From: Syntrophothermus lipocalidus DSM 12680
GTDB taxonomy: Bacteria > Bacillota > Syntrophomonadia > Syntrophomonadales > Syntrophothermaceae
Direction: 5' to 3'
DNA length: 64,000 nucleotides
NCBI RefSeq assembly: GCF_000092405.1
Contig: NC_014220.1
Span: 992,001-1,056,000, forward strand
Positions 1 through 64,000 of this stretch are shown here, piece by piece. The stretch's first letter is position 1. Each line of letters starts with the position of its first letter. The position numbers were made by a program, and so were the translations under genes. The notes below the pieces were generated by a model that searched no databases, was not told the origin of the DNA, and saw nothing but the letters and a program-made list of their open reading frames with translations.

Positions 1-1383
1 GCCTCCAAGCAGGCCCGGCTCGTTGCTGAAGGCGAGGTAAGGCCTAACAACCCGGCTCCGGCCACTGCAGAAAATGGCAAGACCGCATTCGCCTTGTTGT
101 TGAAACAAGCCTGTCAGGGCCACCAGGGGAAAGAAGCCTCTGATCCCGAGGGTGGTGCTTTGGGGCAGGAAACAGACAAAGGCCAGAACGCGGGCCTGGC
201 AAGCGACGGCGTGACAGCGAGCCTGGGAGCAGAAGGCGGGGTGACCCCGTTTGTGGTTGAGTTTCTGGGGGATAACGTCACTAACAAGGCCCAAGGAGCA
301 GACGGAAACGCTTTGGTTTTGCTGGCCAGTGGCATGGCGGTTATGCCTGAGATTGCTTCGGCGGGGTTAATCCTTTTCACAGCGCCACAGAACAGCGAGC
401 GAGGCGATCTCTCGGGGCTGCAGGCTCCTGAGGGAGACGTGAGGGGGCCGAGTTCGTACCCGACAGTTGTTGCTTTCGATGGGGCCGGGGTTATCAACGC
501 AGACGGTTTACCTGTTACGCCAGGCAACGGAACAGGGATTTTGCCCGCTGTTGCCGACGAAACCCCTCAGATACTTTTGGTCGAAGGGCCCCAGGTGGTT
601 TCAGTGGACAAGGGGGGCGGGAAAGGGCGGCTTTCTGGCGACACGAATCCGCCAGTGCCGGATGGTGTTACGGTCAGCCCTCAAGCGGATACCAAAGGAA
701 CGCCCCAGATACGGGGTTTTCTAGAGTCAGCATCGCAACAACCGGTAAACGTCAAAGACCTGATTCTCGCAGAGACCTGCCGGGCTAAAGGACTGAAAGA
801 GCCTCAACTGATGCAAGAACCGAACACGAATACCGACAATACTATCCCGACCTTACCTTCTGACAGTATGATGCTTGCCGGTAAGCCTACGGATATTCAG
901 GGGCTTTCTAAGGAGATTGGAGCAAAGAATCCGGTGCCGTTCGAAAAGCTGGTAGACCAGGTGGTGCGAAAACTTGACGTTTTACTCACACCGGAACGGT
1001 CTGAGGTCGAGATGGTGCTCAAACCAGAAATTCTGGGCAAGCTCACCATCAAACTGAGTTTGGAGAACCACCAAGTGACAGCGCGTTTTATGGCAGAAAA
1101 CCAGCAAGTCAAGCAGGCATTGGAAGTTAACCTCCCGCAGTTGAAGGCGGCTCTCGAAGCCGGGGGCCTGAAGCTGGACCGGGCAGAAGTCGGCCTTTAT
1201 TATCAAGGAGGGCAGGATTTCCAGGGACAGTCGGGATTTCACCAGCAAAGAGCTCCGACCGCAAAGTGGGGATACGAGGGGGTAGGTGCTGGTCTGACAG
1301 TGGATGAGGTACAAGAAGAACAAATATCTCATTATCCTGGGGTTGAAGGGTCAAGCGTTGGGGTCTTGGATTACGTGGTTTAG
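1..1383 (+). CDS. fliK: Flagellar hook-length control protein FliK (5' end outside window)
   Basis: FliK is the molecular ruler secreted by the flagellar export apparatus; it stops hook growth and switches substrate specificity through FlhB. The frame is open from base 1 with no good start signal at the first in-frame TTG near 94, so the gene very probably begins upstream. The N-terminal two thirds are low in conservation, rich in Gly, Pro and Asp, as usual for the ruler region. The conserved C-terminal Flg_hook domain lies at about 950-1200 (SEVEMVLKPEILGKLTIKLS, followed by the QVKQALEVNLPQLKAALE helix). flgD follows 11 bp downstream, the normal order in Firmicute fla operons. Confidence 0.88.
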   Translation, partial: ASKQARLVAEGEVRPNNPAPATAENGKTAFALLLKQACQGHQGKEASDPEGGALGQETDKGQNAGLASDGVTASLGAEGGVTPFVVEFLGDNVTNKAQGADGNALVLLASGMAVMPEIASAGLILFTAPQNSERGDLSGLQAPEGDVRGPSSYPTVVAFDGAGVINADGLPVTPGNGTGILPAVADETPQILLVEGPQVVSVDKGGGKGRLSGDTNPPVPDGVTVSPQADTKGTPQIRGFLESASQQPVNVKDLILAETCRAKGLKEPQLMQEPNTNTDNTIPTLPSDSMMLAGKPTDIQGLSKEIGAKNPVPFEKLVDQVVRKLDVLLTPERSEVEMVLKPEILGKLTIKLSLENHQVTARFMAENQQVKQALEVNLPQLKAALEAGGLKLDRAEVGLYYQGGQDFQGQSGFHQQRAPTAKWGYEGVGAGLTVDEVQEEQISHYPGVEGSSVGVLDYVV

Positions 1384-1394
1384 GGGGTGAAGCG

Positions 1395-1910
1395 ATGCCA
1401 GTTTCTGGAGTGACCAGTAGTGAAAGTTCCACTGCCATAACGAGCGCGGCGAAGTCTCAAATACTGGGCAAAGATGATTTCTTCAAGCTCTTGATTACGG
1501 AACTCAAGTACCAGGATCCCCTCGAACCCATGAAAGACAGAGAATTCATAGCCCAGATGGCCAGCTTCAGTTCGCTGGAGCAGATGTACAACATGAACAC
1601 CAACCTGCAGAGCCTGTCTACAGCCTTGAACAGCTACGTTTCGACGTTGAGTAGCAACTTGTCGTGGCAAGAGGCCCTAGCCTTGCTTGGACAAGAGATC
1701 GAATTCGAGACCGCGGCAGGGACGGCTTGCGGGAGGGTCGAGTCTATAGTCTTAAAAGACGGGGTTCCCTATTTGACCGTAAACGGGGAACAGGTAAGTC
1801 TTGCCCAGGTAACTTCGGTGCACTGGAGTAGTAATTCAGACGAAGCGACAACAGCACCAGCTAGTACGGGTAGTAGCCAAGACGGTACAGAGGAGGACGA
1901 GGCCCAGTGA
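1395..1910 (+). CDS. flgD: Flagellar hook-capping/assembly scaffold protein FlgD
   Basis: FlgD caps the growing hook and guides polymerisation of FlgE subunits outside the cell. The 171-residue product has the family hallmark at residues 24-64: LGKDDFFKLLITELKYQDP, then EPMKDREFIAQMASFSSLEQM. A short C-terminal beta region and an acidic, Ser/Thr-rich tail follow, so it is a compact FlgD like those of Bacillus and Clostridia. The ATG is preceded by GGGGTGA. The stop overlaps the GTG of the next gene by 4 bp, indicating translational coupling. Confidence 0.95.
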   Translation: MPVSGVTSSESSTAITSAAKSQILGKDDFFKLLITELKYQDPLEPMKDREFIAQMASFSSLEQMYNMNTNLQSLSTALNSYVSTLSSNLSWQEALALLGQEIEFETAAGTACGRVESIVLKDGVPYLTVNGEQVSLAQVTSVHWSSNSDEATTAPASTGSSQDGTEEDEAQ

Positions 1911-2284
1911 CTTCCAGGATAATGTTTCCTGAAGCCGCAAGTCTTCCGGTAAAATCGCCGGGCAAGGCAACAGCAGCCCAGGAAAACCAGGCTTCATTTG
2001 CCGAGATATTAAATCACAAGCTGCAGTCGCCACCGCTGCGGTTTTCTAACCATGCCCAGCAGAGACTGAAGTCACGAAACATTCAGCTTACATCAGGTGA
2101 GATAGAAAAACTTGAGGCTGCGGTACAGAAAGCCCGGGAGAAAGGGGCACGGGAGTCTCTCATCCTTTTTGACAAATTAGCCCTAGTGGTAAGCGTCAAA
2201 AACAATACGGTCATAACCGCCGTCGATGGCGAGAACATGAAGGAGAACGTTTTTACGAATATCGACAGCGCGGTTATAGTTTAG
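1907..2284 (+). CDS. Small flagellar-operon protein (TIGR02530-like) of unknown role
   Basis: This 125-residue soluble protein sits between flgD and flgE. It matches from memory the 'flagellar operon protein' family found at this position in many Clostridia. Its conserved part is FSNHAQQRLKSRNIQLTSGE, a helix with ALVVSVKNNTVITAVDG near the C-terminus. There is no signal peptide or membrane segment. The GTG start overlaps the flgD stop by 4 bp. A role as a cytoplasmic chaperone or regulator for hook export is only inferred from position. Confidence 0.8.
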   Translation: MTSRIMFPEAASLPVKSPGKATAAQENQASFAEILNHKLQSPPLRFSNHAQQRLKSRNIQLTSGEIEKLEAAVQKAREKGARESLILFDKLALVVSVKNNTVITAVDGENMKENVFTNIDSAVIV

Positions 2285-2358
2285 GGCTGGACCTCCAGAG
2301 AGGAAGCCCTGCTGGCGCTGAACGACTGAGGCGCTGAAAATACAGCAAAGGAGGTCGA

Positions 2359-3828
2359 ATGCCGATGATGCGGTCCATGTATGCTGGGGTGTCGGGTCTT
2401 CGTACCCACCAGCTGCGGATGGATGTGATAGGCAACAACATAGCTAATGTTAATACGGTTGGATACAAGAAAAGCCGGGCCATTTTCAAAGATGCTTTCT
2501 ACCAGGCTATCCGTGGTGGTTCAGCGCCGACCGGGGCCAGAGGCGGAACCAACCCGCAGGCTATCGGCTTGGGGGTACAACTGTCGAGCGTCGACGTGAT
2601 AGCGACTCCCGGCAGTGCTCAAACCACGGGCAAGAATACTGACCTCGCCATCGACGGTAACGGGTATTTCATCCTGGAAAGCGGGGGCGAGCGCTATTAC
2701 ACCAGGGCTGGAGCTTTTGATTTCGATGTCCTCGGTAACTACGTGGCTTCGGGCGGGTTGCATGTCATGGGGTACATGCCTTCGAAGGACGACAGCGGGA
2801 ACTGGATCACGGACTCGAGCGGGAAACGCAAGATCGATATCACTACCGGACTGGTTCCAATCGATATCTCAGCTCTCCAGAGCACGGAACCGAAAGCCAC
2901 AACCCTGATACGGTTTTCCGGGAACTTCGATTCGACCCTGGAACCCGAATACGTTTGGGACGAAACCTCGAGTAGCTTTGTCGACAATCCAGACGGGGCC
3001 GATTCCAAGATTACTTCTAAGGAATTCTACGATACCCTCGGCAATAAAAGGGTCCAGTATTTCAAGTTTGAGAAGGTCATGGAAAGAGACAATGTGGATA
3101 TCGGCAATGGCGAGACTATGAACGGGAGCATATGGCGGGTCCGTGCGAGCTCCGATCCCGACTGTCCCAATCCGACTGCCAGCGACTCCAAGAGCGAGGA
3201 CTACTACTTGTTTTTCGATGAAAAAGGAAAGCTGATCCGGGCAAAACACGATAACGGCACGACCGGGGCAAGCTCTTCGGACTGGCAAGAACCGGATGTT
3301 ACGGCTATGACGTTTGCTGCAACCGATGATCCAAGCAGTCAAAGTATCACTATCCATTATGTAAACAATGGGGTGCCGACTCAACAGCCCATTACCCTGA
3401 ATTTCTCATACCTTACCCAGTATAACGCTACTTTTACCGGTTGGGCTGAGTATCAGGACGGTTACACCAAGGGTGATTTAAGAAGCATAACTATCGACCA
3501 GAACGGGGTTATCCTAGGGGTTTACTCCAACGGAATCACAGACAACCTGGCCAGAGTAGCCTTGGCCGTTTTTCAGAACCCGGCGGGCCTCTTGGCTAAG
3601 GGCGGCAACCTGTTCCAGGTGTCCAACAACTCTGGCGACCCCAAGGTCGGAGCCCCCGGCGAGGAAGCTATGGGTGCCATACTCCCGGGTTCTTTAGAAA
3701 TGTCCAATGTTGACCTCTCAGAGGAATTCACCGACATGATAGTTACCCAGAGGGGTTTTCAAGCCAATTCCCGAATCATAACCACTTCTGATGAAATGCT
3801 GCAGGAACTGGTGAACCTCAAGCGGTAG
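2359..3828 (+). CDS. flgE: Flagellar hook protein FlgE
   Basis: FlgE is the polymer subunit of the flagellar hook, exported by the type III apparatus. The 489-residue product starts with the rod/hook signature MRSMYAGVSGLRTHQLRMDV followed by GNNIANVNTVGYKKS. It ends with the paired C-terminal signature SNVDLSEEFTDMIVTQRGFQ plus ANSRII; these two ends form the coiled D0 domain. The middle holds the variable surface-exposed domains. AAGGAGG lies 4 bases before this ATG and 10 bases before a second in-frame ATG at 2365, so either could be used. A short hairpin (AGGGCT/AAGCCCT, about 2283-2310) lies in the gap before the gene. Confidence 0.97.
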   Translation: MPMMRSMYAGVSGLRTHQLRMDVIGNNIANVNTVGYKKSRAIFKDAFYQAIRGGSAPTGARGGTNPQAIGLGVQLSSVDVIATPGSAQTTGKNTDLAIDGNGYFILESGGERYYTRAGAFDFDVLGNYVASGGLHVMGYMPSKDDSGNWITDSSGKRKIDITTGLVPIDISALQSTEPKATTLIRFSGNFDSTLEPEYVWDETSSSFVDNPDGADSKITSKEFYDTLGNKRVQYFKFEKVMERDNVDIGNGETMNGSIWRVRASSDPDCPNPTASDSKSEDYYLFFDEKGKLIRAKHDNGTTGASSSDWQEPDVTAMTFAATDDPSSQSITIHYVNNGVPTQQPITLNFSYLTQYNATFTGWAEYQDGYTKGDLRSITIDQNGVILGVYSNGITDNLARVALAVFQNPAGLLAKGGNLFQVSNNSGDPKVGAPGEEAMGAILPGSLEMSNVDLSEEFTDMIVTQRGFQANSRIITTSDEMLQELVNLKR

Positions 3829-3843
3829 GATATGACTCGGAGG

Positions 3844-3863
3844 CGGCGGGCTGGCGCCCGCCG
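3844..3863 (+). other. GC-rich hairpin between flgE and flbD
   Basis: A perfect 8-bp stem (CGGCGGGC / GCCCGCCG) with loop TGGC lies 15 bases after the flgE stop codon. There is no U-run after it, so it is not a standard intrinsic terminator. It may stabilise the abundant hook mRNA or mark an RNA processing point; that is inference. Confidence 0.5.
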
Positions 3864-3908
3864 GCCCTGAGTTACCTGCAAGGCTAGAACGGGGAAGGGG
3901 AGAGAGTC

Positions 3909-4103
3909 ATGCTGAGGCTAACCCGTTTGAATGGAGAGAAGATCATTTTAAATCCGGAGATGGTGGAATACCTTGAGGAGACCCCTGATACGGTAATTAC
4001 CTTGACTACGGGTAAAAAGTTGGTTGTGCGTGAATCTGTATCCAGAATTAGCGAAGAAATGATACGATATAAAAGGAGAATATTCGCCAACCTGAAGCTT
4101 TGA
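3909..4103 (+). CDS. flbD: Flagellar protein FlbD (SwrD/YlzI family)
   Basis: This 64-residue protein begins MLRLTRLNGEKIILNPEMVE, the hallmark of the FlbD family, and continues with a TPDTVITLTTGKKLVV segment. In Bacillus subtilis the homologue SwrD, at the same place between flgE and fliL, raises flagellar power for swarming. It is a small soluble beta-rich protein. AAGGGGAGAGAG before the ATG provides the ribosome site. The position between flgE and fliL supports the call. Confidence 0.93.
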   Translation: MLRLTRLNGEKIILNPEMVEYLEETPDTVITLTTGKKLVVRESVSRISEEMIRYKRRIFANLKL

Positions 4104-4160
4104 GCGACATTTACCAGTTGTTATTATTCAGCATCATTGTAACTGGGAGGTTAGAGGCAG

Positions 4161-4643
4161 GTGGCAGAGGAAAAGAACAACGGCGACAGCAAAGAAAAGA
4201 GTTCGAAGTCACGACTTGATCTGCAGATAATCGTGGTAGGTTTGGTAGTATTCCTGATGTGCATGGGCGGGGCTTACTTTATGATCCGCAGTCTTTTGGC
4301 TCCGCTGTTGCCCCAGGAAGAGGAGAAAAAGTCATCATCTGGAGAGGTAGTGCTGGTAGAAGCAGGAGAGTTTACCACTAACATTTACGACATAAACGGA
4401 ACTCGCTACTTGAAAGCCGAGGTGTATCTCCAGGTCCCCGATAAGAAGGTGGAGAAAGAGTTAGAAACGGTGATGCCGGTAGTAAAAGACGAAATACTTT
4501 CGATCCTTTCCTCTCAGACAGTGGCAGATCTAGACGTGCGAAACCGGGATAACCTGCGCAAGACGATTAAGGAGCGCTTGAACCGCAAATTGGGCGGGGA
4601 AAAGGTCACAGGAGTCTACTTTACCAGTTTCATTGTTCAATGA
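4161..4643 (+). CDS. fliL: Flagellar basal body-associated protein FliL
   Basis: FliL is a single-pass membrane protein beside the stator units of the motor. A charged cytoplasmic N-terminus is followed by one membrane helix at about residues 21-42 (LQIIVVGLVVFLMCMGGAYF). An outside domain of about 110 residues contains the usual YLKAEVYLQV strand and ends in VTGVYFTSFIVQ, typical of FliL. The start is GTG with GGGAGG and GGCAGG upstream. fliM follows after 46 bp, as in other Firmicutes. Confidence 0.93.
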   Translation: MAEEKNNGDSKEKSSKSRLDLQIIVVGLVVFLMCMGGAYFMIRSLLAPLLPQEEEKKSSSGEVVLVEAGEFTTNIYDINGTRYLKAEVYLQVPDKKVEKELETVMPVVKDEILSILSSQTVADLDVRNRDNLRKTIKERLNRKLGGEKVTGVYFTSFIVQ

Positions 4644-4689
4644 GGTTGGAACCGGGGCTGGGAGTATCTCGTACTAAGCGGAGGGAGAT

Positions 4690-5685
4690 TTGGTGAGCGA
4701 TATTCTTTCTCAGGAGGAGATAGACGCTTTGCTGGCTGCTCTCAGCCGGGGTGAAGTTGATGCTGATTCGCTTCGGCAGGAGCAAACGAAGAAAAAGATC
4801 CGGCTCTACGATTTCAGGCGGCCTAACAAGTTCTCCAAAGACCAGCTTCACACTCTGCAGGTGATATTCGAAAACTATTCGCGCTCGGTTAGCACCTACC
4901 TGTCGGCACAATTGCGGGCTGCTGTACAGATCGACGTGCTTTCGGTCGAGCAATTGACGTACGATGAATTCATGCGCTCACTACCCAACCCGACTATCAT
5001 GTGTGTTTTTTCGCTTCAACCTCTGGAGGGTAGTGCGATAATGGAGATAAACCCTAATCTAGGTTTTGCTATGCTGGACCGGATTCTTGGAGGTCCAGGT
5101 TTGCCGCCAGAGCGTATTCGCCCTTTAACTGAAATAGAAATAACACTGATTGAGAGATTGGCCCAGAGGATGTTGAGTTACCTGGAAGAACCGTGGAGCG
5201 GGATTATTGAGCTGCAGCCGGTGATGGACCGGATCGAGTCTAATCCTCAATTCACCCAGATCGTGTCTCCGAGTGAAATGGTGGTTATAATCTCTTTGGA
5301 ATCCAAGATCGGCGATGTACTCAGCCTCATTAACATCTGTATTCCTTTTTTGGTGTTGGAAAGCATTACCGGGAAGCTGAACGTCAACTACTATTACTCA
5401 TCTAGTGTTAAAGAGCGGTCTAAAGATAGCGCGTTGGTGCTAAAGAACCGCATCGAGAACGCTATGGTTCCGGTCAAGATACTGATCGGGAGCACGGTCA
5501 TAACGGTGAGAGAACTGTTAGAACTGGCTCCGGGGGATGTAATCCCATTGGAACGGCGGTTAGACGAGGACTTGGAAGTGGTTATTGGACAGAAACCCAA
5601 GTTTCGGGGCAAACCGGGGGTAGTAGGGAACCGATTAGCTCTCAAGATTACGGAAATTGTAAGCGAGGTGGATGATGATGCCTGA
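4690..5685 (+). CDS. fliM: Flagellar motor switch protein FliM
   Basis: FliM forms the middle ring of the switch complex and binds CheY-P. The N-terminus has the CheY-binding peptide LSQEEIDALLAAL. The central CheC-like domain includes TYDEFMRSLPNPTIM and GFAMLDRILGGPG, and the C-terminal SpoA/FliN-like domain includes VRELLELAPGDVIPL. Length is 331 residues, normal. The start is TTG 4690 or GTG 4693, both after GGAGGGAG. The 3' end overlaps fliY by 14 bp. Confidence 0.96.
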   Translation: MVSDILSQEEIDALLAALSRGEVDADSLRQEQTKKKIRLYDFRRPNKFSKDQLHTLQVIFENYSRSVSTYLSAQLRAAVQIDVLSVEQLTYDEFMRSLPNPTIMCVFSLQPLEGSAIMEINPNLGFAMLDRILGGPGLPPERIRPLTEIEITLIERLAQRMLSYLEEPWSGIIELQPVMDRIESNPQFTQIVSPSEMVVIISLESKIGDVLSLINICIPFLVLESITGKLNVNYYYSSSVKERSKDSALVLKNRIENAMVPVKILIGSTVITVRELLELAPGDVIPLERRLDEDLEVVIGQKPKFRGKPGVVGNRLALKITEIVSEVDDDA

Positions 5686-6880
5686 TGGGATACTCTCGCA
5701 GGAAGAAATAGACGCTCTCTTGCGTGGAGAGGTTGCTTTTCATGAAGAAAAAAAACCAGATGCCACGCTGACAGACACTGAAAGAGATGTTCTTGGCGAA
5801 ATCGGCAACATCTCGATGGGGACTGCTGCGACTACGCTTTCTACCTTGTTGCGCCGTAAGGTCAGTATTACTACACCTCAGGTCAAGCTGACAACCAGGC
5901 AGCAACTCCAGACCGACTATCCTTTGCCTTACCTGCTCATCGAGGTGGAGTACACGGACGGGCTTTCGGGAAGCAATATCCTGGTGGTAAAAAAAGAGGA
6001 CGCTGCTGTAATCGCAGATTTAATGATGGGAGGAGACGGTAGCGGTCGGGGACAAGAGTTAGGAGAAATTGAACTGAGTGCGGTTAGTGAGGCTATGAAC
6101 CAGATGATGGGCTCGGCCACCACGAGTTTGTCTTCCATGTTTGACCGGCGGATTGAGATAGCCCCGCCCCGGCTTACCCTAGTGGATTTGGGGAAAGAAA
6201 ACATTGACGCCAAGCTAGGCCAGGAATATCAAGACATTGTACAGATACTCTTCCGCATGGAAATAGAAGGGTTGGTTGACAGCGAGATAATGCAGATTAT
6301 GCCCTTAGAGGCAGCGAAGAGCATGGTTTCGACCTTGATGGGGGGTGTCCCCGAAACGAGCGATGCCGTGGCGGCAAGCCCGCCACCGTTAGCAGGCGTA
6401 AGTGGTCCCCAGACCAGCACTCCTTCGGGGGGCAAACCAGAAGAAATACCTATAGTTCCGCCACCTCCGCCTCTTTCTATGCCGTCGGTTAACGGCGGGG
6501 CGTTGTATGAACAGGCATTCGCCCAGACGGTTGCCGGGGGAGCGGGGGTAAAGAAGAGCGAGATAGCAGTGCAACCGGTGCAGTTCGCTCCCTTAACCCC
6601 CGAGGTGCGCTATGTTGAACCACAAAACATCAGCCTAATAATGGACGTGCCTTTGAACGTTTCAGTTGAACTGGGGCGGACCCGCAAGACCATTAAGGAA
6701 ATACTGGACCTGGGACCAGGGTCCATAGTTCAGCTCGAAAAATTGGCCGGGGAACCGGTCGATATTCTGGTTAATGGAAAGCTCATTGCTAAAGGAGAGG
6801 TGGTAGTCATCGACGAAAACTACGGGGTTAGGGTGACCGCGATAATCAGTCCTATGGACAGAGTCAGTAAACTTCAGTAG
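5672..6880 (+). CDS. fliY: Flagellar motor switch phosphatase FliY
   Basis: FliY is the Gram-positive switch protein that combines a CheC-type CheY-P phosphatase with a FliN domain. Residues 6-17 (GILSQEEIDALL) repeat the FliM-type CheY-P docking peptide. Two phosphatase half-sites of the ExxN type follow: E43-I-G-N46 and SEAMNQMMGSATTSL. A Pro-rich linker precedes the C-terminal FliN/SpoA domain (about 318-395, KTIKEILDLGPGSIVQLEKL). At 402 residues it is slightly longer than B. subtilis FliY. It overlaps fliM and is followed 18 bp on by cheY, its likely substrate. Confidence 0.96.
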   Translation: MMMPDGILSQEEIDALLRGEVAFHEEKKPDATLTDTERDVLGEIGNISMGTAATTLSTLLRRKVSITTPQVKLTTRQQLQTDYPLPYLLIEVEYTDGLSGSNILVVKKEDAAVIADLMMGGDGSGRGQELGEIELSAVSEAMNQMMGSATTSLSSMFDRRIEIAPPRLTLVDLGKENIDAKLGQEYQDIVQILFRMEIEGLVDSEIMQIMPLEAAKSMVSTLMGGVPETSDAVAASPPPLAGVSGPQTSTPSGGKPEEIPIVPPPPPLSMPSVNGGALYEQAFAQTVAGGAGVKKSEIAVQPVQFAPLTPEVRYVEPQNISLIMDVPLNVSVELGRTRKTIKEILDLGPGSIVQLEKLAGEPVDILVNGKLIAKGEVVVIDENYGVRVTAIISPMDRVSKLQ

Positions 6881-6898
6881 TCTGGGGAGGTTGACCTG

Positions 6899-7261
6899 AT
6901 GGCTAAGACGGTATTGGTGGTAGATGATGCGGCTTTTATGCGGATGATGATAAAGGATATTTTGACCAAAAACGGTTATGCGGTGGTAGGTGAAGCGGAA
7001 AACGGCTTGGTGGCCTTGGAGAAGTACAAGGAACTTAACCCCGATCTGGTAACCATGGATATAACGATGCCGGAAATGGACGGTATTACGGCGGTCAGGG
7101 AGATAAGGAAGATAGATCCAGGAGCCAAAATCATAATGTGCAGCGCCATGGGGCAACAAGCCATGGTCATCGACGCAATTCAAGCCGGAGCCAGGGATTT
7201 CGTGGTAAAACCGTTTCAACCCGAAAGGGTAGTAGAAGCAGTAAGCAAGGCAATAGGTTGA
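6899..7261 (+). CDS. cheY: Chemotaxis response regulator CheY
   Basis: This is a single-domain receiver of 120 residues that carries the phospho-signal from CheA to the motor. Active-site residues are visible: acidic pair D9/D10, phospho-acceptor D54 in TMDITMPEMDG, switch residue S82, and K104 in VVKPF. The ribosome site is GGGAGG. The gene lies between fliY and fliO, as in Bacillus, so the regulator and its phosphatase are made together. Confidence 0.96.
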   Translation: MAKTVLVVDDAAFMRMMIKDILTKNGYAVVGEAENGLVALEKYKELNPDLVTMDITMPEMDGITAVREIRKIDPGAKIIMCSAMGQQAMVIDAIQAGARDFVVKPFQPERVVEAVSKAIG

Positions 7262-7276
7262 GCAGGAAGTGGTAAG

Positions 7277-7924
7277 GTGTTTGGGTTTTCTCGGCGACAT
7301 CGCTGGATGCTCGCCTTCATGTTACTGGTTGTTTTCTTGAGTTTTTGTTCCCAGATAGGAAGAGCGCTGGGGGCTGATATTGAGAAGCAGAAGCTAGACC
7401 TCAAGTACGAGGAGCCGAAAGCTGAACCCGGTACCGGTATGGCTGGAGCTATGGTTCGCTTGATACTGAGCTTGGCAGTCATCGTCGGTAGTGCCTGGCT
7501 GGTTATCCGTTTGATGGGCAAGCAGATGACACGCCGAATGCAGGGCGAGTGGATACAGGTGCTAGACGAGGTTATGATCGGCCCCAATCGCGGCATTATG
7601 TTGTGTGAAGTGGGGGGGAAAGTTTTTGCCGTGGGGGTTACGGATCACCAGGTGGCAACCCTCTTTGAAGTGACCGATGAAGCCTTGATAGAAGACATGA
7701 TAAAGAAAGCTGAGGAAAGAAAGGTAACCCAGTCTTCAATACCGGCTAGTCTTCTTTGGGAACGGGCACAAAAGGCTCTGAATATTGGGAAGGGCAGGAA
7801 CTCCAAAGAACGGGAACGGTATTTTCATTCTCTGATGCAGGAGGAATTGCGGAATCTGGAACGACTTCGGTCCGGCCGGGATAGGGCTCAAGACACCTCA
7901 GGGAGAGGTGACGACAATGAATAA
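7277..7924 (+). CDS. fliO: Flagellar biosynthesis protein FliO (FliZ in Bacillus)
   Basis: FliO helps assemble the FliP ring of the export gate. The 215-residue product has an N-terminal hydrophobic stretch (about 10-31) that looks like a signal peptide, and a second helix at about 57-80 (MVRLILSLAVIVGSAWLVIR). A cytoplasmic FliO domain follows, with RMQGEWIQVLDEVMIGPNRG and LCEVGGKVFAVGVTDH. The C-terminal tail is long and charged. The start is GTG, and the 3' end overlaps fliP. Identity rests on the domain pattern plus position before fliP. Confidence 0.9.
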   Translation: MFGFSRRHRWMLAFMLLVVFLSFCSQIGRALGADIEKQKLDLKYEEPKAEPGTGMAGAMVRLILSLAVIVGSAWLVIRLMGKQMTRRMQGEWIQVLDEVMIGPNRGIMLCEVGGKVFAVGVTDHQVATLFEVTDEALIEDMIKKAEERKVTQSSIPASLLWERAQKALNIGKGRNSKERERYFHSLMQEELRNLERLRSGRDRAQDTSGRGDDNE

Positions 7925-8696
7925 AGTCGCCAGGGTAGTGGCTGTCGGCTTTGTGCTTGCGGCCTTCTTAATTATGGTTGTCGTATGCTTGACCGGTGAG
8001 GCTCAAGCCCAACAGTTCCAGATTCCTCAGGTCAGCATCAATATCGGCGGTGAATCCCAGGGAGAAACCGGGGTTTCTCAAGCTTTGCAGATATTGGCTT
8101 TGCTTACTATCTTGTCGCTGGCGCCGGCGATATTAATACTGCTTACCTCGTTTACCAGGATAATCGTGGTGTTGTCTTTTGTCAGGAGTGCCCTGGCCAC
8201 CCAGCAGATGCCGCCCAACCAGATTCTTGTAGGTTTGGCTTTGTTTTTGACGTTTTTCGTAATGGCTCCGACCTGGAAAGAAGTCAACGAAAAGGCTTTG
8301 CAGCCTTATTTCCAGGGAGAAATAACCCAGGACCAGGCGTTCACTCGGGGTATGGCGCCCCTGAGAACTTTTATGTTCAAACAAACTCGGGAAAAGGACT
8401 TGGCGTTGTTCGTGAAAATGGCGAAAATCCAGCGTCCTCGCACTTACGGGGATGTTCCTAACTACGTGCTTATTCCGGCTTTTGTTATCAGTGAATTAAA
8501 GACCGCGTTTGAGATCGGGTTTATCATCTTTGTTCCTTTTTTGGTTATCGACATGGTGGTTTCCAGCGCCCTCATGTCCATGGGAATGTTGATGCTTCCA
8601 CCTATGATGATATCGCTCCCTTTCAAGATATTGCTGTTTGTCTTGGTAGACGGGTGGAACTTGGTCGTCAACTCGCTCCTTATGAGTTTTCGATGA
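7908..8696 (+). CDS. fliP: Flagellar export gate protein FliP
   Basis: FliP is the main pore-forming subunit of the flagellar type III export gate (FliP5-FliQ4-FliR1). The 262-residue protein has a cleavable-type N-terminal signal region ending near AQA (about residue 34). Family motifs follow: LTSFTRIIVVLSFVRSALAT, PNQILVGLALFLTFFVMAPT and YVLIPAFVISELKTAFEIGF. The start could be GTG 7908 or ATG 7917; GGGAGAGG favours the latter. It overlaps fliO by 17 bp. Confidence 0.96.
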   Translation: MTTMNKVARVVAVGFVLAAFLIMVVVCLTGEAQAQQFQIPQVSINIGGESQGETGVSQALQILALLTILSLAPAILILLTSFTRIIVVLSFVRSALATQQMPPNQILVGLALFLTFFVMAPTWKEVNEKALQPYFQGEITQDQAFTRGMAPLRTFMFKQTREKDLALFVKMAKIQRPRTYGDVPNYVLIPAFVISELKTAFEIGFIIFVPFLVIDMVVSSALMSMGMLMLPPMMISLPFKILLFVLVDGWNLVVNSLLMSFR

Positions 8697-8783
8697 TCCG
8701 GCGCCTTGTCCAAGACGGAAGGACATAGATTGGAAGGTGGTTCGAAACAGGTTATCTCTGTTGGTTGGGGAAGGAGGAAAGCG

Positions 8784-9059
8784 GTGTATCAAGACGTTGT
8801 ATTAGGCCTGGCTAAAGAAGCGGTGTACGCTACCCTGTTGGTTGCGGCTCCTATTTTGCTCGGGAGCCTGTTGATCGGCTTGGTAATAAGTATTTTACAG
8901 GCAACTACCCAGATTCAAGAACAGACTCTAACCTTTGTTCCAAAAATCATTGTTGTACTGGTGGTTATCATAGTTTTTGGTCCTTGGATGCTCAATACGA
9001 TGGTTGCCTTTGCCAATAACCTTTTGGTTAATATACCTCAGTTTATCGACTTGCGGTGA
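8784..9059 (+). CDS. fliQ: Flagellar export gate protein FliQ
   Basis: FliQ is a two-helix subunit of the export gate. A longer frame opens at 8706, but the GTG at 8784 has AAGGAGG seven bases upstream and gives 91 residues, the family's usual size. Two membrane helices are visible: ATLLVAAPILLGSLLIGLVI and FVPKIIVVLVVIIVFGPWML. The ATTQIQEQTLTFVPK loop is the FliQ hallmark. fliR begins 22 bp downstream. Confidence 0.95.
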   Translation: MYQDVVLGLAKEAVYATLLVAAPILLGSLLIGLVISILQATTQIQEQTLTFVPKIIVVLVVIIVFGPWMLNTMVAFANNLLVNIPQFIDLR

Positions 9060-9081
9060 TGGAGGCGGGGTGTGAGGCCTG

Positions 9082-9846
9082 GTGCCGTTAGAGATTGACA
9101 AGTTTCTCTTGGTTTTTGCGCGTGTTTCGGGCTTGTTCTTGTCCGCACCTGTTTACTCCAGCCGGCAAATACCGGTTCAGATCAAAGTGTTTTTGGGGCT
9201 TTTACTGGCCGCGATAATAACTTATGTGAGGCCGATCTCGACCCGAGTAGAGCTCGATAACACCGGTATTTTTTTGGTCGCTTTGGCAGTAGAGGTATTC
9301 ACCGGTTATGCTTTAGGACTGGCAGGATATGTTTTGTTTGCGGCTGTTCAGCTTGCCGGACAGTTGGTAGATATGCAGATGGGTTTCGGTATTGTCAATG
9401 TGATGGATCCCCAATCCGGGATGCAAGTTCCCTTAGTGGGAAGTTTTTATTATCTGTTAGCTATTCTGGTGTTTTTGGGAATAGACGGGCATCATCAGCT
9501 TCTGTCAGCAGTTTATCACAGCTATGATGTTATCCCGATTTTGGGAGCCAAGTTTCAGCCGGGGTTTACCGCTTTTTTGGTTAAGCTGGGGGGATATATG
9601 TTCGTGCTAGGGGTGAAGATTGCCGCTCCAGTAGTAGCTGCCCTGTTAGTAGCGGATACGGCTCTGGGCTTTATGGCCCGAACGGTACCCCAGATGAACA
9701 TCTTTTTGGTGGGCATGCCTTTAAAGATACTGGGGGGAATTGTCATGTTGCTCTTGGTCATCCCAGTCTACGTGTGGTTGTTGCAGGTACTTTTTGCCCA
9801 GTTTTTTGACTGCCTGGATCAGGCCTTGTACTTTTTGGCCAGGTGA
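9082..9846 (+). CDS. fliR: Flagellar export gate protein FliR
   Basis: FliR closes the top of the export gate with FliP and FliQ. The 254-residue product is very hydrophobic with about six membrane segments. It contains the family patterns RVSGLFLSAPVYSSRQIPVQ near the N-terminus and AVQLAGQLVDMQMGFGIVNV in the centre. It ends in a helix-rich C-terminus (LLQVLFAQFFDCLDQALYFL). The start is GTG. flhB starts 7 bp after the stop, consistent with the FliR-FlhB contact; in some Clostridia the two are fused. Confidence 0.95.
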   Translation: MPLEIDKFLLVFARVSGLFLSAPVYSSRQIPVQIKVFLGLLLAAIITYVRPISTRVELDNTGIFLVALAVEVFTGYALGLAGYVLFAAVQLAGQLVDMQMGFGIVNVMDPQSGMQVPLVGSFYYLLAILVFLGIDGHHQLLSAVYHSYDVIPILGAKFQPGFTAFLVKLGGYMFVLGVKIAAPVVAALLVADTALGFMARTVPQMNIFLVGMPLKILGGIVMLLLVIPVYVWLLQVLFAQFFDCLDQALYFLAR

Positions 9847-9853
9847 TAAGCTG

Positions 9854-10954
9854 ATGGAAACAAGCGGTGTTTGGATACTAGATCTGCAGCTGTTTGCCGA
9901 AGGAGGCGAAAAAACCGAGAAAGCGACTCCGCGGCGGCGGCAAGAGAGTCGGAGAAAAGGCCAGGTTTTCCGGAGCGTGGACCTTAACTCTGCCGTCATA
10001 TTGCTTGTGGGATTCGCGGTGCTGCATTTTACAACCCCCTATATGTTAACCGGGATACAGGGATTTTTCAGCCGGTATTTATCAGATAGGGCTCTGACTC
10101 AATTGACTCCGGCTACGTTTCACGTAATGTTACTGGATGCCATCCTGCTAATGGCTAAGATATCCTTTCCTGTAATAGGAGCGGTCTTGGTGGCTGGATT
10201 ACTCGTCAATCTCTTGCAAGTAGGGTTTGTTTTTGCTGGGGAACCGTTATCTATAAAACCAGAACGCGTTAACCCGGTCGAGGGGTTTAAAAGGATATTT
10301 TCGCTGCGTGCCCTGATCGAGCTGGTCAAATCAGTGGCCAAAGTTGTCCTAACAGGTTGGGTGGTTTACTCGGTCTTGAAAAAGAACCTGTACCTTTTTC
10401 CCCGTTTTGTAGATATGGAGCCTGTAAGCATGGTGATGTCTTTAGGTAACATCATTTTCGAGATGGCTATGAAAATCGGGGTTGTTTTACTGGTGGTGGG
10501 TTTACTAGATTATTTGTACCAGTGGTGGGAGCACGAGAAATCGCTGCGGATGAGTAAGGAGGAACTGAAACAGGAATACAAACAAACGGAAGGCGACCCC
10601 CAGATAAGGAGCAAGCAGAGGCAAAAGCAGCGCGAAATGGCTATGCGCCGCATGATGGCCGAGGTACCCAAAGCCGATGTTGTAATAACCAACCCAACCC
10701 ATTTTGCTGTGGCCTTGAAATACGAAGCGGAAGCGATGACAGCTCCAGTGGTAACGGCTAAAGGGCAGGACTTTCTGGCTTTGCGCATAAGAGAAGTAGC
10801 TATGGAGCACCAAGTGGCCTTAGTAGAAAACCCATTTTTGGCTCGAACTATCTATTACTCAACCGAGATCGGAGATCCGATTCCAGAAACTCTTTATCAG
10901 GCCGTGGCCGAGGTACTCGCTTTCGTATACCGCCAGAAACGTAATCTCGGGTGA
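9854..10954 (+). CDS. flhB: Flagellar export switch protein FlhB
   Basis: FlhB wraps the export gate and switches secretion from hook to filament subunits after self-cleavage. The open frame extends back to 9740 inside fliR, but ATG 9854 gives the expected start: a hydrophobic lead-in, then LQLFAEGGEKTEKATPRRRQ. Four membrane helices follow. The cytoplasmic domain has the autocleavage motif N280-P-T-H283 (VITNPTHFAVAL). Length is 366 residues, normal. The flhB-flhA junction, usually tight, holds a repeat-filled gap of about 480 bp here. Confidence 0.96.
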   Translation: METSGVWILDLQLFAEGGEKTEKATPRRRQESRRKGQVFRSVDLNSAVILLVGFAVLHFTTPYMLTGIQGFFSRYLSDRALTQLTPATFHVMLLDAILLMAKISFPVIGAVLVAGLLVNLLQVGFVFAGEPLSIKPERVNPVEGFKRIFSLRALIELVKSVAKVVLTGWVVYSVLKKNLYLFPRFVDMEPVSMVMSLGNIIFEMAMKIGVVLLVVGLLDYLYQWWEHEKSLRMSKEELKQEYKQTEGDPQIRSKQRQKQREMAMRRMMAEVPKADVVITNPTHFAVALKYEAEAMTAPVVTAKGQDFLALRIREVAMEHQVALVENPFLARTIYYSTEIGDPIPETLYQAVAEVLAFVYRQKRNLG

Positions 10955-10964
10955 GGTTTTCTTA

Positions 10965-11399
10965 GCCACTGATGGGCACAGATGGACACGGATTGGCACA
11001 GATGTTTATTAGACGCTGACTTACGCAGACCTTTATGACTCTCATCCGAGTCACCACTAGAGAGTGAAAACTTCGGTTTCTTTAATGGTAACCTAGAAAA
11101 TCTTCAAATTAGGGAAAATCGGTGTTCATCTGCCCGGCAGTCAGCTGGCTAAAATTGTAACATGCTATTGGGTCTCGAAAACGCTAGCCGCTAATAGTTA
11201 AAGACTTGAGCTGAGTGCCGGGTCTGTGGGCATCTGCGGCTCGTTTTCGGGGCATATTGTTCAGAATAATTATGATCAATCTTGTGATTGAATGGCCCTT
11301 TTTTCACCCTGTAATAGTGACGCCTCCGGGTGTCAAGAGTGTCTATGTCCAGGCAGGTTCATCCGTGTTAATCAGTGAAAATCTGTGTTAATCTGTGGC
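10965..11399. repeat. Composite nested inverted-repeat region between flhB and flhA
   Basis: The 482-bp gap holds no credible gene. It is bounded by two inverted 40-bp arms, 10965-11004 and 11360-11399, matching at 29 of 40 positions. Each arm is a degenerate tandem of 10-bp units of the form nnCACnGATn. Inside lies a second inverted pair of 21-mers (11050-11070 on minus, 11301-11321 on plus; 17 of 21 match). Innermost is the 90-bp terminal-inverted-repeat element at 11133-11222. The same building blocks recur upstream of rseP and after dut. No transposase frame is present, so it would be non-autonomous if mobile. Confidence 0.75.
11133..11222 (-). repeat. TIR element copy A (90 bp)
   Basis: Read on the minus strand it begins CCCGGCACTCAGCTCAAGTC and ends GCTGACTGCCGGG, giving imperfect terminal inverted repeats of 13 bp. 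Its core is clearly alike to copy C (56137-56228): both share AAGTCTTT, an AGCGGCT block, a CCCAATnGCATGTTACAATT block and an AGCCA block. The two other copies are in the opposite orientation. Copies A, B and C are all intergenic. Confidence 0.85.
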
Positions 11400-11436
11400 C
11401 CGTTTTCTGACAAGGACATGGAGGAGGGTAGGGACA

Positions 11437-13482
11437 TTGTTAGGTAAGTTGCTCAATAACAGCGACATATTGCTATCGGTCGGGCTGATCATAATAGTTA
11501 TGATGATGATCATTCCTATGCCTTACTACCTCCTGGACATCTTTCTAACCTTCAATATCGCTTTTTCTCTTATCATCCTCATGGTGTGTATGTTCACTTT
11601 GCGTCCCTTGGACTTTTCGGTATTTCCTTCGATTTTGCTGATAATGACCTTATTCAGGCTTTCCCTCAACATTTCTTCGACTCGGCTGATACTTTTAGAT
11701 GCATTCGCCGGCAATGTCATCCAGCGGTTTGGGGACTTTGTGGTCCGCGGGGATATGGTAGTAGGTCTTGTGATATTTTTAATCTTGGTTGTTATCCAGT
11801 TCATCGTTATTACCAGAGGAGCTGAACGGGTGTCTGAAGTGGCGGCTAGATTCACGTTGGACGCCATGCCGGGCAAACAGATGGCTATAGATGCTGATTT
11901 AAACGCCGGATTGATAAATGAGAACGAGGCTAGGGAACGGAGAAAAGAGATTCAGAGGGAAGCCGACTTTTACGGGGCTATGGATGGAGCCAGCAAGTTT
12001 GTAAAAGGGGATGCGATTGCCGCTATCGTTATTCTGATGATAAACATCGTAGGTGGCTTGATTATTGGGATGGCACGGATGGGCATGTCTATCAACCAAG
12101 CGGCTAAGACCTACACAATCCTTACTGTGGGCGACGGCCTGGTGACCCAGATACCGGCTTTGCTTCTATCCACGGCTACCGGTATTGTGGTAACTAGAAG
12201 CGCTTCACAAGCTAACCTGGGCGAGGAGTTGACCAAGCAGTTGCTGGCACATTACAAAGCTCTGGGAATTGCGGCGGCAGTTCTGGTTGTTTTGGGATTT
12301 CTAGGCCTTCCTAAAGGGCCTATGTTTTTCATGGCCGCTGTGTTCGGTGCTCTCTTTTATACCCTGCGTAGGAGCACACCAGAGAACGTAGAACCGCAAA
12401 TACCGGCTGAAGCAGAAGAAGCGGCTAAAATAAGGAAGCCAGAAAACGTTGTGGAGCTGCTGCAGGTAGAGAAAATGGAGATGGAACTCGGCTATGCCTT
12501 GATACCGTTGGTTGACGCCGACCAGGGGGGAGATCTTCTCGACCGGATTGTCATGATTCGCAGGCAGTGCGCAACCGAACTCGGATTCATAGTACCCCCG
12601 ATCCGCATTCGAGATAACATGCAGCTGAAACCGAACGCTTACAGCATCAAGATCAAGGGAATGGAGATTGCCGCGGGAGAACTAATGTTAGACAGTTATT
12701 TGGTTTTAGGGCCAGGCATAGAAGAGGACAAAGACATCAAAGGGGTACTGACCACGGAGCCTGCATTCAATTTGCCTGCCAAATGGATAGATTCATCCGA
12801 ACGAGAAATAGCGGAGTTGAAAGGCTTTACCGTTGTAGACCCGCCTTCAGTTTTGGCAACTCACTTGACCCAGGTTATTAAGGAGCACGCGCATGAGCTC
12901 CTGGGACGGCAAGAGGTACAGAACATACTCAATTACATAAAAGAGCAAAACCCGGCAGTAGTAAACGAACTTATTCCGGATCTTCTGTCGTTGGGTGACG
13001 TACAGAAGGTGTTGAAGAACCTGTTACGGGAACAGGTGTCGATCCGGGATGTAGTTTCCATTCTTGAAGCCTTGGCTGACTATGCAAGGGTAACGCGAGA
13101 CACGGATGTTTTGACCGAATATGTTCGGCAGGCTTTGCGCAGGCATATTACAAAACAGTACGTGGATGACAAGGGCAAGTTAGTGGTTCTGACGATTGAG
13201 CCTGGTTTGGAGGAAAAACTGAGAGAATCAGTTCAGCAAAGCGAGTTTGGTTCTTATCTGGTGTTAGAACCGGATATGGCGCAGAAGCTGGTAAATGAGA
13301 TACGGAAGCACAGTGAACACTTGGCACGAAAGGGAAGCATACCTATGCTTCTTGTAGCACCGATCTTGCGTATCTATTTTAAGCGGTTCATCGAAAGGTT
13401 TGTTCCTAATCTGGTTCTGTTATCGTACAATGAAATCGAACCTGGGATTGAACTGGAAGTAGCAGGGATGGTGTCGGTATGA
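11437..13482 (+). CDS. flhA: Flagellar export apparatus protein FlhA
   Basis: FlhA is the main export-gate channel and substrate-docking platform. A GTG at 11395 is in frame, but it lies inside the repeat arm and has no ribosome site. TTG 11437 has GGAGGAGGG eight bases upstream and gives 681 residues. Eight membrane helices fill the N-terminal half. The FHIPEP signature region RFTLDAMPGKQMAIDADLNA falls at about residues 138-157. The C-terminal half is the soluble chaperone/substrate-docking domain (HLTQVIKEHAHELLGRQEVQ, LLREQVSIRDVVSILEAL). The stop overlaps flhF by 4 bp. Confidence 0.96.
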   Translation: MLGKLLNNSDILLSVGLIIIVMMMIIPMPYYLLDIFLTFNIAFSLIILMVCMFTLRPLDFSVFPSILLIMTLFRLSLNISSTRLILLDAFAGNVIQRFGDFVVRGDMVVGLVIFLILVVIQFIVITRGAERVSEVAARFTLDAMPGKQMAIDADLNAGLINENEARERRKEIQREADFYGAMDGASKFVKGDAIAAIVILMINIVGGLIIGMARMGMSINQAAKTYTILTVGDGLVTQIPALLLSTATGIVVTRSASQANLGEELTKQLLAHYKALGIAAAVLVVLGFLGLPKGPMFFMAAVFGALFYTLRRSTPENVEPQIPAEAEEAAKIRKPENVVELLQVEKMEMELGYALIPLVDADQGGDLLDRIVMIRRQCATELGFIVPPIRIRDNMQLKPNAYSIKIKGMEIAAGELMLDSYLVLGPGIEEDKDIKGVLTTEPAFNLPAKWIDSSEREIAELKGFTVVDPPSVLATHLTQVIKEHAHELLGRQEVQNILNYIKEQNPAVVNELIPDLLSLGDVQKVLKNLLREQVSIRDVVSILEALADYARVTRDTDVLTEYVRQALRRHITKQYVDDKGKLVVLTIEPGLEEKLRESVQQSEFGSYLVLEPDMAQKLVNEIRKHSEHLARKGSIPMLLVAPILRIYFKRFIERFVPNLVLLSYNEIEPGIELEVAGMVSV

Positions 13483-14639
13483 AGATCCGAAGGTATGTGG
13501 CCGATAGTCTCCAGGAAGCGGTGAAACAAGCCCGGCTTGAGCTGGGGCGAGATGCCATGATAATCCATACTCGTAAGTTTAAGCAGGGCGGTTTTTTTGG
13601 TCTTTTCGCTCGGCCCCGAATCGAGATCACGGTAGCCCTGGATGAAGAAGTTGCCCAAGCCGCAAGCCACGATACACTTAGGGCGGAATCGAAGCCGGTA
13701 CCGATGGTTTCGGAAGACACTTTTGTTGCCGTTAACAAGGAACTACCAGAAAAGGCTGACGAGCTTCTTGAAGAGCTACGCGAAATGAAACAGATGATGG
13801 CTGATCTCAACCATAAACTGGAGGAAAAGGATAAGCTAAAGGGGATGCCGCGATCGGTACAGTCACTTTATAAAGCTCTGGTCAATAACCAGGTCAATGA
13901 GAAACTGGCCTTTCGAATTGCGCAATCGGTGAAGCAGAGGATTGAGACCGAGGAAGGTCATCATGACGAGGACATGATGGGGGTATGTACTGAGGTACTG
14001 GGGTCCATGTTTAAGAAGCCTAAGCCTATAGAGTTTAACCGAGGCAGGCCCAGAGTAGTAGCGATGATCGGTCCGACCGGCGTTGGCAAAACCACAACTA
14101 TAGCTAAACTGGCCGCTAATTTTGCCCTATTAGAAAGGAAAAGGGTAGGTTTGGTCACTATCGATACCTATCGTATTGCTGCGGTGGAGCAGCTCAAAAC
14201 TTACGCCGAAATCATAGGGGTTCCACTAGAGGTGGTTTTTCACCCAGAAGGATTAGAAACGGCTTTGGCCAAACATAAAGACAAGGATGTCATTTTCATC
14301 GACACCGCCGGGAGAAGCCCTAGAAACGAGCCTCATATTAACGAATTGGCCGAATTTCTCAGGGTAGCTGAACCAGACGAAATCCTGCTGGTTTTGAGTA
14401 CCAATACCCCTACGTTGGATCTCTTGGAGATTTACCAGAGATTTAACGTGGTTAGAATCGATAAACTCGTGTTCACCAAAGTAGATGAGTGTGAACGTTT
14501 CGGGCAGATATTGAACGTGGCTTACAAAACGAAAACGGGGCTCGCTTACATCACTAACGGACAAAACGTACCGGATGACATAATGGTTCCAGACCCCAGC
14601 TACTTGGCGAAGATGATACTGGGAGAGGTATCGGTTTGA
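13479..14639 (+). CDS. flhF: Flagellar placement SRP-type GTPase FlhF
   Basis: FlhF is an SRP-family GTPase that directs where flagella are built. The 386-residue protein begins MKIRRYVADSLQEAVKQA, the typical B-domain opening. A charged, coiled middle region follows, then the NG domain: P-loop GPTGVGKTTTIAKLAAN at about residue 198, then DTYRIAAVEQLKTYAEI, IDTAGRSPRNEPHI (G3) and TKVDECERFG (G4). It is coupled to flhA (ATGA overlap) and to flhG, its ATPase activator. Confidence 0.96.
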   Translation: MKIRRYVADSLQEAVKQARLELGRDAMIIHTRKFKQGGFFGLFARPRIEITVALDEEVAQAASHDTLRAESKPVPMVSEDTFVAVNKELPEKADELLEELREMKQMMADLNHKLEEKDKLKGMPRSVQSLYKALVNNQVNEKLAFRIAQSVKQRIETEEGHHDEDMMGVCTEVLGSMFKKPKPIEFNRGRPRVVAMIGPTGVGKTTTIAKLAANFALLERKRVGLVTIDTYRIAAVEQLKTYAEIIGVPLEVVFHPEGLETALAKHKDKDVIFIDTAGRSPRNEPHINELAEFLRVAEPDEILLVLSTNTPTLDLLEIYQRFNVVRIDKLVFTKVDECERFGQILNVAYKTKTGLAYITNGQNVPDDIMVPDPSYLAKMILGEVSV

Positions 14640-15535
14640 TGAAAGACCAAGCCGAAAGACTCAGGCTTATGGCCAAGAGCCTTAAAACCAGGATCGAAAA
14701 TGATTTGGTCCGCGGTATGAAGCATACCCGGGTTGTGGTGGTGACCAGCGGCAAGGGAGGAGTAGGGAAAACCAACCTGGCACTGAACTTGGCACTGGCC
14801 TTAGCCGAATCGGGACTCAGAATCGTTTTACTCGACGCGGACATGGGCTTGGCTAATGTCGATATCATCTTAGGGTTAGCTCCCAAGTACAACTTGTACC
14901 ACGTTATCCGTGGAGAAAAGGGCATAAAAGAGATTATCCTGCACGGTCCATGCGGGCTCGAGATAATTCCGGGGGGATCAGGTATTCAGGAACTGGCTAA
15001 TCTCCCTGAAGAAGCTTTGCAGGCAGTGATAAGAGACCTGGGGAGATTGGATGGAGAGTACGATCTGATGATTATCGATACCGGAGCGGGGATTTCCAAC
15101 AGTGTTCTGAGTTATGTTACTGCTGCTGATGACATCGTGGTTGTCACCACTCCAGAGCCGACCTCACTTACCGACGCGTATGGTATTATCAAGGCTGCTT
15201 CAAATCGCCAAGCTCGCGGCGCGGTTTATATCGTGGTCAATCGGGTGGAAACGGAAACAGAGGGTATTCTGGTTGCTCAAAAACTCATCAGCGTAGGAGA
15301 AAGGTTTTTGGGGGTAGAAATGAAGTTATTGGGATGTTTGGTCGAAGACCGGGCGGTAGAGGTGGCGGTTAAGAATCAGCAGCCGTTTCTCGTTTCCCAC
15401 CCTAATAGTCAGGTAAGTCGAAATGTAAGGGATATCGCGCGCAAGCTGCATGACAAAAGTGGCGGGGACAAGGTTCCGGTAAAGGCTTCTGGACTCCGGA
15501 GTTTCTTCCGTAACTTGACTTCTTTTCTCAGGTAA
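14639..15535 (+). CDS. flhG: Flagellar number regulator FlhG (YlxH, MinD/ParA-type ATPase)
   Basis: FlhG is a MinD-like ATPase that stimulates FlhF and limits flagellar number. The N-terminal peptide KDQAERLRLMAKSL carries a conserved Gln, which in this family activates the FlhF GTPase. The deviant Walker A motif SGKGGVGKT lies at residues 37-45, LLDADMG follows at about 64-70, and IIDTGAGIS is the Walker B region. Translation starts at ATG 14639 or TTG 14636, overlapping the flhF stop. GGGAGAGG lies upstream. Confidence 0.95.
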   Translation: MKDQAERLRLMAKSLKTRIENDLVRGMKHTRVVVVTSGKGGVGKTNLALNLALALAESGLRIVLLDADMGLANVDIILGLAPKYNLYHVIRGEKGIKEIILHGPCGLEIIPGGSGIQELANLPEEALQAVIRDLGRLDGEYDLMIIDTGAGISNSVLSYVTAADDIVVVTTPEPTSLTDAYGIIKAASNRQARGAVYIVVNRVETETEGILVAQKLISVGERFLGVEMKLLGCLVEDRAVEVAVKNQQPFLVSHPNSQVSRNVRDIARKLHDKSGGDKVPVKASGLRSFFRNLTSFLR

Positions 15536-15554
15536 GATGCAAGGAGGAAAGGAA

Positions 15555-16205
15555 TTGGATTCCAGAGATTTAAGGATTAACCAGTTGGTAGAAATTGAAA
15601 CTGACATGCCAGCTTATAAAGGGGTTTATCCAAGCCGGGTAGAAGAGGTAGTTGAAGAAGGGGTTTGTCTGGCAGTTCCTATAAAACACGGGGCACTCAT
15701 TCCCTTGAGGATTGGGGATGTAGTGAGGGTCTACTTCATGCAAGACCAGGAGGTGTATTGCCTTAAAACAGACATTATCGCTCGTAAACAAAACCGGGTT
15801 CCGGTAGTGGTTTTGGCCCATTCCCAGGACGTGGAAAAAGTACAACGTCGGAACTGGGTAAGGATCGAGATAGGTTTGCCCGTAACTTTTTATTTTTCTG
15901 ATGGCCAGTTCGAGAAAGTGGAAGAGGGGCGAACTTTAAATCTCAGTGGGGGCGGCGTACTGTTCGTTACCCGGGCAGACTGGTTGAGAATAGGAAGCCG
16001 AATACGTATAAGGCTGGAGTTGCCAGAAAGGGAGCCGTTTATTAGCCCGGCTATCGTGCGCAGGATAGTGCCACCGGAAGAAAAAGAGAGCAGAGGATAC
16101 CGAGTAGCATGCGAATTCGTGGACATAAAAGAAGGACAGAGAGACGCTCTGGTGAAGTTCATTTTTGAAGTACAGAGAGAACGCCTCAAGAAAGGCCTTT
16201 ATTAG
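15555..16205 (+). CDS. PilZ-domain flagellar brake protein (YpfA/YcgR-like)
   Basis: This protein is probably a c-di-GMP receptor that slows or stops the motor. The N-terminal half is a beta-rich YcgR-N/PilZN-type domain (LVEIETDMPAYKGVYPSRVE). The C-terminal half is a PilZ domain with the c-di-GMP motifs RxxxR (R99-N-W-V-R103) and NLSGGG (about 129-134). TTG 15555 has AAGGAGG seven bases upstream and is preferred over ATG 15537, giving 216 residues. It lies between flhG and cheB, so motility tuning by c-di-GMP is built into the fla operon. Confidence 0.88.
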   Translation: MDSRDLRINQLVEIETDMPAYKGVYPSRVEEVVEEGVCLAVPIKHGALIPLRIGDVVRVYFMQDQEVYCLKTDIIARKQNRVPVVVLAHSQDVEKVQRRNWVRIEIGLPVTFYFSDGQFEKVEEGRTLNLSGGGVLFVTRADWLRIGSRIRIRLELPEREPFISPAIVRRIVPPEEKESRGYRVACEFVDIKEGQRDALVKFIFEVQRERLKKGLY

Positions 16206-16225
16206 GCAAGAGGGGTGAACATCGC

Positions 16226-17305
16226 ATGAAGAAGATTAAAGTACTGGTAGTTGATGACTCGGCTTTTATGAGAAAAGTCATAAGCGACATCATCAATAGC
16301 CAGAACGATATGCAGGTCGTCGGCGTTGCCCGCAATGGAGAGGAGGCCCTGCAAAAAGCTCAAGAATTGGGCCCCGATGTTGTCACCTTGGATGTCGAGA
16401 TGCCGGTTATGGATGGTATTACGGCTCTGAAAAAAATCATGGAAACTGACCCGGTACCGGTAGTCATGCTCAGCAGTCTGACCCAAAATGGAGCCGAAAT
16501 GACCATGAAAGCTTTGCAGTTAGGGGCTGTAGACTTTGTGCCGAAGCCTTCAGGTACTATTTCCCTCGATATCGCCAAAGTAAGCGAAGACATTGTGCGT
16601 AAGGTCAGGATAGCGGCTTTGGCCCGGCCTCAGATACGGAGGTTATTTTCGGGGGCGGGCAGTTTGGGTTCGGTCGCAAGACCGGTAAGTCCGGGGATAC
16701 CTCTTTCCAGGCCTGTTGGCGGTCGTCTTGAAAAACTGGTGTTGATCGGCACATCGACCGGGGGACCAAAAGCTTTGCACGAGGTTATTCCCCGCCTGCC
16801 GGGTGATCTTGAAGCAGGGGTATTAATTGTTCAGCACATGCCACCGGGATTCACCGCCTCCTTGGCAGCAAGACTTGACGGGATATCGGGCCTTAGAGTT
16901 AAGGAAGCCGAGCATGGAGAAGTCATTGCTCCGGGAACAGCCTACATAGCCCCTGGTGACTATCACCTGCTGGTGATGACTGATAAGGAAACCGGGCCTG
17001 GCCGGCTTTTGGTCAATCTTACTTTTGATCCCCCTGTGTCTGGTCATCGCCCTTCGGTTGACGCCATGTTCGAATCGGTGGCCAGGAGTTTCTGGGGACA
17101 TATTGTGGGAGTAATAATGACCGGCATGGGCCAGGACGGAGCCAAAGGAGTGATACACCTGAAAAAGAGAGGGGCTAAGATTATAGCGGAGGATTCCTCG
17201 ACCTGTATAGTCTTTGGGATGCCGAAAGCAGCGATAGAGACTGGACAGGTGGACAAGGTGGTTCCTTTGCCCGAGATTGCCCAGGAGATTCAAAGAATGT
17301 TATAG
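16226..17305 (+). CDS. cheB: Chemotaxis protein-glutamate methylesterase/deamidase CheB
   Basis: CheB removes methyl groups from, and deamidates, chemoreceptors in the adaptation pathway. The receiver domain (1-120) has D11 and phospho-acceptor D56. After a linker, the methylesterase domain carries the catalytic triad S177 (GTSTGG), H204 (VQHMPPGFT) and D304 (GMGQDGA). Length is 359 residues, typical. The partner methyltransferase gene cheR is not in this window, so it must lie elsewhere if present. Confidence 0.97.
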   Translation: MKKIKVLVVDDSAFMRKVISDIINSQNDMQVVGVARNGEEALQKAQELGPDVVTLDVEMPVMDGITALKKIMETDPVPVVMLSSLTQNGAEMTMKALQLGAVDFVPKPSGTISLDIAKVSEDIVRKVRIAALARPQIRRLFSGAGSLGSVARPVSPGIPLSRPVGGRLEKLVLIGTSTGGPKALHEVIPRLPGDLEAGVLIVQHMPPGFTASLAARLDGISGLRVKEAEHGEVIAPGTAYIAPGDYHLLVMTDKETGPGRLLVNLTFDPPVSGHRPSVDAMFESVARSFWGHIVGVIMTGMGQDGAKGVIHLKKRGAKIIAEDSSTCIVFGMPKAAIETGQVDKVVPLPEIAQEIQRML

Positions 17306-17324
17306 GTTCGGAGGTGGTCGTCTT

Positions 17325-19400
17325 ATGAACATGGATATGTCTCAGTACCTGGATCTGTTTCTAGACGAGAGCAGGGAACATGTGGACAACATGAACCAAA
17401 AACTACTGGAATTGGAGAAAAAGCCGGACGATTTGAGCGTTCTCAATGAGATTTTTCGGTCGGCTCATACCTTGAAGGGTATGTCTTCTACCATGGGGTT
17501 TGACGACATGGCAGACCTCACCCATCACATGGAAAACGTCTTGGACGATTTGAAAGAAGGCGAGCTGTCAGCCGATACTTTTACGGTTGACGTTTTGTTT
17601 AGGTGTCTGGACAGGTTGCAGTTGATGCTGGATAACATCCGGGAAGGCGGGTCTGGGGGAATCAACAGTTCTGACCTGGTTGACCTGCTCGACCAGATAA
17701 GAAACCGGGAACTGGTAGAGGAAAAAGAGACGGGAGTGCAACACGCTGCAGCCATAGCGGAACCTGTGTCGCCAGAAGCGTTGGAACCAGAGCCATCCGA
17801 ACCTCCTATAGTGCCGGACATGAACGAGTACGAGTTAGCGGTGATACGCGAGGCGTTTGCCCGACAGCTGAACGTGTTTTATATAAAGGTGTTGGTGGAC
17901 CCAGACTGCCTAATGAAACAGGTTCGAGCCTTTATGGTTTTCAAAGCCTTGGAGGAGGATGGAGATGTCATCAAATCCGATCCACCGGCCCAGGAACTGG
18001 ACGAAGGACGGTACGGGGAAGGGTTTGCGGTCATACTGGTATCGAAGGCCGAAGAAGACGATATCCGCTCTCGGTTGGAGCAGATATCGGAGATTCGCGT
18101 TGCCGACATACAGAAACTTAACGCTGGTGCATTTTACACTGCACCCCCATCCGTTAAAACGGGTCAGGTGACAACAACGGAATCATCCAAGCAGCCGACC
18201 AAAGATTCAGATATAGCTGGGGATTCTGGCCCGACTCAAGAAAGGGTCCAGAAAATCAGGCAAACCGTCCGGGTCGACATCCAGCGATTGGATAACCTGA
18301 TGAATCTCGTAGGAGAACTGGTTATCAACAAAGGGCGTTTGGAGCAGATCGGTCAATCCCAGAAGATAACCGAACTGAACGAAACCATCGAGCAGATTGA
18401 TCGCATCACCACTGACCTTCAAAACGAAGTTATGAAAGTCAGGATGGTACCTATCAAACAGGTGTTTAATCGTTTCCCGCGTATGGTCAGAGACCTGGCC
18501 CATGAATTGGAGAAGGAGGTCAATTTCATTCTCGAAGGGGAAGAGACTGAGCTGGATAGAACGGTAATCGATGAGATAGGCGATCCCTTAATGCACCTGC
18601 TCCGCAATGCAATCGACCATGGTTTGGAAATCCCCGAAGAACGGGTGGCGCTGGGCAAGCCCCGAATCGGCTTGGTAAAGCTTTCAGCCCGGCATGAGGG
18701 TAATAATGTTTTCATAGAAGTCATCGATGATGGTAAAGGCATAAGCGTTCAGGATATCAAAAGGAAGGCGTTAGAGAAGGGGATGATTACTCCAAAGGAA
18801 TCGGAGCAGATGGACGCGGACAGTGCCATTTCGCTCTTATTCAGGCCCGGGTTCAGCACGGCAGAAAACGTGACTGACGTTTCTGGGCGCGGGGTGGGCT
18901 TAGACGTGGTAAAGAGCAAGATCGAGTCCTTAAATGGTGATATTAGCGTGGAGTTCCAGCCGGGGAAAGGAACTATCTTCCGTATAAGGCTGCCTCTGAC
19001 TCTGGCTATTATTCAAGCCTTGTTGGTTGGGGTTGGAGATGAAACCTACGCCATCCCTTTGGGTTCGGTTGACGAGACTACGATGTTGAGCCGTGACGAG
19101 ATAAAACTGGTCCAGAACCAAGAGGTGGTTTTGCTGCGGGGCAGTGTCTTGCCCTTGGCCCGGCTACATCAGCTGTTACAGGTACCGAAAGAACAGGGAG
19201 CTGACGATTCCGTATACGTCGTGGTGGTGAGAAAGGGAGACAAGCGTACGGGGCTGGTCTGCGACAACCTTATTGGGCAGCAAGACATCGTAATTAAGTC
19301 GTTAGGTAAGCTTCTCAGTGGTATTGGAGGGCTGGCAGGAGCCACCATCTTGGGAGACGGGCAAGTAGCTCTGATTCTGGACGTCGGTACACTTTTTTAG
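17325..19400 (+). CDS. cheA: Chemotaxis histidine kinase CheA
   Basis: CheA phosphorylates CheY and CheB in response to receptors. The frame opens at 17277 inside cheB, but ATG 17325, preceded by GGAGGTGG, is the sensible start (691 residues). The P1 HPt domain has phospho-accepting H48 (SAHTLKGMSS). A P2-like region follows near 165-265. The P3 dimerisation helix pair (RLDNLMNLVGELVINKGRLE) comes before the P4 ATPase (HLLRNAIDHGLE, DDGKGI, GRGVGLDVVKSKI). The P5 CheW-like domain is at the end. Confidence 0.97.
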   Translation: MNMDMSQYLDLFLDESREHVDNMNQKLLELEKKPDDLSVLNEIFRSAHTLKGMSSTMGFDDMADLTHHMENVLDDLKEGELSADTFTVDVLFRCLDRLQLMLDNIREGGSGGINSSDLVDLLDQIRNRELVEEKETGVQHAAAIAEPVSPEALEPEPSEPPIVPDMNEYELAVIREAFARQLNVFYIKVLVDPDCLMKQVRAFMVFKALEEDGDVIKSDPPAQELDEGRYGEGFAVILVSKAEEDDIRSRLEQISEIRVADIQKLNAGAFYTAPPSVKTGQVTTTESSKQPTKDSDIAGDSGPTQERVQKIRQTVRVDIQRLDNLMNLVGELVINKGRLEQIGQSQKITELNETIEQIDRITTDLQNEVMKVRMVPIKQVFNRFPRMVRDLAHELEKEVNFILEGEETELDRTVIDEIGDPLMHLLRNAIDHGLEIPEERVALGKPRIGLVKLSARHEGNNVFIEVIDDGKGISVQDIKRKALEKGMITPKESEQMDADSAISLLFRPGFSTAENVTDVSGRGVGLDVVKSKIESLNGDISVEFQPGKGTIFRIRLPLTLAIIQALLVGVGDETYAIPLGSVDETTMLSRDEIKLVQNQEVVLLRGSVLPLARLHQLLQVPKEQGADDSVYVVVVRKGDKRTGLVCDNLIGQQDIVIKSLGKLLSGIGGLAGATILGDGQVALILDVGTLF

Positions 19401-19419
19401 CAAAGGACGGTGAAGCGGG

Positions 19420-19878
19420 ATGGAATTGTTAGCTGAAAACCAAAACGCTACCAGTACAGAAGAAATTCAGGTTGTGGTCTTCAAATTAGGACAAGAGGAG
19501 TACGCGGTCGACATCCTCTCAGTGCAAGAAATAAACAAACTGCTGCGCGTTACTCGGGTTCCGAAGGCCCCGTACTGCATCGAAGGGGTAATTAATTTAC
19601 GGGGCAACGTGATTCCTCTCATTAATCTTCACAAGCGTTTCGGGCTAGGAAAGTTAGAGAAAACCGAGGAAACCCGGATAATAGTCTTCGAATATCAGGA
19701 TATACGGGCCGGAATCATTGTCGATGAGGTTACAGAGGTGTCAAGACTTAAGGTTACTGACATCGAACAGGCCTCGCGGGTGTACGGTTCTCTTGATGCC
19801 GATTTTATAAGCGGAGTCGGGAAGATGGATGGGAGGCTGATCATCCTTCTGAACCTAGCAAAGCTACTGGAAATCTGA
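19420..19878 (+). CDS. cheW: Chemotaxis coupling protein CheW
   Basis: CheW links chemoreceptors to CheA. The 152-residue product consists of a single CheW domain with FKLGQEEYAVDILSVQEINK, then VTRVPKAPYCIEGVINLRGN and VIPLINLHKRFG, and a VDEVTEVSRL segment. It follows cheA by 19 bp. The ribosome site is weak (AAAGGACGGTGAAG). No unusual features were seen. Confidence 0.96.
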   Translation: MELLAENQNATSTEEIQVVVFKLGQEEYAVDILSVQEINKLLRVTRVPKAPYCIEGVINLRGNVIPLINLHKRFGLGKLEKTEETRIIVFEYQDIRAGIIVDEVTEVSRLKVTDIEQASRVYGSLDADFISGVGKMDGRLIILLNLAKLLEI

Positions 19879-19926
19879 GGTCGATGTCCAAGATCCGGAA
19901 AGAAACGTTCCAGGTAATGGGAAGAG

Positions 19927-20556
19927 GTGATGTGCTTGATCAGTGATTTTAACCAGCTTTCGGGACTACAATTAGACGCGCTGCGAGAAGTAGGGAACAT
20001 CGGGGCGGGAAACGCTGCCACAGCCTTAGCCCAGATGATAAACAGCAAGATCGAGATGACGGTACCCAGAGTGAACATTTTGCCTCTTGGAGAAGTTCCG
20101 GATTTGACAGGGGGAGCCGACCGCTTCGTGGTTGGGGTTTATCTGGGTGTCACCGGATCAGCCAGGGCAAGCATCTTGTTTGTAATGCCAGTAGAAAACG
20201 CTTTGCATCTGGTGGACATGTTGATGGGAAGGAATTTGGGTGTCACTCAGACCCTGGATGAGATTGAGGTTTCTGCTCTGCAGGAGGTAGGCAATATAAT
20301 CGCGTCTACTTATTTGAACGCTCTGGCTATGTTTACAGGACTCACCCTCATACCTTCGGTCCCGGCGTTAGGTATGGACATGGCTGGAGCCATTCTCAAT
20401 GCGGTATTGGCCCAGTTCGGAGCGATAGGGGACTACGTGCTCATGCTCGAAACGGAGTTTAAAAAAGAGGGGCAAGACGTGGTTGGACACTTTTTTGTTC
20501 TACCCGAACCGGGAGCACTGCAAACGATACTTTCGGCACTTGGGGTGAACGGATGA
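19927..20556 (+). CDS. cheC: CheY-P phosphatase CheC
   Basis: CheC dephosphorylates CheY-P and is enhanced by CheD. Both active half-sites of the ExxN type are visible: REVGNIGAGNAATAL in the first repeat and QEVGNIIASTYLNAL in the second. Length is 209 residues. The exact start is uncertain: GTG 19927, ATG 19930 or TTG 19936, the last best spaced from AAGAGGTG. cheD follows with a 4-bp ATGA overlap, fitting the CheC-CheD complex. Confidence 0.95.
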   Translation: MMCLISDFNQLSGLQLDALREVGNIGAGNAATALAQMINSKIEMTVPRVNILPLGEVPDLTGGADRFVVGVYLGVTGSARASILFVMPVENALHLVDMLMGRNLGVTQTLDEIEVSALQEVGNIIASTYLNALAMFTGLTLIPSVPALGMDMAGAILNAVLAQFGAIGDYVLMLETEFKKEGQDVVGHFFVLPEPGALQTILSALGVNG

Positions 20557-21041
20557 TGGCTCAGATTATCCAAGTAGGCATGGCGGATCTCAGAGTGGCA
20601 AAAGCTCCGGATAAACTCATGAGCGCCGGTTTGGGTTCGTGCGTTGGGGTGTGTTTGTATGATAAAACGGCAAAACTGGGCGGATTGGCTCACGTTATGT
20701 TGCCGGCCAGCCTTCAGGCGAAAAACGTCCAAAACCGGGCCAAGTTTGCCGACACGGCTCTTGATATGCTGGTGGATGAAATGGAGAAAACCGGGGGTAA
20801 CCGAGCTCGGTTTACAGCTAAAATAGCGGGCGGGGCTCAAATGTTTCGCTTTGCGGGAGACAGTGACATCATGAGGATAGGGGAACGCAACGTTCAAGCC
20901 GTAGAGGAAAACCTCAGGAGACATGGCATCAAACTGGTGGCTAAAGACACAGGGGGGAATTTCGGTCGTACTATTGTATTCGATATCGAAACCGGGGATT
21001 TGTTGGTGAAGACCATCGGGCACGGGGAGCGGGTTATATAG
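20553..21041 (+). CDS. cheD: Chemoreceptor glutamine deamidase CheD
   Basis: CheD deamidates receptor glutamines and stimulates CheC. The catalytic Cys and His are visible as C30 in GLGSCVGVCLYD and H47 in GLAHVMLP. The C-terminal part contains RNVQAVEENLRRHGIKLVAK and DTGGNFGRTI, typical of the family. Length is 162 residues. The sigma-28 gene begins on the base after this stop codon, so the two are surely cotranslated. Confidence 0.96.
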   Translation: MMAQIIQVGMADLRVAKAPDKLMSAGLGSCVGVCLYDKTAKLGGLAHVMLPASLQAKNVQNRAKFADTALDMLVDEMEKTGGNRARFTAKIAGGAQMFRFAGDSDIMRIGERNVQAVEENLRRHGIKLVAKDTGGNFGRTIVFDIETGDLLVKTIGHGERVI

Positions 21042-21818
21042 ATGGCCGCGAAAGACCTTCCGGAGTTATGGTCTCGGTACAAAGATGAGGGAGATATTGA
21101 AGCCAGAGACGAATTGATTCTTCATTATGCCGGGTTAGTCAAATACATAGCCGCGCGGTTATTTCCGAATTTGTCAAGCCATCAAGTAGAGCTCGACGAA
21201 CTCATATCGTATGGCATAGAAGGGCTTATCGATGCCGTCCACCGTTTTGATCCCAAACGAAAAGTGAAGTTTGAAACGTATGCTTTGGCCCGGATAAAAG
21301 GCGCAATCATCGACGGGTTAAGGGCTATGGACTGGATACCTGTGTCCTTACGGCACAAGGCCAAGGAGTTGGAGAAGGCTTATTGTTTGTTGGAACATCG
21401 CTTGGGCCGGGCGGCTACGGATGAGGAGATGGCTTGTGAACTTGGGATGTCTATACCAGAATTTCAGAATTTATTGAAAGAAGTTAATCTGGCGACGATA
21501 ATATACTTAGAAGATCTTATACCCGGGGATGAAGGGGATAAGAACAAACGTATCGCCGACGTCATTAAAGACGAGCGGGCAGAAGATGGACTGGAACTCA
21601 TCGAATTCGAAGAATCCAAACGATTGCTGGCTGAAGCCATTGCTTTGTTGCCGGAAAAGGAAAGGACGGTAGTAACCCTGTATTATTATGAGGGACTTAC
21701 TCTGAAGGAAATCGGTGAGGTGCTGGGGCTGTCTGAGTCCCGGATTTCGCAGCTACATACCAAGGCTATTCTGAGACTGAGAGGGCGGCTGGGAAAGAAA
21801 AAAAACGACGTCTTTTAG
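21042..21818 (+). CDS. sigD: RNA polymerase sigma-28 factor (SigD/FliA/WhiG type)
   Basis: This is the sigma factor for late flagellar and chemotaxis genes. The 258-residue protein has region 2 (DELISYGIEGLIDAVHRFDP, KFETYALARIKGAIIDGLRA, DWIPVSLRHKAKELEKA), region 3 and region 4 (LPEKERTVVTLYYYEGLTLK with EIGEVLGLSESRISQLHTKA). ATG immediately follows the cheD stop. No anti-sigma gene (flgM) is present in the window. No clear sigma-28-type promoter was found upstream of genes here. Confidence 0.95.
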   Translation: MAAKDLPELWSRYKDEGDIEARDELILHYAGLVKYIAARLFPNLSSHQVELDELISYGIEGLIDAVHRFDPKRKVKFETYALARIKGAIIDGLRAMDWIPVSLRHKAKELEKAYCLLEHRLGRAATDEEMACELGMSIPEFQNLLKEVNLATIIYLEDLIPGDEGDKNKRIADVIKDERAEDGLELIEFEESKRLLAEAIALLPEKERTVVTLYYYEGLTLKEIGEVLGLSESRISQLHTKAILRLRGRLGKKKNDVF

Positions 21819-21848
21819 CGATACCCTCAAAGTAAAAGGGGGGAGACA

Positions 21849-23249
21849 GTGGCGGAATCAATTGAGGCTAGGAGTTTGTCGGTGAAGGTTCGAGTATCCC
21901 CAGATGAAATGACAGCGTATCTGATTGTAGAACCAGGACCGGAGGGAACGGTTGAGGTTGGGTATGAGCAAGTGCTAGAGCTTGTCGCTCAATCCGGGGT
22001 GGTACACGGTGTTGACCTTCCTAAGATAAGGGAGGCTTTGAGCCCTGAAAGCTGGGGTCGGCTGGTATTGATAGCTCAGGGGACTCCTCCGGTAAACGGA
22101 CAAGATGGTAGAGTGGAATACAAGTTTTCGATAGCGGAAAGGACAGGGCCTGCAGAAACGGCTGACGGCAGGGTTGATTACCGTAACCTCAACCTTATCC
22201 AAAACGTGCAGAAGGGTCAGCTGTTGGCGGTTAAGCTAGACCCGACTCCAGGAACACCCGGCATGACGGTCACGGGCAAGCCGGTTCCGGCTAAGCCCGG
22301 CAAGGCGGCGATTATCCGTCGAGGGAGAAACACGGTGCTCGACGAAACCGGACATAATCTGTATAGCACTATCGACGGTCACGTGCGGGTGGTGGAAGAT
22401 AAGATCGCGGTGGAGCCGGTTTATGAGGTCGGCGGTGATGTTGATTTCGCTTCGGGTAACATAGATTTTGTCGGGGATGTGGTTATTCGAGGAGCGGTTA
22501 CCAGCGGTTTTAAGGTGAGAGCGGGGGGGAATGTCGAAATCTACGGCGTTGTCGAAGCGGCTACGGTAGAAGCGGGAGGCAATATCTTGGTCCGACAGGG
22601 TATCGCGGGAGCGGACCGTGCTCTGGTCCAAGCGCAAGGCAGCGTAATGGCCCGGTACATTGAGAATGCCCGCGTTATTGCCGGCCAGGACGTTGTGGCG
22701 ACCGATTCGATTATTCAGGCCCGCGTATCTGCCGGGAGAACAGTAAGGGCCGAGGGTAAGAAAGGGGCGATTGTCGGGGGACACGTTCAGGCCAGAGATG
22801 AGATATCGGCCCGGGTGATAGGGTCGTCTTTGGCTACTCAAACCGTTCTCGAGGTCGGCACCGATCCCCTGCTACGCGAAGAGTACCGGGTTTTGGCCAA
22901 AGAGTACCGGGAAAAGAAGAAGTCTCTTGAAACCATGGCCCAAAACCTTCAGGTGCTACAAAAAGGCTTATTAGCCGAGAACCTGTCGGATAAACGCCGC
23001 CTGGCTCTGCTGAAAATGCTTCAGGATTACAAGGCTTTGGCGGCTGAGGTGAGACAGATGGAGGAGCGTTACAAGGCTTTGGAAGAAGAGTTTAATCGAT
23101 CACAACACGGCAGGATAAAGGTGTTCGATGTAGTGTATCCTGGCGTGCACGTCTGTATGGGCAAAGCCATGTACACGGTTAACGATCCCATTAAAAACGC
23201 TATGTTCGTTTTGGAAAGCGGGGATATTCGCCTGACTTCTGCTGTCTAG
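21849..23249 (+). CDS. FapA-family (DUF342) polymer-forming protein
   Basis: The 466-residue protein belongs to the FapA/DUF342 family, often found in flagellar operons and next to sigma factors. The N-terminal part includes RNLNLIQNVQKGQLLAVKLD and PTPGTPGMTVTGKPVPAKPG. The middle is a right-handed beta-helix of short repeats with Gly/Val/Ala periodicity (GDVDFASGNIDFVGDVVIRG and following). A coiled-coil segment near residues 340-410 precedes the C-terminal beta region. Some relatives affect envelope or phospho-signalling; the function here is unknown. The start is GTG after GGGGGGAG. Confidence 0.88.
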   Translation: MAESIEARSLSVKVRVSPDEMTAYLIVEPGPEGTVEVGYEQVLELVAQSGVVHGVDLPKIREALSPESWGRLVLIAQGTPPVNGQDGRVEYKFSIAERTGPAETADGRVDYRNLNLIQNVQKGQLLAVKLDPTPGTPGMTVTGKPVPAKPGKAAIIRRGRNTVLDETGHNLYSTIDGHVRVVEDKIAVEPVYEVGGDVDFASGNIDFVGDVVIRGAVTSGFKVRAGGNVEIYGVVEAATVEAGGNILVRQGIAGADRALVQAQGSVMARYIENARVIAGQDVVATDSIIQARVSAGRTVRAEGKKGAIVGGHVQARDEISARVIGSSLATQTVLEVGTDPLLREEYRVLAKEYREKKKSLETMAQNLQVLQKGLLAENLSDKRRLALLKMLQDYKALAAEVRQMEERYKALEEEFNRSQHGRIKVFDVVYPGVHVCMGKAMYTVNDPIKNAMFVLESGDIRLTSAV

Positions 23250-23272
23250 AGGCCTGCAAGGGGGGCGGTGAT

Positions 23273-23599
23273 ATGACGGTTCGTACGGTTGACCTGCAGG
23301 TGCTGATTCCGCGGTCGAGCGAAGTAGCGAGGGTACAGCATAATCAACAACAAGCCAATCAAAACCAGCAACAGGAGCTTACGGCCCAGCTACTTCAACA
23401 GACGGTACGGAATGAGAACACCATCAACCCTTCTTTGGAGGGACAGAAAGCCCTGATCCGCGAACGCGAAGAAAAGGGAAGAAAGGACAAAAAACGGCAG
23501 GCTGCGGCAGGAAAAACAGAAAATGAAGAGAATAAATTAGAACAAGGGCCATTGTGGGAAAGCCCCGGGCTTGGCGGCAGGATTGACATTAAGGCGTGA
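23273..23599 (+). CDS. Small hydrophilic protein of the fla operon, unknown function
   Basis: This 108-residue product has no membrane segment. It starts with a beta-like segment (VRTVDLQVLIPRSSEVARVQ). A Gln/Asn-rich and then strongly charged helical middle follows, ending in a short GGRIDIKA tail. Two end motifs around a variable hydrophilic core suggest an adaptor. GGGGGGCGGTG lies before the ATG. It sits between the FapA-type gene and the SwrB-like gene, downstream of sigma-28. I do not recognise a named family. Confidence 0.72.
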   Translation: MTVRTVDLQVLIPRSSEVARVQHNQQQANQNQQQELTAQLLQQTVRNENTINPSLEGQKALIREREEKGRKDKKRQAAAGKTENEENKLEQGPLWESPGLGGRIDIKA

Positions 23600-23609
23600 G
23601 GTGGCGTTT

Positions 23610-24062
23610 TTGAGTTGGTTGATATTGATGGTGACGGCTGTCGCCTTAATTGTGACTGCGTTATACAGTGTTCTTCAACAGGATAGGTTTGTAAAGGAGT
23701 TTACCTCCGAGATGAGAGATGTGTTGGATGAAGCCGTACTGGTTAAGAAAGACCTGGAAGCGGCTATGGAGAACGCTGTACTGTTATCTCGGAATTTGGC
23801 ACAGTCGCTGGACGAAAGAATAAAACGGGCTGAAATTGTGAATGGTGCCGGGAAAGAACACCACGCAGACAAAGCAAAGGCTGGGAGAACGCCTTTACCA
23901 TTTAGTATCGAGGACCTCAGGCGGGCTCATCCTTATCTCGTCGTCCCGCGGTTGAAAGAACAAGGGTTGACAGTGCAGGAGATTGCGGAGGTATTAGGCC
24001 GAGGGCAAGGCGAGGTTCAGCTTATTCTCGACCTTCATCGCAGAAAAGAAGCTTGCAGCTGA
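23610..24062 (+). CDS. SwrB-like membrane-anchored coiled-coil protein (DUF6115-like)
   Basis: An N-terminal membrane helix (LILMVTAVALIVTALYSVLQ) is followed by a long coiled-coil with many Glu/Lys/Asp. A C-terminal helix-turn-helix-like segment comes last (RLKEQGLTVQEIAEVLGRGQ, then GEVQLILDLHRR). The layout and position between sigD and rpsB match B. subtilis swrB, which activates the flagellar switch and export apparatus; sequence identity could not be checked. The frame opens at TTG 23571; TTG 23610 has GAGGTGG upstream and GTG 23601 is a third option. The 3' end overlaps the terminator stem. Confidence 0.75.
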   Translation: MSWLILMVTAVALIVTALYSVLQQDRFVKEFTSEMRDVLDEAVLVKKDLEAAMENAVLLSRNLAQSLDERIKRAEIVNGAGKEHHADKAKAGRTPLPFSIEDLRRAHPYLVVPRLKEQGLTVQEIAEVLGRGQGEVQLILDLHRRKEACS

Positions 24063-24088
24063 TAGGAGTTGCAAGCTTTATCTGTTTT
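24049..24088 (+). terminator. Intrinsic terminator of the fla/che operon
   Basis: A 12-bp stem (AAGCTTGCAGCT / AGTTGCAAGCTT, one G-U pair) with loop GATAGG is followed by TATCTGTTTT. It starts inside the last codons of the SwrB-like gene. Its 3' arm doubles as the -35 box of the rpsB promoter. Confidence 0.8.
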
Positions 24089-24098
24089 ATGGTATACT
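24069..24098 (+). promoter_or_regulatory. Sigma-A type promoter for rpsB
   Basis: TTGCAA (24069-24074) and TATACT (24093-24098) are separated by 18 bp, with a TGG before the -10 box. The gap to the rpsB start is about 125 bases, leaving a leader that could be regulated by S2. Confidence 0.7.
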
Positions 24099-24104
24099 AA
24101 CGTT

Positions 24105-24223
24105 TGGTTATTCGGGGGTTAAATCCCATATCTCTCACGCTTTCTGACTCCGAGGGTGGTGCTCTATGAGTTTCCCCGGGGAATGACGGAGCGGCGGTAC
24201 AACTTGAGGAAGGAGGTGGGAGC
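24105..24223 (+). promoter_or_regulatory. rpsB 5' leader with pairing segments
   Basis: The untranslated leader between promoter and rpsB contains GGG/CCC around TTAAAT, a CTCCG (24148-24152) / CGGAG (24187-24191) pairing and an inner self-complementary TTCCCCGGGGAA (24171-24182). GAGGAAGGAGGTG just before the GTG is the ribosome site. Autoregulation by ribosomal protein S2 is possible but not shown. Confidence 0.4.
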
Positions 24224-24922
24224 GTGTCGATTGTAACAATGAAACAGTTGTTGGAAGCCGGCGTTCACTTCGGTCATCAGACCCGACGCTGGAACCCCAA
24301 AATGGCTCCGTATATTTATATGGAACGCAACGGGATTTACATCATCGATTTGCAGCAAACAGTCAAGAAATTTGAAGAAGCTTTTGATTTCGTTAGAAGC
24401 ATGGTTTCAGAAGGGAAGACCATACTGTTTGTCGGTACCAAAAAGCAGGCCCAGGAAACCATCAAAGACGAAGCTACCCGTTGCGGGATGTTTTACGTGA
24501 ACCAGCGATGGCTTGGGGGGATGCTCACCAACTTCAAGACCATCCGCAAACGTGTATATCGCCTTAAGGAACTGGAAAAAATGGAAGAAGAAGGTGCTTT
24601 CGAGCTACTTCCGAAGAAGGAAGTTGCTCGTTTGAGGGCGGAGCGGGAAAAGCTGGAGCGTTTCTTGAGAGGCATCAAGGACATGGATGAATTGCCCGGG
24701 GCTGTTTATGTAGTTGATCCTCGCAAAGAGAAGATCGCGGTTGCCGAGGCCAGGAAGCTCAAAATACCGGTAATAGGTATTGTTGACACCAACTGTGACC
24801 CGGACGAGATCGATTACATTATACCTGGCAACGATGACGCCATTAGAGCGGTGAAGTTAATAACGTCAAAGATCGCCGATGCGGTGCTCGAAGGGAAACA
24901 GGGAGAACAGGCGAGTGCTTAA
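24224..24922 (+). CDS. rpsB: 30S ribosomal protein S2
   Basis: S2 binds the small subunit late in assembly and is needed for mRNA docking with S1. The 232-residue protein has the family start [20 protein letters not shown] and the second signature [20 protein letters not shown], then [20 protein letters not shown]. The start is GTG with AAGGAGGTG. tsf follows after a terminator, so the usual rpsB-tsf pair is partly separated. Confidence 0.98.
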
Positions 24923-24977
24923 CCCGGCTTCGAGATTGAAGAACAGTCGGGTAGGGTAAAATGGGGTTGCGGTTTAT

Positions 24978-25018
24978 GGGGTGGATAAGGTTTATGCCTT
25001 GATATCACCCCTTTTTTT
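24978..25018 (+). terminator. Intrinsic terminator/attenuator between rpsB and tsf
   Basis: GGGGTG (24978-24983) pairs with CACCCC (25006-25011), with extra pairs inside (ATAAGG / CCTTGATAT), followed by seven Ts. A leaky terminator here would set the S2 to EF-Ts ratio. Confidence 0.85.
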
Positions 25019-25061
25019 GAGATAAAGTTAGCTTGCGGGAAAAGTAAGGAGGTAAAGTAGA

Positions 25062-25676
25062 GTGATAACAGCAGCTATGGTAAAGGAACTTCGTGAAAGA
25101 ACCGGGTGTGGCATGATGGACTGTAAAAACGCTTTGGTAGAGGCAGGAGGAGATTTAGAAAAAGCCATAGAGGTGTTGAGAAGTAAAGGTTTGGCTAAAG
25201 CGGCTAAGAAAGCAGGACGGGTAGCTAGCGAGGGATTGGTGGAAGCTTACATACACCTCGGCGGGCGCATCGGTGTGCTGGTTGAAGTGAACTGCGAAAC
25301 CGATTTTGTAGCTAAAACGAATGAATTCAAACAGTTGTGCCGCGACATAGCCATGCAGATTGCCGCTGCTAGGCCAGAATTTGTAACCAGGGATGAGGTA
25401 AGCCCAGAAATAATTGAACGGGAAAAGCGGATACTGAGGCAACAGGCCTTGAACGAAGGCAAACCGGAAAAGGTCATCGAAAAGATGGTAGAAGGACGGA
25501 TGGAAAAGTATTTCAAAGAAAACTGTCTGTTAGAGCAGGTTTTCATTAAAGACCAGGACAAAACTATTCAGGAAGTAGTCAACGAGTATATCGTCAGATT
25601 GGGAGAGAACATCACGGTGCGGAGGTTTGCACGTTTTGAGGTCGGAGAAGGCATCGAAAAGAAGTCAGTAGAGTAG
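25062..25676 (+). CDS. tsf: Elongation factor Ts
   Basis: EF-Ts recycles EF-Tu by nucleotide exchange. The signatures [20 protein letters not shown] and [17 protein letters not shown]-like segment ([19 protein letters not shown]) are present. At 204 residues it is a short-form EF-Ts with a single core subdomain, as in Thermus and many Clostridia, compared with about 283 in E. coli. The start is GTG after AAGGAGGT. Confidence 0.98.
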
Positions 25677-25685
25677 TTTGACTGA

Positions 25686-27027
<1,342 letters not shown>

Positions 27028-27035
27028 TGTGGCAA

Positions 27036-27058
27036 GCCCCCTTCTGCGGGGGTTTTGT
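27036..27058 (+). terminator. Intrinsic terminator after frr
   Basis: CCCCC (27037-27041) pairs with GGGGG (27048-27052) across the loop TTCTGC, followed by TTTTG. The stem is short and the U-run broken, so read-through into uppS is likely. Confidence 0.65.
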
Positions 27059-27088
27059 TAATTATTTTTCCTTAAGAGGAGTACGAGC

Positions 27089-27838
27089 GTGTTGGATGGC
27101 AATTTGTACGAACTCGATTTCACCCGAATTCCCCAACATATCGCCATCATAATGGATGGCAATGGAAGGTGGGCTAGAAAAAGGCTGCGCCCCCGCTCTT
27201 TTGGACACCGGGCAGGGATGGAGTCGCTCAAGAGGACAGTGGAGGCCTGCTCTGAGCTAGGTGTTCACATCCTGACAGTTTACGCTTTTTCGACAGAGAA
27301 TTGGAAAAGGCCAGCCGAAGAGGTTAGTGCATTGATGAATCTTTTGTTGGAGTACTTGAACCGCGAACTCGAAAACCTGCATGAGAAAAACGTGTGTATT
27401 ACGATTATAGGGATAACTGACCAGCTAGACCCGGCTATTCAGCGCGAGCTTCAGCGAGCAGTGGAGTTGACAGCGGGTAACGACGGGCTCATCCTCAATA
27501 TAGGTTTAAATTACGGGGCAAGAGCAGAGTTGGTAATGGCGGCGAGGCGTTTGGCAGAGAGGGTTAGGGACGGTGAGATTGATGTGGCTGATATCTCGGA
27601 GGAGATGATGTCTTCATATCTATGTACTTCTCACCTGCCGGACCCGGATCTTTTGATACGTACCGGAGGAGAGATGAGGCTCAGCAACTTTTTGTTGTGG
27701 CAGGCAGCCTATGCTGAATTGTGGTTCACCGATACCTTGTGGCCAGATTTTACTAAGGATGATCTGGTCAAAGCCATAATAGATTATCAAAGGAGAGACC
27801 GCAGGTTTGGAACCATCAAGGAAACGGTCGACGCGTGA
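27089..27838 (+). CDS. uppS: Undecaprenyl diphosphate synthase (cis-prenyltransferase)
   Basis: The enzyme adds isoprene units in cis to farnesyl-PP, making the lipid carrier for wall synthesis. HIAIIMDGNGRWARKR carries the catalytic Asp and the diphosphate-binding residues. GHRAGMESLKRTVEACSELG, TVYAFSTENWKRP and DLLIRTGGEMRLSNFLLWQ with YAELWFTDTLWPDF are further family motifs. 249 residues. The start is GTG 27089 or the adjacent TTG. cdsA overlaps the 3' end by 32 bp. Confidence 0.97.
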   Translation: MLDGNLYELDFTRIPQHIAIIMDGNGRWARKRLRPRSFGHRAGMESLKRTVEACSELGVHILTVYAFSTENWKRPAEEVSALMNLLLEYLNRELENLHEKNVCITIIGITDQLDPAIQRELQRAVELTAGNDGLILNIGLNYGARAELVMAARRLAERVRDGEIDVADISEEMMSSYLCTSHLPDPDLLIRTGGEMRLSNFLLWQAAYAELWFTDTLWPDFTKDDLVKAIIDYQRRDRRFGTIKETVDA

Positions 27839-28631
27839 TTCTAATTTAAAGAAGCGTTTGGCTACAGCGGCTGTTGGAATACCGGCGGTCTTGAGTTTGG
27901 CGTATGTAGGCGGAGTGTACTGGACCGCGTTCATCGTCCTGGTAGCGGGAGTCGGCATGCACGAGTTATTGACGATGGCGCGACCAAAAGGGTACAGGCC
28001 TAGTCCCGGATTGGCCTATTTGGTTCTTTTGTTTCTGTTAGCCGGGTTTGGGGGTTCAGGGTGGTTCTTGCCCGGTTATTTCGAACCAGGGCTGTTAGGG
28101 CTCATCGCTTTAAGCGGGGTGCTCCTGCTTTTGGGTTTTCCCCGGTGTTCACTAGTAGACTTATCCTTGGCTTGGATGGGGGCTTTGTATTTAGGGATAT
28201 TTTTGAGCTATGGGGTTCTCATTGAACGGGAGCTCAGTCACCCGTTTTTCGCCTTATTAATGGTATTTGGGATTACTTGGGCCAGCGATACCGGGGCTTA
28301 CTTGGCAGGCAGGCTCTTGGGGAAGCACAAGTTAGCACCGATGATAAGTCCTAATAAGACTTGGGAAGGAGCCTTGGGAGGTTTTTGTTTGTCGATGCTA
28401 GTAGCTGCAGGAATAGGATGCTTATCCTTCTCTCCAGGCTTAGGTCTCGTCCTGGGGGCCGCCGGAAGTATTTGTGCCCAGGTCGGTGACCTGGTGCTTT
28501 CTGCTATGAAGAGGCATTTTGGCGTCAAGGACTCGGGGCAGATTATACCTGGCCACGGAGGGGTCCTGGATCGTTTTGACAGTTTTATGTGGGTTTTACC
28601 GGTCGTTTATTATTTCTTTAAAGGTGGATAG
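27807..28631 (+). CDS. cdsA: Phosphatidate cytidylyltransferase
   Basis: CdsA makes CDP-diacylglycerol, the branch point of phospholipid synthesis. The 274-residue protein has about eight membrane helices. The family signature near the C-terminus is SAMKRHFGVKDSGQIIPGHG followed by GVLDRFDS. SPNKTWEGALGGF is also present. TTG 27807, 11 bases after AAAGGAG inside uppS, is the likely start; TTG 27858 is an alternative without a good ribosome site. Confidence 0.95.
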   Translation: MEPSRKRSTRDSNLKKRLATAAVGIPAVLSLAYVGGVYWTAFIVLVAGVGMHELLTMARPKGYRPSPGLAYLVLLFLLAGFGGSGWFLPGYFEPGLLGLIALSGVLLLLGFPRCSLVDLSLAWMGALYLGIFLSYGVLIERELSHPFFALLMVFGITWASDTGAYLAGRLLGKHKLAPMISPNKTWEGALGGFCLSMLVAAGIGCLSFSPGLGLVLGAAGSICAQVGDLVLSAMKRHFGVKDSGQIIPGHGGVLDRFDSFMWVLPVVYYFFKGG

Positions 28632-28642
28632 GAGGTCTAGTA

Positions 28643-29764
28643 TTGGATCCCCAGCTTGCAAGAAGTGTCAGGACCTTGGTAAAGACAGCAGTGGTGTTTC
28701 TTGCATTACTGTCAGTATACCTTTTGTTTCGTTATGTACTTCCTTTGGTGGGCGCAATCCTCGTTGCCATCCCCGGGTACGTTTTGCCTTTTTTGGTGGC
28801 TTTACTTTTGGCGTTACTGATAGAGCCCTTGGCGAGGTTTCTGAACTATCGATTACGCCTTCGCCGGGGTTGGGCGGTTTTCCTTAGTTTACTCTTGGTA
28901 TGGGGCACAGCCGGGTTCCTGCTGACTTATTTCGTCAGTAGGCTTATCGGTGAACTTATAGGTTTGTACAAGGTGATAACGGAACATTCCGTGAGCATAA
29001 CCAACACCATTGCCAGGGCCTTGGGACAGGCTGAACTTTTCTATTTGCGCTTAAATTTGCCCGATAATGTGCAGGAGTCTATTCGTAACAGCTTGTTGCA
29101 GTACTTGAGCGGTTTGGAGAAGATATTGAGTGGCTCGGTCGATGTGTTGATAGACTTTTTGGTTGGGTTGCCAGGGCTGTTTGTTTTTTTTCTAATCAGC
29201 ACGGTGGCAACCTTCTTCATCCTAAGAGACTGGAACAAACTTAGATCTGGGTTTTTCGAACTACTTCCAGATTCTTGGAAAATCACTGTTCGCACTGTAA
29301 TCAAGGACTTATTCAACGCTTTCACCGGTTTTCTTAAGGCGTACAGCCTGCTAGTGACCGTCACCGGAATCGAAACAATAGTCGGGCTAAAGCTGCTGGG
29401 AGTAGAGTACGCTTTGACTCTGGGCCTGGTTACGGGTTTACTCGATATTCTTCCAGTTCTAGGGCCAGGTGTTTTGTTTGTTCCTTGGATAATCTTCTCG
29501 TATATTACAGGAGCCAGCGGTTTTGCCACGGGGCTGTTAATACTCTACGGGATTCTGGTAGCGGTCAGGCAGGTGTTGGAACCGAAGCTGGTAGGAGACA
29601 GCATAGGACTTCACCCTTTAGCTACTTTGGTTTCTCTTTACATTGGTCTGAAATTGTTGGGCCCGGCGGGTTTAGTTCTGGGCCCGGTTATGGTTATCCT
29701 TTATCTTGCCTGCCAAAGGGCGGGAGTGTTCCATCAACTGGCGAACTACATCCGGAAAGTGTGA
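28643..29764 (+). CDS. AI-2E transporter family membrane protein (YtvI-like)
   Basis: The 373-residue protein has about eight membrane helices and belongs to the AI-2E/PerM family (PF01594). The arrangement resembles the sporulation protein YtvI; features seen are PGYVLPFLVALLLALLIEPL near the N-terminus and GLLDILPVLGPGVLFVPWII with GLKLLGPAGLVLGPV near the C-terminus. Its substrate is unknown. TTG start with AGGAGG upstream. It sits between cdsA and dxr, where Bacillus has no such gene, so a role in envelope or spore membranes is inferred only. Confidence 0.82.
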   Translation: MDPQLARSVRTLVKTAVVFLALLSVYLLFRYVLPLVGAILVAIPGYVLPFLVALLLALLIEPLARFLNYRLRLRRGWAVFLSLLLVWGTAGFLLTYFVSRLIGELIGLYKVITEHSVSITNTIARALGQAELFYLRLNLPDNVQESIRNSLLQYLSGLEKILSGSVDVLIDFLVGLPGLFVFFLISTVATFFILRDWNKLRSGFFELLPDSWKITVRTVIKDLFNAFTGFLKAYSLLVTVTGIETIVGLKLLGVEYALTLGLVTGLLDILPVLGPGVLFVPWIIFSYITGASGFATGLLILYGILVAVRQVLEPKLVGDSIGLHPLATLVSLYIGLKLLGPAGLVLGPVMVILYLACQRAGVFHQLANYIRKV

Positions 29765-29771
29765 ACGGTTT

Positions 29772-30917
29772 ATGAGGCAGAAGGTCGTGATTATAGGTTC
29801 GACAGGATCCATAGGGGAACAGGCATTGGAGGTTATCGCTTACCACAGCGACAAGTTCCAGGTTGTGGGGTTAGCAGCGGGCAGTAATTGGCAGAGACTG
29901 GCTGAACAAGCCCTGCATTTTGGGGTAAAGAAGGTAGCGATAGGAGACAAAGCTTTATATCCAAACATTAAAACGGCGGTATCTGGGTTGGAGCTATGGG
30001 CGGGAGAAGAAGGACTGTGTTATTTGGCCGGGCTTGAGGAAGCCCAGACTGTGATAGTATCAGTAACCGGAGCAGTTGGCATTTTGCCTACCTTGGCGGC
30101 CATCAGGGCTGGGAAGAAGGTAGCCCTGGCCAATAAAGAAACGCTGGTGGCTGGAGGGGAAGTTGTGACGAAGTTGGCCCGCCAGTACAACGCCGCCATT
30201 ATTCCAGTGGACAGCGAGCATTCTGCGATTTTTCAATGTCTCCGAAATGAAGGAAGGTTTTTGCGCAAACTTTGGTTAACCGCATCCGGGGGTCCTTTTC
30301 GAGACTTCACGCCAGAAGAGCTGGGAAAGGTTACGCCGGAAATGGCTTTACATCACCCTAATTGGTCAATGGGAAAGAAAATAACGGTTGATTCGGCAAC
30401 TTTGATGAACAAGGGGTTGGAGGTAATAGAGGCTCATTATCTTTTTTCAGTAGGATATGACGATATCCAGGTCTTGGTCCATCGCCAGAGTATTGTCCAC
30501 TCAATGGTGGAGTTTATTGATGGTTCTTTTTTGGCTCACTTAGGAGTGCCTGATATGCGGATTCCTATTCAATATGCGTTGAGTTATCCAGACAGGTGGC
30601 CTTCACCGGCTTTGTCCTTGGATTGGGCTTCCTGCCAAACTCTACAGTTTGAACCGCCAGACACCAAACGGTTTCCGGCCCTGGAGCTCGCCTATGAAGC
30701 CGGGCGGATTGGTGGGACTATGCCCGCGGTGCTCAACGCGGCCAATGAGGAGGCGGTTTATTCGTTTCTGGATGGGCAGATACGATTTGTACAGATAGCG
30801 GAGCTGGTAGCTGAGGTCATGGGACGGCATGGGGTGGTTCTAGAACCTGATTTAGAATCTGTCCTCGAGGCAGACGCATGGGCTCGAGAGTGTTTCAGGA
30901 CGCTGCTCCGAAAATGA
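29772..30917 (+). CDS. dxr: 1-deoxy-D-xylulose 5-phosphate reductoisomerase
   Basis: Dxr converts DXP to MEP in the non-mevalonate isoprenoid pathway. The frame opens at 29706, but ATG 29772 begins MRQKVVIIGSTGSIGEQALE, the NADPH-binding start; 381 residues. Further motifs: LANKETLVAGGEVV, PVDSEHSAIFQCL, LTASGGPFRDFTPEEL, HPNWSMGKKITVDSATLMNK and NAANEEAVYSFL. A repeat begins at the stop codon. Confidence 0.96.
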   Translation: MRQKVVIIGSTGSIGEQALEVIAYHSDKFQVVGLAAGSNWQRLAEQALHFGVKKVAIGDKALYPNIKTAVSGLELWAGEEGLCYLAGLEEAQTVIVSVTGAVGILPTLAAIRAGKKVALANKETLVAGGEVVTKLARQYNAAIIPVDSEHSAIFQCLRNEGRFLRKLWLTASGGPFRDFTPEELGKVTPEMALHHPNWSMGKKITVDSATLMNKGLEVIEAHYLFSVGYDDIQVLVHRQSIVHSMVEFIDGSFLAHLGVPDMRIPIQYALSYPDRWPSPALSLDWASCQTLQFEPPDTKRFPALELAYEAGRIGGTMPAVLNAANEEAVYSFLDGQIRFVQIAELVAEVMGRHGVVLEPDLESVLEADAWARECFRTLLRK

Positions 30918-31277
30918 GCCACTGATAGACACAGACCCGGCACTCAGCTCAAGTTCTAAATTCTTAGTAAATGCCCTTTTGCATGCGAAACAGCACGGTG
31001 CTGCAAACTCAGCTAACTGAGTGCCGGGCAGATGAACGCAGATTTACACTGATTATAAATAAAAAATATTGATTCCACTGTAAAAACCAATTTTTGGTTC
31101 GATTATCCGCTATATTTAGTAGTGGTTTTCTGTCTCACCACTATATGTTGACTTCTTCTAGGGACAGACAGGGGTTTTTGCGTGAGAATCAAATATTATA
31201 AAAGGTTATGGTCCTTTGGCCCTACGGTATGCCAATTTTCATTCTCTAGTAGTGACACTACTGGGTGTCAGGAGGGT
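30917..31277. repeat. Repeat-containing intergenic region between dxr and rseP
   Basis: This 410-bp gap has no credible gene. It starts with a GCCACTGAT unit next to the dxr stop, followed by TIR element copy B. Next is an AT-rich stretch with an inverted pair (TAGTGGT / ACCACTA near 31120-31142). It ends with a 21-mer (31236-31256) that matches 19 of 21 bases of a motif in the flhB-flhA gap, and a hairpin TGACAC-N6-GTGTCA (31253-31270) about 58 bases before rseP. Confidence 0.7.
30936..31028 (+). repeat. TIR element copy B (93 bp)
   Basis: The element opens with CCCGGCACTCAGCTCAAGT and closes with AACTGAGTGCCGGG. The ends pair as CCCGGCACTCAG/CTGAGTGCCGGG plus two more bases. The core differs from copies A and C in its first half but shares the TGCTGCAAACTCAGC-like block at its right end. 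Flanks are GACACAGA (left) and CAGATGAACGCAGATTTACA (right), matching copy A. Confidence 0.85.
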
Positions 31278-31327
31278 ATTTCAGTGGGAAGGAATGTTGC
31301 GTAAATATGAGGAGAGTTGGATAGGTT

Positions 31328-32365
31328 ATGACGATTGTAACGGCTTTATTGGTAATCGCGATCATTGTTATGGTGCACGAAATAGGACATTTCGTGGCAG
31401 CCAAGTGGCAAGGCGTCGAGGTGCAAGAGTTCAGCATAGGTTTCGGTCCGAGCCTCATCGGCATCAAGAGAGGGGAGACCAGGTACTCTTTGCGCTTACT
31501 TCCCTTGGGTGGTTTTGTGCGCATGGCTGGCATGGGAGCACAGGACGAAGACCAAGACAACCCGCAGGGTTTTAACCGGAAAACCCCCTTACAAAAAGTT
31601 GAGGTTCTTGCAGCCGGGCCCGGAATGAACTTCTTGCTTGCGGCTTTGATATTTGTCTATACTTTTACTTTTGTCGGAATACCCCATGCGGTGGAGAGCC
31701 CAGTTATCGGGGAGGTTATCCAAGGCAAGCCGGCATATGAGGCCGGTTTGAGGGCACAGGACCGGGTAGTGTCAGTAAATGGAGAGAACATATCTACCTG
31801 GAACGAGTTTGTGGCCGAGGTGAGGAAGGCGGAGCCCGGGCAGCCTATATCGATGACTGTAGTGAGAAACGGGCAGAAGATTGAATTAACAGTCCGGCCA
31901 GAATTTGATCGAGAACAGAAGACCTCTATCATCGGAGTACGGCAAACGATAGAGTTTGAGAGGGTCGGAATCTGGGACGGGCTTAAGCTAGGTTTTTATC
32001 AAACGTTTCATATTACGTGGTTGCTTCTTTCCGGGTTAGGCCAACTTTTGACCGGGGCTGCTTCCAGCGCGGATTTAGCCGGCCCAGTAGGCATTACCAG
32101 GATGATAGGGGATGCGGCTGAAGGAGGATTGGTGTACCTTGCCAATTTTACTGCCCTTTTGAGCATAAACCTGGGCATTCTGAACCTGTTGCCCATCCCT
32201 GCCCTGGATGGGAGCCGGATTGTGTTCGCGGTTATCGAGGGTATAAGGAGGAAACCGGTAGAACCCGAAAGGGAGAACTTTATACATTTTCTCGGCTTCG
32301 TGTTTCTCATGGTTTTGATTTTGCTGGTGACCTATAACGATATCGTTAGGCTCGTGAGGGGATGA
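31328..32365 (+). CDS. rseP: Site-2 intramembrane metalloprotease RseP (RasP)
   Basis: This intramembrane zinc protease releases regulators such as anti-sigma factors and cleaves signal peptides. HEIGH (H17-E18-I19-G20-H21) in the first helix is the zinc site. A PDZ domain lies at about 115-190. The second metal/substrate motif is [13 protein letters not shown]. 345 residues. ATG follows a loosely spaced AGGAG. ispG overlaps its stop by 4 bp. Confidence 0.96.
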
Positions 32366-33438
32366 AATCGGTGAGGCGGAAAAGCCGCGTGGTTAACCTC
32401 GGTGGAGTGTTAGTCGGAGGCGATAACCCCATAGTGGTTCAGTCCATGACCAACACCGACACCCGAGATGTAGATGCCACAGTCAACCAGATTAAGACTC
32501 TAGAAGCAGCAGGGTGCGAAGTGGTGCGGGTGGCGGTGATGGACGAGGAAGCAGCCCGGGCTATCCGGGCGATACGTCCCCGTATTGCCATCCCTCTGGT
32601 CGCGGATATCCATTTTGACTACCGTTTAGCTCTTTTGAGTCTAGATGCGGGTGCAGACGGGTTGAGGTTAAACCCCGGAAATATTGGAAGCAGGCGTAAA
32701 GTTGAGGAAGTGGTGCGGGCAGCCAAGGAACGAAACGTTCCCATCCGAATCGGGGTCAATGCCGGATCCTTGGAAAAGAGGCTTCTAGACCAGTACGGCG
32801 AACCTTGTGCCGAGGCCATGGTAGAGAGCGCTATGCATCACATAGCTATATTGGAAGACCTGGACTTTAAGAACATCAAGGTATCGTTGAAAGCTTCGTC
32901 GCTTAAGCTTACTCTGGAAGCTTACCGCCGGATAGCAGGCATGGTCGATTACCCTCTTCACCTAGGCATAACGGAAGCTGGCACCAAGGATCGAGGTTTG
33001 ATCAAGTCAGCACTGGGTTTAGGACTGCTGCTTTCTGAGGGTATAGGAGATACGGTGAGGGTATCGTTGACGGCTGATCCGGTCGATGAGGTTTGGGCAG
33101 CATATGAAATCTTGAGAGCCTTGGGTTTAAGAAAAGAAGGGGCAGAGCTGGTGTCGTGCCCTACCTGCGGGCGCACCGAGGTAGATATCATCAAGATTGC
33201 CGAGGAAGTGGATAGTCGTTTGCGCTCAATAAGGGAGCCCATCAAAGTGGCGGTGATGGGTTGCGTAGTGAACGGGCCAGGAGAAGTCCGAGATGCCGAC
33301 GTCGGTATTGCCGGGGGACGCGGATTTGGCTTTTTGTTCAAAAAAGGTAAAATAGTAAGGAAAGTCGAAGAGGACAAGTTGGTAAAGGCTTTGATGGATG
33401 AGATAGACAATATCCTGCAAGGGGGTTACAGCCAGTGA
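32362..33438 (+). CDS. ispG: 4-hydroxy-3-methylbut-2-enyl diphosphate synthase (IspG/GcpE)
   Basis: IspG is a [4Fe-4S] enzyme of the MEP isoprenoid pathway, turning MEcPP into [25 protein letters not shown] is the family opening; the TIM-barrel part runs through [11 protein letters not shown] and [12 protein letters not shown]. The cluster cysteines are visible in [11 protein letters not shown] and in [11 protein letters not shown]. 358 residues. It overlaps both rseP and proS by 4 bp. It is a second MEP gene near dxr. Confidence 0.97.
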
Positions 33439-35138
33439 AGGCCTCAGAGTTGTTTTTCCCGACTTTGAGAGAGGATCCCGCGGAAGCCGAAACCGTAAGT
33501 CATCGCTTGCTTTTTCGGGCGGGCATGGTTAGAAAGACGGCGGCGGGGATCTATACATACTTGCCTCTCGGGTTTAGGGTCATAAAGAAGATTATGAATA
33601 TTGTCCGGGAAGAAATGGACCGGGCAGGAGGGCAAGAAGTAGGCCTACCCATTATCCAACCCAGGGAATTGTGGGCGCAATCCGGGCGTTGGGAAGTGTA
33701 TGGAGACGAGATGTTTCGCCTTAAAGACCGTCACCAGAGAGACTTCTGCCTTGGGCCTACTCACGAAGAAGTTATCACGGATGTGGTCAACCATGAAGTG
33801 CATTCTTACCGGGACCTGCCTCTGTTGTTGTACCAGATTCAAAACAAATACCGGGACGAGATCCGACCGCGGTTTGGACTGTTGCGGGGCCGGGAGTTTA
33901 TTATGAAGGATCTGTATTCTTTTGATGTGGACGAAGCGGGATTGGAGGTATCGTACCAAAAGATGTATGATGCCTACTGCCGGGTGTTTGAACGGCTGGG
34001 ACTTCAGTACCGGGTAGTCGAAGCGGATAGCGGAGCCATCGGCGGCAACGTGAGCCATGAGTTCATTGTTTTAGCTCCGACCGGGGAATCGGTTATTGTG
34101 TTCTGCGATGCTTGCGAATATGCTGCCAATATCGAAAAGGCCGAATGTATACCACACATGTCGGCCGCAGAAAATGAGTTGCCTCTTACCAAGGTCAGTA
34201 CGCCTGGACAGAAAACGATTCAGGACATCAGCGTGTTTTTGAATATACCAGACACGAGACAGGTTAAGACCATGGTCTATGTGGCCGATGGAGTTCCGGT
34301 AGCGGTTTTGGTGCGTGGAGACCGGGAGGTCAACGAGATCAAGGTTAAGAATTACTTAAACGCGAACTTCATCGAGCTGGCTCCGGAGGAGTTGGTGCGG
34401 GAGGTTATGGGGGCCGGCTTTGGGTCGTTGGGGCCAGTGGGAATGAACATGAAGGTTTATGCCGACCTCGAAGTTCAAAGTATGAACAACTTTGTATGCG
34501 GGGCTAATGAGGACGATTATCATTACATTAACGTCAATCCCGGGCGGGACTTCCAACCGGAAGCGTTTTGCGACTTGCGTAACGCCGAAGAGGGGGATAT
34601 TTGCCCGGTCTGCCGAGAGGGGAAACTGAAGGCCACTCGCGGTATCGAAACCGGCCATATTTTCAAGCTAGGCACCAAGTATTCGGGGAAGATGGGGGCA
34701 ACATTTTTAGACGAGAACGGCAAGGAAAGGCTTATGGTCATGGGGTGTTACGGTATTGGCATTTCCCGAACCATGGCTGCAGCCGTGGAGCAGAATCATG
34801 ATGAAAACGGTATAATCTGGCCTCTCGCTATCGCTCCTTACCAAATTATCATTGTCCCGGTAAACTCCAAGGACGGGCAGCAGATGGAAATAGGAATGAA
34901 ACTGTACCATGAACTGGTTAAACAGGGGTATGAAGTCATTATCGATGACCGAGACCAACGGGCGGGGGTAAAGTTTAAGGATGCCGACCTCATCGGTGTT
35001 CCTGTCAGGATAACTATAGGTCCAAAGTTATTAAAAGCTGGGCAGGTAGAAATCAAGAAACGTTGGGAAAACGAGGTTAAGGGCGTACCCATTGAGCACG
35101 TTTCAACTGAGGTCAGGTCGATACTGCGCGAAGACTAG
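33435..35138 (+). CDS. proS: Prolyl-tRNA synthetase, bacterial type
   Basis: ProS charges tRNA-Pro. This is the bacterial (ProS-type) form of 567 residues with an editing insertion. Class II motif 1 is in the [19 protein letters not shown] region; motif 2 is [20 protein letters not shown]; motif 3 is [18 protein letters not shown]. The INS editing domain (about 225-380) contains [20 protein letters not shown]. The C-terminal anticodon domain ends the protein. No T-box leader is seen, since the gene is coupled to ispG by a GTGA overlap. Confidence 0.98.
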
Positions 35139-35173
35139 ACGACCTTCATTTTGAGAAAAAGGCGGGTGCGTTG

Positions 35174-35836
35174 ATGTCTGACTACGAAATTATCTTAAAA
35201 CTGGCCTTGGCTTGTTTTCTGGGAGGCGTTATAGGGCTGGAAAGAGAGAGTCTTAACCGCCCTGCCGGCTTGCGCACCTATACCCTGGTTTGTATGGGTT
35301 CGGCCTTGGCCATGATTGTGTCTTTAGACATGTATTATCAATACGCGCACACGGTAAATGCGGACCCGGGAAGAATTGCGGCCCAAGTCGTGAGCGGAAT
35401 CGGTTTTCTGGGAGCAGGTACCATCATGCGCGAGGGCGCAAACATAAGAGGGTTGACTACAGCCGCGGGTTTATGGGTGGTTGCTTGTATTGGCTTGGCG
35501 GTAGGAGCAGGTATGTATCTGCCGGCGGTTATAACCACTGGTCTCATACTTTTTGTGCTTGTTTACTTTGTGAAATTTGAAGAGAAGTACACCGGCATGC
35601 GGGAATATAAAGGGTTTCTGGTCGTTGTCGATGACAAGCCAGGACAGGTGGGGCGGATTGGTTCAGTTTTAGGGGATATGAACGTCCTTATCAAGAATAT
35701 TCAACTGGAAAGGGTGGAAGAGGAAGGGCTGGAAGTGGAACTCCTCCTGCAGCTGCCCCCGAATGTGACCCCGGACCAGGTCGCCGATGCCCTGCAGAAC
35801 GCGCCCGGATGCCGGGAGGTAGAGAGGCTCAACTAG
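35174..35836 (+). CDS. MgtC/SapB family membrane protein
   Basis: MgtC-type proteins influence magnesium homeostasis and ATP synthase activity. The N-terminal domain has about five membrane helices with GGVIGLERESLNRPAGLRTY, then SGIGFLGAGTIMREG and IRGLTTAAGLWVVACIGLAV, the family signature. A C-terminal ACT-like domain (about 145-221) includes DDKPGQVGRIGSVLGDM. ATG 35174 follows a TTG. It lies between proS and polC, not a usual location, and without a visible Mg-sensing leader. Confidence 0.92.
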   Translation: MSDYEIILKLALACFLGGVIGLERESLNRPAGLRTYTLVCMGSALAMIVSLDMYYQYAHTVNADPGRIAAQVVSGIGFLGAGTIMREGANIRGLTTAAGLWVVACIGLAVGAGMYLPAVITTGLILFVLVYFVKFEEKYTGMREYKGFLVVVDDKPGQVGRIGSVLGDMNVLIKNIQLERVEEEGLEVELLLQLPPNVTPDQVADALQNAPGCREVERLN

Positions 35837-36001
35837 CAGTTCAACCCCTGGACTCATCTTTTGGAGGGTAACACCGGTACAAGGCACGGAATGGAGGGCC
35901 GGATCCCTTGGCAAACGCCCTTTAACGAGATGCTCTATGTGATTTAGGTTTTGCAGCAATATGGGACCGTGTACTTATCGGCACCGTTGGGAGGAATATT
36001 C

Positions 36002-39000
36002 TTGGACTGGGAGCGTTTCTTGCGAGAAAAGCTGAGACTGAAGCCTAACGTAAATTGGGAAAGAGCTCAGTTGACCAAGGTTCAAGTTAGCTTGGGAGAA
36101 AGGCGCTGGGACATACATGTTAGGACAGAACGCCTTGTGCCTACGGCGGACCTGGAGCTGGTGGAAAGGCTATTGAAAGAAGAGATTGGGCTGGACGCCG
36201 AGGTCAGGCTCAACATCGCTCTGGTTGACGTCGAAGCATGTTTAACCCAAGTATTGGAAGCTAGAAAAAATGAGCTGCTCTCTTTCCTGGTGTCGGAAGG
36301 AATAGAAAAACCAAGTTTAGGTGATATTCACTGGAGGGTTAACGGTAGGTCGATTATTTTCGAGGTTGATGATAGTGAGAAATGGGAGGGGCTGCTGGCA
36401 AGGGACCTCGGGTCACTGGTATCTGAGTGGTTTAGACGTGAATACCGTTGGCAGGTAGTGGCCAAGTGTGTTTGCTCTGCCAGGCCATGGTCAGAGCAGG
36501 AATACCAGGAGGCTTCGGCCGAAGCTGCTGTTTCCGTGGCGAGTTTGTTGGCGGTGCAACCTCATTTGAACGGGCCGCGCAGAACAGTCCGGGGCTCATC
36601 CCGGCGGAAAACCGGTTCCGATGAAAAGCCTGTTCAAGGCACTCGGGCTACCATTGCAGAATTGACCGAGGGATTGCGCCAGGTAGTAGTTGAAGGAGAA
36701 GTGTTCGAAGTACAGCGGCGCCTGCTTAAGGATCAACGGCAACTGTTGACCTGCTACTTGACTGATTTTACAGACTCTATCATGTTAAAGTATTTTTTGG
36801 AGCCGGACGAGGATCTGCCTTTTAAGGAAGGCGATTGGATAAAGGTTCAAGGAGCTACTAGATACGACGAGTTTGAAAAAGAGTTGGTTTTGTCAGTCCA
36901 GGCCTGGGAAACGGCTCCCGTACCCAAGAGGGTTGACGATGCCTCGGAGAAACGGGTTGAACTTCATCTTCACACGGTTATGAGCACCCTTGACGGGGTA
37001 GTCAAGATAAAGGACCTGTTAGAAAGGGTAGCAGAATGGGGACATAAGGCGGTAGCGATAACTGACCACGGTGCGGTTCAAGCCTTCCCCGAGGCCTACG
37101 ATTATGCTAAGCTCAAGGGTATCAAACTGGTTTATGGAATGGAAGGGTATCTGGTCGATGATCTGAGACAGAAACAGGCCTATCACATTATAATCCTGGT
37201 GAGAAACCGAGAAGGGTTGAAAAACCTTTATCGATTGGTCAGCAAATCTCACCTGGAGGGTTTTTACCGTAACCCGCGCATTTTGCGAAAACAATTGGTC
37301 GAGCTGCGAGAAGGCTTGATACTCGGAACGGCGTGTGAAGCGGGGGAACTCATTACCGGTTACCTTCAAAACAAGAGCGATGATGAGCTCGAAAGGATAG
37401 CTTCTTTTTATGATTTCCTGGAGATTCAACCGTTAATGAACAACGAATTCTTGGTTAGGGAAGGACGGGTATCCTCGTTCGAGGATCTCATCCAAATGAA
37501 TCGCTACATAGTAGAATTAGGAGAAAGATTAAACCTGCCGGTCATAGCCACCGGAGATGTTCACTTCTTGGATCCCCACCACGAAGTTTTCAGGAGGATT
37601 CTGCAGGCCAACAAAGGGTATGAAGATGCCGAAGCCCAGGCCCCGCTGTATTTGCGCACCACAGGAGAAATGTTGGCGGAGTTTGCGTATCTAGGAAAGG
37701 AGAAGGCTTATCAGGTTGTTGTCATCAATCCTAATCGGCTAGTAGAAGGCGTAGAAGACCTGCAACCCGTGCCAGACGGCAACTTCTTTCCATCTATTCC
37801 GGGAGCTGAAGAAGAGATTAAAACTTTGGCTTGGGAAAAGGCTTACCAGATGTATAGCCGTCCACTGCCGGAGCTGGTCAGAGAGCGTCTTGAGCGGGAG
37901 CTCGCGGCCATCATAGATAACAAGTTTAGCGTGCTGTACCTGATTGCTCACAAGCTGGTGAAGAGGTCGAATGAAGACGGTTATCTGGTGGGATCACGTG
38001 GGTCTGTCGGGTCGTCTTTGGTTGCTTTTCTTATTGGAATAACCGAGGTTAACCCTCTCGTTCCTCATTATCGATGCCCGAACTGTTTTTATACCGAATT
38101 CGTAAATGATGGATCGGTTGAGTGTGGTGTCGACCTGCCAGATCTAACCTGCCCGAGGTGCGGGCAACGACTCGTTCGCGATGGACACGACATTCCTTTC
38201 GAGACTTTTCTCGGCTTTGAGGGAGACAAGATACCGGATATAGATCTTAACTTTTCTGGGGACTACCAGCCACGAGCTCACCAGTACGTGGAAGAGATAT
38301 TCGGGAGTGAACACGTTTTCAGGGCGGGTACGATAAATACCCTGGCCGAAGCTTCGGCTATTGGAATGGTAAAAAATTATGCGGAAAAGAACGGGCTTCA
38401 CCTACGCAAAGGCGAGGTGCTGCGACTAGCTAGGGGCTTGGCCGGGGTGAAGAGGACGACTGGCCAGCATCCCGGGGGGCTTATGGTGGTCCCGCGCGAG
38501 CGGGATGTACACGAATTTACGCCTCTGAACTACCCTGCCAATAAAGCGGAGAGCGGGATCATAACTACTCATTTCGATTATCACTCCATAAGCGAACGCC
38601 TAGTCAAGCTGGACATCCTTGGCCATGATGATCCGACCATGATCAAAGTGTTGGAAGACATGACCGGTTACCGGGCCTTGGATATTTCTTTGGATGACAG
38701 GGAGACTATGAGGCTTTTTTCAGGGGTTGAACCCCTGGGGGTTACCCCCGAAGCTATTAGATCCGCGGTAGGAACCTACGGCGTGCCGGAATTCGGCACG
38801 CGCTTCGTGAGACAGATGTTGGAGGTGACGCGTCCGCAAACCTTTGGGGAGTTGGTCAGAATCAGTGGTCTGTCCCACGGCACCGACGTCTGGCTCAATA
38901 ACGCACAGGAATTGATTGAGAATGGGACCGCGCCTTTAAAAGAAGTCATAGCGACTCGCGATGACATAATGACTTTTCTAATTCATAAGGGGATGGACAA

Positions 39001-39658
39001 AAAGCAGGCTTTTCGGATTATGGAGAACGTAAGAAAAGGAAAGGGCTTGGTACGGGAAGAGGTCCAAGCCATGCAGGAATACCGAATTCCTGCATGGTAC
39101 ATAGACTCCTGCCAGAAGATAAAGTACATGTTCCCCAGGGCCCATGCCGTAGCTTACGTTATGATGGCCTTTCGCATAGCCTATTACAAAGTCTATTACC
39201 CCCGGGAATTCTACGCGGCGTTCTTCAGCGTAAGGGCTGAGGATTTTGACGCCGAAGTGATCTTAGGGGGCTACGACAAGGTCAGACAACGGGTAGTCGA
39301 GATCGAAAAAATGAACAGCAACGCTGCGCCTAAAGACCGGAAACTCTTGCCTGTCCTAGAGGTGGCGTTGGAGATGTACGCGAGGGGATTCCGGTTTTTG
39401 CCCGTGGATTTGTTGCTTTCCGATGCTACTCGATTCTTGGTTACAAAGAAAGGCCTGCTGTTGCCGTTTTCGGCGTTGCCGGGGCTAGGGGAAAAGGCGG
39501 CCCTGAGCATTATAGAAGCTCGCAAGCTAGGGACGTTCGCGTCGATTGAAGACTTGCAGTTTCGGGCCGGTGTTTCCCGAGCTGTGGTCGACACCCTCAA
39601 GCGAAACGGGTGTCTGCACGACCTCCCGGAGACCAGCCAGTTGAGCCTGTTTGCTTAG
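36002..39658 (+). CDS. polC: DNA polymerase III PolC without the DEDD exonuclease insertion
   Basis: PolC is the Gram-positive replicative polymerase. The frame opens at 35951; TTG 36002 with GGGAGGA six bases upstream is preferred, giving 1218 residues, against about 1430-1440 for usual PolC. The OB fold is followed by the PHP domain (HLHT, TDHG). After YGMEGYLVDD (near 37150) the chain goes straight to QKQAYHIIILVRN, where other PolCs insert the DEDD exonuclease. The palm has PDIDLNF and KLDILGHDDPT. Zinc-binding CPNC...CPRC and a C-terminal QLSLF clamp motif are present. All expected PHP metal ligands seem kept. Confidence 0.95.
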   Translation: MDWERFLREKLRLKPNVNWERAQLTKVQVSLGERRWDIHVRTERLVPTADLELVERLLKEEIGLDAEVRLNIALVDVEACLTQVLEARKNELLSFLVSEGIEKPSLGDIHWRVNGRSIIFEVDDSEKWEGLLARDLGSLVSEWFRREYRWQVVAKCVCSARPWSEQEYQEASAEAAVSVASLLAVQPHLNGPRRTVRGSSRRKTGSDEKPVQGTRATIAELTEGLRQVVVEGEVFEVQRRLLKDQRQLLTCYLTDFTDSIMLKYFLEPDEDLPFKEGDWIKVQGATRYDEFEKELVLSVQAWETAPVPKRVDDASEKRVELHLHTVMSTLDGVVKIKDLLERVAEWGHKAVAITDHGAVQAFPEAYDYAKLKGIKLVYGMEGYLVDDLRQKQAYHIIILVRNREGLKNLYRLVSKSHLEGFYRNPRILRKQLVELREGLILGTACEAGELITGYLQNKSDDELERIASFYDFLEIQPLMNNEFLVREGRVSSFEDLIQMNRYIVELGERLNLPVIATGDVHFLDPHHEVFRRILQANKGYEDAEAQAPLYLRTTGEMLAEFAYLGKEKAYQVVVINPNRLVEGVEDLQPVPDGNFFPSIPGAEEEIKTLAWEKAYQMYSRPLPELVRERLERELAAIIDNKFSVLYLIAHKLVKRSNEDGYLVGSRGSVGSSLVAFLIGITEVNPLVPHYRCPNCFYTEFVNDGSVECGVDLPDLTCPRCGQRLVRDGHDIPFETFLGFEGDKIPDIDLNFSGDYQPRAHQYVEEIFGSEHVFRAGTINTLAEASAIGMVKNYAEKNGLHLRKGEVLRLARGLAGVKRTTGQHPGGLMVVPRERDVHEFTPLNYPANKAESGIITTHFDYHSISERLVKLDILGHDDPTMIKVLEDMTGYRALDISLDDRETMRLFSGVEPLGVTPEAIRSAVGTYGVPEFGTRFVRQMLEVTRPQTFGELVRISGLSHGTDVWLNNAQELIENGTAPLKEVIATRDDIMTFLIHKGMDKKQAFRIMENVRKGKGLVREEVQAMQEYRIPAWYIDSCQKIKYMFPRAHAVAYVMMAFRIAYYKVYYPREFYAAFFSVRAEDFDAEVILGGYDKVRQRVVEIEKMNSNAAPKDRKLLPVLEVALEMYARGFRFLPVDLLLSDATRFLVTKKGLLLPFSALPGLGEKAALSIIEARKLGTFASIEDLQFRAGVSRAVVDTLKRNGCLHDLPETSQLSLFA

Positions 39659-39700
39659 ACGGGTGTTTGTGCGGGCTTACGAACAAAACCCAGTTTTCGC

Positions 39701-39730
39701 TTGTGTGGAGAAGGGCATGTGTGGTATTAT
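39701..39730 (+). promoter_or_regulatory. Candidate promoter for the rimP-nusA-infB operon
   Basis: TTGTGT (39701-39706) and TATTAT (39725-39730) have an 18-bp spacer; a second -10-like TATAAC follows at 39731. A hairpin lies between this promoter and rimP. Confidence 0.5.
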
Positions 39731-39768
39731 TATAACCAGTAACGGGCGAGACAACATCGTTGAGAAGC

Positions 39769-39800
39769 AAAGAGTGGGTGACCCCACTCTTTCGTTTATT
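39769..39800 (+). terminator. Hairpin terminator in the rimP leader
   Basis: A 10-bp stem AAAGAGTGGG / CCCACTCTTT with loop TGAC is followed by CGTTTATT. Because it lies downstream of the candidate promoter, it may act as an attenuator for the nusA operon; it could also serve as the polC terminator. Confidence 0.7.
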
Positions 39801-39826
39801 ATGTGTGACATCAGAGGTGGTTTTCG

Positions 39827-40288
39827 ATGAAATCGAAGGGCGTGGTCGAGAGGGTAGAGCCGATTATAGAGAGGGAACTCGAGCCCGTCGGGATTGATGT
39901 AGTCGATGTTCAGTACAAGAATCAAGCGGGACGCTGGGTTCTGCAGGTTTTTATAGATAAGCCGGGAGGAGTAGATCTGGATACATGTCAGCAGGCAAGT
40001 GAGATCATTGGGCGAGCACTGGATTGGGAAGACCCCATTCCCCACAGCTATGTCCTGGAGGTATCATCTCCCGGTTTGGACCGGGTTTTGAAGAAAGACA
40101 AGGATTTTGAAAGGTTTACTGGGAAAAAGGTTACTGTGAAAGTCCGGGAACCTATAAATAATCAGAAGAACTTTAAAGGACTACTTTTGGGGCTGAGAGA
40201 TGGCAAAATCATGGTAGATTTAGGGGATCGGATTCTAGAGGTTCCCAGAACGGAAGCTCTTCAAGTAAGGTTAGTAGCTGAAATCTAA
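39827..40288 (+). CDS. rimP: Ribosome maturation factor RimP (YlxS)
   Basis: RimP assists 30S assembly. The 153-residue protein begins with VVERVEPIIERELEPVGIDV and contains GGVDLDTCQQASEIIGRALD and YVLEVSSPGLDRVLKKDKDF, the family hallmark. The C-terminal SH3-like part includes VKVREPINNQKNFKGLLLG. The start is ATG with AGAGGTGG. nusA follows after about 100 bp with no clear signal in between. Confidence 0.96.
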   Translation: MKSKGVVERVEPIIERELEPVGIDVVDVQYKNQAGRWVLQVFIDKPGGVDLDTCQQASEIIGRALDWEDPIPHSYVLEVSSPGLDRVLKKDKDFERFTGKKVTVKVREPINNQKNFKGLLLGLRDGKIMVDLGDRILEVPRTEALQVRLVAEI

Positions 40289-40390
40289 AGAATGAGGCTG
40301 TTAGGCGTGATGATTCGACAGGACAGTGTTGTAAGTATGTTAGTGCTGGAGATGCAATTAGCACCTGGATGGTAAGAGGAGGAAAAGCGG

Positions 40391-41443
40391 ATGTCTAGTG
40401 AATTAATCCAGGCGTTGGGCGAGATTGAGAAAGAGAGAGGTATACCCAAAGAAGTTCTGGTAGAGGCGATTGAGTCTGCTCTTAGAACGGCTTACAAAAA
40501 GAACTTTGGTTCTCTACAAAACGTAACAGTACAGATGGATATGGAAAGCGGCGAAGTGAAGGTCTATGCCAAGAAAACCGTAGCGGAAACAGTTAAGGAT
40601 GAGCGTTTGGAGGTGCGTCTTGCGGAAGCCCGCGAGATTTACCCTGAGGTTGAAATAGGCGATGAAATCGATGTAGAAGTAACTCCTGCCGATTTTGGAA
40701 GGATAGCTGCGCAAACCGCTAAGCAAGTGGTGATCCAAAGGCTGCGAGAGGCAGAAAGAAGCATAGTTTTTAACGAGTTTTCCAACCGGGCAGGCGAAAT
40801 CGTCACCGGGACCGTGCAGAGGGTGGAACAGAAGACAGTGATAATCAACCTAGGGCGAACAGAAGCCTTAATGGGGTCCCAGGACCAGATACCGAACGAG
40901 GCGTACGAGCCAGGACAAAGGATTAAGGCTTATATAAGCGAGGTTAAGAGAAGTGCTAAGGGACCGCAGATATTTCTTTCCCGGACTCATCCCAACTTTT
41001 TGAAACGCCTCTTTGAGTTGGAGGTTCCGGAGATTTACGAGGGGTTGGTCGAAATAAAGTCAATAGCCCGGGAGGCTGGTTCACGGTCTAAGATAAGCGT
41101 TTATTCGCGTAACGAGAAAGTGGATCCGGTCGGAGCTTGTGTCGGGCCCAAGGGATTGAGGGTGCAAAACATCGTCAGAGAGCTAAATGGAGAAAAAATA
41201 GATATAATAAAGTGGAGCCCGGATATCGAGCAGTATATTGCCAACGCCTTAAGCCCTTCCAAGGTAGTATCGGTAGAGGCGTCTGAAAGTGAAAAAATGG
41301 CGCGGGTGGTAGTACCCGACTATCAGTTGTCACTGGCTATCGGTAAGGAAGGGCAGAATGCTAGACTGGCGGCCAAGCTTACGGGCTGGAAGATAGATAT
41401 AAAGAGCGAGTCCCAGGTAGAAGCTGTAAGGGGAGGGATATAG
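40391..41443 (+). CDS. nusA: Transcription termination/antitermination factor NusA
   Basis: NusA modulates pausing and termination. Domains in order: N-terminal RNAP-binding (about 1-125, with ALGEIEKERGIPKEVLVEAI), S1 (about 133-198, including ETVTGTV-like GEIVTGTVQRVEQKTVIINL), KH1 and KH2 (PVGACVGPKGLRVQNIVREL and LAIGKEGQNARLAAKLTGWK). 350 residues; it lacks the C-terminal acidic repeats of E. coli, as in other Firmicutes. ylxR starts on the next base. Confidence 0.97.
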   Translation: MSSELIQALGEIEKERGIPKEVLVEAIESALRTAYKKNFGSLQNVTVQMDMESGEVKVYAKKTVAETVKDERLEVRLAEAREIYPEVEIGDEIDVEVTPADFGRIAAQTAKQVVIQRLREAERSIVFNEFSNRAGEIVTGTVQRVEQKTVIINLGRTEALMGSQDQIPNEAYEPGQRIKAYISEVKRSAKGPQIFLSRTHPNFLKRLFELEVPEIYEGLVEIKSIAREAGSRSKISVYSRNEKVDPVGACVGPKGLRVQNIVRELNGEKIDIIKWSPDIEQYIANALSPSKVVSVEASESEKMARVVVPDYQLSLAIGKEGQNARLAAKLTGWKIDIKSESQVEAVRGGI

Positions 41444-41713
41444 TTGCCCAAAGCCCGAAAAATCCCTCAGAGAATGTGTGTTGGTTGCCGTCAAATGAAG
41501 AACAAGAAAGAACTTATCAGGGTAGTAAGGACCCCTGATCTCCAAATAATCATCGACAAGACTGGGAAGAAATCTGGCCGTGGCGCCTATATTTGCCCTA
41601 ACTTGGACTGTTTTAACCAAGCGGTCAAAGGCAAGAGGTTGCAGAAGTCCCTAGAACACGAAATTCCGGACCAGGTTTTGGAAGAACTTAGGAGAGAGCT
41701 GGTGGAAACTTGA
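41444..41713 (+). CDS. ylxR: YlxR family RNA-binding protein (RnpM)
   Basis: This 89-residue protein has the YlxR hallmark RMCVGCRQMKNKKELIRVVR and the GRGAYICPNLDCFNQAVKGK block. YlxR homologues have been reported to bind RNase P RNA (RnpM). The start is TTG directly after the nusA stop, and the 3' end overlaps ylxQ by 4 bp. Its position between nusA and the L7Ae-like gene is fixed in Firmicutes. Confidence 0.95.
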   Translation: MPKARKIPQRMCVGCRQMKNKKELIRVVRTPDLQIIIDKTGKKSGRGAYICPNLDCFNQAVKGKRLQKSLEHEIPDQVLEELRRELVET

Positions 41714-42057
41714 GAAAAGACTTATATCAAGTGCTCGGATTCGCGCGCAAGGCGGGACTGGTTTCAGCTGGAACGATGGCAGCAAAGACCAGTCTTTTGA
41801 GAAGGCGGGCTCATCTATTGATAATGAGCGGTGATATTTCACCCAGAACCCGGGAGTCGCTCGTCAGTGCCTGCGAAAAATACCATGTTCCCTGGCGGGT
41901 TGTGGGCGACAAGTACAGGCTAGGTGCCAGCGTAGGCAAGGCATACCGGGTGGCGGTTACGGTTAACGATAAAGGTTTTGCCCAAACGATATTAGAACTG
42001 ATCGATGCAGAGGGGAACGAGGCTAATTTTACGGGGGTGGTTGAATGGCGAAAGTAA
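41710..42057 (+). CDS. ylxQ: L7Ae-like ribosomal protein YlxQ
   Basis: This 115-residue protein belongs to the L7Ae/L30e/S12e family that binds kink-turn RNAs. Visible are [20 protein letters not shown] near the start, [20 protein letters not shown] and [20 protein letters not shown]. It starts at TTG in the ylxR stop (TTGA overlap). It overlaps infB by 13 bp. The RNA target in vivo is uncertain. Confidence 0.93.
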
Positions 42058-44375
42058 GAGTTCACGAACTAGCAAAAGACCTGCACATATCCAGTAAAGA
42101 GCTAGTTGGGGTGCTTCAGGATCTGGGTTTGGACGTAAAAAACCATATGAGCACCTTAGAAGAAGAACAAGCCGAATGGGTTAAGCGTAGATTGGAGGAA
42201 AAAGCAGCGGGGGTGTCAAAAGATAAGGCTACTCCTGCCGGAAAGGGTAAAGGGGTGGGCGAAGCCAGAGAGGTGGCGAAACCACAAGAACAGCGGTCTC
42301 GTGATATGATGCCTGCGCGCAATCTGCCCGCCGGAAACGAAGTTGGCCGGCCAGTGAGGTCCCAACTTTCGGACCAGTCTAAAGGTAGCAGGAGACCTCA
42401 CGCTGCATCCGTTTCTGCCCAGCCGGGACCAACCAAACCTATCCCGGCAGCCCCACCTGAATCAGGGAAGGTTACAGCCCACGCAAAAGCCACCCCGCCG
42501 GTAAGAAAAGTTTCTCCCTTTGCAGGACATTCGGCTTTGGCTGACAGCAAGGTCAGGGACATAAAAAAGAAACCAAAGGCCAAGGGAAAGAAAAAGGAGC
42601 GCCGGAGGAACGAACTGGATGTGGCAACTCCTGATATCATCGTGATCCCGGAGACGATTACGGTAAGAGAGCTGGCAGAGAAGCTGAATCGTAACCCCGC
42701 TGAGATAATGAAAAAACTCATGGGTTTGGGAATAATGGCGGCGATAAACCAGACTATAGACTTTGAGACCGCAGAAATACTGGCGGCAGAATTTGATGTG
42801 GCAGTAGAAAGCGAAAAAACCGAGGAAGAGGAGCTTTTGCAGGAAATCGTGGATGACGAGGCTAACCTTGTGCCGCGGCCACCAGTAGTGACGGTCATGG
42901 GGCATGTTGACCACGGCAAGACTTCTCTGCTCGATGCTATCAGAAAAACCAACGTTGTTTCTAGCGAAGCAGGAGGTATTACCCAGCACATCGGTGCCTA
43001 TCAAGTAGAGATCGAGGGAGAGAAGATCACCTTCATCGATACTCCGGGTCACGAGGCATTTACTGCGATGAGGGCCAGGGGAGCTCAAGTTACGGACATT
43101 GCCGTGCTGGTAGTGGCGGCCGATGACGGGGTAATGCCACAAACGGTTGAGGCTATTAACCATGCCAAGGCAGCTGGGGTTCCTATTATCGTAGCCATAA
43201 ACAAGGTCGACAAACCCGACGCCAACCCGGATCGGGTCAAACAACAGTTAACGGAATACAACCTTGTGGCTGAGGAATGGGGCGGAGATACGATAATGGT
43301 GCCGGTGTCGGCTAAGACAGGTAAGGGCATCCAGCAGCTTCTGGAAATGATACTTTTGGTAGCTGAGATGAGGGAACTAGCAGCCAATCCTAACCGCCCG
43401 GCCGAAGGAGTGGTTATTGAAAGCAGGCTGGACAAAGGGAGAGGTCCAGTGGCAACAGTGCTGGTTCAAAAAGGAACCTTAAGAGTGGGTGACAGTATCC
43501 TGTGCGGTTTGACCTGGGGTAAGGTCAGGGCTATGGTGGATGACCGCGGGCAGCGGGTGGAGACTGCTGAACCTTCCTGCCCAGTAGAAGTTGTCGGGCT
43601 GGAAGAGGTACCTATGGCCGGGGATATTTTCCGGGTTGTGGATGAAAAGATAGCTAAACAAGTCAGTGCGATGCGCCTAGATGAGAAAAAGAGAGAAGAA
43701 CAGGCCAAGACTGCTAGGGTAAGTCTGGACGACTTGTTTAAGCAGATAAAAGAGGGCGAAGTCAAAGAACTGAACCTCATAGTAAAAGGAGATGTTCAAG
43801 GTTCAATTGAAGCTTTGACCCAATCCTTGCTGCGGCTGTCTACGGACGAGGTCAAGGTTAATGTTATACATTCCGGTGTGGGTGCGATTACCGAAACGGA
43901 CGTTATGTTGGCTTCGGCCTCGAAGGCCATAATCATAGGTTTTAACGTTAGACCTGACAGTAAAGCCCGTAAATACGCGGAGAATGAACATATCGATGTC
44001 CGGCTCTATCGGGTCATTTATGAGGCCATCGATGATGTTAAAAAAGCCATGGGAGGGCTGTTGGAACCAGAGCTGAGAGAAGTATTCCTGGGAAGAGCCG
44101 AAGTAAGGGCGGTTTTCAAAATACCAAAAGTGGGGAATGTGGCTGGGTGCTACGTGCAGGAAGGAAAGATTAACCGGAACGCTAGAGTCCGATTATTGCG
44201 CGACGGAGTGGTGTTGTTCGAAGGCGGTTTGGCTTCACTAAAGCGATTTACAGACGATGTGCGCGAAGTAGTTGAGGGGTACGAGTGTGGAATCGGTATC
44301 GCAGATTTCAATGATGTTAAAGAAGGGGATATCATAGAAGCTTACACCATAGAGCAAATCCCCAGGGAGCTTTAA
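42045..44375 (+). CDS. infB: Translation initiation factor IF-2
   Basis: IF-2 delivers fMet-tRNA to the 30S subunit. The 776-residue protein starts with an IF2_N domain ([20 protein letters not shown]), then a low-complexity linker rich in Ala, Pro and Lys, then a second IF2_N ([20 protein letters not shown]). GTPase motifs are GHVDHGKT (286-293), DTPGHEAF and NKVDKP. Domains II, III and IV follow, ending in [18 protein letters not shown]. It overlaps ylxQ. Confidence 0.98.
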
Positions 44376-44459
44376 TATCGTCGTCGATTATGACCCTGAG
44401 AGTTTTCCGGAGAGTTCCAAGTAGACCGATGCAACTCCGATTTGTTGGGGGTGTTATGG

Positions 44460-44840
44460 ATGAGTTCTCGTCGCCAAGAAAGACTGGCTGAAGAAATCAA
44501 ACGGGGATTATCCGCTTTGTTCTTCGAAGGGTTGAAAGATCCGGGTATCGATCCGCGCGCGGTATCTATCACCAGGGTTGATGTGTCGCGGGACTTGAGC
44601 TACGCGCGGGTACACGTAAGCGTGCTAGGAGATGAAAAGAAGTGCCGGGATACGATGGCCGCTCTAGAAAGAGCCCGAGGGTTCATCCGTAGTGTGCTGG
44701 CGGGCGAGCTAAATCTCCGCCATGCTCCAGAGATCGTTTTTCAGATGGACAAGTCTATCGAGCACGGGGTTCGGATTGCGGCAATTCTAAACGAATTGAA
44801 AGCGCAAGAAAAGAGAGAGGATTCGGATGAGTCGGAGTGA
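44460..44840 (+). CDS. rbfA: Ribosome-binding factor A
   Basis: RbfA is a KH-fold cold-shock factor for 16S processing. The open frame begins at TTG 44442, but ATG 44460, with GGGGGTG six bases upstream, starts MSSRRQERLAEEIKRGLSAL, the family N-terminus. KDPGIDPRAVSITRVDVSRD and LSYARVHVSVLGDE follow, and the C-terminus has LRHAPEIVFQMDKSIEHG. 126 residues. B. subtilis has ylxP between infB and rbfA; it is absent here. nrnA overlaps by 14 bp. Confidence 0.95.
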   Translation: MSSRRQERLAEEIKRGLSALFFEGLKDPGIDPRAVSITRVDVSRDLSYARVHVSVLGDEKKCRDTMAALERARGFIRSVLAGELNLRHAPEIVFQMDKSIEHGVRIAAILNELKAQEKREDSDESE

Positions 44841-45825
44841 TGACTGGAGGGTGATAGCGGCGGCTATTGCTCAAGAACCAGAATTGGTGGTGACTGGACA
44901 TGTTATTCCCGATGGCGATTGTATCGGGTCCATGGTTGCTCTCTATCTGGGTTTAGCTGTTCTGGGCAAAGAAGTGGTAGCTGTTATAGAAGACAAGCTC
45001 CCGGAGACGTACCGGTACCTCAAGGGGTTCAATTCTATTAGGAGACCGGAGATGGTCGAGCGGTGGCCGGCAACCGTGATTTACCTGGACTGCTCGGATC
45101 CCGAGAGAGTAGGTGTCAAGACCTTGTCCTGTTTAAAGAACTGCGAAACGGTGATCAACATTGATCACCATCCCAGCAACACGTTTTTTGGTAACCTTAA
45201 CCGGGTGGAACCCGGAAAAGCTTCTACTGCTGAATTGGTTCTGGAATTGTTAGATGAAATGCAGGTTCCCATCGATCAGTCCATAGCGTCGGCCATATAC
45301 ACGGGCATAATCATGGATACCGGGTGTTTCCAGTACAGCAATACCCGCCCGGAGACTTTGAGGGCAGCAGCCCGGATGCTTGACCAGGGAGCGCAACTGG
45401 ATACCATTAGGAATAACCTGTTCGAGTCAAGACCAGTGGTCGAAGTGAAGTTGTTACAGCAGGCGCTGAATACCCTTTCCTTTACATCGGACGGTAGGAT
45501 AGCCTGGATGGTGTTAACCTACGAGGATATAGCCCGCCTGGAAGCCCAAGACTACCATTTTGAAGGGTTGATAAACTACGCTCGATTTATCGAAGGAGTC
45601 GAGGTAGGGCTGCTGTTTCGCGAGATCGAACCGGGTGTAATAAAGGTTGGGTTTCGATCGAAGGAAAAGGTAGATGTGAATTCGATTGCTGCTAGATTTG
45701 GAGGAGGCGGTCACGTCCGGGCTGCTGGGGCTCGCCTCGAGGGTGACATTGCCGACGCGTGCCACAGGGTTATAGAGGCGGTAAAGGAAGTGGTTACAGA
45801 TTGCAGAGATGTCACGGGTTTCTGA
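44827..45825 (+). CDS. nrnA: Bifunctional nanoRNase/pAp phosphatase NrnA (DHH family)
   Basis: The enzyme degrades oligoribonucleotides and pAp. DHH motifs are visible: VIPDGDCIGSMVALYLGL (motif I), YLDCSDPERVG, NIDHHPSNTFFGN (motif III) and TGIIMDTGCFQYSNT. The DHHA1 domain ends with FGGGGHVRAAGARLEG. 332 residues. Position between rbfA and truB is typical for this operon in Clostridia. Confidence 0.95.
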   Translation: MSRSDDWRVIAAAIAQEPELVVTGHVIPDGDCIGSMVALYLGLAVLGKEVVAVIEDKLPETYRYLKGFNSIRRPEMVERWPATVIYLDCSDPERVGVKTLSCLKNCETVINIDHHPSNTFFGNLNRVEPGKASTAELVLELLDEMQVPIDQSIASAIYTGIIMDTGCFQYSNTRPETLRAAARMLDQGAQLDTIRNNLFESRPVVEVKLLQQALNTLSFTSDGRIAWMVLTYEDIARLEAQDYHFEGLINYARFIEGVEVGLLFREIEPGVIKVGFRSKEKVDVNSIAARFGGGGHVRAAGARLEGDIADACHRVIEAVKEVVTDCRDVTGF

Positions 45826-46715
45826 ATGTTGACAAGCCCCGGGGTATCACCTCCTTTGAAGTAGTGAAGAGGGTTCGAAGGTTTTTCCCTCGCCAGAAGG
45901 TGGGGCACCTGGGGACTCTAGACCCTATAGCCGAAGGGGTGCTGCCGCTGGCAGTGGGTGGAGCCACACGCCTAATAGAGTTTTTGATGGATGTTACCAA
46001 AGGCTACCGGGCAGAAATGGTGTTGGGAGGGGTTTCAGATACCCAGGATGCCTGGGGGAATATTACCGTGGTTGCCGACGAATTAAGCTTTAGTCTTTCC
46101 GACATAGAGAAGGTTTTAGAGCTGTTTCGCGGAGAGATACTTCAGGTTCCTCCTATGTATTCCGCCGTCAACTACCGCGGGCGCCGCTTGTATGAGCTGG
46201 CACGGCAGGGAGTTGAAGTATCGCTAGAAGCCCGGCCCGTAACTGTACATTTGCTGCAAGTAGTACAGGCTGAACTTACGCAACCTCCTTATCGAGTTAT
46301 CTTGGATGTTGTGTGTTCAAAAGGAACTTATATTCGAACATTGTGTCATGATATTGGACAGAAGCTGGGGTGCGGAGCCTATCTCACCAAGTTAGTTAGG
46401 GTTTTTTCCGGTCCCTTCTCCTTAGAATACGCCGTTAAACTTGCAGAAGTGGAAGAACGGCTTGCGGCGGGGGATTGTTCTCTATTATTGCCTCTGGATT
46501 TTCCTTTAACTTCGATGCCCAAGGTAGTGTTAGAGAACGAGAATGATGTTATTCGGCTGAAAAACGGCAATAATATTAGTATTAACGCTGGTTTGGCAGC
46601 AGGTCCGGTCTTGGTCTATACTTTAGACCGTGATCTCATAGCTGTAGGTCACCTCGCAGAGACCAAGGGGAAGGGGACGGTTCTTAAACCAGTGAAAGTG
46701 CTGGGTACTCAGTAA
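45801..46715 (+). CDS. truB: tRNA pseudouridine-55 synthase TruB
   Basis: TruB makes pseudouridine 55 in the T loop of tRNAs. TTG 45801, with AAAGGAAGTGG upstream, gives the natural N-terminus HGFLNVDKPRGITSFE; the frame itself opens at GTG 45759 inside nrnA. The catalytic Asp lies in VGHLGTLDPIAEGVLPLAVG. The KGYRAEMVLGGVSDTQDAWG, PPMYSAVNYRGRRLYELAR and SKGTYIRTLCHDIGQKLG blocks are standard. The C-terminal part is PUA-like. 304 residues. Confidence 0.95.
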   Translation: MQRCHGFLNVDKPRGITSFEVVKRVRRFFPRQKVGHLGTLDPIAEGVLPLAVGGATRLIEFLMDVTKGYRAEMVLGGVSDTQDAWGNITVVADELSFSLSDIEKVLELFRGEILQVPPMYSAVNYRGRRLYELARQGVEVSLEARPVTVHLLQVVQAELTQPPYRVILDVVCSKGTYIRTLCHDIGQKLGCGAYLTKLVRVFSGPFSLEYAVKLAEVEERLAAGDCSLLLPLDFPLTSMPKVVLENENDVIRLKNGNNISINAGLAAGPVLVYTLDRDLIAVGHLAETKGKGTVLKPVKVLGTQ

Positions 46716-46734
46716 GGGACGAGGAGAGTTGTCG

Positions 46735-47679
46735 ATGCGAATCATTAAAGGTCTGGAGAACTATCATAAGGGCAGGCCCCTATCGCTGGCTTTAGGAAAT
46801 TTTGACGGTGTTCACCTCGGACACCAAAAGCTCATCAAACTCAACATCCGGGATGCTAAGGAGAGGGGGACCATCGCCGCTGCCCTTATTTTTGAGCCCC
46901 ATCCTTTGCGGGTGCTTTACCCTGAACGTACCCCGCGGATGTTGATATCCACTTCACGCAAAATAGAACTGTTTACCCTTTTGGGCCTGGAGATGGTCAT
47001 TCAAACCCCGTTCACTTTGGAAATAGCTAGGCTGATTCCGGAATACTTTGCCCGGCATGTGTTGCACGAAACCCTGGGGGTGGCGTCAGTATCGGTGGGA
47101 TTCAATTACACTTTTGGGCACAAAGGCGCGGGAACACCCGAAACACTGAAGCATCTTGGGGAGGAGATAGGTTTTGCGGTGAACGTCGTGCCTCCCGTGA
47201 TGGTGGGGGAACAAGTGGTGTCAAGCACTCTGGTTCGACAGGCTTTGGAGGCAGGGGACATCGATTGGGCTTACAAACTGCTGGGATATTGGCCGATGTT
47301 GGAGGGAGAAGTGATAGAAGGCGAGCGCCGGGGAGGGAAGATAGGGTTTCCCACCGCCAACTTAAAAATCGACGAGGACTTGATTGTACCTGGAGAAGGG
47401 GTGTATGCTGCCAAGGCTCTCGTCAGAGGAGAAGTCCATAATGCCGTGGTCAATATCGGGAAGAAACCGACCTTCCATAATACCTACCCGGTTACTGTGG
47501 AAGCTTATATATTGGACTTTCACCGGATCATATATGGCGAAACTATAAGGTTGTATTTTTTGAAACGCATCCGGGGGGAAATGAAGTTTAGCGGGGCCGA
47601 ACAACTGGTAGCTCAGATCCACCAGGACGTAACCCAGGCCCAAAGAGTGCTAGCGGATACAAGGTTTCGGGCTTTTTAG
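46735..47679 (+). CDS. ribF: Bifunctional riboflavin kinase/FAD synthetase
   Basis: RibF converts riboflavin to FMN and then FAD. The N-terminal adenylyltransferase domain contains LALGNFDGVHLGHQKLI with an HxGH-type site and VGFNYTFGHKGAGTPE, followed by SSTLVRQALEAGD. The C-terminal kinase domain begins near residue 185 with GGKIGFPTANLKIDEDLIVP. ATG 46735 is eight bases after GAGGAG; a TTG lies two codons earlier. 314 residues. It ends the truB-ribF pair; rpsO has its own promoter. Confidence 0.96.
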   Translation: MRIIKGLENYHKGRPLSLALGNFDGVHLGHQKLIKLNIRDAKERGTIAAALIFEPHPLRVLYPERTPRMLISTSRKIELFTLLGLEMVIQTPFTLEIARLIPEYFARHVLHETLGVASVSVGFNYTFGHKGAGTPETLKHLGEEIGFAVNVVPPVMVGEQVVSSTLVRQALEAGDIDWAYKLLGYWPMLEGEVIEGERRGGKIGFPTANLKIDEDLIVPGEGVYAAKALVRGEVHNAVVNIGKKPTFHNTYPVTVEAYILDFHRIIYGETIRLYFLKRIRGEMKFSGAEQLVAQIHQDVTQAQRVLADTRFRAF

Positions 47680-47714
47680 ATTTATCGATTCAAGAATAAT
47701 CGCGAATGGGTAAG

Positions 47715-47743
47715 TTTACATCCATTGACAGCTGTGCTACAAT
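47715..47743 (+). promoter_or_regulatory. Sigma-A type promoter for rpsO
   Basis: TTTACA (47715-47720) and TACAAT (47738-47743) are 17 bp apart, close to consensus. An internal TTGACA lies in the spacer but is too near the -10 box to serve as -35. Confidence 0.7.
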
Positions 47744-48020
47744 GAAACTCGGCAATCGGGTGCCTGCAAGTGAGCCAAGGGAATTATTCTGTGGATGTAG
47801 GGTGAGCAATCATTTTTCGTTCTCCAGGGACGACACCGCCAGGCCTCATGAGCATTTGCTCCTCAAGCTAGAGAACGAATCACGCTAGGGCAAATTTCAT
47901 CTATCTCCGCAACTGTTTTTCAGTGTTTGGCTTGCCCAGGAACCACTGACTGGGGTTGGCGATACTCCGGCGCCTACTCCGGCAGTCGGCGATTAATCGA
48001 GAAAAGGAGGTGAGTAGTCA
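47744..48020 (+). promoter_or_regulatory. Long structured leader of rpsO
   Basis: The gap between ribF and rpsO (341 bp in all) holds no credible gene. About 270 bases are transcribed from the promoter before the GTG. A perfect 9-bp pairing TTCGTTCTC (47816-47824) / GAGAACGAA (47871-47879) encloses 46 bases with a smaller TGAGC/GCTC fold. Further downstream is a repeated CTCCGGC pair near 47970-47990. AAAAGGAGGTG precedes the start. A leader through which S15 controls its own synthesis is plausible, as known for rpsO in other bacteria; the fold here was not matched to a known motif. Confidence 0.5.
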
Positions 48021-48290
48021 GTGGCACTCACGCAAGAAAAGAAACAGCAGATAATCCGGGACTTTCAACTGCACGAAACGGATACCGGTTCTCCCGAAGT
48101 GCAGATTGCCATGCTGACGGAACGGATCAATCACTTGACCGAGCACTTGAAGACCCATCCCAAGGATCACCACTCTAGGCGCGGGCTGTTAAAGATGGTA
48201 GGTCAGCGCCGGGCTTTGTTGGACTATCTTATGAAGAACGATTTCGACCGCTACAAGGGAATCGTTACTAGACTTGGACTGAGGAGATGA
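48021..48290 (+). CDS. rpsO: 30S ribosomal protein S15
   Basis: S15 organises the central domain of 16S rRNA. The 89-residue product shows [20 protein letters not shown] and [20 protein letters not shown] followed by [16 protein letters not shown]. Length and sequence are standard. The start is GTG after AAAAGGAGGTG. Its stop codon lies at the foot of the terminator stem. Confidence 0.98.
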
Positions 48291-48322
48291 AGAGCGGTTC
48301 AGCCGCTCTTTCAATTTATTTT
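48290..48322 (+). terminator. Intrinsic terminator after rpsO
   Basis: AAGAGCGG (48290-48297) pairs with CCGCTCTT (48303-48310) over loop TTCAG, followed by TCAATTTATTTT. Read-through would feed pnp, which has no obvious promoter of its own. Confidence 0.8.
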
Positions 48323-48342
48323 ATTCGAAGGAGGGATAAGCT

Positions 48343-50496
48343 ATAGAACACAAGGTTTACCAAACCGAAATAGCAGGGCGGCCTCTACGGGTCGAGATAG
48401 GGAAAGTGGCTAAACAGGCCAACGGAGCGGCTTTGCTTTATTACGGCGACACCGTTGTGCTGGTAACAGCGACCGCTTCCAAGGAGCCTAGAGAGGGCAT
48501 CGACTTCTTCCCTCTAACCTGCGATTATGAGGAAAGACTGTACGCGGTAGGGAGAATACCGGGAGGTTTCATTAAGAGGGAAGGCAGGCCCACTGAAGCT
48601 GCTATACTTTCAGCTCGTCTGATGGACAGGCCGATCAGACCTCTTTTCCCTAAAGGTTTCCGTAATGATGTCCACGTAGTAGCGACCGTGATGTCCGTGG
48701 ATCAGGATAACCCACCCAATGTAACCGCCATAATCGGGGCATCTATTGCTCTTTCCATATCGGATATCCCGTTTGCTGGTCCGATAGGGGCTGTGATTGT
48801 TGGGATGGTGGACGGGGAGTTTGTTATTAACCCCACAGTCGAACAATCAGCCAGGAGCCAAATGCACTTGACGGTGGGTGGAACCCGAGATGCCATCGTG
48901 ATGGTTGAAGCACGAGCTAATGAAGTGCCCGAGGAAACGATGTTGGATGCCATTTTCTTCGCTCACGAAGAAATCAAGCGTATCATCGATTTTCAGGAAA
49001 AGATCGTAGCAGAGATAGGTTTGCCCAAACGAGAAGTCGTGGTTCCTGAGATCGATCCGGAGATAGAAGCGGCTGTAAGGGAATACGGGATACCGATACT
49101 GGAGGAAGCCATCCGCTGCTCCGACAAGCTGCAAAGGGAGGCCCGCACCGAAGCTGCGGCAGATGAAATTAAGCAGCACTTCGCAGAGATTTACCCGGAG
49201 CAAGATAAAGAAGTAGCCAGTATCATCGACAAGATTACCAAAGAGATAGTCAGGCGCATGATTCTGGACGAAGGTATACGGGTGGATGGACGTAGACTCA
49301 ACGAGATCAGGCCCGTGTCTTGTGAGGTCGGGATTTTGCCGCGGACCCACGGTTCGGGCTTGTTTACCAGGGGCCAGACCCAGGTTCTGTCAGTGACTAC
49401 TCTCGGTGCGGTTGGAGAAGAGCAGATTCTGGACGGGCTGGGAGTGGAAGAATCTAAACGTTATCTTCATCACTACAATTTTCCACCTTACAGCGTAGGG
49501 GAAACCCGTCCGATTCGGGGACCAGGCCGCAGGGAAATAGGACATGGGGCTTTGGCGGAAAAGGCCCTAGAAGCGGTCTTGCCTTCTCAGGAGGAATTTC
49601 CATACACCATACGGGTGGTATCCGAGGTGTTGGAATCCAACGGCTCCACGTCCATGGGTAGCGTGTGCGGCAGCACTTTATCGCTGATGCATGCCGGAGT
49701 TCCCATTAAGAGGCCGGTATCCGGTATAGCCATGGGGCTGGTCAAGGAAGGTGACCGGTTTGCCGTATTAAGCGACATTCAGGGTATTGAAGACGCCTTA
49801 GGCGACATGGACTTTAAAGTTGCCGGGTCTGCTGAGGGTGTAACTGCTCTGCAGATGGATATCAAGATACCCGGGGTCACCCGTGAGATCCTGCATGCAG
49901 CCTTAAAGCAGGCCAAGGAAGGCCGGATGTACATCATGGATATAATGATGAAGGCTATTAGCCAGCCCAATCCGGAGCTTTCACCGTATGCTCCCAGAAT
50001 GATAAGAATGATGATAGATACGGACAAGATACGCCAGGTGATAGGACCCGGAGGCAAGATTATCAAGAAGATAATAGATGAAACGGGGGCTCGTATTGAC
50101 ATCGAAGATGACGGTAGCTTATTCATAGTCGCGTCGGACCAGGAGTCGGCGGAGAAGGCTAAGTATTACGTCGAGTGTTTAACTAAGGATGTAGAAGTCG
50201 GTAAAACCTACGTAGGCAAGGTGGTGCGGATAGCCGATTTCGGGGCTTTTGTAGAGATAATTCCCGGGGTGCTGGGTTTGCCCGGCAAAGAAGGATTGGT
50301 GCACATTTCTAAGTTAGCCGAGAATCGGGTGGCCAAAGTCCGAGACGTGGTCGATATCGGCGATGAAATCCTGGTCAAGGTTACCGAAATCGACTCCCAA
50401 GGACGAATAAACCTATCGCGCAGAGAGGCTTTACAGCAGGCCCAGCGGGCCGGTTCAACGACCGGACACAAAAAGAACACAAGATCAGCCAAGTAA
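48343..50496 (+). CDS. pnp: Polyribonucleotide nucleotidyltransferase (PNPase), probable ATA start
   Basis: PNPase degrades RNA from the 3' end with phosphate. The first ordinary start is GTG 48406, but that removes the conserved N-terminus. Upstream codons in the same frame encode [20 protein letters not shown], the family's normal first strand. The only fitting initiator is ATA 48343, seven bases after AAGGAGGG; an in-frame TAA lies at 48337. With ATA the protein has 717 residues. Domains: two RNase PH folds with [20 protein letters not shown] and [20 protein letters not shown], then KH ([20 protein letters not shown]) and S1 ([15 protein letters not shown]). Confidence 0.94.
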
Positions 50497-50524
50497 ACCG
50501 AGTTTCTCGGTTTATTTGTTTTTT
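50495..50524 (+). terminator. Intrinsic terminator after pnp
   Basis: AAACCGAG (50495-50502) pairs with CTCGGTTT (50506-50513) across TTT, followed by ATTTGTTTTTT. The stem starts at the pnp stop codon. Confidence 0.88.
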
Positions 50525-50594
50525 GCGGGATTTGAACCAATCGAATACATACGCTCACTGCCGAATAGAAATTTAAGAAGAAAGGTGGTGAGCT

Positions 50595-51437
50595 TTGTTT
50601 TTGTTCCCAGGCACGATGACAATAATCATAAGACGTCAGACCTTATTCGCGATCTGCTTTGTGATCAGCTTGACTCTTTACACCGTGTGGATCGAACAGG
50701 TCGAGCGTGATCTTTATGGAGTTAAGCCTGGGGTCACGGTCGAGGGGATAGACTTGTCTTACTACCTTCCCAAGGAAGTAGAAGTAATTCTTCAAGAATT
50801 GGCTCTGAAGCATAGACAAATGCCGGTTAATCCCATTTTTGACAAACAAACCGGCGAGTTACTACCCGAGAGAAACGGGTATGAAGTCGACATAGATATC
50901 TCGCTCAAGTCGATTTTTGCGGCTGGCCCTGGGCAACGAGTACCGTTAGCATTCAAGGTTATCAGGCCCAAATACACGACCAAGGACCTAGAAGGGGTTG
51001 ATTACCAACTGGGATACTTCCATACCTGGCTGTACGGATCCAGCGGGCGCTGGCAGAACATAAAGCTAGCCTGCAAGGGCTGCGACAACACCATCATCTG
51101 GCCTGGGGGAGTATTCTCATTCAATGAAGTAGTAGGGCCTCGAACACCCGAGAGGGGATACGAAATAGCCCCGATTATAGGAGGTGTGGACACCGGGGGA
51201 GGGGTGTGTCAGGTAGCGACTACCGTGTATAATGCAGCCTTGAAAGCAGGCCTTCCCATCGTGGAGAGACATCCGCACAGCCGGCCTGTACCTTATGTAG
51301 CCCCAGGGAAGGATGCTACCGTATCGTACAATTATGCCGACCTGAAATTCAAAAACGACCGGCCTTATCCGGTAATCGTGAAAGCAGGGGTAGGCGGGGG
51401 AAAGGTCTATGCTTATATTCTGGGGAAAAGGGGGTGA
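50595..51437 (+). CDS. VanW family protein (YoaR-like)
   Basis: VanW proteins are extracytoplasmic and found near wall enzymes; their biochemical role is not settled. The 280-residue product has one N-terminal membrane helix (about 9-27), a short peptidoglycan-binding-4-like segment (VKPGVTVEGIDLSYYLPKEV), then the VanW domain: WPGGVFSFNEVVGPRTPERG, IIGGVDTGGGVCQVATTVYN and the YVAPGKDATVSYNYADLKF block. It starts at TTG 50595 or ATG 50616. The deacetylase gene follows 6 bp later. Confidence 0.9.
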   Translation: MFLFPGTMTIIIRRQTLFAICFVISLTLYTVWIEQVERDLYGVKPGVTVEGIDLSYYLPKEVEVILQELALKHRQMPVNPIFDKQTGELLPERNGYEVDIDISLKSIFAAGPGQRVPLAFKVIRPKYTTKDLEGVDYQLGYFHTWLYGSSGRWQNIKLACKGCDNTIIWPGGVFSFNEVVGPRTPERGYEIAPIIGGVDTGGGVCQVATTVYNAALKAGLPIVERHPHSRPVPYVAPGKDATVSYNYADLKFKNDRPYPVIVKAGVGGGKVYAYILGKRG

Positions 51438-51443
51438 GGCTTC

Positions 51444-52181
51444 TTGCGGGTGTATTTTTTGCCTCGCAGAGCCTTAAGGATCGCGGCAGTAATAGCGGTC
51501 GTGGTATTGTTTATGGCTGTATTGGCTTATTTTTGGGAGAGTTCGTTAAACGCTTATAAATTGGAGGAACCAATATACCAGGGCCAGACCGGGCAAAAAG
51601 TCATTGCTTTGACCTTTAACGTTGACTGGGGCGAGGAGTATGTCCCTGATTTGCTAAAGATACTCGAGCAGAACGGAGTTAAAGCCACTTTCTTCTTAAC
51701 CGGGCGGTGGGCTGAAGAATTTCCCGAACTGGTTAAGAACATGAAGAAGCACGGGCACTGTCTGGGAAACCACGGGTACAAACACCTTCATCTCAACAAC
51801 CTTTCGCCGGAACAGGTAAAGGAGGAAATTACCCGGGCGGAAAAGGTAATCCAGACCATAACGGGAGAGCGTCCCTATTTGTTTGCCCCGCCTTACGGCG
51901 AATTCAATACCTCTGTTCAGAAAGTAGCCGCTGAATTAGGATATAAGATTGTAATGTGGAGCCTGGACACCGTCGATTGGCAGCGTCCCGAAGCCAGCAC
52001 CATTGTCAACCGGGTTGTCCCTCGCATTCATAATGATGCGATAATCTTAATGCACCCTACCCAGCCTACGGTTGAGGCTCTGCCCAGCATTCTCAAACAG
52101 TTAAAAGAAGAGGGATATCGGTTTGCTACAGTTTCCGAAATCGTCGGAAACACGGCTACAGAAAAGGGGACTGAACCGTAA
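51444..52181 (+). CDS. Polysaccharide deacetylase family protein (YlxY/PdaB-like)
   Basis: This NodB-fold protein is anchored by one N-terminal helix (about 11-30). Motif 1 reads TFNVDWGEE (57-65), with Asn where active deacetylases have the general-base Asp. Zinc-ligand motif 2 is NHGYKH (H110, H114). Motif 3 is FAPPYGEF, motif 4 WSLDTVDW and motif 5 ILMHPT. B. subtilis ylxY occupies the same place after pnp. The substrate, probably wall or spore cortex glycan, is unproven. TTG 51444 or GTG 51450 start. 245 residues. Confidence 0.9.
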   Translation: MRVYFLPRRALRIAAVIAVVVLFMAVLAYFWESSLNAYKLEEPIYQGQTGQKVIALTFNVDWGEEYVPDLLKILEQNGVKATFFLTGRWAEEFPELVKNMKKHGHCLGNHGYKHLHLNNLSPEQVKEEITRAEKVIQTITGERPYLFAPPYGEFNTSVQKVAAELGYKIVMWSLDTVDWQRPEASTIVNRVVPRIHNDAIILMHPTQPTVEALPSILKQLKEEGYRFATVSEIVGNTATEKGTEP

Positions 52182-52182
52182 G

Positions 52183-53328
52183 ATGACTTGTCACGGCAGG
52201 AAGAGTGTGATAGGATTTCTGGTGCTGGCATTAACGTTTGCGCTTCTGTTTATTTTGAGTCCAGGTAAAGCTGAAGCTGCGCCTTATGTGACATCTCAGG
52301 CTTACTGCTTAGTAGACTTGACTACTGGTCAAGTCTTGGGTGGTAAAAACGTGATGCAGCCGCGACCGGTTGCCAGCACCACCAAAGTGATGACTGCCAT
52401 CCTTGCTTTGGAATATGCGGGGCTCAAGGAGGTGGCAGTGGTAAGTCCTAAGGCCGCCCGAACCGAAAGCGGTATGGGACTTAGGCCGCAGGACAAGATG
52501 ACCATAGAGGATCTCTTGAAAGCGGCGCTCTTAGAATCGGCCAACGATGCCAGTGTGGTCCTAGCCGAGCATGTGGCAGGCAGTGAGGATATGTTCGCAT
52601 ACCTCATGAACAAGAAGGCGTGGGCCATAGGAGCTTATCATACCCATTTCGAAAACGCCTCTGGTTTGCCCGATAAGGAGCACCTCAGCACTTGCTATGA
52701 CCTGGCGGTTATTACTAGGTATGCTTTACGTAACCAGGTTTTTGAGAAGCTAGTCGCCACCCGGCAGGCTGTTATCAAACAACCCGGTTACCCCGGGGGG
52801 AGAAAGATTTACAACACCAACAAGCTCTTAGGCTCGTACGAAGGGGCCTTCGGTGTTAAGACAGGCACCACAGATGCCGCAGGCAAATGCCTCATCGGTG
52901 CGGCCCAAAGGGGGAACCGTAAACTGGTGGCGGTGGTTCTACGTTCCTGGGACCGGTACGCTGACTGCCAGCGTTTGCTCGATTGGGGATTTACGTCGTT
53001 TACTCGAGAAAAAGTTGTAGATAAGTCCAACATGTTCAAGGTTTTACGCGTGAACAAAGGGACCCGGATAGAGGTAACCGTGTATCCGGACAGGGATGTC
53101 TATTTATGGTTGTCGCAGGACAAAATGGGATTGGAAAAGGTCGTAGATGTTGATTACCAGCCCACCGCACCCCTGAAGACAGGGCAAAAAATCGGAGAGC
53201 TAGAGATACGCTACCTGGGGACTACAGTTGAGAGGGTTAAATTAGTGACACGTTGCACAGTGGGAAGAGAACCCGAGGGATTAATGCGATTGTTTTATCG
53301 GTTGTACTTACGATTGATGGAAACTTAA
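52183..53328 (+). CDS. D-alanyl-D-alanine carboxypeptidase (S11, DacF/DacB type)
   Basis: This penicillin-binding protein trims D-Ala from wall peptides. ATG 52183 gives 381 residues with a signal peptide ending at about AEA (residue 32). Active-site motifs: S65-T-T-K68, S119-A-N121 and K226-T-G228. A C-terminal beta domain (PBP5_C-like, ~275-360) follows. The last helix with FYRLYLRLME may anchor it to the membrane. The frame opens at 52123 inside the previous gene. Likely a sporulation or general wall enzyme, from context. Confidence 0.93.
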   Translation: MTCHGRKSVIGFLVLALTFALLFILSPGKAEAAPYVTSQAYCLVDLTTGQVLGGKNVMQPRPVASTTKVMTAILALEYAGLKEVAVVSPKAARTESGMGLRPQDKMTIEDLLKAALLESANDASVVLAEHVAGSEDMFAYLMNKKAWAIGAYHTHFENASGLPDKEHLSTCYDLAVITRYALRNQVFEKLVATRQAVIKQPGYPGGRKIYNTNKLLGSYEGAFGVKTGTTDAAGKCLIGAAQRGNRKLVAVVLRSWDRYADCQRLLDWGFTSFTREKVVDKSNMFKVLRVNKGTRIEVTVYPDRDVYLWLSQDKMGLEKVVDVDYQPTAPLKTGQKIGELEIRYLGTTVERVKLVTRCTVGREPEGLMRLFYRLYLRLMET

Positions 53329-53378
53329 AGGGAAATTCGGAGACTATCGAAAACGGAGTAAGGGTGGAGGTTGAAGTT

Positions 53379-54719
53379 GTGGTCGATTATTGGGTTCTGG
53401 ATAACGGGGCAAGACTAGTCAGCGAGGAGATTCCTCATTTACGTTCAGTAGCTATGGGGATTTACGTAGGGGTAGGATCGCGAGACGAAGCAGATGAGAT
53501 GAACGGAACTACCCATTTTATCGAACACCTGCTTTTTAAAGGCACAGCTACTCGAACGGCAAAGGATATTGCCGAAGCTTTCGAGAGCATTGGCGGGCAG
53601 TTAAACGCGTACACATCGAAGGAATACACGTGCTTCTATGCTCGGACTTTGGACGAAAACTTCGAGGAAGCCTTAGATATTCTTTTCGATATGGTTTTTA
53701 ATTCCGTCTTTATGGATAAAGACCTGCTTACGGAGAAAGGGGTCATAGTAGAAGAGATCGGCATGTACGAAGACTCCCCAGATGAGCTTATTCACGATGT
53801 GTTTTCCCAGCTGTTGTGGCGTAATCACGCGTTAGGCCGTCCTATTCTAGGAACCAAGGAAACTGTCATGGCCTTGAAAAGGGAGAGTGTTATCGAGTAC
53901 TACCGGCAATATTATGTTCCTTCGAATATGGTTATCGCTATTGCAGGAAATATAAACAACAGCATGGTTCGGGATAAGGTTAGCGAGTGGTTACACAGGG
54001 TACAGAACCACCCCGTGTCTCGGGCCAAACTCCCTCCCGATATTCCGCCAAAGAACGAATTGAGGCTGATTACGAAGGACACAGAACAGGTTCAGCTGTG
54101 TATAGGGACGCCCAGTATTTCTTATTCCCACGATGAGCGGCATGTTCAAAACATCATGAACAGCATCTTAGGAGGAGGGATCGGGTCGAGGCTTTTTCAA
54201 ACCATCCGTGAAGAGAAGGGACTGGCCTATTCCGTGTACACTTACCCTACCAGCTATTCGGATTCTGGCTCTTTTTGCATTTACGCTGCTACCAGTCCCG
54301 AAAAAATCAACGACCTGATGGCAGGCTTGGGTGAAGAACTGGACAAGTTTAGGACCAACGGGGTGACGGCGGACGAGATCAACCGGGCTCAGAGACAGAT
54401 CAAGGCTAACATGTACTTGGGAATGGAAAGTGTTATGAACCGGATGAGCCGTTTGGGCAAGTCGGTTATGTTTTACGATCGCATAATTCCTTTGGAAGAG
54501 GTTATCGATAACATCATGGCAGTTACTGCGGACGATATCCAGCGCTTCGCCAACCAGGTGTTGGTTCCGGACAAGTTGTGCTTGGCAGCAATCGGCGGTA
54601 AAGAAGTTTTGTCTGTGGTAGAAAAAGGTTTGTCATCTGTGACCAGGATGGGCTGTCACTCTTCCTCCAATTCTTGGTCTGAAACCGGCTGTTCACAAGT
54701 GAGGCACCGGGTACAATAA
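53379..54719 (+). CDS. M16 family zinc peptidase (MlpA/YmxG-like)
   Basis: This processing-peptidase-type protein has the inverted zinc motif H46-F-I-E-H50 and distal Glu near 126 (EEIGMYEDSPDEL). The R/Y motif of the second half appears in GGGIGSRLFQTIREEKGLAY. GTG 53379 has GTGGAGG eight bases upstream, giving 446 residues; the frame opens earlier at 53253. B. subtilis mlpA follows ylxY in the same order. The last 25 or so residues after GLSSV are atypical (Ser/Cys-rich) and lie over the 3' end of the convergent PilZ gene. Confidence 0.92.
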   Translation: MVDYWVLDNGARLVSEEIPHLRSVAMGIYVGVGSRDEADEMNGTTHFIEHLLFKGTATRTAKDIAEAFESIGGQLNAYTSKEYTCFYARTLDENFEEALDILFDMVFNSVFMDKDLLTEKGVIVEEIGMYEDSPDELIHDVFSQLLWRNHALGRPILGTKETVMALKRESVIEYYRQYYVPSNMVIAIAGNINNSMVRDKVSEWLHRVQNHPVSRAKLPPDIPPKNELRLITKDTEQVQLCIGTPSISYSHDERHVQNIMNSILGGGIGSRLFQTIREEKGLAYSVYTYPTSYSDSGSFCIYAATSPEKINDLMAGLGEELDKFRTNGVTADEINRAQRQIKANMYLGMESVMNRMSRLGKSVMFYDRIIPLEEVIDNIMAVTADDIQRFANQVLVPDKLCLAAIGGKEVLSVVEKGLSSVTRMGCHSSSNSWSETGCSQVRHRVQ

Positions 54720-55468
54720 GGAAAGTTTTTGGGATTGGACTTGGGAAGGGGGTTCCCACACAAGACGCACAGCCCTTCTGCTACCCAGCGTTGTTTTTGA
54801 ATGAGTTGCTGTTGTCGGGAAAAAATCCATTTATTGATTCTATCGCGGTCACCGTTACTCAAGTTGACGAACTCAATTCCCACCAGGCAAGCGGACGGGC
54901 TGGATAAGCGGTCCACGACTCTTACCACGCGACCGTTCAGGAGCAATTCAGGGCCATGGGGCAGGTTCAAAACCGCTTTGATTTGGTCACCTTTGTTAAG
55001 TTTGGAGTCGGTCGCCAGGAGACATCCTCCACCGCTTATGTCTACCAAGCGAGCCTTCTGCAAAGAGCCAGTTTCCCTGGTTTCCGAGGATACAATGGGC
55101 GCATACCAAATATCAAAACCCGCTGGTACTCGGACCCATTTGCGGTTTTGTCCGTCGCTATCATCTCTTAATTCGGATGGACGGGGTTTTTTGTATAAGG
55201 CACGGGTGTCGGAAGAGGCAGTTTCCCTTCTCTGCCAGATGGAGTGATAGGCCCCGGCTGCCAGCAAAAGCAAGCCGATAATCATCACACCGAAAAAAAA
55301 CCAGTTGGTTCCATTAGAGGTAGGGGTGTTTTCGGTGAAGGCCCGACTTATGTTTTCGTGCACTTGTTGCCAGTTACCGAGAACGAGCCAAGACGATTTC
55401 CCCGCAACGAGAGAAGCGACGAAAGGACCTAGATTTGCCAAAGGTTTATTAGGGGGTAAACTCATCAT
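54656..55468 (-). CDS. Membrane-anchored PilZ protein with C-terminal zinc ribbon
   Basis: The 270-residue protein has one membrane helix at about 56-73. The PilZ domain follows with the c-di-GMP motifs R109-K-W-V-R113 and DISGGG (143-148), then a beta barrel to about 205. The tail carries a four-Cys ribbon: C234/C237 and C252/C255 (C258 nearby). Thus it is probably a c-di-GMP effector with a metal-binding output or interaction module. It is convergent with the M16 gene (64-bp overlap) and divergent from dut. It is absent from this spot in Bacillus. Confidence 0.85.
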   Translation of the reverse strand: MMSLPPNKPLANLGPFVASLVAGKSSWLVLGNWQQVHENISRAFTENTPTSNGTNWFFFGVMIIGLLLLAAGAYHSIWQRRETASSDTRALYKKPRPSELRDDSDGQNRKWVRVPAGFDIWYAPIVSSETRETGSLQKARLVDISGGGCLLATDSKLNKGDQIKAVLNLPHGPELLLNGRVVRVVDRLSSPSACLVGIEFVNLSNGDRDRINKWIFSRQQQLIQKQRWVAEGLCVLCGNPLPKSNPKNFPYCTRCLTCEQPVSDQELEEE

Positions 55469-55641
55469 GACGAAATACCTCTTTCCCCAAGCCGAATGAA
55501 GGAAAACCTGCTTTTAATTATAATGCTAGTAGCACTTGACCTAATAATCAAGGTTATAGGTTTTTTACACGAAAGAGACACCTCGTTTTACGAAAGACCT
55601 GGTATCGGCGTTGAGCTTGTAAGCTGAAGGAGAGGGTAAGA

Positions 55642-56103
55642 TTGGATTTTTCAATCAGGGTTGGGGTTAAGAAACTATCGGCAAAAGTGGGTAGTTCTGT
55701 TTCTCTGCCGTTTTACGCTACCGAAGGGGCCGCAGGTATGGATCTCTGTGCCTGCCTGGAAGAGGAGATAATCGTAAAGCCATTGGAGAGGGTGCAGGTA
55801 CCTACAGGGCTTGCCATTAAAATTCCGTCCCATGTTGTGGGGCTCGTATTTCCGAGAAGCGGCAATGCCTGGCGGTTAGGTATGACCCTGAGCAACGCTG
55901 TGGGCGTTATCGACTCCGACTACACTGGAGAGATACGGGTTTTGATAACGAACCTGGACCCGGAGCGGCCTTTCATTGTAAAACCCGGTGACCGGATAGC
56001 CCAGCTGGTTTTCGTGCCGGTGCTCAGTGCCAGGCTTGAACTGGTCGAAGAGCTGGAGGAAACCGAGCGCGGAAGCGGTGGATTCGGTTCAACAGGTAGG
56101 TAG
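55642..56103 (+). CDS. dut: dUTP diphosphatase (dUTPase)
   Basis: Dut hydrolyses dUTP to keep uracil out of DNA and supply dUMP. The trimeric-type motifs are all present in the 153 residues: motif 1 AGMDL (31-35), motif 2 PRSGNAW (71-77), motif 3 GVIDSDYTGEI (88-98), motif 4 GDRIAQLV (116-123) and motif 5 RGSGGFGST (143-151). Start TTG with AAGGAGAGGG. The TIR element copy C begins 33 bp after the stop. Confidence 0.96.
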   Translation: MDFSIRVGVKKLSAKVGSSVSLPFYATEGAAGMDLCACLEEEIIVKPLERVQVPTGLAIKIPSHVVGLVFPRSGNAWRLGMTLSNAVGVIDSDYTGEIRVLITNLDPERPFIVKPGDRIAQLVFVPVLSARLELVEELEETERGSGGFGSTGR

Positions 56104-56501
56104 CTTTTTCAAAAACGGGCCACAGATGCACACAAACCCGGCACTCAGCTCAAGTCTTTGATTACAAGCGGCTGGCTTTTTCGGAGCCCAATGGCATGTT
56201 ACAATTTCAGCCAACTGAGTGCCGGGCCGATACACACGGATTGACTTTATAACTCAGAATTGTTCATTATTCCTGTCAGGCGTTATGAGGGCAGGTCTCA
56301 AAAAAATGGGAAAAACGGGGACTGATTTCTGATAATGTGACCGAGTGTTCTTTTTCTAAAGAACATTTCCGGGGATAACAAGAGTAGGTTCAAATTTGGC
56401 GAAAAACTTTGGGGATAAATCTTGAAGCCGGCGACTATTAATTTATTAGAAAGACAAGTTAGGCGGAGGAAAGGCCGGGGTAAGTCACGGGGGGAGCAAG
56501 T
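56104..56501. other. Repeat-containing gap between dut and the YlmC/YmxH-type gene
   Basis: No gene is seen in these 398 bp. The first part has the AAAACGGGCCACAGAT block shared with the flhB-flhA gap, then TIR copy C (56137-56228) and a GATACACACGGATTGA tail. From about 56270 on the sequence is AT-rich without clear repeats, promoter or terminator, apart from the ribosome site CGGGGGGAGC before the next gene. Confidence 0.6.
56137..56228 (+). repeat. TIR element copy C (92 bp)
   Basis: It opens CCCGGCACTCAGCTCAAGTC and closes CCAACTGAGTGCCGGG. The core matches the reverse complement of copy A over most of its length (AGCGGCT, GCCCAATGGCATGTTACAAT). Same left flank type (CACAGATGCACACAAA) as the other two. 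Confidence 0.87.
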
Positions 56502-56771
56502 GTGAAGCTGAGCGAGCTGGTTGGAAAAGAGATAGTCAACATTTATGACGGGATGAGGCTCGGCACCGTGGGGGAGTCGGATCTCGTGATCGACTGCGAA
56601 ACCGGAGAAGTGGTTTCCATTATCCTACCAAACAAGGGCAATTTCATAAACCTATGGGTGGATCGACAAAAACTCATTATACCGTGGGACACGGTAAGAA
56701 AGATAGGTCGAGAGGTAATAGTAGTAGAACTGGACGAAACTCATCCCCGGCTCAAAAACAGCAGTGTGTGA
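56502..56771 (+). CDS. YlmC/YmxH family PRC-barrel protein
   Basis: The 89-residue protein begins MKLSELVGKEIVNIYDGMRL, typical of the YlmC/YmxH family, and continues with PRC-barrel strands (GTVGESDLVIDCETGEVVSI, KLIIPWDTVRKIGREVIVVE). Members are conserved in spore-formers; B. subtilis ymxH lies between mlpA and spoVFA. A precise function is not known. The start is GTG after GGGGGGAGC. Confidence 0.9.
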   Translation: MKLSELVGKEIVNIYDGMRLGTVGESDLVIDCETGEVVSIILPNKGNFINLWVDRQKLIIPWDTVRKIGREVIVVELDETHPRLKNSSV

Positions 56772-56780
56772 CAGATTCAT

Positions 56781-57251
56781 CTAGTTGCGAAGTGTTGCTA
56801 CTAATCGCAGTGGGTTAAGCAACAGGTCGAGACCGTCCAAGATGTTATTAACCACAATATCAGCGTGCTGCAAAGTAGAGCCACAGCATCCCTCAGGCCC
56901 TATAACGGCGATGGACAAAAGCGCCTGTTCCATCATTTCACAGTCATTGAAGCCGTTGCCGATAGCTACTACCCCTTCAGGACGAAGGGAAGCTGTAAGC
57001 CGGGCTTTATCTTTGCCCCCCTTTTCAGGGCTTACTTTTTGTAAGGTAATGCCCAGTTCTTCGGCCACTCTTGCCCCGGTTCCAAAAGTATCTGCGGTCA
57101 GCAGAACGACCTCAAGTTGAGACTTCAGCTGTTCTATTCTTTCTTTGACTCCAGGCAAGAGCTGACCATCTAGCGTCAGGGTTCCATTCATGTCTAGGAA
57201 TAAGTGATTGAACACCAACTCTCCCCGTCCCGGAATGGTTACTCTCATCAT
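56781..57251 (-). CDS. Soluble HAD-family phosphatase/ATPase-like protein (COG4087-like)
   Basis: This protein resembles the isolated P-domain of P-type ATPases. Motif I is FLDMNGTLTLDG (D20, T24), motif II LLTADTFGTG, a Lys in GGKDKARL, and motif IV VAIGNGFNDCEMM with AVIGPEGCCG. The end DIVVNNILDGLDLLLNPLRL is typical of soluble COG4087 members. The frame opens at 57293, but ATG 57251 has GGAGGAGAG upstream (157 residues). It lies on the minus strand between ymxH-like and dapB genes. Its physiological substrate is unknown. Confidence 0.85.
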   Translation of the reverse strand: MMRVTIPGRGELVFNHLFLDMNGTLTLDGQLLPGVKERIEQLKSQLEVVLLTADTFGTGARVAEELGITLQKVSPEKGGKDKARLTASLRPEGVVAIGNGFNDCEMMEQALLSIAVIGPEGCCGSTLQHADIVVNNILDGLDLLLNPLRLVATLRN

Positions 57252-57326
57252 TTTTTTGCTCTCTCCTCCTTCACCGGCTGACCCCTTACTCAAAGATCGC
57301 GCAATATTTTCCCTCTCATGCTGAAG

Positions 57327-57563
57327 TCAAAAGTGCCCTTGGCGTAGGTACTGGTAACTAAAATACACCAGTGAAGCCACCAAAACTATGACCGTGTAAT
57401 AAAAAGTGTACAACCAGCGTCTTCGGGATTTGTCCTCGGCGGGGGTTAGCCTGACCTGTATGTAGAGCGCTAAACTGGCTACGGTAAGACAACCGATGAC
57501 CAGCAACTTGGAGGCGGCAGGGCTTAGAACTCCTATCCACACGGCACATGTCACCTTCCTCAT
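57327..57563 (-). CDS. Small two-helix membrane protein, unknown function
   Basis: This 78-residue product has two likely membrane helices (about 8-36 and 52-70) joined by a charged loop with PAEDKSRRRWLY. No family was recognised. Start is ATG on the minus strand; GGAAGGTG-like bases near it give a weak ribosome site. It is upstream of the HAD gene in the same orientation with a gap of about 75 bp, so the two may be cotranscribed. Confidence 0.6.
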   Translation of the reverse strand: MRKVTCAVWIGVLSPAASKLLVIGCLTVASLALYIQVRLTPAEDKSRRRWLYTFYYTVIVLVASLVYFSYQYLRQGHF

Positions 57564-57643
57564 CGTGTTTCACAAGGTCTCGTTGAAATCAATTCTATAC
57601 TGAAAACACCGTTTGTACAACACGGGCAATTGGGTTCTCCGGC

Positions 57644-57671
57644 TTGACGCGGAGGTGAAAATATATACACT
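57644..57671 (+). promoter_or_regulatory. Candidate promoter for dapB
   Basis: TTGACG (57644-57649) and TACACT (57666-57671) with a 16-bp spacer lie 75 bp before dapB in the divergent gap. No lysine riboswitch was seen. Confidence 0.45.
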
Positions 57672-57746
57672 ATTGGTTAAGACTCGACAATTACTGCCGT
57701 TGGGAGCAAGGCATGGCTGGTCAGTAAGAGATTGGAGGTTTGCAAG

Positions 57747-58547
57747 ATGGACGCGAGGGTTCGAGTAGCGGTAGCTGGAGCTTTGGGCAAGATGGGGCAG
57801 GAAACGGTCAAGGCGGTTTTTGGCGACGACGAGTTGCTGTTGGTAGGAATCGTCGATCCTAAGGGTCAAGGGAAAAGGCTTTCTGAGGCTCTTGCGATTT
57901 CCGGTCTGGAACTGCCAATTCACTACGATGTGGCAGAGATGATAGACGACTGCAAGCCAGAAATAGTCATAGATTTCACTACTCCTCACACAGTCTATAG
58001 CAATGCCCGGACAATTCTGTCGCGGGGGGTAACCGCGATAATCGGTACTACGGGCTTGAACGAATTCGAGTTGCAGCAGTTGGAGACGCTTGCCGGAGAA
58101 AAAGAGGTAGGTATCGCGGTGATTCCTAACTTTGCGATTGGGGCCGTACTGATGATGAAATTTGCTAAAGAAGCGGCCAGGTATTTCCCCAATGTTGAAA
58201 TAATCGAGCTCCACCATGATCAAAAGCTGGATGCACCATCAGGCACTGCCGTAAAGACGGCGGAGATGATAAATGAAGCTTTAGCTGGGATTCCTCCGCG
58301 GGCGGTACAGGAGACGGTCAAGCTCCCCGGTTGTAGAGGTGGGGCGTTGGAGGGCGTACGCGTTCACAGCGTGCGTTTGCCAGGGCTGGTTGCCCACCAG
58401 GAGGTCATTTTTGGAGGGCCGGGACAAGCTCTTACCATCCGCCATGATTCGTATAACCGCGAATCATTCATGCCGGGAGTGTTGCTAGCGGTCAAGAAGA
58501 TGGCGGGCAGAAAAGGAATGGTATATGGATTGGAAAACCTGCTCTAG
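57747..58547 (+). CDS. dapB: 4-hydroxy-tetrahydrodipicolinate reductase
   Basis: DapB reduces HTPA in lysine/diaminopimelate synthesis. Nucleotide-binding GALGKMG is at residues 11-17. Family motifs: VVIGTTGL-like AIIGTTGLNEFELQQL, IPNFAIGAVLMMKFAKEAA, IELHHDQKLDAPSGTAVKTA and VHSVRLPGLVAHQEVIFGG. ATG 57747 is eight bases after GGAGG; TTG 57732 is in frame. 266 residues. It competes with DpaAB for the same precursor, and dpaA lies 2.8 kb downstream. Confidence 0.97.
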   Translation: MDARVRVAVAGALGKMGQETVKAVFGDDELLLVGIVDPKGQGKRLSEALAISGLELPIHYDVAEMIDDCKPEIVIDFTTPHTVYSNARTILSRGVTAIIGTTGLNEFELQQLETLAGEKEVGIAVIPNFAIGAVLMMKFAKEAARYFPNVEIIELHHDQKLDAPSGTAVKTAEMINEALAGIPPRAVQETVKLPGCRGGALEGVRVHSVRLPGLVAHQEVIFGGPGQALTIRHDSYNRESFMPGVLLAVKKMAGRKGMVYGLENLL

Positions 58548-58616
58548 CTTTCAAGAATCTGGCTTGCTATACTTGATAACCGGTCATTACGGCTTAACAA
58601 GAAGCTGGAATCAGGG

Positions 58617-59327
58617 CTATTCTGTCAGAAGTCGATATAGGGTTTCTTGCAAGTCGGCCATTTCTTGGCGTTGGAGGCTTCTTTCGCGGTGGGGAATATC
58701 AATGGTCAAATGGCCTTTAATTCTGCCTGGGCGATGGGTGAGTACAAACACCTCTTCTCCCAGGAACAAGGCTTCTTGAATGTCGTGGGTGACAAAGAAG
58801 GTCGAACGTCGTTCGGCCAGCCAGAGGTCGAGAAACGAATGCATCAAGGATAGCTTGAGCCCGAGGTCGAGGCCGACAAACGGTTCGTCCATCAGTAGAA
58901 TTTCAGCAGGATATGCAAACGCCCGGGCCAAGGACACCCGTTGCTTCATGCCTCCACTGAGCTTTTCCGGATAATAGTTCTGAAATTCCTCGAGACCTAC
59001 CAGTTGCAGGTAATGGGATATGGTTTGCTGGCGAGCGGAAGGTGAAAGATGATCCTTAAGCACAAAATCGAGGTTTCCACGAACAGTCTTCCATTTCAGA
59101 AGCCTGGTTTCCTGAAAAATATAGCTTATTCTGTGACCGGCAAAACCTACCATTTCCCCAGCATCGGGCTCGATGATACCGGCGATGATGTTAAGGAGGG
59201 TGGTTTTACCTGATCCGGATGGTCCGAGGATACAGGTGAGCGTATTCTCTTTCACTTCTAGGGTTAGATCCTCCAAGACCTTTAACCCATCGAATTCTTT
59301 GGAAATGTGACACAGGCTTAACGGCAT
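58617..59327 (-). CDS. ABC transporter ATP-binding protein (NitT/TauT type)
   Basis: This 236-residue protein energises the adjacent permease. Walker A GPSGSGKTT is at 35-43, the signature LSGGMKQRVSLARA at about 123-136 and Walker B ILLMDEP (D147, E148); the H-loop is FFVTHDIQEALF. It resembles SsuB/TauB/NrtD-type subunits. It lies 4 bp after the permease stop, in one minus-strand operon with the binding protein. The solute cannot be told from sequence. Confidence 0.93.
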   Translation of the reverse strand: MPLSLCHISKEFDGLKVLEDLTLEVKENTLTCILGPSGSGKTTLLNIIAGIIEPDAGEMVGFAGHRISYIFQETRLLKWKTVRGNLDFVLKDHLSPSARQQTISHYLQLVGLEEFQNYYPEKLSGGMKQRVSLARAFAYPAEILLMDEPFVGLDLGLKLSLMHSFLDLWLAERRSTFFVTHDIQEALFLGEEVFVLTHRPGRIKGHLTIDIPHRERSLQRQEMADLQETLYRLLTE

Positions 59328-59331
59328 GCCT

Positions 59332-60084
59332 CTATTCTCCCCAAGTTTTAAGTTTTCGTTCTACCGTAGCGAGGATGCTCTCGAAGACAAAGCTTATGAA
59401 GACGATAACCACGGTCCAGGAGAGAATACGAGCAGTTTCTAGGTAAATCCTGGCGTTTTGCATTTGAGTGCCGATCCCAAAGGTCGGTTGACTCAATATC
59501 TCGGCTGCGATGATGACTTTCCATGTTAGACCCATGGCCGAAGATGTTCCTGCAGCCAAAAACGGAAGAATGGAAGGGATATAGAGCTCGAAGAGGATAC
59601 GCCAGGGCTTGACTCGAAACAATCTTGCCATTTCCACTAACTGCCTGTCGACATTCTTTATCCCCTGGACCACGTTATCGAATATAATGGGAAACGCGAT
59701 GAGGAACGAGACGAATATGGGAACCAGTTCGGTGCGAAACCAGATAAGAGCGAGAAGTATGAAAGACATTACAGGGGTTGTACGGATTACCGTCATGAAG
59801 GGCTGAAGAGCCCAGAACACAACCGAATTAAATCCTGCCAGAAAGCCGGTTACGGCACCCGCTAAACAAGATACCAAAAAACCGGCCAAGCCGCGATACA
59901 CCGTGGCTTCTACCGATTGCCAGAACGCGGCTGACCGGACGGCATTAACCAGATCGCGCATGGTAGTTTCCGGGGCAGGGAGTATAATCTCTGCCCCGAT
60001 GACCAAAGAAAGTATCTTCCATACCAAGAACAAGAAGAAAATCGAACCGAGGGTGACCAGGCTATTCTTTATAGTAGAAGTCAT
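59332..60084 (-). CDS. ABC transporter permease (NitT/TauT type)
   Basis: This 250-residue protein has about six membrane helices. The inner-membrane EAA-type loop is in QLVEMARLFRVKPWRILFEL, followed by YIPSILPFLAAGTSSAMGLT and a WKVIIAAEILSQPTFGIGTQ segment, all as in SsuC/TauC-like permeases. Its start overlaps the end of the binding-protein gene by 23 bp, showing tight coupling. Substrate unknown. Confidence 0.92.
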   Translation of the reverse strand: MTSTIKNSLVTLGSIFFLFLVWKILSLVIGAEIILPAPETTMRDLVNAVRSAAFWQSVEATVYRGLAGFLVSCLAGAVTGFLAGFNSVVFWALQPFMTVIRTTPVMSFILLALIWFRTELVPIFVSFLIAFPIIFDNVVQGIKNVDRQLVEMARLFRVKPWRILFELYIPSILPFLAAGTSSAMGLTWKVIIAAEILSQPTFGIGTQMQNARIYLETARILSWTVVIVFISFVFESILATVERKLKTWGE

Positions 60085-61066
60085 TATCAGGCATTTTACC
60101 CCCTATGCTTTGAGGAGCATAATCATAGAGCACCTTAAGAAAAGCTTCGACTGCAGGTTTGCTGGTTTGAGCATCTTCATACCGCAGGTTGCACCGGGGA
60201 ATAGCCGCTTCTGCTACCGGGGCTTTCATGCCAACTCCCAGCTTTTCCGCAAGTTGACCGGCTGCGCTCGGGTTTTGATTGGCCCAGTCGATGGAATCTT
60301 TATACGCGGACAGGAACGCGGCAACGACGTTCGGGTGTTTTGCTGCCAGGTCTTTTTTTACTACCAGGCAGGTTTGGGCTAAGGCCACGTCCTTGCCGAC
60401 CACTTTTTTCCACTCCTCTTGCAGGTCGAGTATCACCTTGCAGGTATTGCTGCCCTTTAAGGCCTGGGTGACCCAAGGCTCAGGTAAAACCGCTAGCTTG
60501 ATTCGGCCTGCAATCAGGCTCTGGGCTGCTTGTACCTGGTCCAGTGTATAGTCGAGCTTCACATCTGTATCCGGATTCAGGCCGTTTTTGGACAAGAGAA
60601 AACGAAAAACTATATCCGGCGTTGCGCCCTTGCCTACCACGTAGACGGTCTTACCCTTTAGATCCGCCCAGCTGTTTACCGTTTCGCCGTTTGATACGGC
60701 GTACATAACTCCCCATGAGCTCATGGCCGCCAGTTGGTAGGGAACTCCTTTGTTGTAAAGAGAAGCGGCCATGTTAGTGGGGAGGGCGGCGATGTCGACT
60801 TCCTTCGATACCAGCTTAGAAGTGAGCAGATCCGGGGTCTCGAGGATCTGGTAGTTGGTAGTTACTTCTTCGCCCAGAGCGGGTTTCGATTCCATCATCT
60901 TGACCATGCTCAAGGCAGTGGGTCCGCGCAAAGCCGCGACGTTAACCGTCAGTTTCTCGGGTGGTGGAGTAGGGGATTTTTTTTCGGTCTGGCTGGAACA
61001 CCCGCCACCCGTGACCAATACCAGGGTCATCAGGAAAGCTAGCATCAAAGGAACAAGCTTTTTCAC
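60062..61066 (-). CDS. Substrate-binding lipoprotein of the NitT/TauT-type ABC transporter
   Basis: The 334-residue product starts at GTG 61066, six bases after AGGAGAGG; earlier in-frame starts up to 61114 lack this spacing. A signal sequence ends in a lipobox-like GGGC (Cys near residue 24), followed by a Pro/Lys linker. The NMT1/ThiY-like periplasmic-binding fold includes LRGPTALSMVKMMESKPALG, VDIAALPTNMAASLYNKGV and GRIKLAVLPEPWVTQAL. Sulfonates, thiamine precursors or similar solutes are possible; the sequence does not decide. Confidence 0.92.
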   Translation of the reverse strand: MKKLVPLMLAFLMTLVLVTGGGCSSQTEKKSPTPPPEKLTVNVAALRGPTALSMVKMMESKPALGEEVTTNYQILETPDLLTSKLVSKEVDIAALPTNMAASLYNKGVPYQLAAMSSWGVMYAVSNGETVNSWADLKGKTVYVVGKGATPDIVFRFLLSKNGLNPDTDVKLDYTLDQVQAAQSLIAGRIKLAVLPEPWVTQALKGSNTCKVILDLQEEWKKVVGKDVALAQTCLVVKKDLAAKHPNVVAAFLSAYKDSIDWANQNPSAAGQLAEKLGVGMKAPVAEAAIPRCNLRYEDAQTSKPAVEAFLKVLYDYAPQSIGGKMPDNDFYYKE

Positions 61067-61130
61067 ACCCATCCTCTCCTTTCTTTTTGTCATGTTGTGC
61101 GACTCGTTGTCCAAACACGCACCTGGCTAT

Positions 61131-61159
61131 ATTTTAGTGTAACTGCAGGGGTTGGACAA
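61131..61159 (-). promoter_or_regulatory. Promoter and possible operator for the ABC transporter operon
   Basis: On the minus strand TTGTCC (61154-61159) and TAAAAT (61131-61136) are 17 bp apart. A perfect inverted repeat GACAA-TCC-TTGTC (61155-61167) covers the -35 box, a plausible repressor site. Confidence 0.5.
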
Positions 61160-61349
61160 TCCTTGTCACAGGTTTGCCTTAGCAGAGACTAACACCTGCT
61201 CGACCGTGAAAACTCAAGGGACAAGGACCCTTCTGCCAAGGTTTGTAGCTTGCTCACGGCGGGCGAAGGAAAGACAAGCACCTCCTGTGTTCGGAACGAA
61301 TATACTGCTACTAACCTTGCCAGCGAAATTATGAAGGAGGCGCTTTTTT

Positions 61350-62264
61350 GTGAGCTCGGCGCTTTCAGGCATCAAAATAGCAGTAGTCGGCGGAGATGAT
61401 AGGGAACTGGTCCTGATTTCGGAGTTGGTTCGCCTAGGCGCTACCATCAGTGTTGTCGGTTTTCCCAGGAACATGGTGAAACAAGGGAGCTACGTGGTGA
61501 ACACGGTGGAGGAGGCCTGTAGAGGCGCAGAGGTTCTCATCCTTCCTATGCCCGGAACCGACGGGAACGGAGTGGTACGGGCGGTTTACAGTTCTGAGCA
61601 GTTGGAACTGACTGAGCGGGCTATAAGACAACTGGCCCCCAATGCTCTGGTTATCATAGGTGTGGCGCGGCCTTTCTTACGCGAGTGGTGCAGAAAATAC
61701 CGTTTGGTTCTTATGGAGATAGCGGAAATGGACGAGGTGGCCATACTCAACTCGATACCGACGGCGGAAGGAGCCTTGCAGATAGCTATAGCCGAAACGC
61801 CGATAACTATTCACGGATCCGAGGTTTGCGTGCTGGGATTCGGGCGGGTAGGACACACTTTGGGGAGAATGCTCAAAAACCTTGGAGCACACGTAACTGC
61901 GGTTTCAAGAGATCCGGCCGAACTGGCACGGGCATACGAAATAGGATGTCGGCGAGCCGGTTTTGAAGAATTAGGAAGCCTGGTGCAGTCGGTCGACATA
62001 ATCTTTAACACGGTGCCGGCCATGGTTCTGGACCGCGAGATGTTAGAAGCTGCTAACCCGGATGTTCTCATTATAGACCTAGCCGCCCAACCGGGAGGGA
62101 CTGACTTCGAAGCGGCCAGCTTGCTGGGTATTAAAGCTGTTTTGGCCCCTGGACTTCCTGGGAAGGTAGCACCGGTGACAGCAGGTAGGATACTGGCCGA
62201 GGTTATCCCTCAGATTATTCTCCGGGAATTGCTGAGGACTGACCAAAACACATCATGTGGGTGA
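61350..62264 (+). CDS. dpaA: Dipicolinate synthase subunit A
   Basis: DpaA (SpoVFA) with DpaB makes dipicolinic acid, the spore core solute, from the dapA product. The N-terminal domain starts SGIKIAVVGGDDRELVLISE. The dinucleotide fold is in EVCVLGFGRVGHTLGRMLKN, and IVDLAAQPGG-like DLAAQPGGTDFEAASLLGIK and APGLPGKVAPVTAGRI mark the family. Start GTG after AAGGAGG, 304 residues. dpaB overlaps. No clear sigma-K-like promoter was found in the gap before it. Confidence 0.96.
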   Translation: MSSALSGIKIAVVGGDDRELVLISELVRLGATISVVGFPRNMVKQGSYVVNTVEEACRGAEVLILPMPGTDGNGVVRAVYSSEQLELTERAIRQLAPNALVIIGVARPFLREWCRKYRLVLMEIAEMDEVAILNSIPTAEGALQIAIAETPITIHGSEVCVLGFGRVGHTLGRMLKNLGAHVTAVSRDPAELARAYEIGCRRAGFEELGSLVQSVDIIFNTVPAMVLDREMLEAANPDVLIIDLAAQPGGTDFEAASLLGIKAVLAPGLPGKVAPVTAGRILAEVIPQIILRELLRTDQNTSCG

Positions 62265-62278
62265 GGGAGGGGGTGATT

Positions 62279-62869
62279 ATGGTGCGGCTAAAGGGCGTTC
62301 GAGTCGGTACAGTGCTGACCGGTTCCCACTGTACTGTGAAGGAGGTCCTGGTAGAAATAGAGAACCTGAAACGGGAGGGAGCAATCATAACCCCAATCCT
62401 ATCGTACAGCGTTGACCAGACAGACAACAGGTTCTACCGGACTGCGGATTTAAAGGCGCGTCTACAAAAATTAACGGGTGGCCCTATTATCAATACCATA
62501 GTTGGAGCCGAGCCTATCGGGCCTCAGAAGTTGCTCGATCTGGTTATTGTGGCTCCTTGCACCGGCAACACCATAGCCAAACTGGCCAACGGAATCACGG
62601 ATACCCCGGCTTTGATGGCTGTCAAAGCCCATCTCAGAAACCAGAGACCGGTAGTAATCGGAGTATCCACCAACGATGGGTTGGGACTAAACGCCAAGAA
62701 CGTGGGAATCCTTATGGCTACCAAGAATATATACTTCATCCCATTCCGCCAGGACAATCCAATCGAAAAGCCCAACTCTATAGTGGCGGACATGAAATTG
62801 ATGGTGGAAACTGCAATTGCCGCTTTGCAAGGCAAGCAACTACAGCCTGTTCTCTTAGGGTCGGCTTAA
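62279..62869 (+). CDS. dpaB: Dipicolinate synthase subunit B
   Basis: DpaB (SpoVFB) is a flavoprotein-like (HFCD fold) partner of DpaA. Motifs seen: GSHCTVKEVLVEIENLKREG at the N-terminus, VVAPCTGNTIAKLANGITDT and PVVIGVSTNDGLGLNAKNVG. The frame opens at 62255 in the end of dpaA; ATG 62279, seven bases after GAGGGAGGG, or GTG 62273 is the likely start (196 residues). asd follows after a gap with its own promoter. Confidence 0.95.
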   Translation: MVRLKGVRVGTVLTGSHCTVKEVLVEIENLKREGAIITPILSYSVDQTDNRFYRTADLKARLQKLTGGPIINTIVGAEPIGPQKLLDLVIVAPCTGNTIAKLANGITDTPALMAVKAHLRNQRPVVIGVSTNDGLGLNAKNVGILMATKNIYFIPFRQDNPIEKPNSIVADMKLMVETAIAALQGKQLQPVLLGSA

Positions 62870-62876
62870 AGCAGTA

Positions 62877-62906
62877 TTGTTACCGTCAAAAGCCATGTGC
62901 TAAAAT
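62877..62906 (+). promoter_or_regulatory. Sigma-A type promoter for asd
   Basis: TTGTTA (62877-62882) and TAAAAT (62901-62906) have an 18-bp spacer and lie 45 bp before asd. This would let asd be expressed in growth, apart from the spore genes dpaAB. Confidence 0.55.
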
Positions 62907-62950
62907 ATTTTGTAAGTTTTCTAGTTTAAGCAAGGCAGGAGGTTTTCACC

Positions 62951-63964
62951 ATGGCAATGGTTAAGATGGCGGTGGTAGGGGCAACCGGTGCAGTAGGACG
63001 CGAGATGCTGAAGGTGTTGGAGGAAAGGGATTTCCCAGTTGGGGAACTCGTATGCTTGGCTGATCCCAAAGAAGAGGGTAACCGAGTTAAATTTAAAGAC
63101 GAAGATGTGATAGTGCGAGGGGCGTCCCCGGAGGCGTTTTCTGGGATAGATATCGTGCTCTTGGCAGTGGCGAGTGAAATAAGCGAGGCACTGGCCCCGG
63201 AAGCCGTTAAAAGGGGATGTGTGGTCATAGACAACAGCTACGCGTTTCGTTTACGCGAGGGCGTGCCGCTGGTGGTTCCTGAGGTTAATGCAGGCGACGT
63301 CGGTCAACATCAGGGCATTATAGCTAACCCCAACTGCTCTACCATCATAATGGTGGTAGCCGTAAATCCCATTCACCAGGCTGCAGGGATCAAAAGAATT
63401 GTGGTATCTACGTACCAAGCTGTATCCGGTGCCGGGATCTTAGGGATAGAAGAACTTACTAGGCAAACCAGAGCAGCGCTTGAGGAGAGAGAGGAGAAAC
63501 CCGAAGTTTTTCAGTACCCGATAGCGTTTAACCTTATTCCCCATATAGATACATTCCAAGAGAACGGATATACGAAAGAAGAAATGAAAATGGTGTGGGA
63601 AACCAGGAAGATCATGCATCTGCCAGACCTGCGGGTATCGCCGACGACGGTTCGGGTCCCAGTATACCGCAGTCATTCCGAGTCTATCAATATCGAAACC
63701 GAAAGAAAGATATCGGCCGAAGAGGCGCGGGGAATACTGGCCAAAGCGCCTGGAGTGGTGGTGCAAGACGATCCTGGGGCCGGGGTATATCCCATGCCTC
63801 TTTATACTTCCTTCCGAGACGAGGTTTTTGTGGGGAGGATAAGGGAGGATGTTTCTGTCGAACGCGGGCTTAACCTATGGGTTGCCGCAGACCAGATCAG
63901 AAAAGGCGCGGCCACTAACGCCGTGCAGATCGCTGAGATAGTGGTACGGGAAAACCTCTTCTAA
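62951..63964 (+). CDS. asd: Aspartate-semialdehyde dehydrogenase
   Basis: Asd makes aspartate semialdehyde for lysine, threonine, methionine and diaminopimelate. NADP-binding VVGATGAVGREML lies at about 8-20. Active-site C129 is in IANPNCSTIIM. Family blocks include VIDNSYAFRLREGVPLVVPE, VSTYQAVSGAGILGIEEL and the VPVYRSHSESINIETER region. 337 residues. ATG 62951 or 62957, after GCAGGAGG. In B. subtilis dapG and dapA follow; the window ends 36 bases after the stop. Confidence 0.97.
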   Translation: MAMVKMAVVGATGAVGREMLKVLEERDFPVGELVCLADPKEEGNRVKFKDEDVIVRGASPEAFSGIDIVLLAVASEISEALAPEAVKRGCVVIDNSYAFRLREGVPLVVPEVNAGDVGQHQGIIANPNCSTIIMVVAVNPIHQAAGIKRIVVSTYQAVSGAGILGIEELTRQTRAALEEREEKPEVFQYPIAFNLIPHIDTFQENGYTKEEMKMVWETRKIMHLPDLRVSPTTVRVPVYRSHSESINIETERKISAEEARGILAKAPGVVVQDDPGAGVYPMPLYTSFRDEVFVGRIREDVSVERGLNLWVAADQIRKGAATNAVQIAEIVVRENLF

Positions 63965-64000
63965 ACAAGTTTTTGTAAGGACCACGATGCTGTACTATAT

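Follow-up and report, generated by a model that had tools for sequence, protein, structure and literature searches.

The PolC polymerase encoded in the window (the whole stretch of 64,000 nucleotides analysed here, C1:992001-1056000 of a 2,405,559-base single-contig genome) genuinely lacks the proofreading exonuclease usual for this enzyme. It is quite probably a working replicase that has lost the domain and relies on the metal site of its own PHP domain for proofreading. The polC gene (36002..39658, + strand) encodes 1218 residues in an uninterrupted frame, the length given in the initial annotation. Its likely start is a TTG at 36002, shortly preceded by GGGAGG, a probable ribosome-binding site (35989..35994, + strand), and the frame is free of stops over 35951-39658. 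The gene setting is ordinary. Going by their ORF translations, we take the 5' neighbours to be dxr, rseP, ispG, proS and then an MgtC-like gene, and those on the 3' side to be rimP, nusA, ylxR, an L7Ae-like gene, infB, rbfA and truB. The MgtC-family gene (PF02308), at 35171-35836 between proS and polC, has an ACT-like C-terminal part.

The protein was identified as PolC by both Pfam and NCBIfam, with matches to the PHP, Pol3 alpha, finger, HHH and PolC N-terminal domains. It scores 1501 bits against NF001688 (cut-off 873), 1378 bits against TIGR01405 (cut-off 1043) and 25.9 bits against PF14480 (cut-off 22), where the structural model shows a five-strand OB-like region. A C-terminal beta-clamp binding motif, QLSLF (39638..39652, + strand), follows the consensus QL[S/D]LF (PMC3919608). 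A Pfam search of the protein found no RNase_T domain. The chain runs directly from YGMEGYLVDD into LRQKQAYHIIILVRN (∼37133-37210), with no frameshift or stop, and the DEDDh exonuclease of other PolCs (∼200 residues) is replaced, in both alignment and model, by a loop of 13 residues (37145..37183, + strand) that lies between the PHP ligands E398 and H412. Across 158 aligned PolCs, the stretch from the PHP Glu to the next His measures 12-27 residues in exonuclease-less and 198-217 in exonuclease-bearing proteins, while two outliers measure 39 and 84. In the AlphaFold2 model (residues 240-1235, 38 sequences, mean pLDDT 90.4, pTM 0.79) the exonuclease site is closed, two strands being joined there via the short loop. 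The absence of the DEDD exonuclease, as first noted from this locus, is thus borne out, and the alignment with many PolCs that had been proposed as a check confirms that the short form is real and common to the order.

Every relative across the order with a complete PolC gene shows the short form, and PolC is matched strongly in 38 of the order's 40 near-complete genomes. An even sample of the phylum comprised 179 genomes of at least 90% completeness; 133 had a PolC match and 127 could be read through the exonuclease site. A working exonuclease is absent from 77 of these 127 PolC genomes (61%) and present in 50. Many of the genomes are drafts, so that single absences may be gaps. Megasphaera, Colibacter and Epulopiscium are among the named genomes without it, and all full-length PolCs of Bacilli (110/110) have the exonuclease-bearing length. 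Besides relatives of Megasphaera, a scan of genome contigs returned few exonuclease-less PolCs, and many other C-family polymerases ranked below them. The Epulopiscium PolC (L247) is of the exonuclease-less form, and two Lachnospiraceae loci (L285 and L307) are exonuclease-bearing.

All nine PHP ligands are present in the window PolC (HHDHEHCDH, in the motifs HLH, D, TDH, E, H, C and DVH). They had looked complete from the outset, and alignment recovers nine of nine. Counted from 35951, which gives numbers 17 higher than in the 1218-residue form, they are H339, H341 and D348 (HLHTVMSTLD, 36965..36994), H373 (TDH, 37067..37069), E398 (37142..37144), H412 (37184..37186), C462 (37334..37336), and D536 and H538 (DVH, 37556..37564), all on the + strand, with D536 corresponding to the catalytic D226 of Mycobacterium tuberculosis DnaE1. 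The site has the pattern HHDHEH[C/H]DH of PHP-type proofreading exonucleases of the M. tuberculosis DnaE1 kind. The D226N and D23N changes abolish the PHP exonuclease of that enzyme and also destabilise it, so that the PHP domain has a structural role as well (PMC5636811). The full HHDHEHCDH site is found in all 108 of the PolCs compared that lack a working exonuclease. Since the exonuclease-less set has only 28 invariant columns among the 214 of the PHP domain, the chance of all nine ligand columns falling among them is ∼3e-9. Better conservation of the ligands in exonuclease-less than in exonuclease-bearing Clostridia was expected but not found: they are equally conserved in the exonuclease-bearing clostridial PolCs (44/44), and conservation by itself is therefore no proof that the PHP domain has taken over proofreading. 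At ∼70% polymerase identity, mean PHP identity is 0.615 for exonuclease-less PolCs, 0.583 for exonuclease-bearing PolCs outside the Bacilli and 0.554 for Asn-type Bacilli, a comparison that is descriptive because the pairs share branches and are not independent.

The two sites show a reciprocity. Among 69 Bacilli loci, the eighth PHP ligand is Asn in 53 and Asp in 15, and one locus reads HHDHTEADH. The latter, L200 (G244), is a divergent Bacilli PolC that keeps an exonuclease-sized insert and has a broken PHP site in the alignment. Over 197 rows, 78 PolCs have no exonuclease and Asp, 60 have exonuclease and Asp, 59 have exonuclease and Asn, and none combines a missing exonuclease with Asn. The Asp-to-Asn change thus occurs in 59/119 exonuclease-bearing PolCs vs 0/78 exonuclease-less ones, and no PolC compared lacks both the exonuclease and the PHP Asp. 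The change is limited to one class, with 4 changes on the tree, so the reciprocity rests on few independent events.

Loss of the exonuclease can be followed in one genus that deviates in PolC exonuclease state within a family of 16 genomes, the remaining aligned members of which have the domain intact. Two PolCs of this genus, from two species and separate assemblies (L130 in G183, L321 in G345), keep an exonuclease-sized segment that is dead: VVLALATTG or VVLALGTTG stands in place of VVVDIETTG, and PNPGSGW or YNTGSGW in place of HNAxFD, HHRAGDD is missing, and all five DEDDh residues are lost. Between the two, the dead segment is less conserved (70% identity) than the sequence upstream (84%) or downstream of it (93%). 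In a third species (L121, G155) a short linker of low complexity is what remains of the segment. Both L130 and L121 retain their PHP ligands. A PolC of another family (L106, G123) carries 84 residues of low-complexity sequence at the exonuclease site, in a genome without RNase_T, and is probably another recent loss.

Trees built without the exonuclease columns (IQ-TREE and FastTree) imply 7-8 changes of exonuclease state, and the strong branches of 63-row trees force 3-4. A single origin of the exonuclease-less form is rejected under LG+G4 (AU p = 1.8e-8 with all rows; p = 0.003 with the rows of visibly decaying lineages left out). The direction of change is loss in the genus with the dead domain; losses can be told from gains in this genus alone, given the weak support of deep branches and the unrooted trees. 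In the other lineages the direction is presumably also loss. The dead and deleted domains of the genus contradict the view, put forward in 2026, that PHP but not DnaQ is lost from Pol III.

The most probable explanation is that the inserted DEDDh exonuclease was lost from PolC, and that a zinc-type PHP site would remove misincorporated nucleotides, as in mycobacterial DnaE1. The PHP domain would then be the sole built-in proofreader of the window PolC, its site being presumably catalytically active and proofreading for the polymerase. Clostridial PolCs may have been able to dispense with the exonuclease because their PHP site stayed active; in Bacilli, where this site is mostly inactivated, the exonuclease presumably cannot be lost. 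On balance, it also seems fairly likely that Clostridia-like PolCs shed the DEDDh domain several times, leaving PHP for all replicative editing, that Bacilli went the opposite way and gave up PHP catalysis, and that the two proofreaders are interchangeable with at least one always kept. Some species would, on this joint account, be left without any DnaQ-type domain.

The genome contains eight PHP-domain matches: DnaE1, a second DnaE, PolC, PolX and four others. The second DnaE (L160, G000:C1:2178500-2183000, 1045 aa) reads HHDHEHCNH, with Asn at the eighth ligand, and scores too low to pass any equivalog or subfamily DnaE model. DnaE1 (1137 aa) has a complete HHDHEHCDH site as read from its sequence, and this would suit an arrangement in which PolC itself goes unproofread and has a limited job, with DnaE1 performing the accurate bulk synthesis or editing PolC errors in trans. 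A split of roles has been suggested by Timinskas et al., some Clostridia having DnaE1 alone (PMC3919608), and in B. subtilis the exonuclease of one polymerase serves the other. Such an arrangement is nevertheless unlikely, given that the PHP ligands of PolC are invariant, that the window PolC retains its clamp motif, and that PolC is matched strongly in nearly all of the near-complete genomes of the order, as counted above.

Proofreading by a separate DnaQ-like or other nuclease is less likely still. The search covered three families (PF00929, PF01612 and PF13482), and the genome yielded zero matches to PF00929 (DnaQ/RNase_T) and zero to PF01612 (Pol I type 3'-5' exonuclease). The initial annotation, which had proposed this search for stand-alone DnaQ proteins, offered either a separate DnaQ or PHP proofreading; the first finds no PF00929 protein to stand on, and the second is favoured. 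PF00929 was matched in all 50 exonuclease-bearing genomes of the phylum sample, an internal control indicating that the search works. In the order, 42 of 61 genomes have no PF00929 match. Among the 77 exonuclease-less genomes of the phylum sample, 25, this one included, have no RNase_T match at all, which weakens the idea of a separate DnaQ, and in 14 others it is restricted to frames of 889-990 aa, as long as DinG-like helicases; the remaining 38 have at least one match outside such long helicase-like frames and could accommodate a separate enzyme. Candidates of other kinds in this genome would be PolX, with its PHP domain, and a YprB-like RNase_H_2 protein with TPRs, the sole DEDD-fold protein found, but proteins of the YprB type also occur where the PolC exonuclease is kept, as in the B. 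subtilis control. An assembly error or frameshift as the cause of the missing domain can be ruled out for practical purposes: the frame is continuous and its flanks intact, as had been described, on a single 2.4 Mb contig, and relatives across the order share the short form.

The PHP-proofreading account bears on a long-standing question. PHP proofreading has been demonstrated for DnaE (Mycobacterium, Thermus); none was found for PolC in the literature searched, nor was an enzyme assay of any exonuclease-less PolC. Exonuclease-less PolCs in DnaQ-free genomes allow a clean test of PHP as the only proofreader of a PolC replicase, and the trade-off between exonuclease and PHP makes the role of the conserved PolC PHP site directly testable. 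The question also concerns PolC-directed antibiotics, because PolCs with and without the exonuclease may not edit alike or tolerate nucleotide analogues equally well.

The initial annotation was unsure whether this variant had been tabulated, and it has: Timinskas et al. (2013) found, in Clostridia and Negativicutes, PolCs without the Exo insertion, which amount to 6% of PolCs and 16% of PolC + DnaE1 systems, and described the PolC PHP sites as strongly conserved, leaving their role open (PMC3919608). A 2026 survey described three active proofreaders in most Clostridia (PMC12926913). The kind is therefore already known, and the window holds a clear example; what is added here is the prevalence, the genome-wide absence of DnaQ, the reciprocity of exonuclease and PHP, and the decay series, none of which was found in the papers searched.

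Like the exonuclease-less class of Timinskas et al., the window PolC has no Exo insertion in its PHP domain and co-occurs with DnaE1 in the same genome (PMC3919608). The present picture differs from theirs in the proportion of exonuclease-less forms (61% here, 6% there), in the genome-wide absence of DnaQ and in the decay intermediates. The PolC of G. kaustophilus (PDB 3F2B, crystallised without its exonuclease) is alike in fold and domain order (TM 0.94 against the window model, 52% identity). It has Asn in the PHP site where the window PolC has the catalytic Asp, and with this one altered ligand it is without PHP exonuclease according to the 2017 authors (PMC5636811). M. tuberculosis DnaE1 (PDB 5LEW, 7PU7) shares with the window PolC the nine-residue PHP site and a chain without inserted exonuclease, but is a DnaE of ∼20% identity to it, and the loop lining its DNA path has 29 residues rather than 13. 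The PolCs of Bacilli, from the PolC + DnaE3 system, are orthologous to the window PolC, but unlike it they are always exonuclease-bearing in the sample and mostly carry the Asp-to-Asn change in their PHP site.
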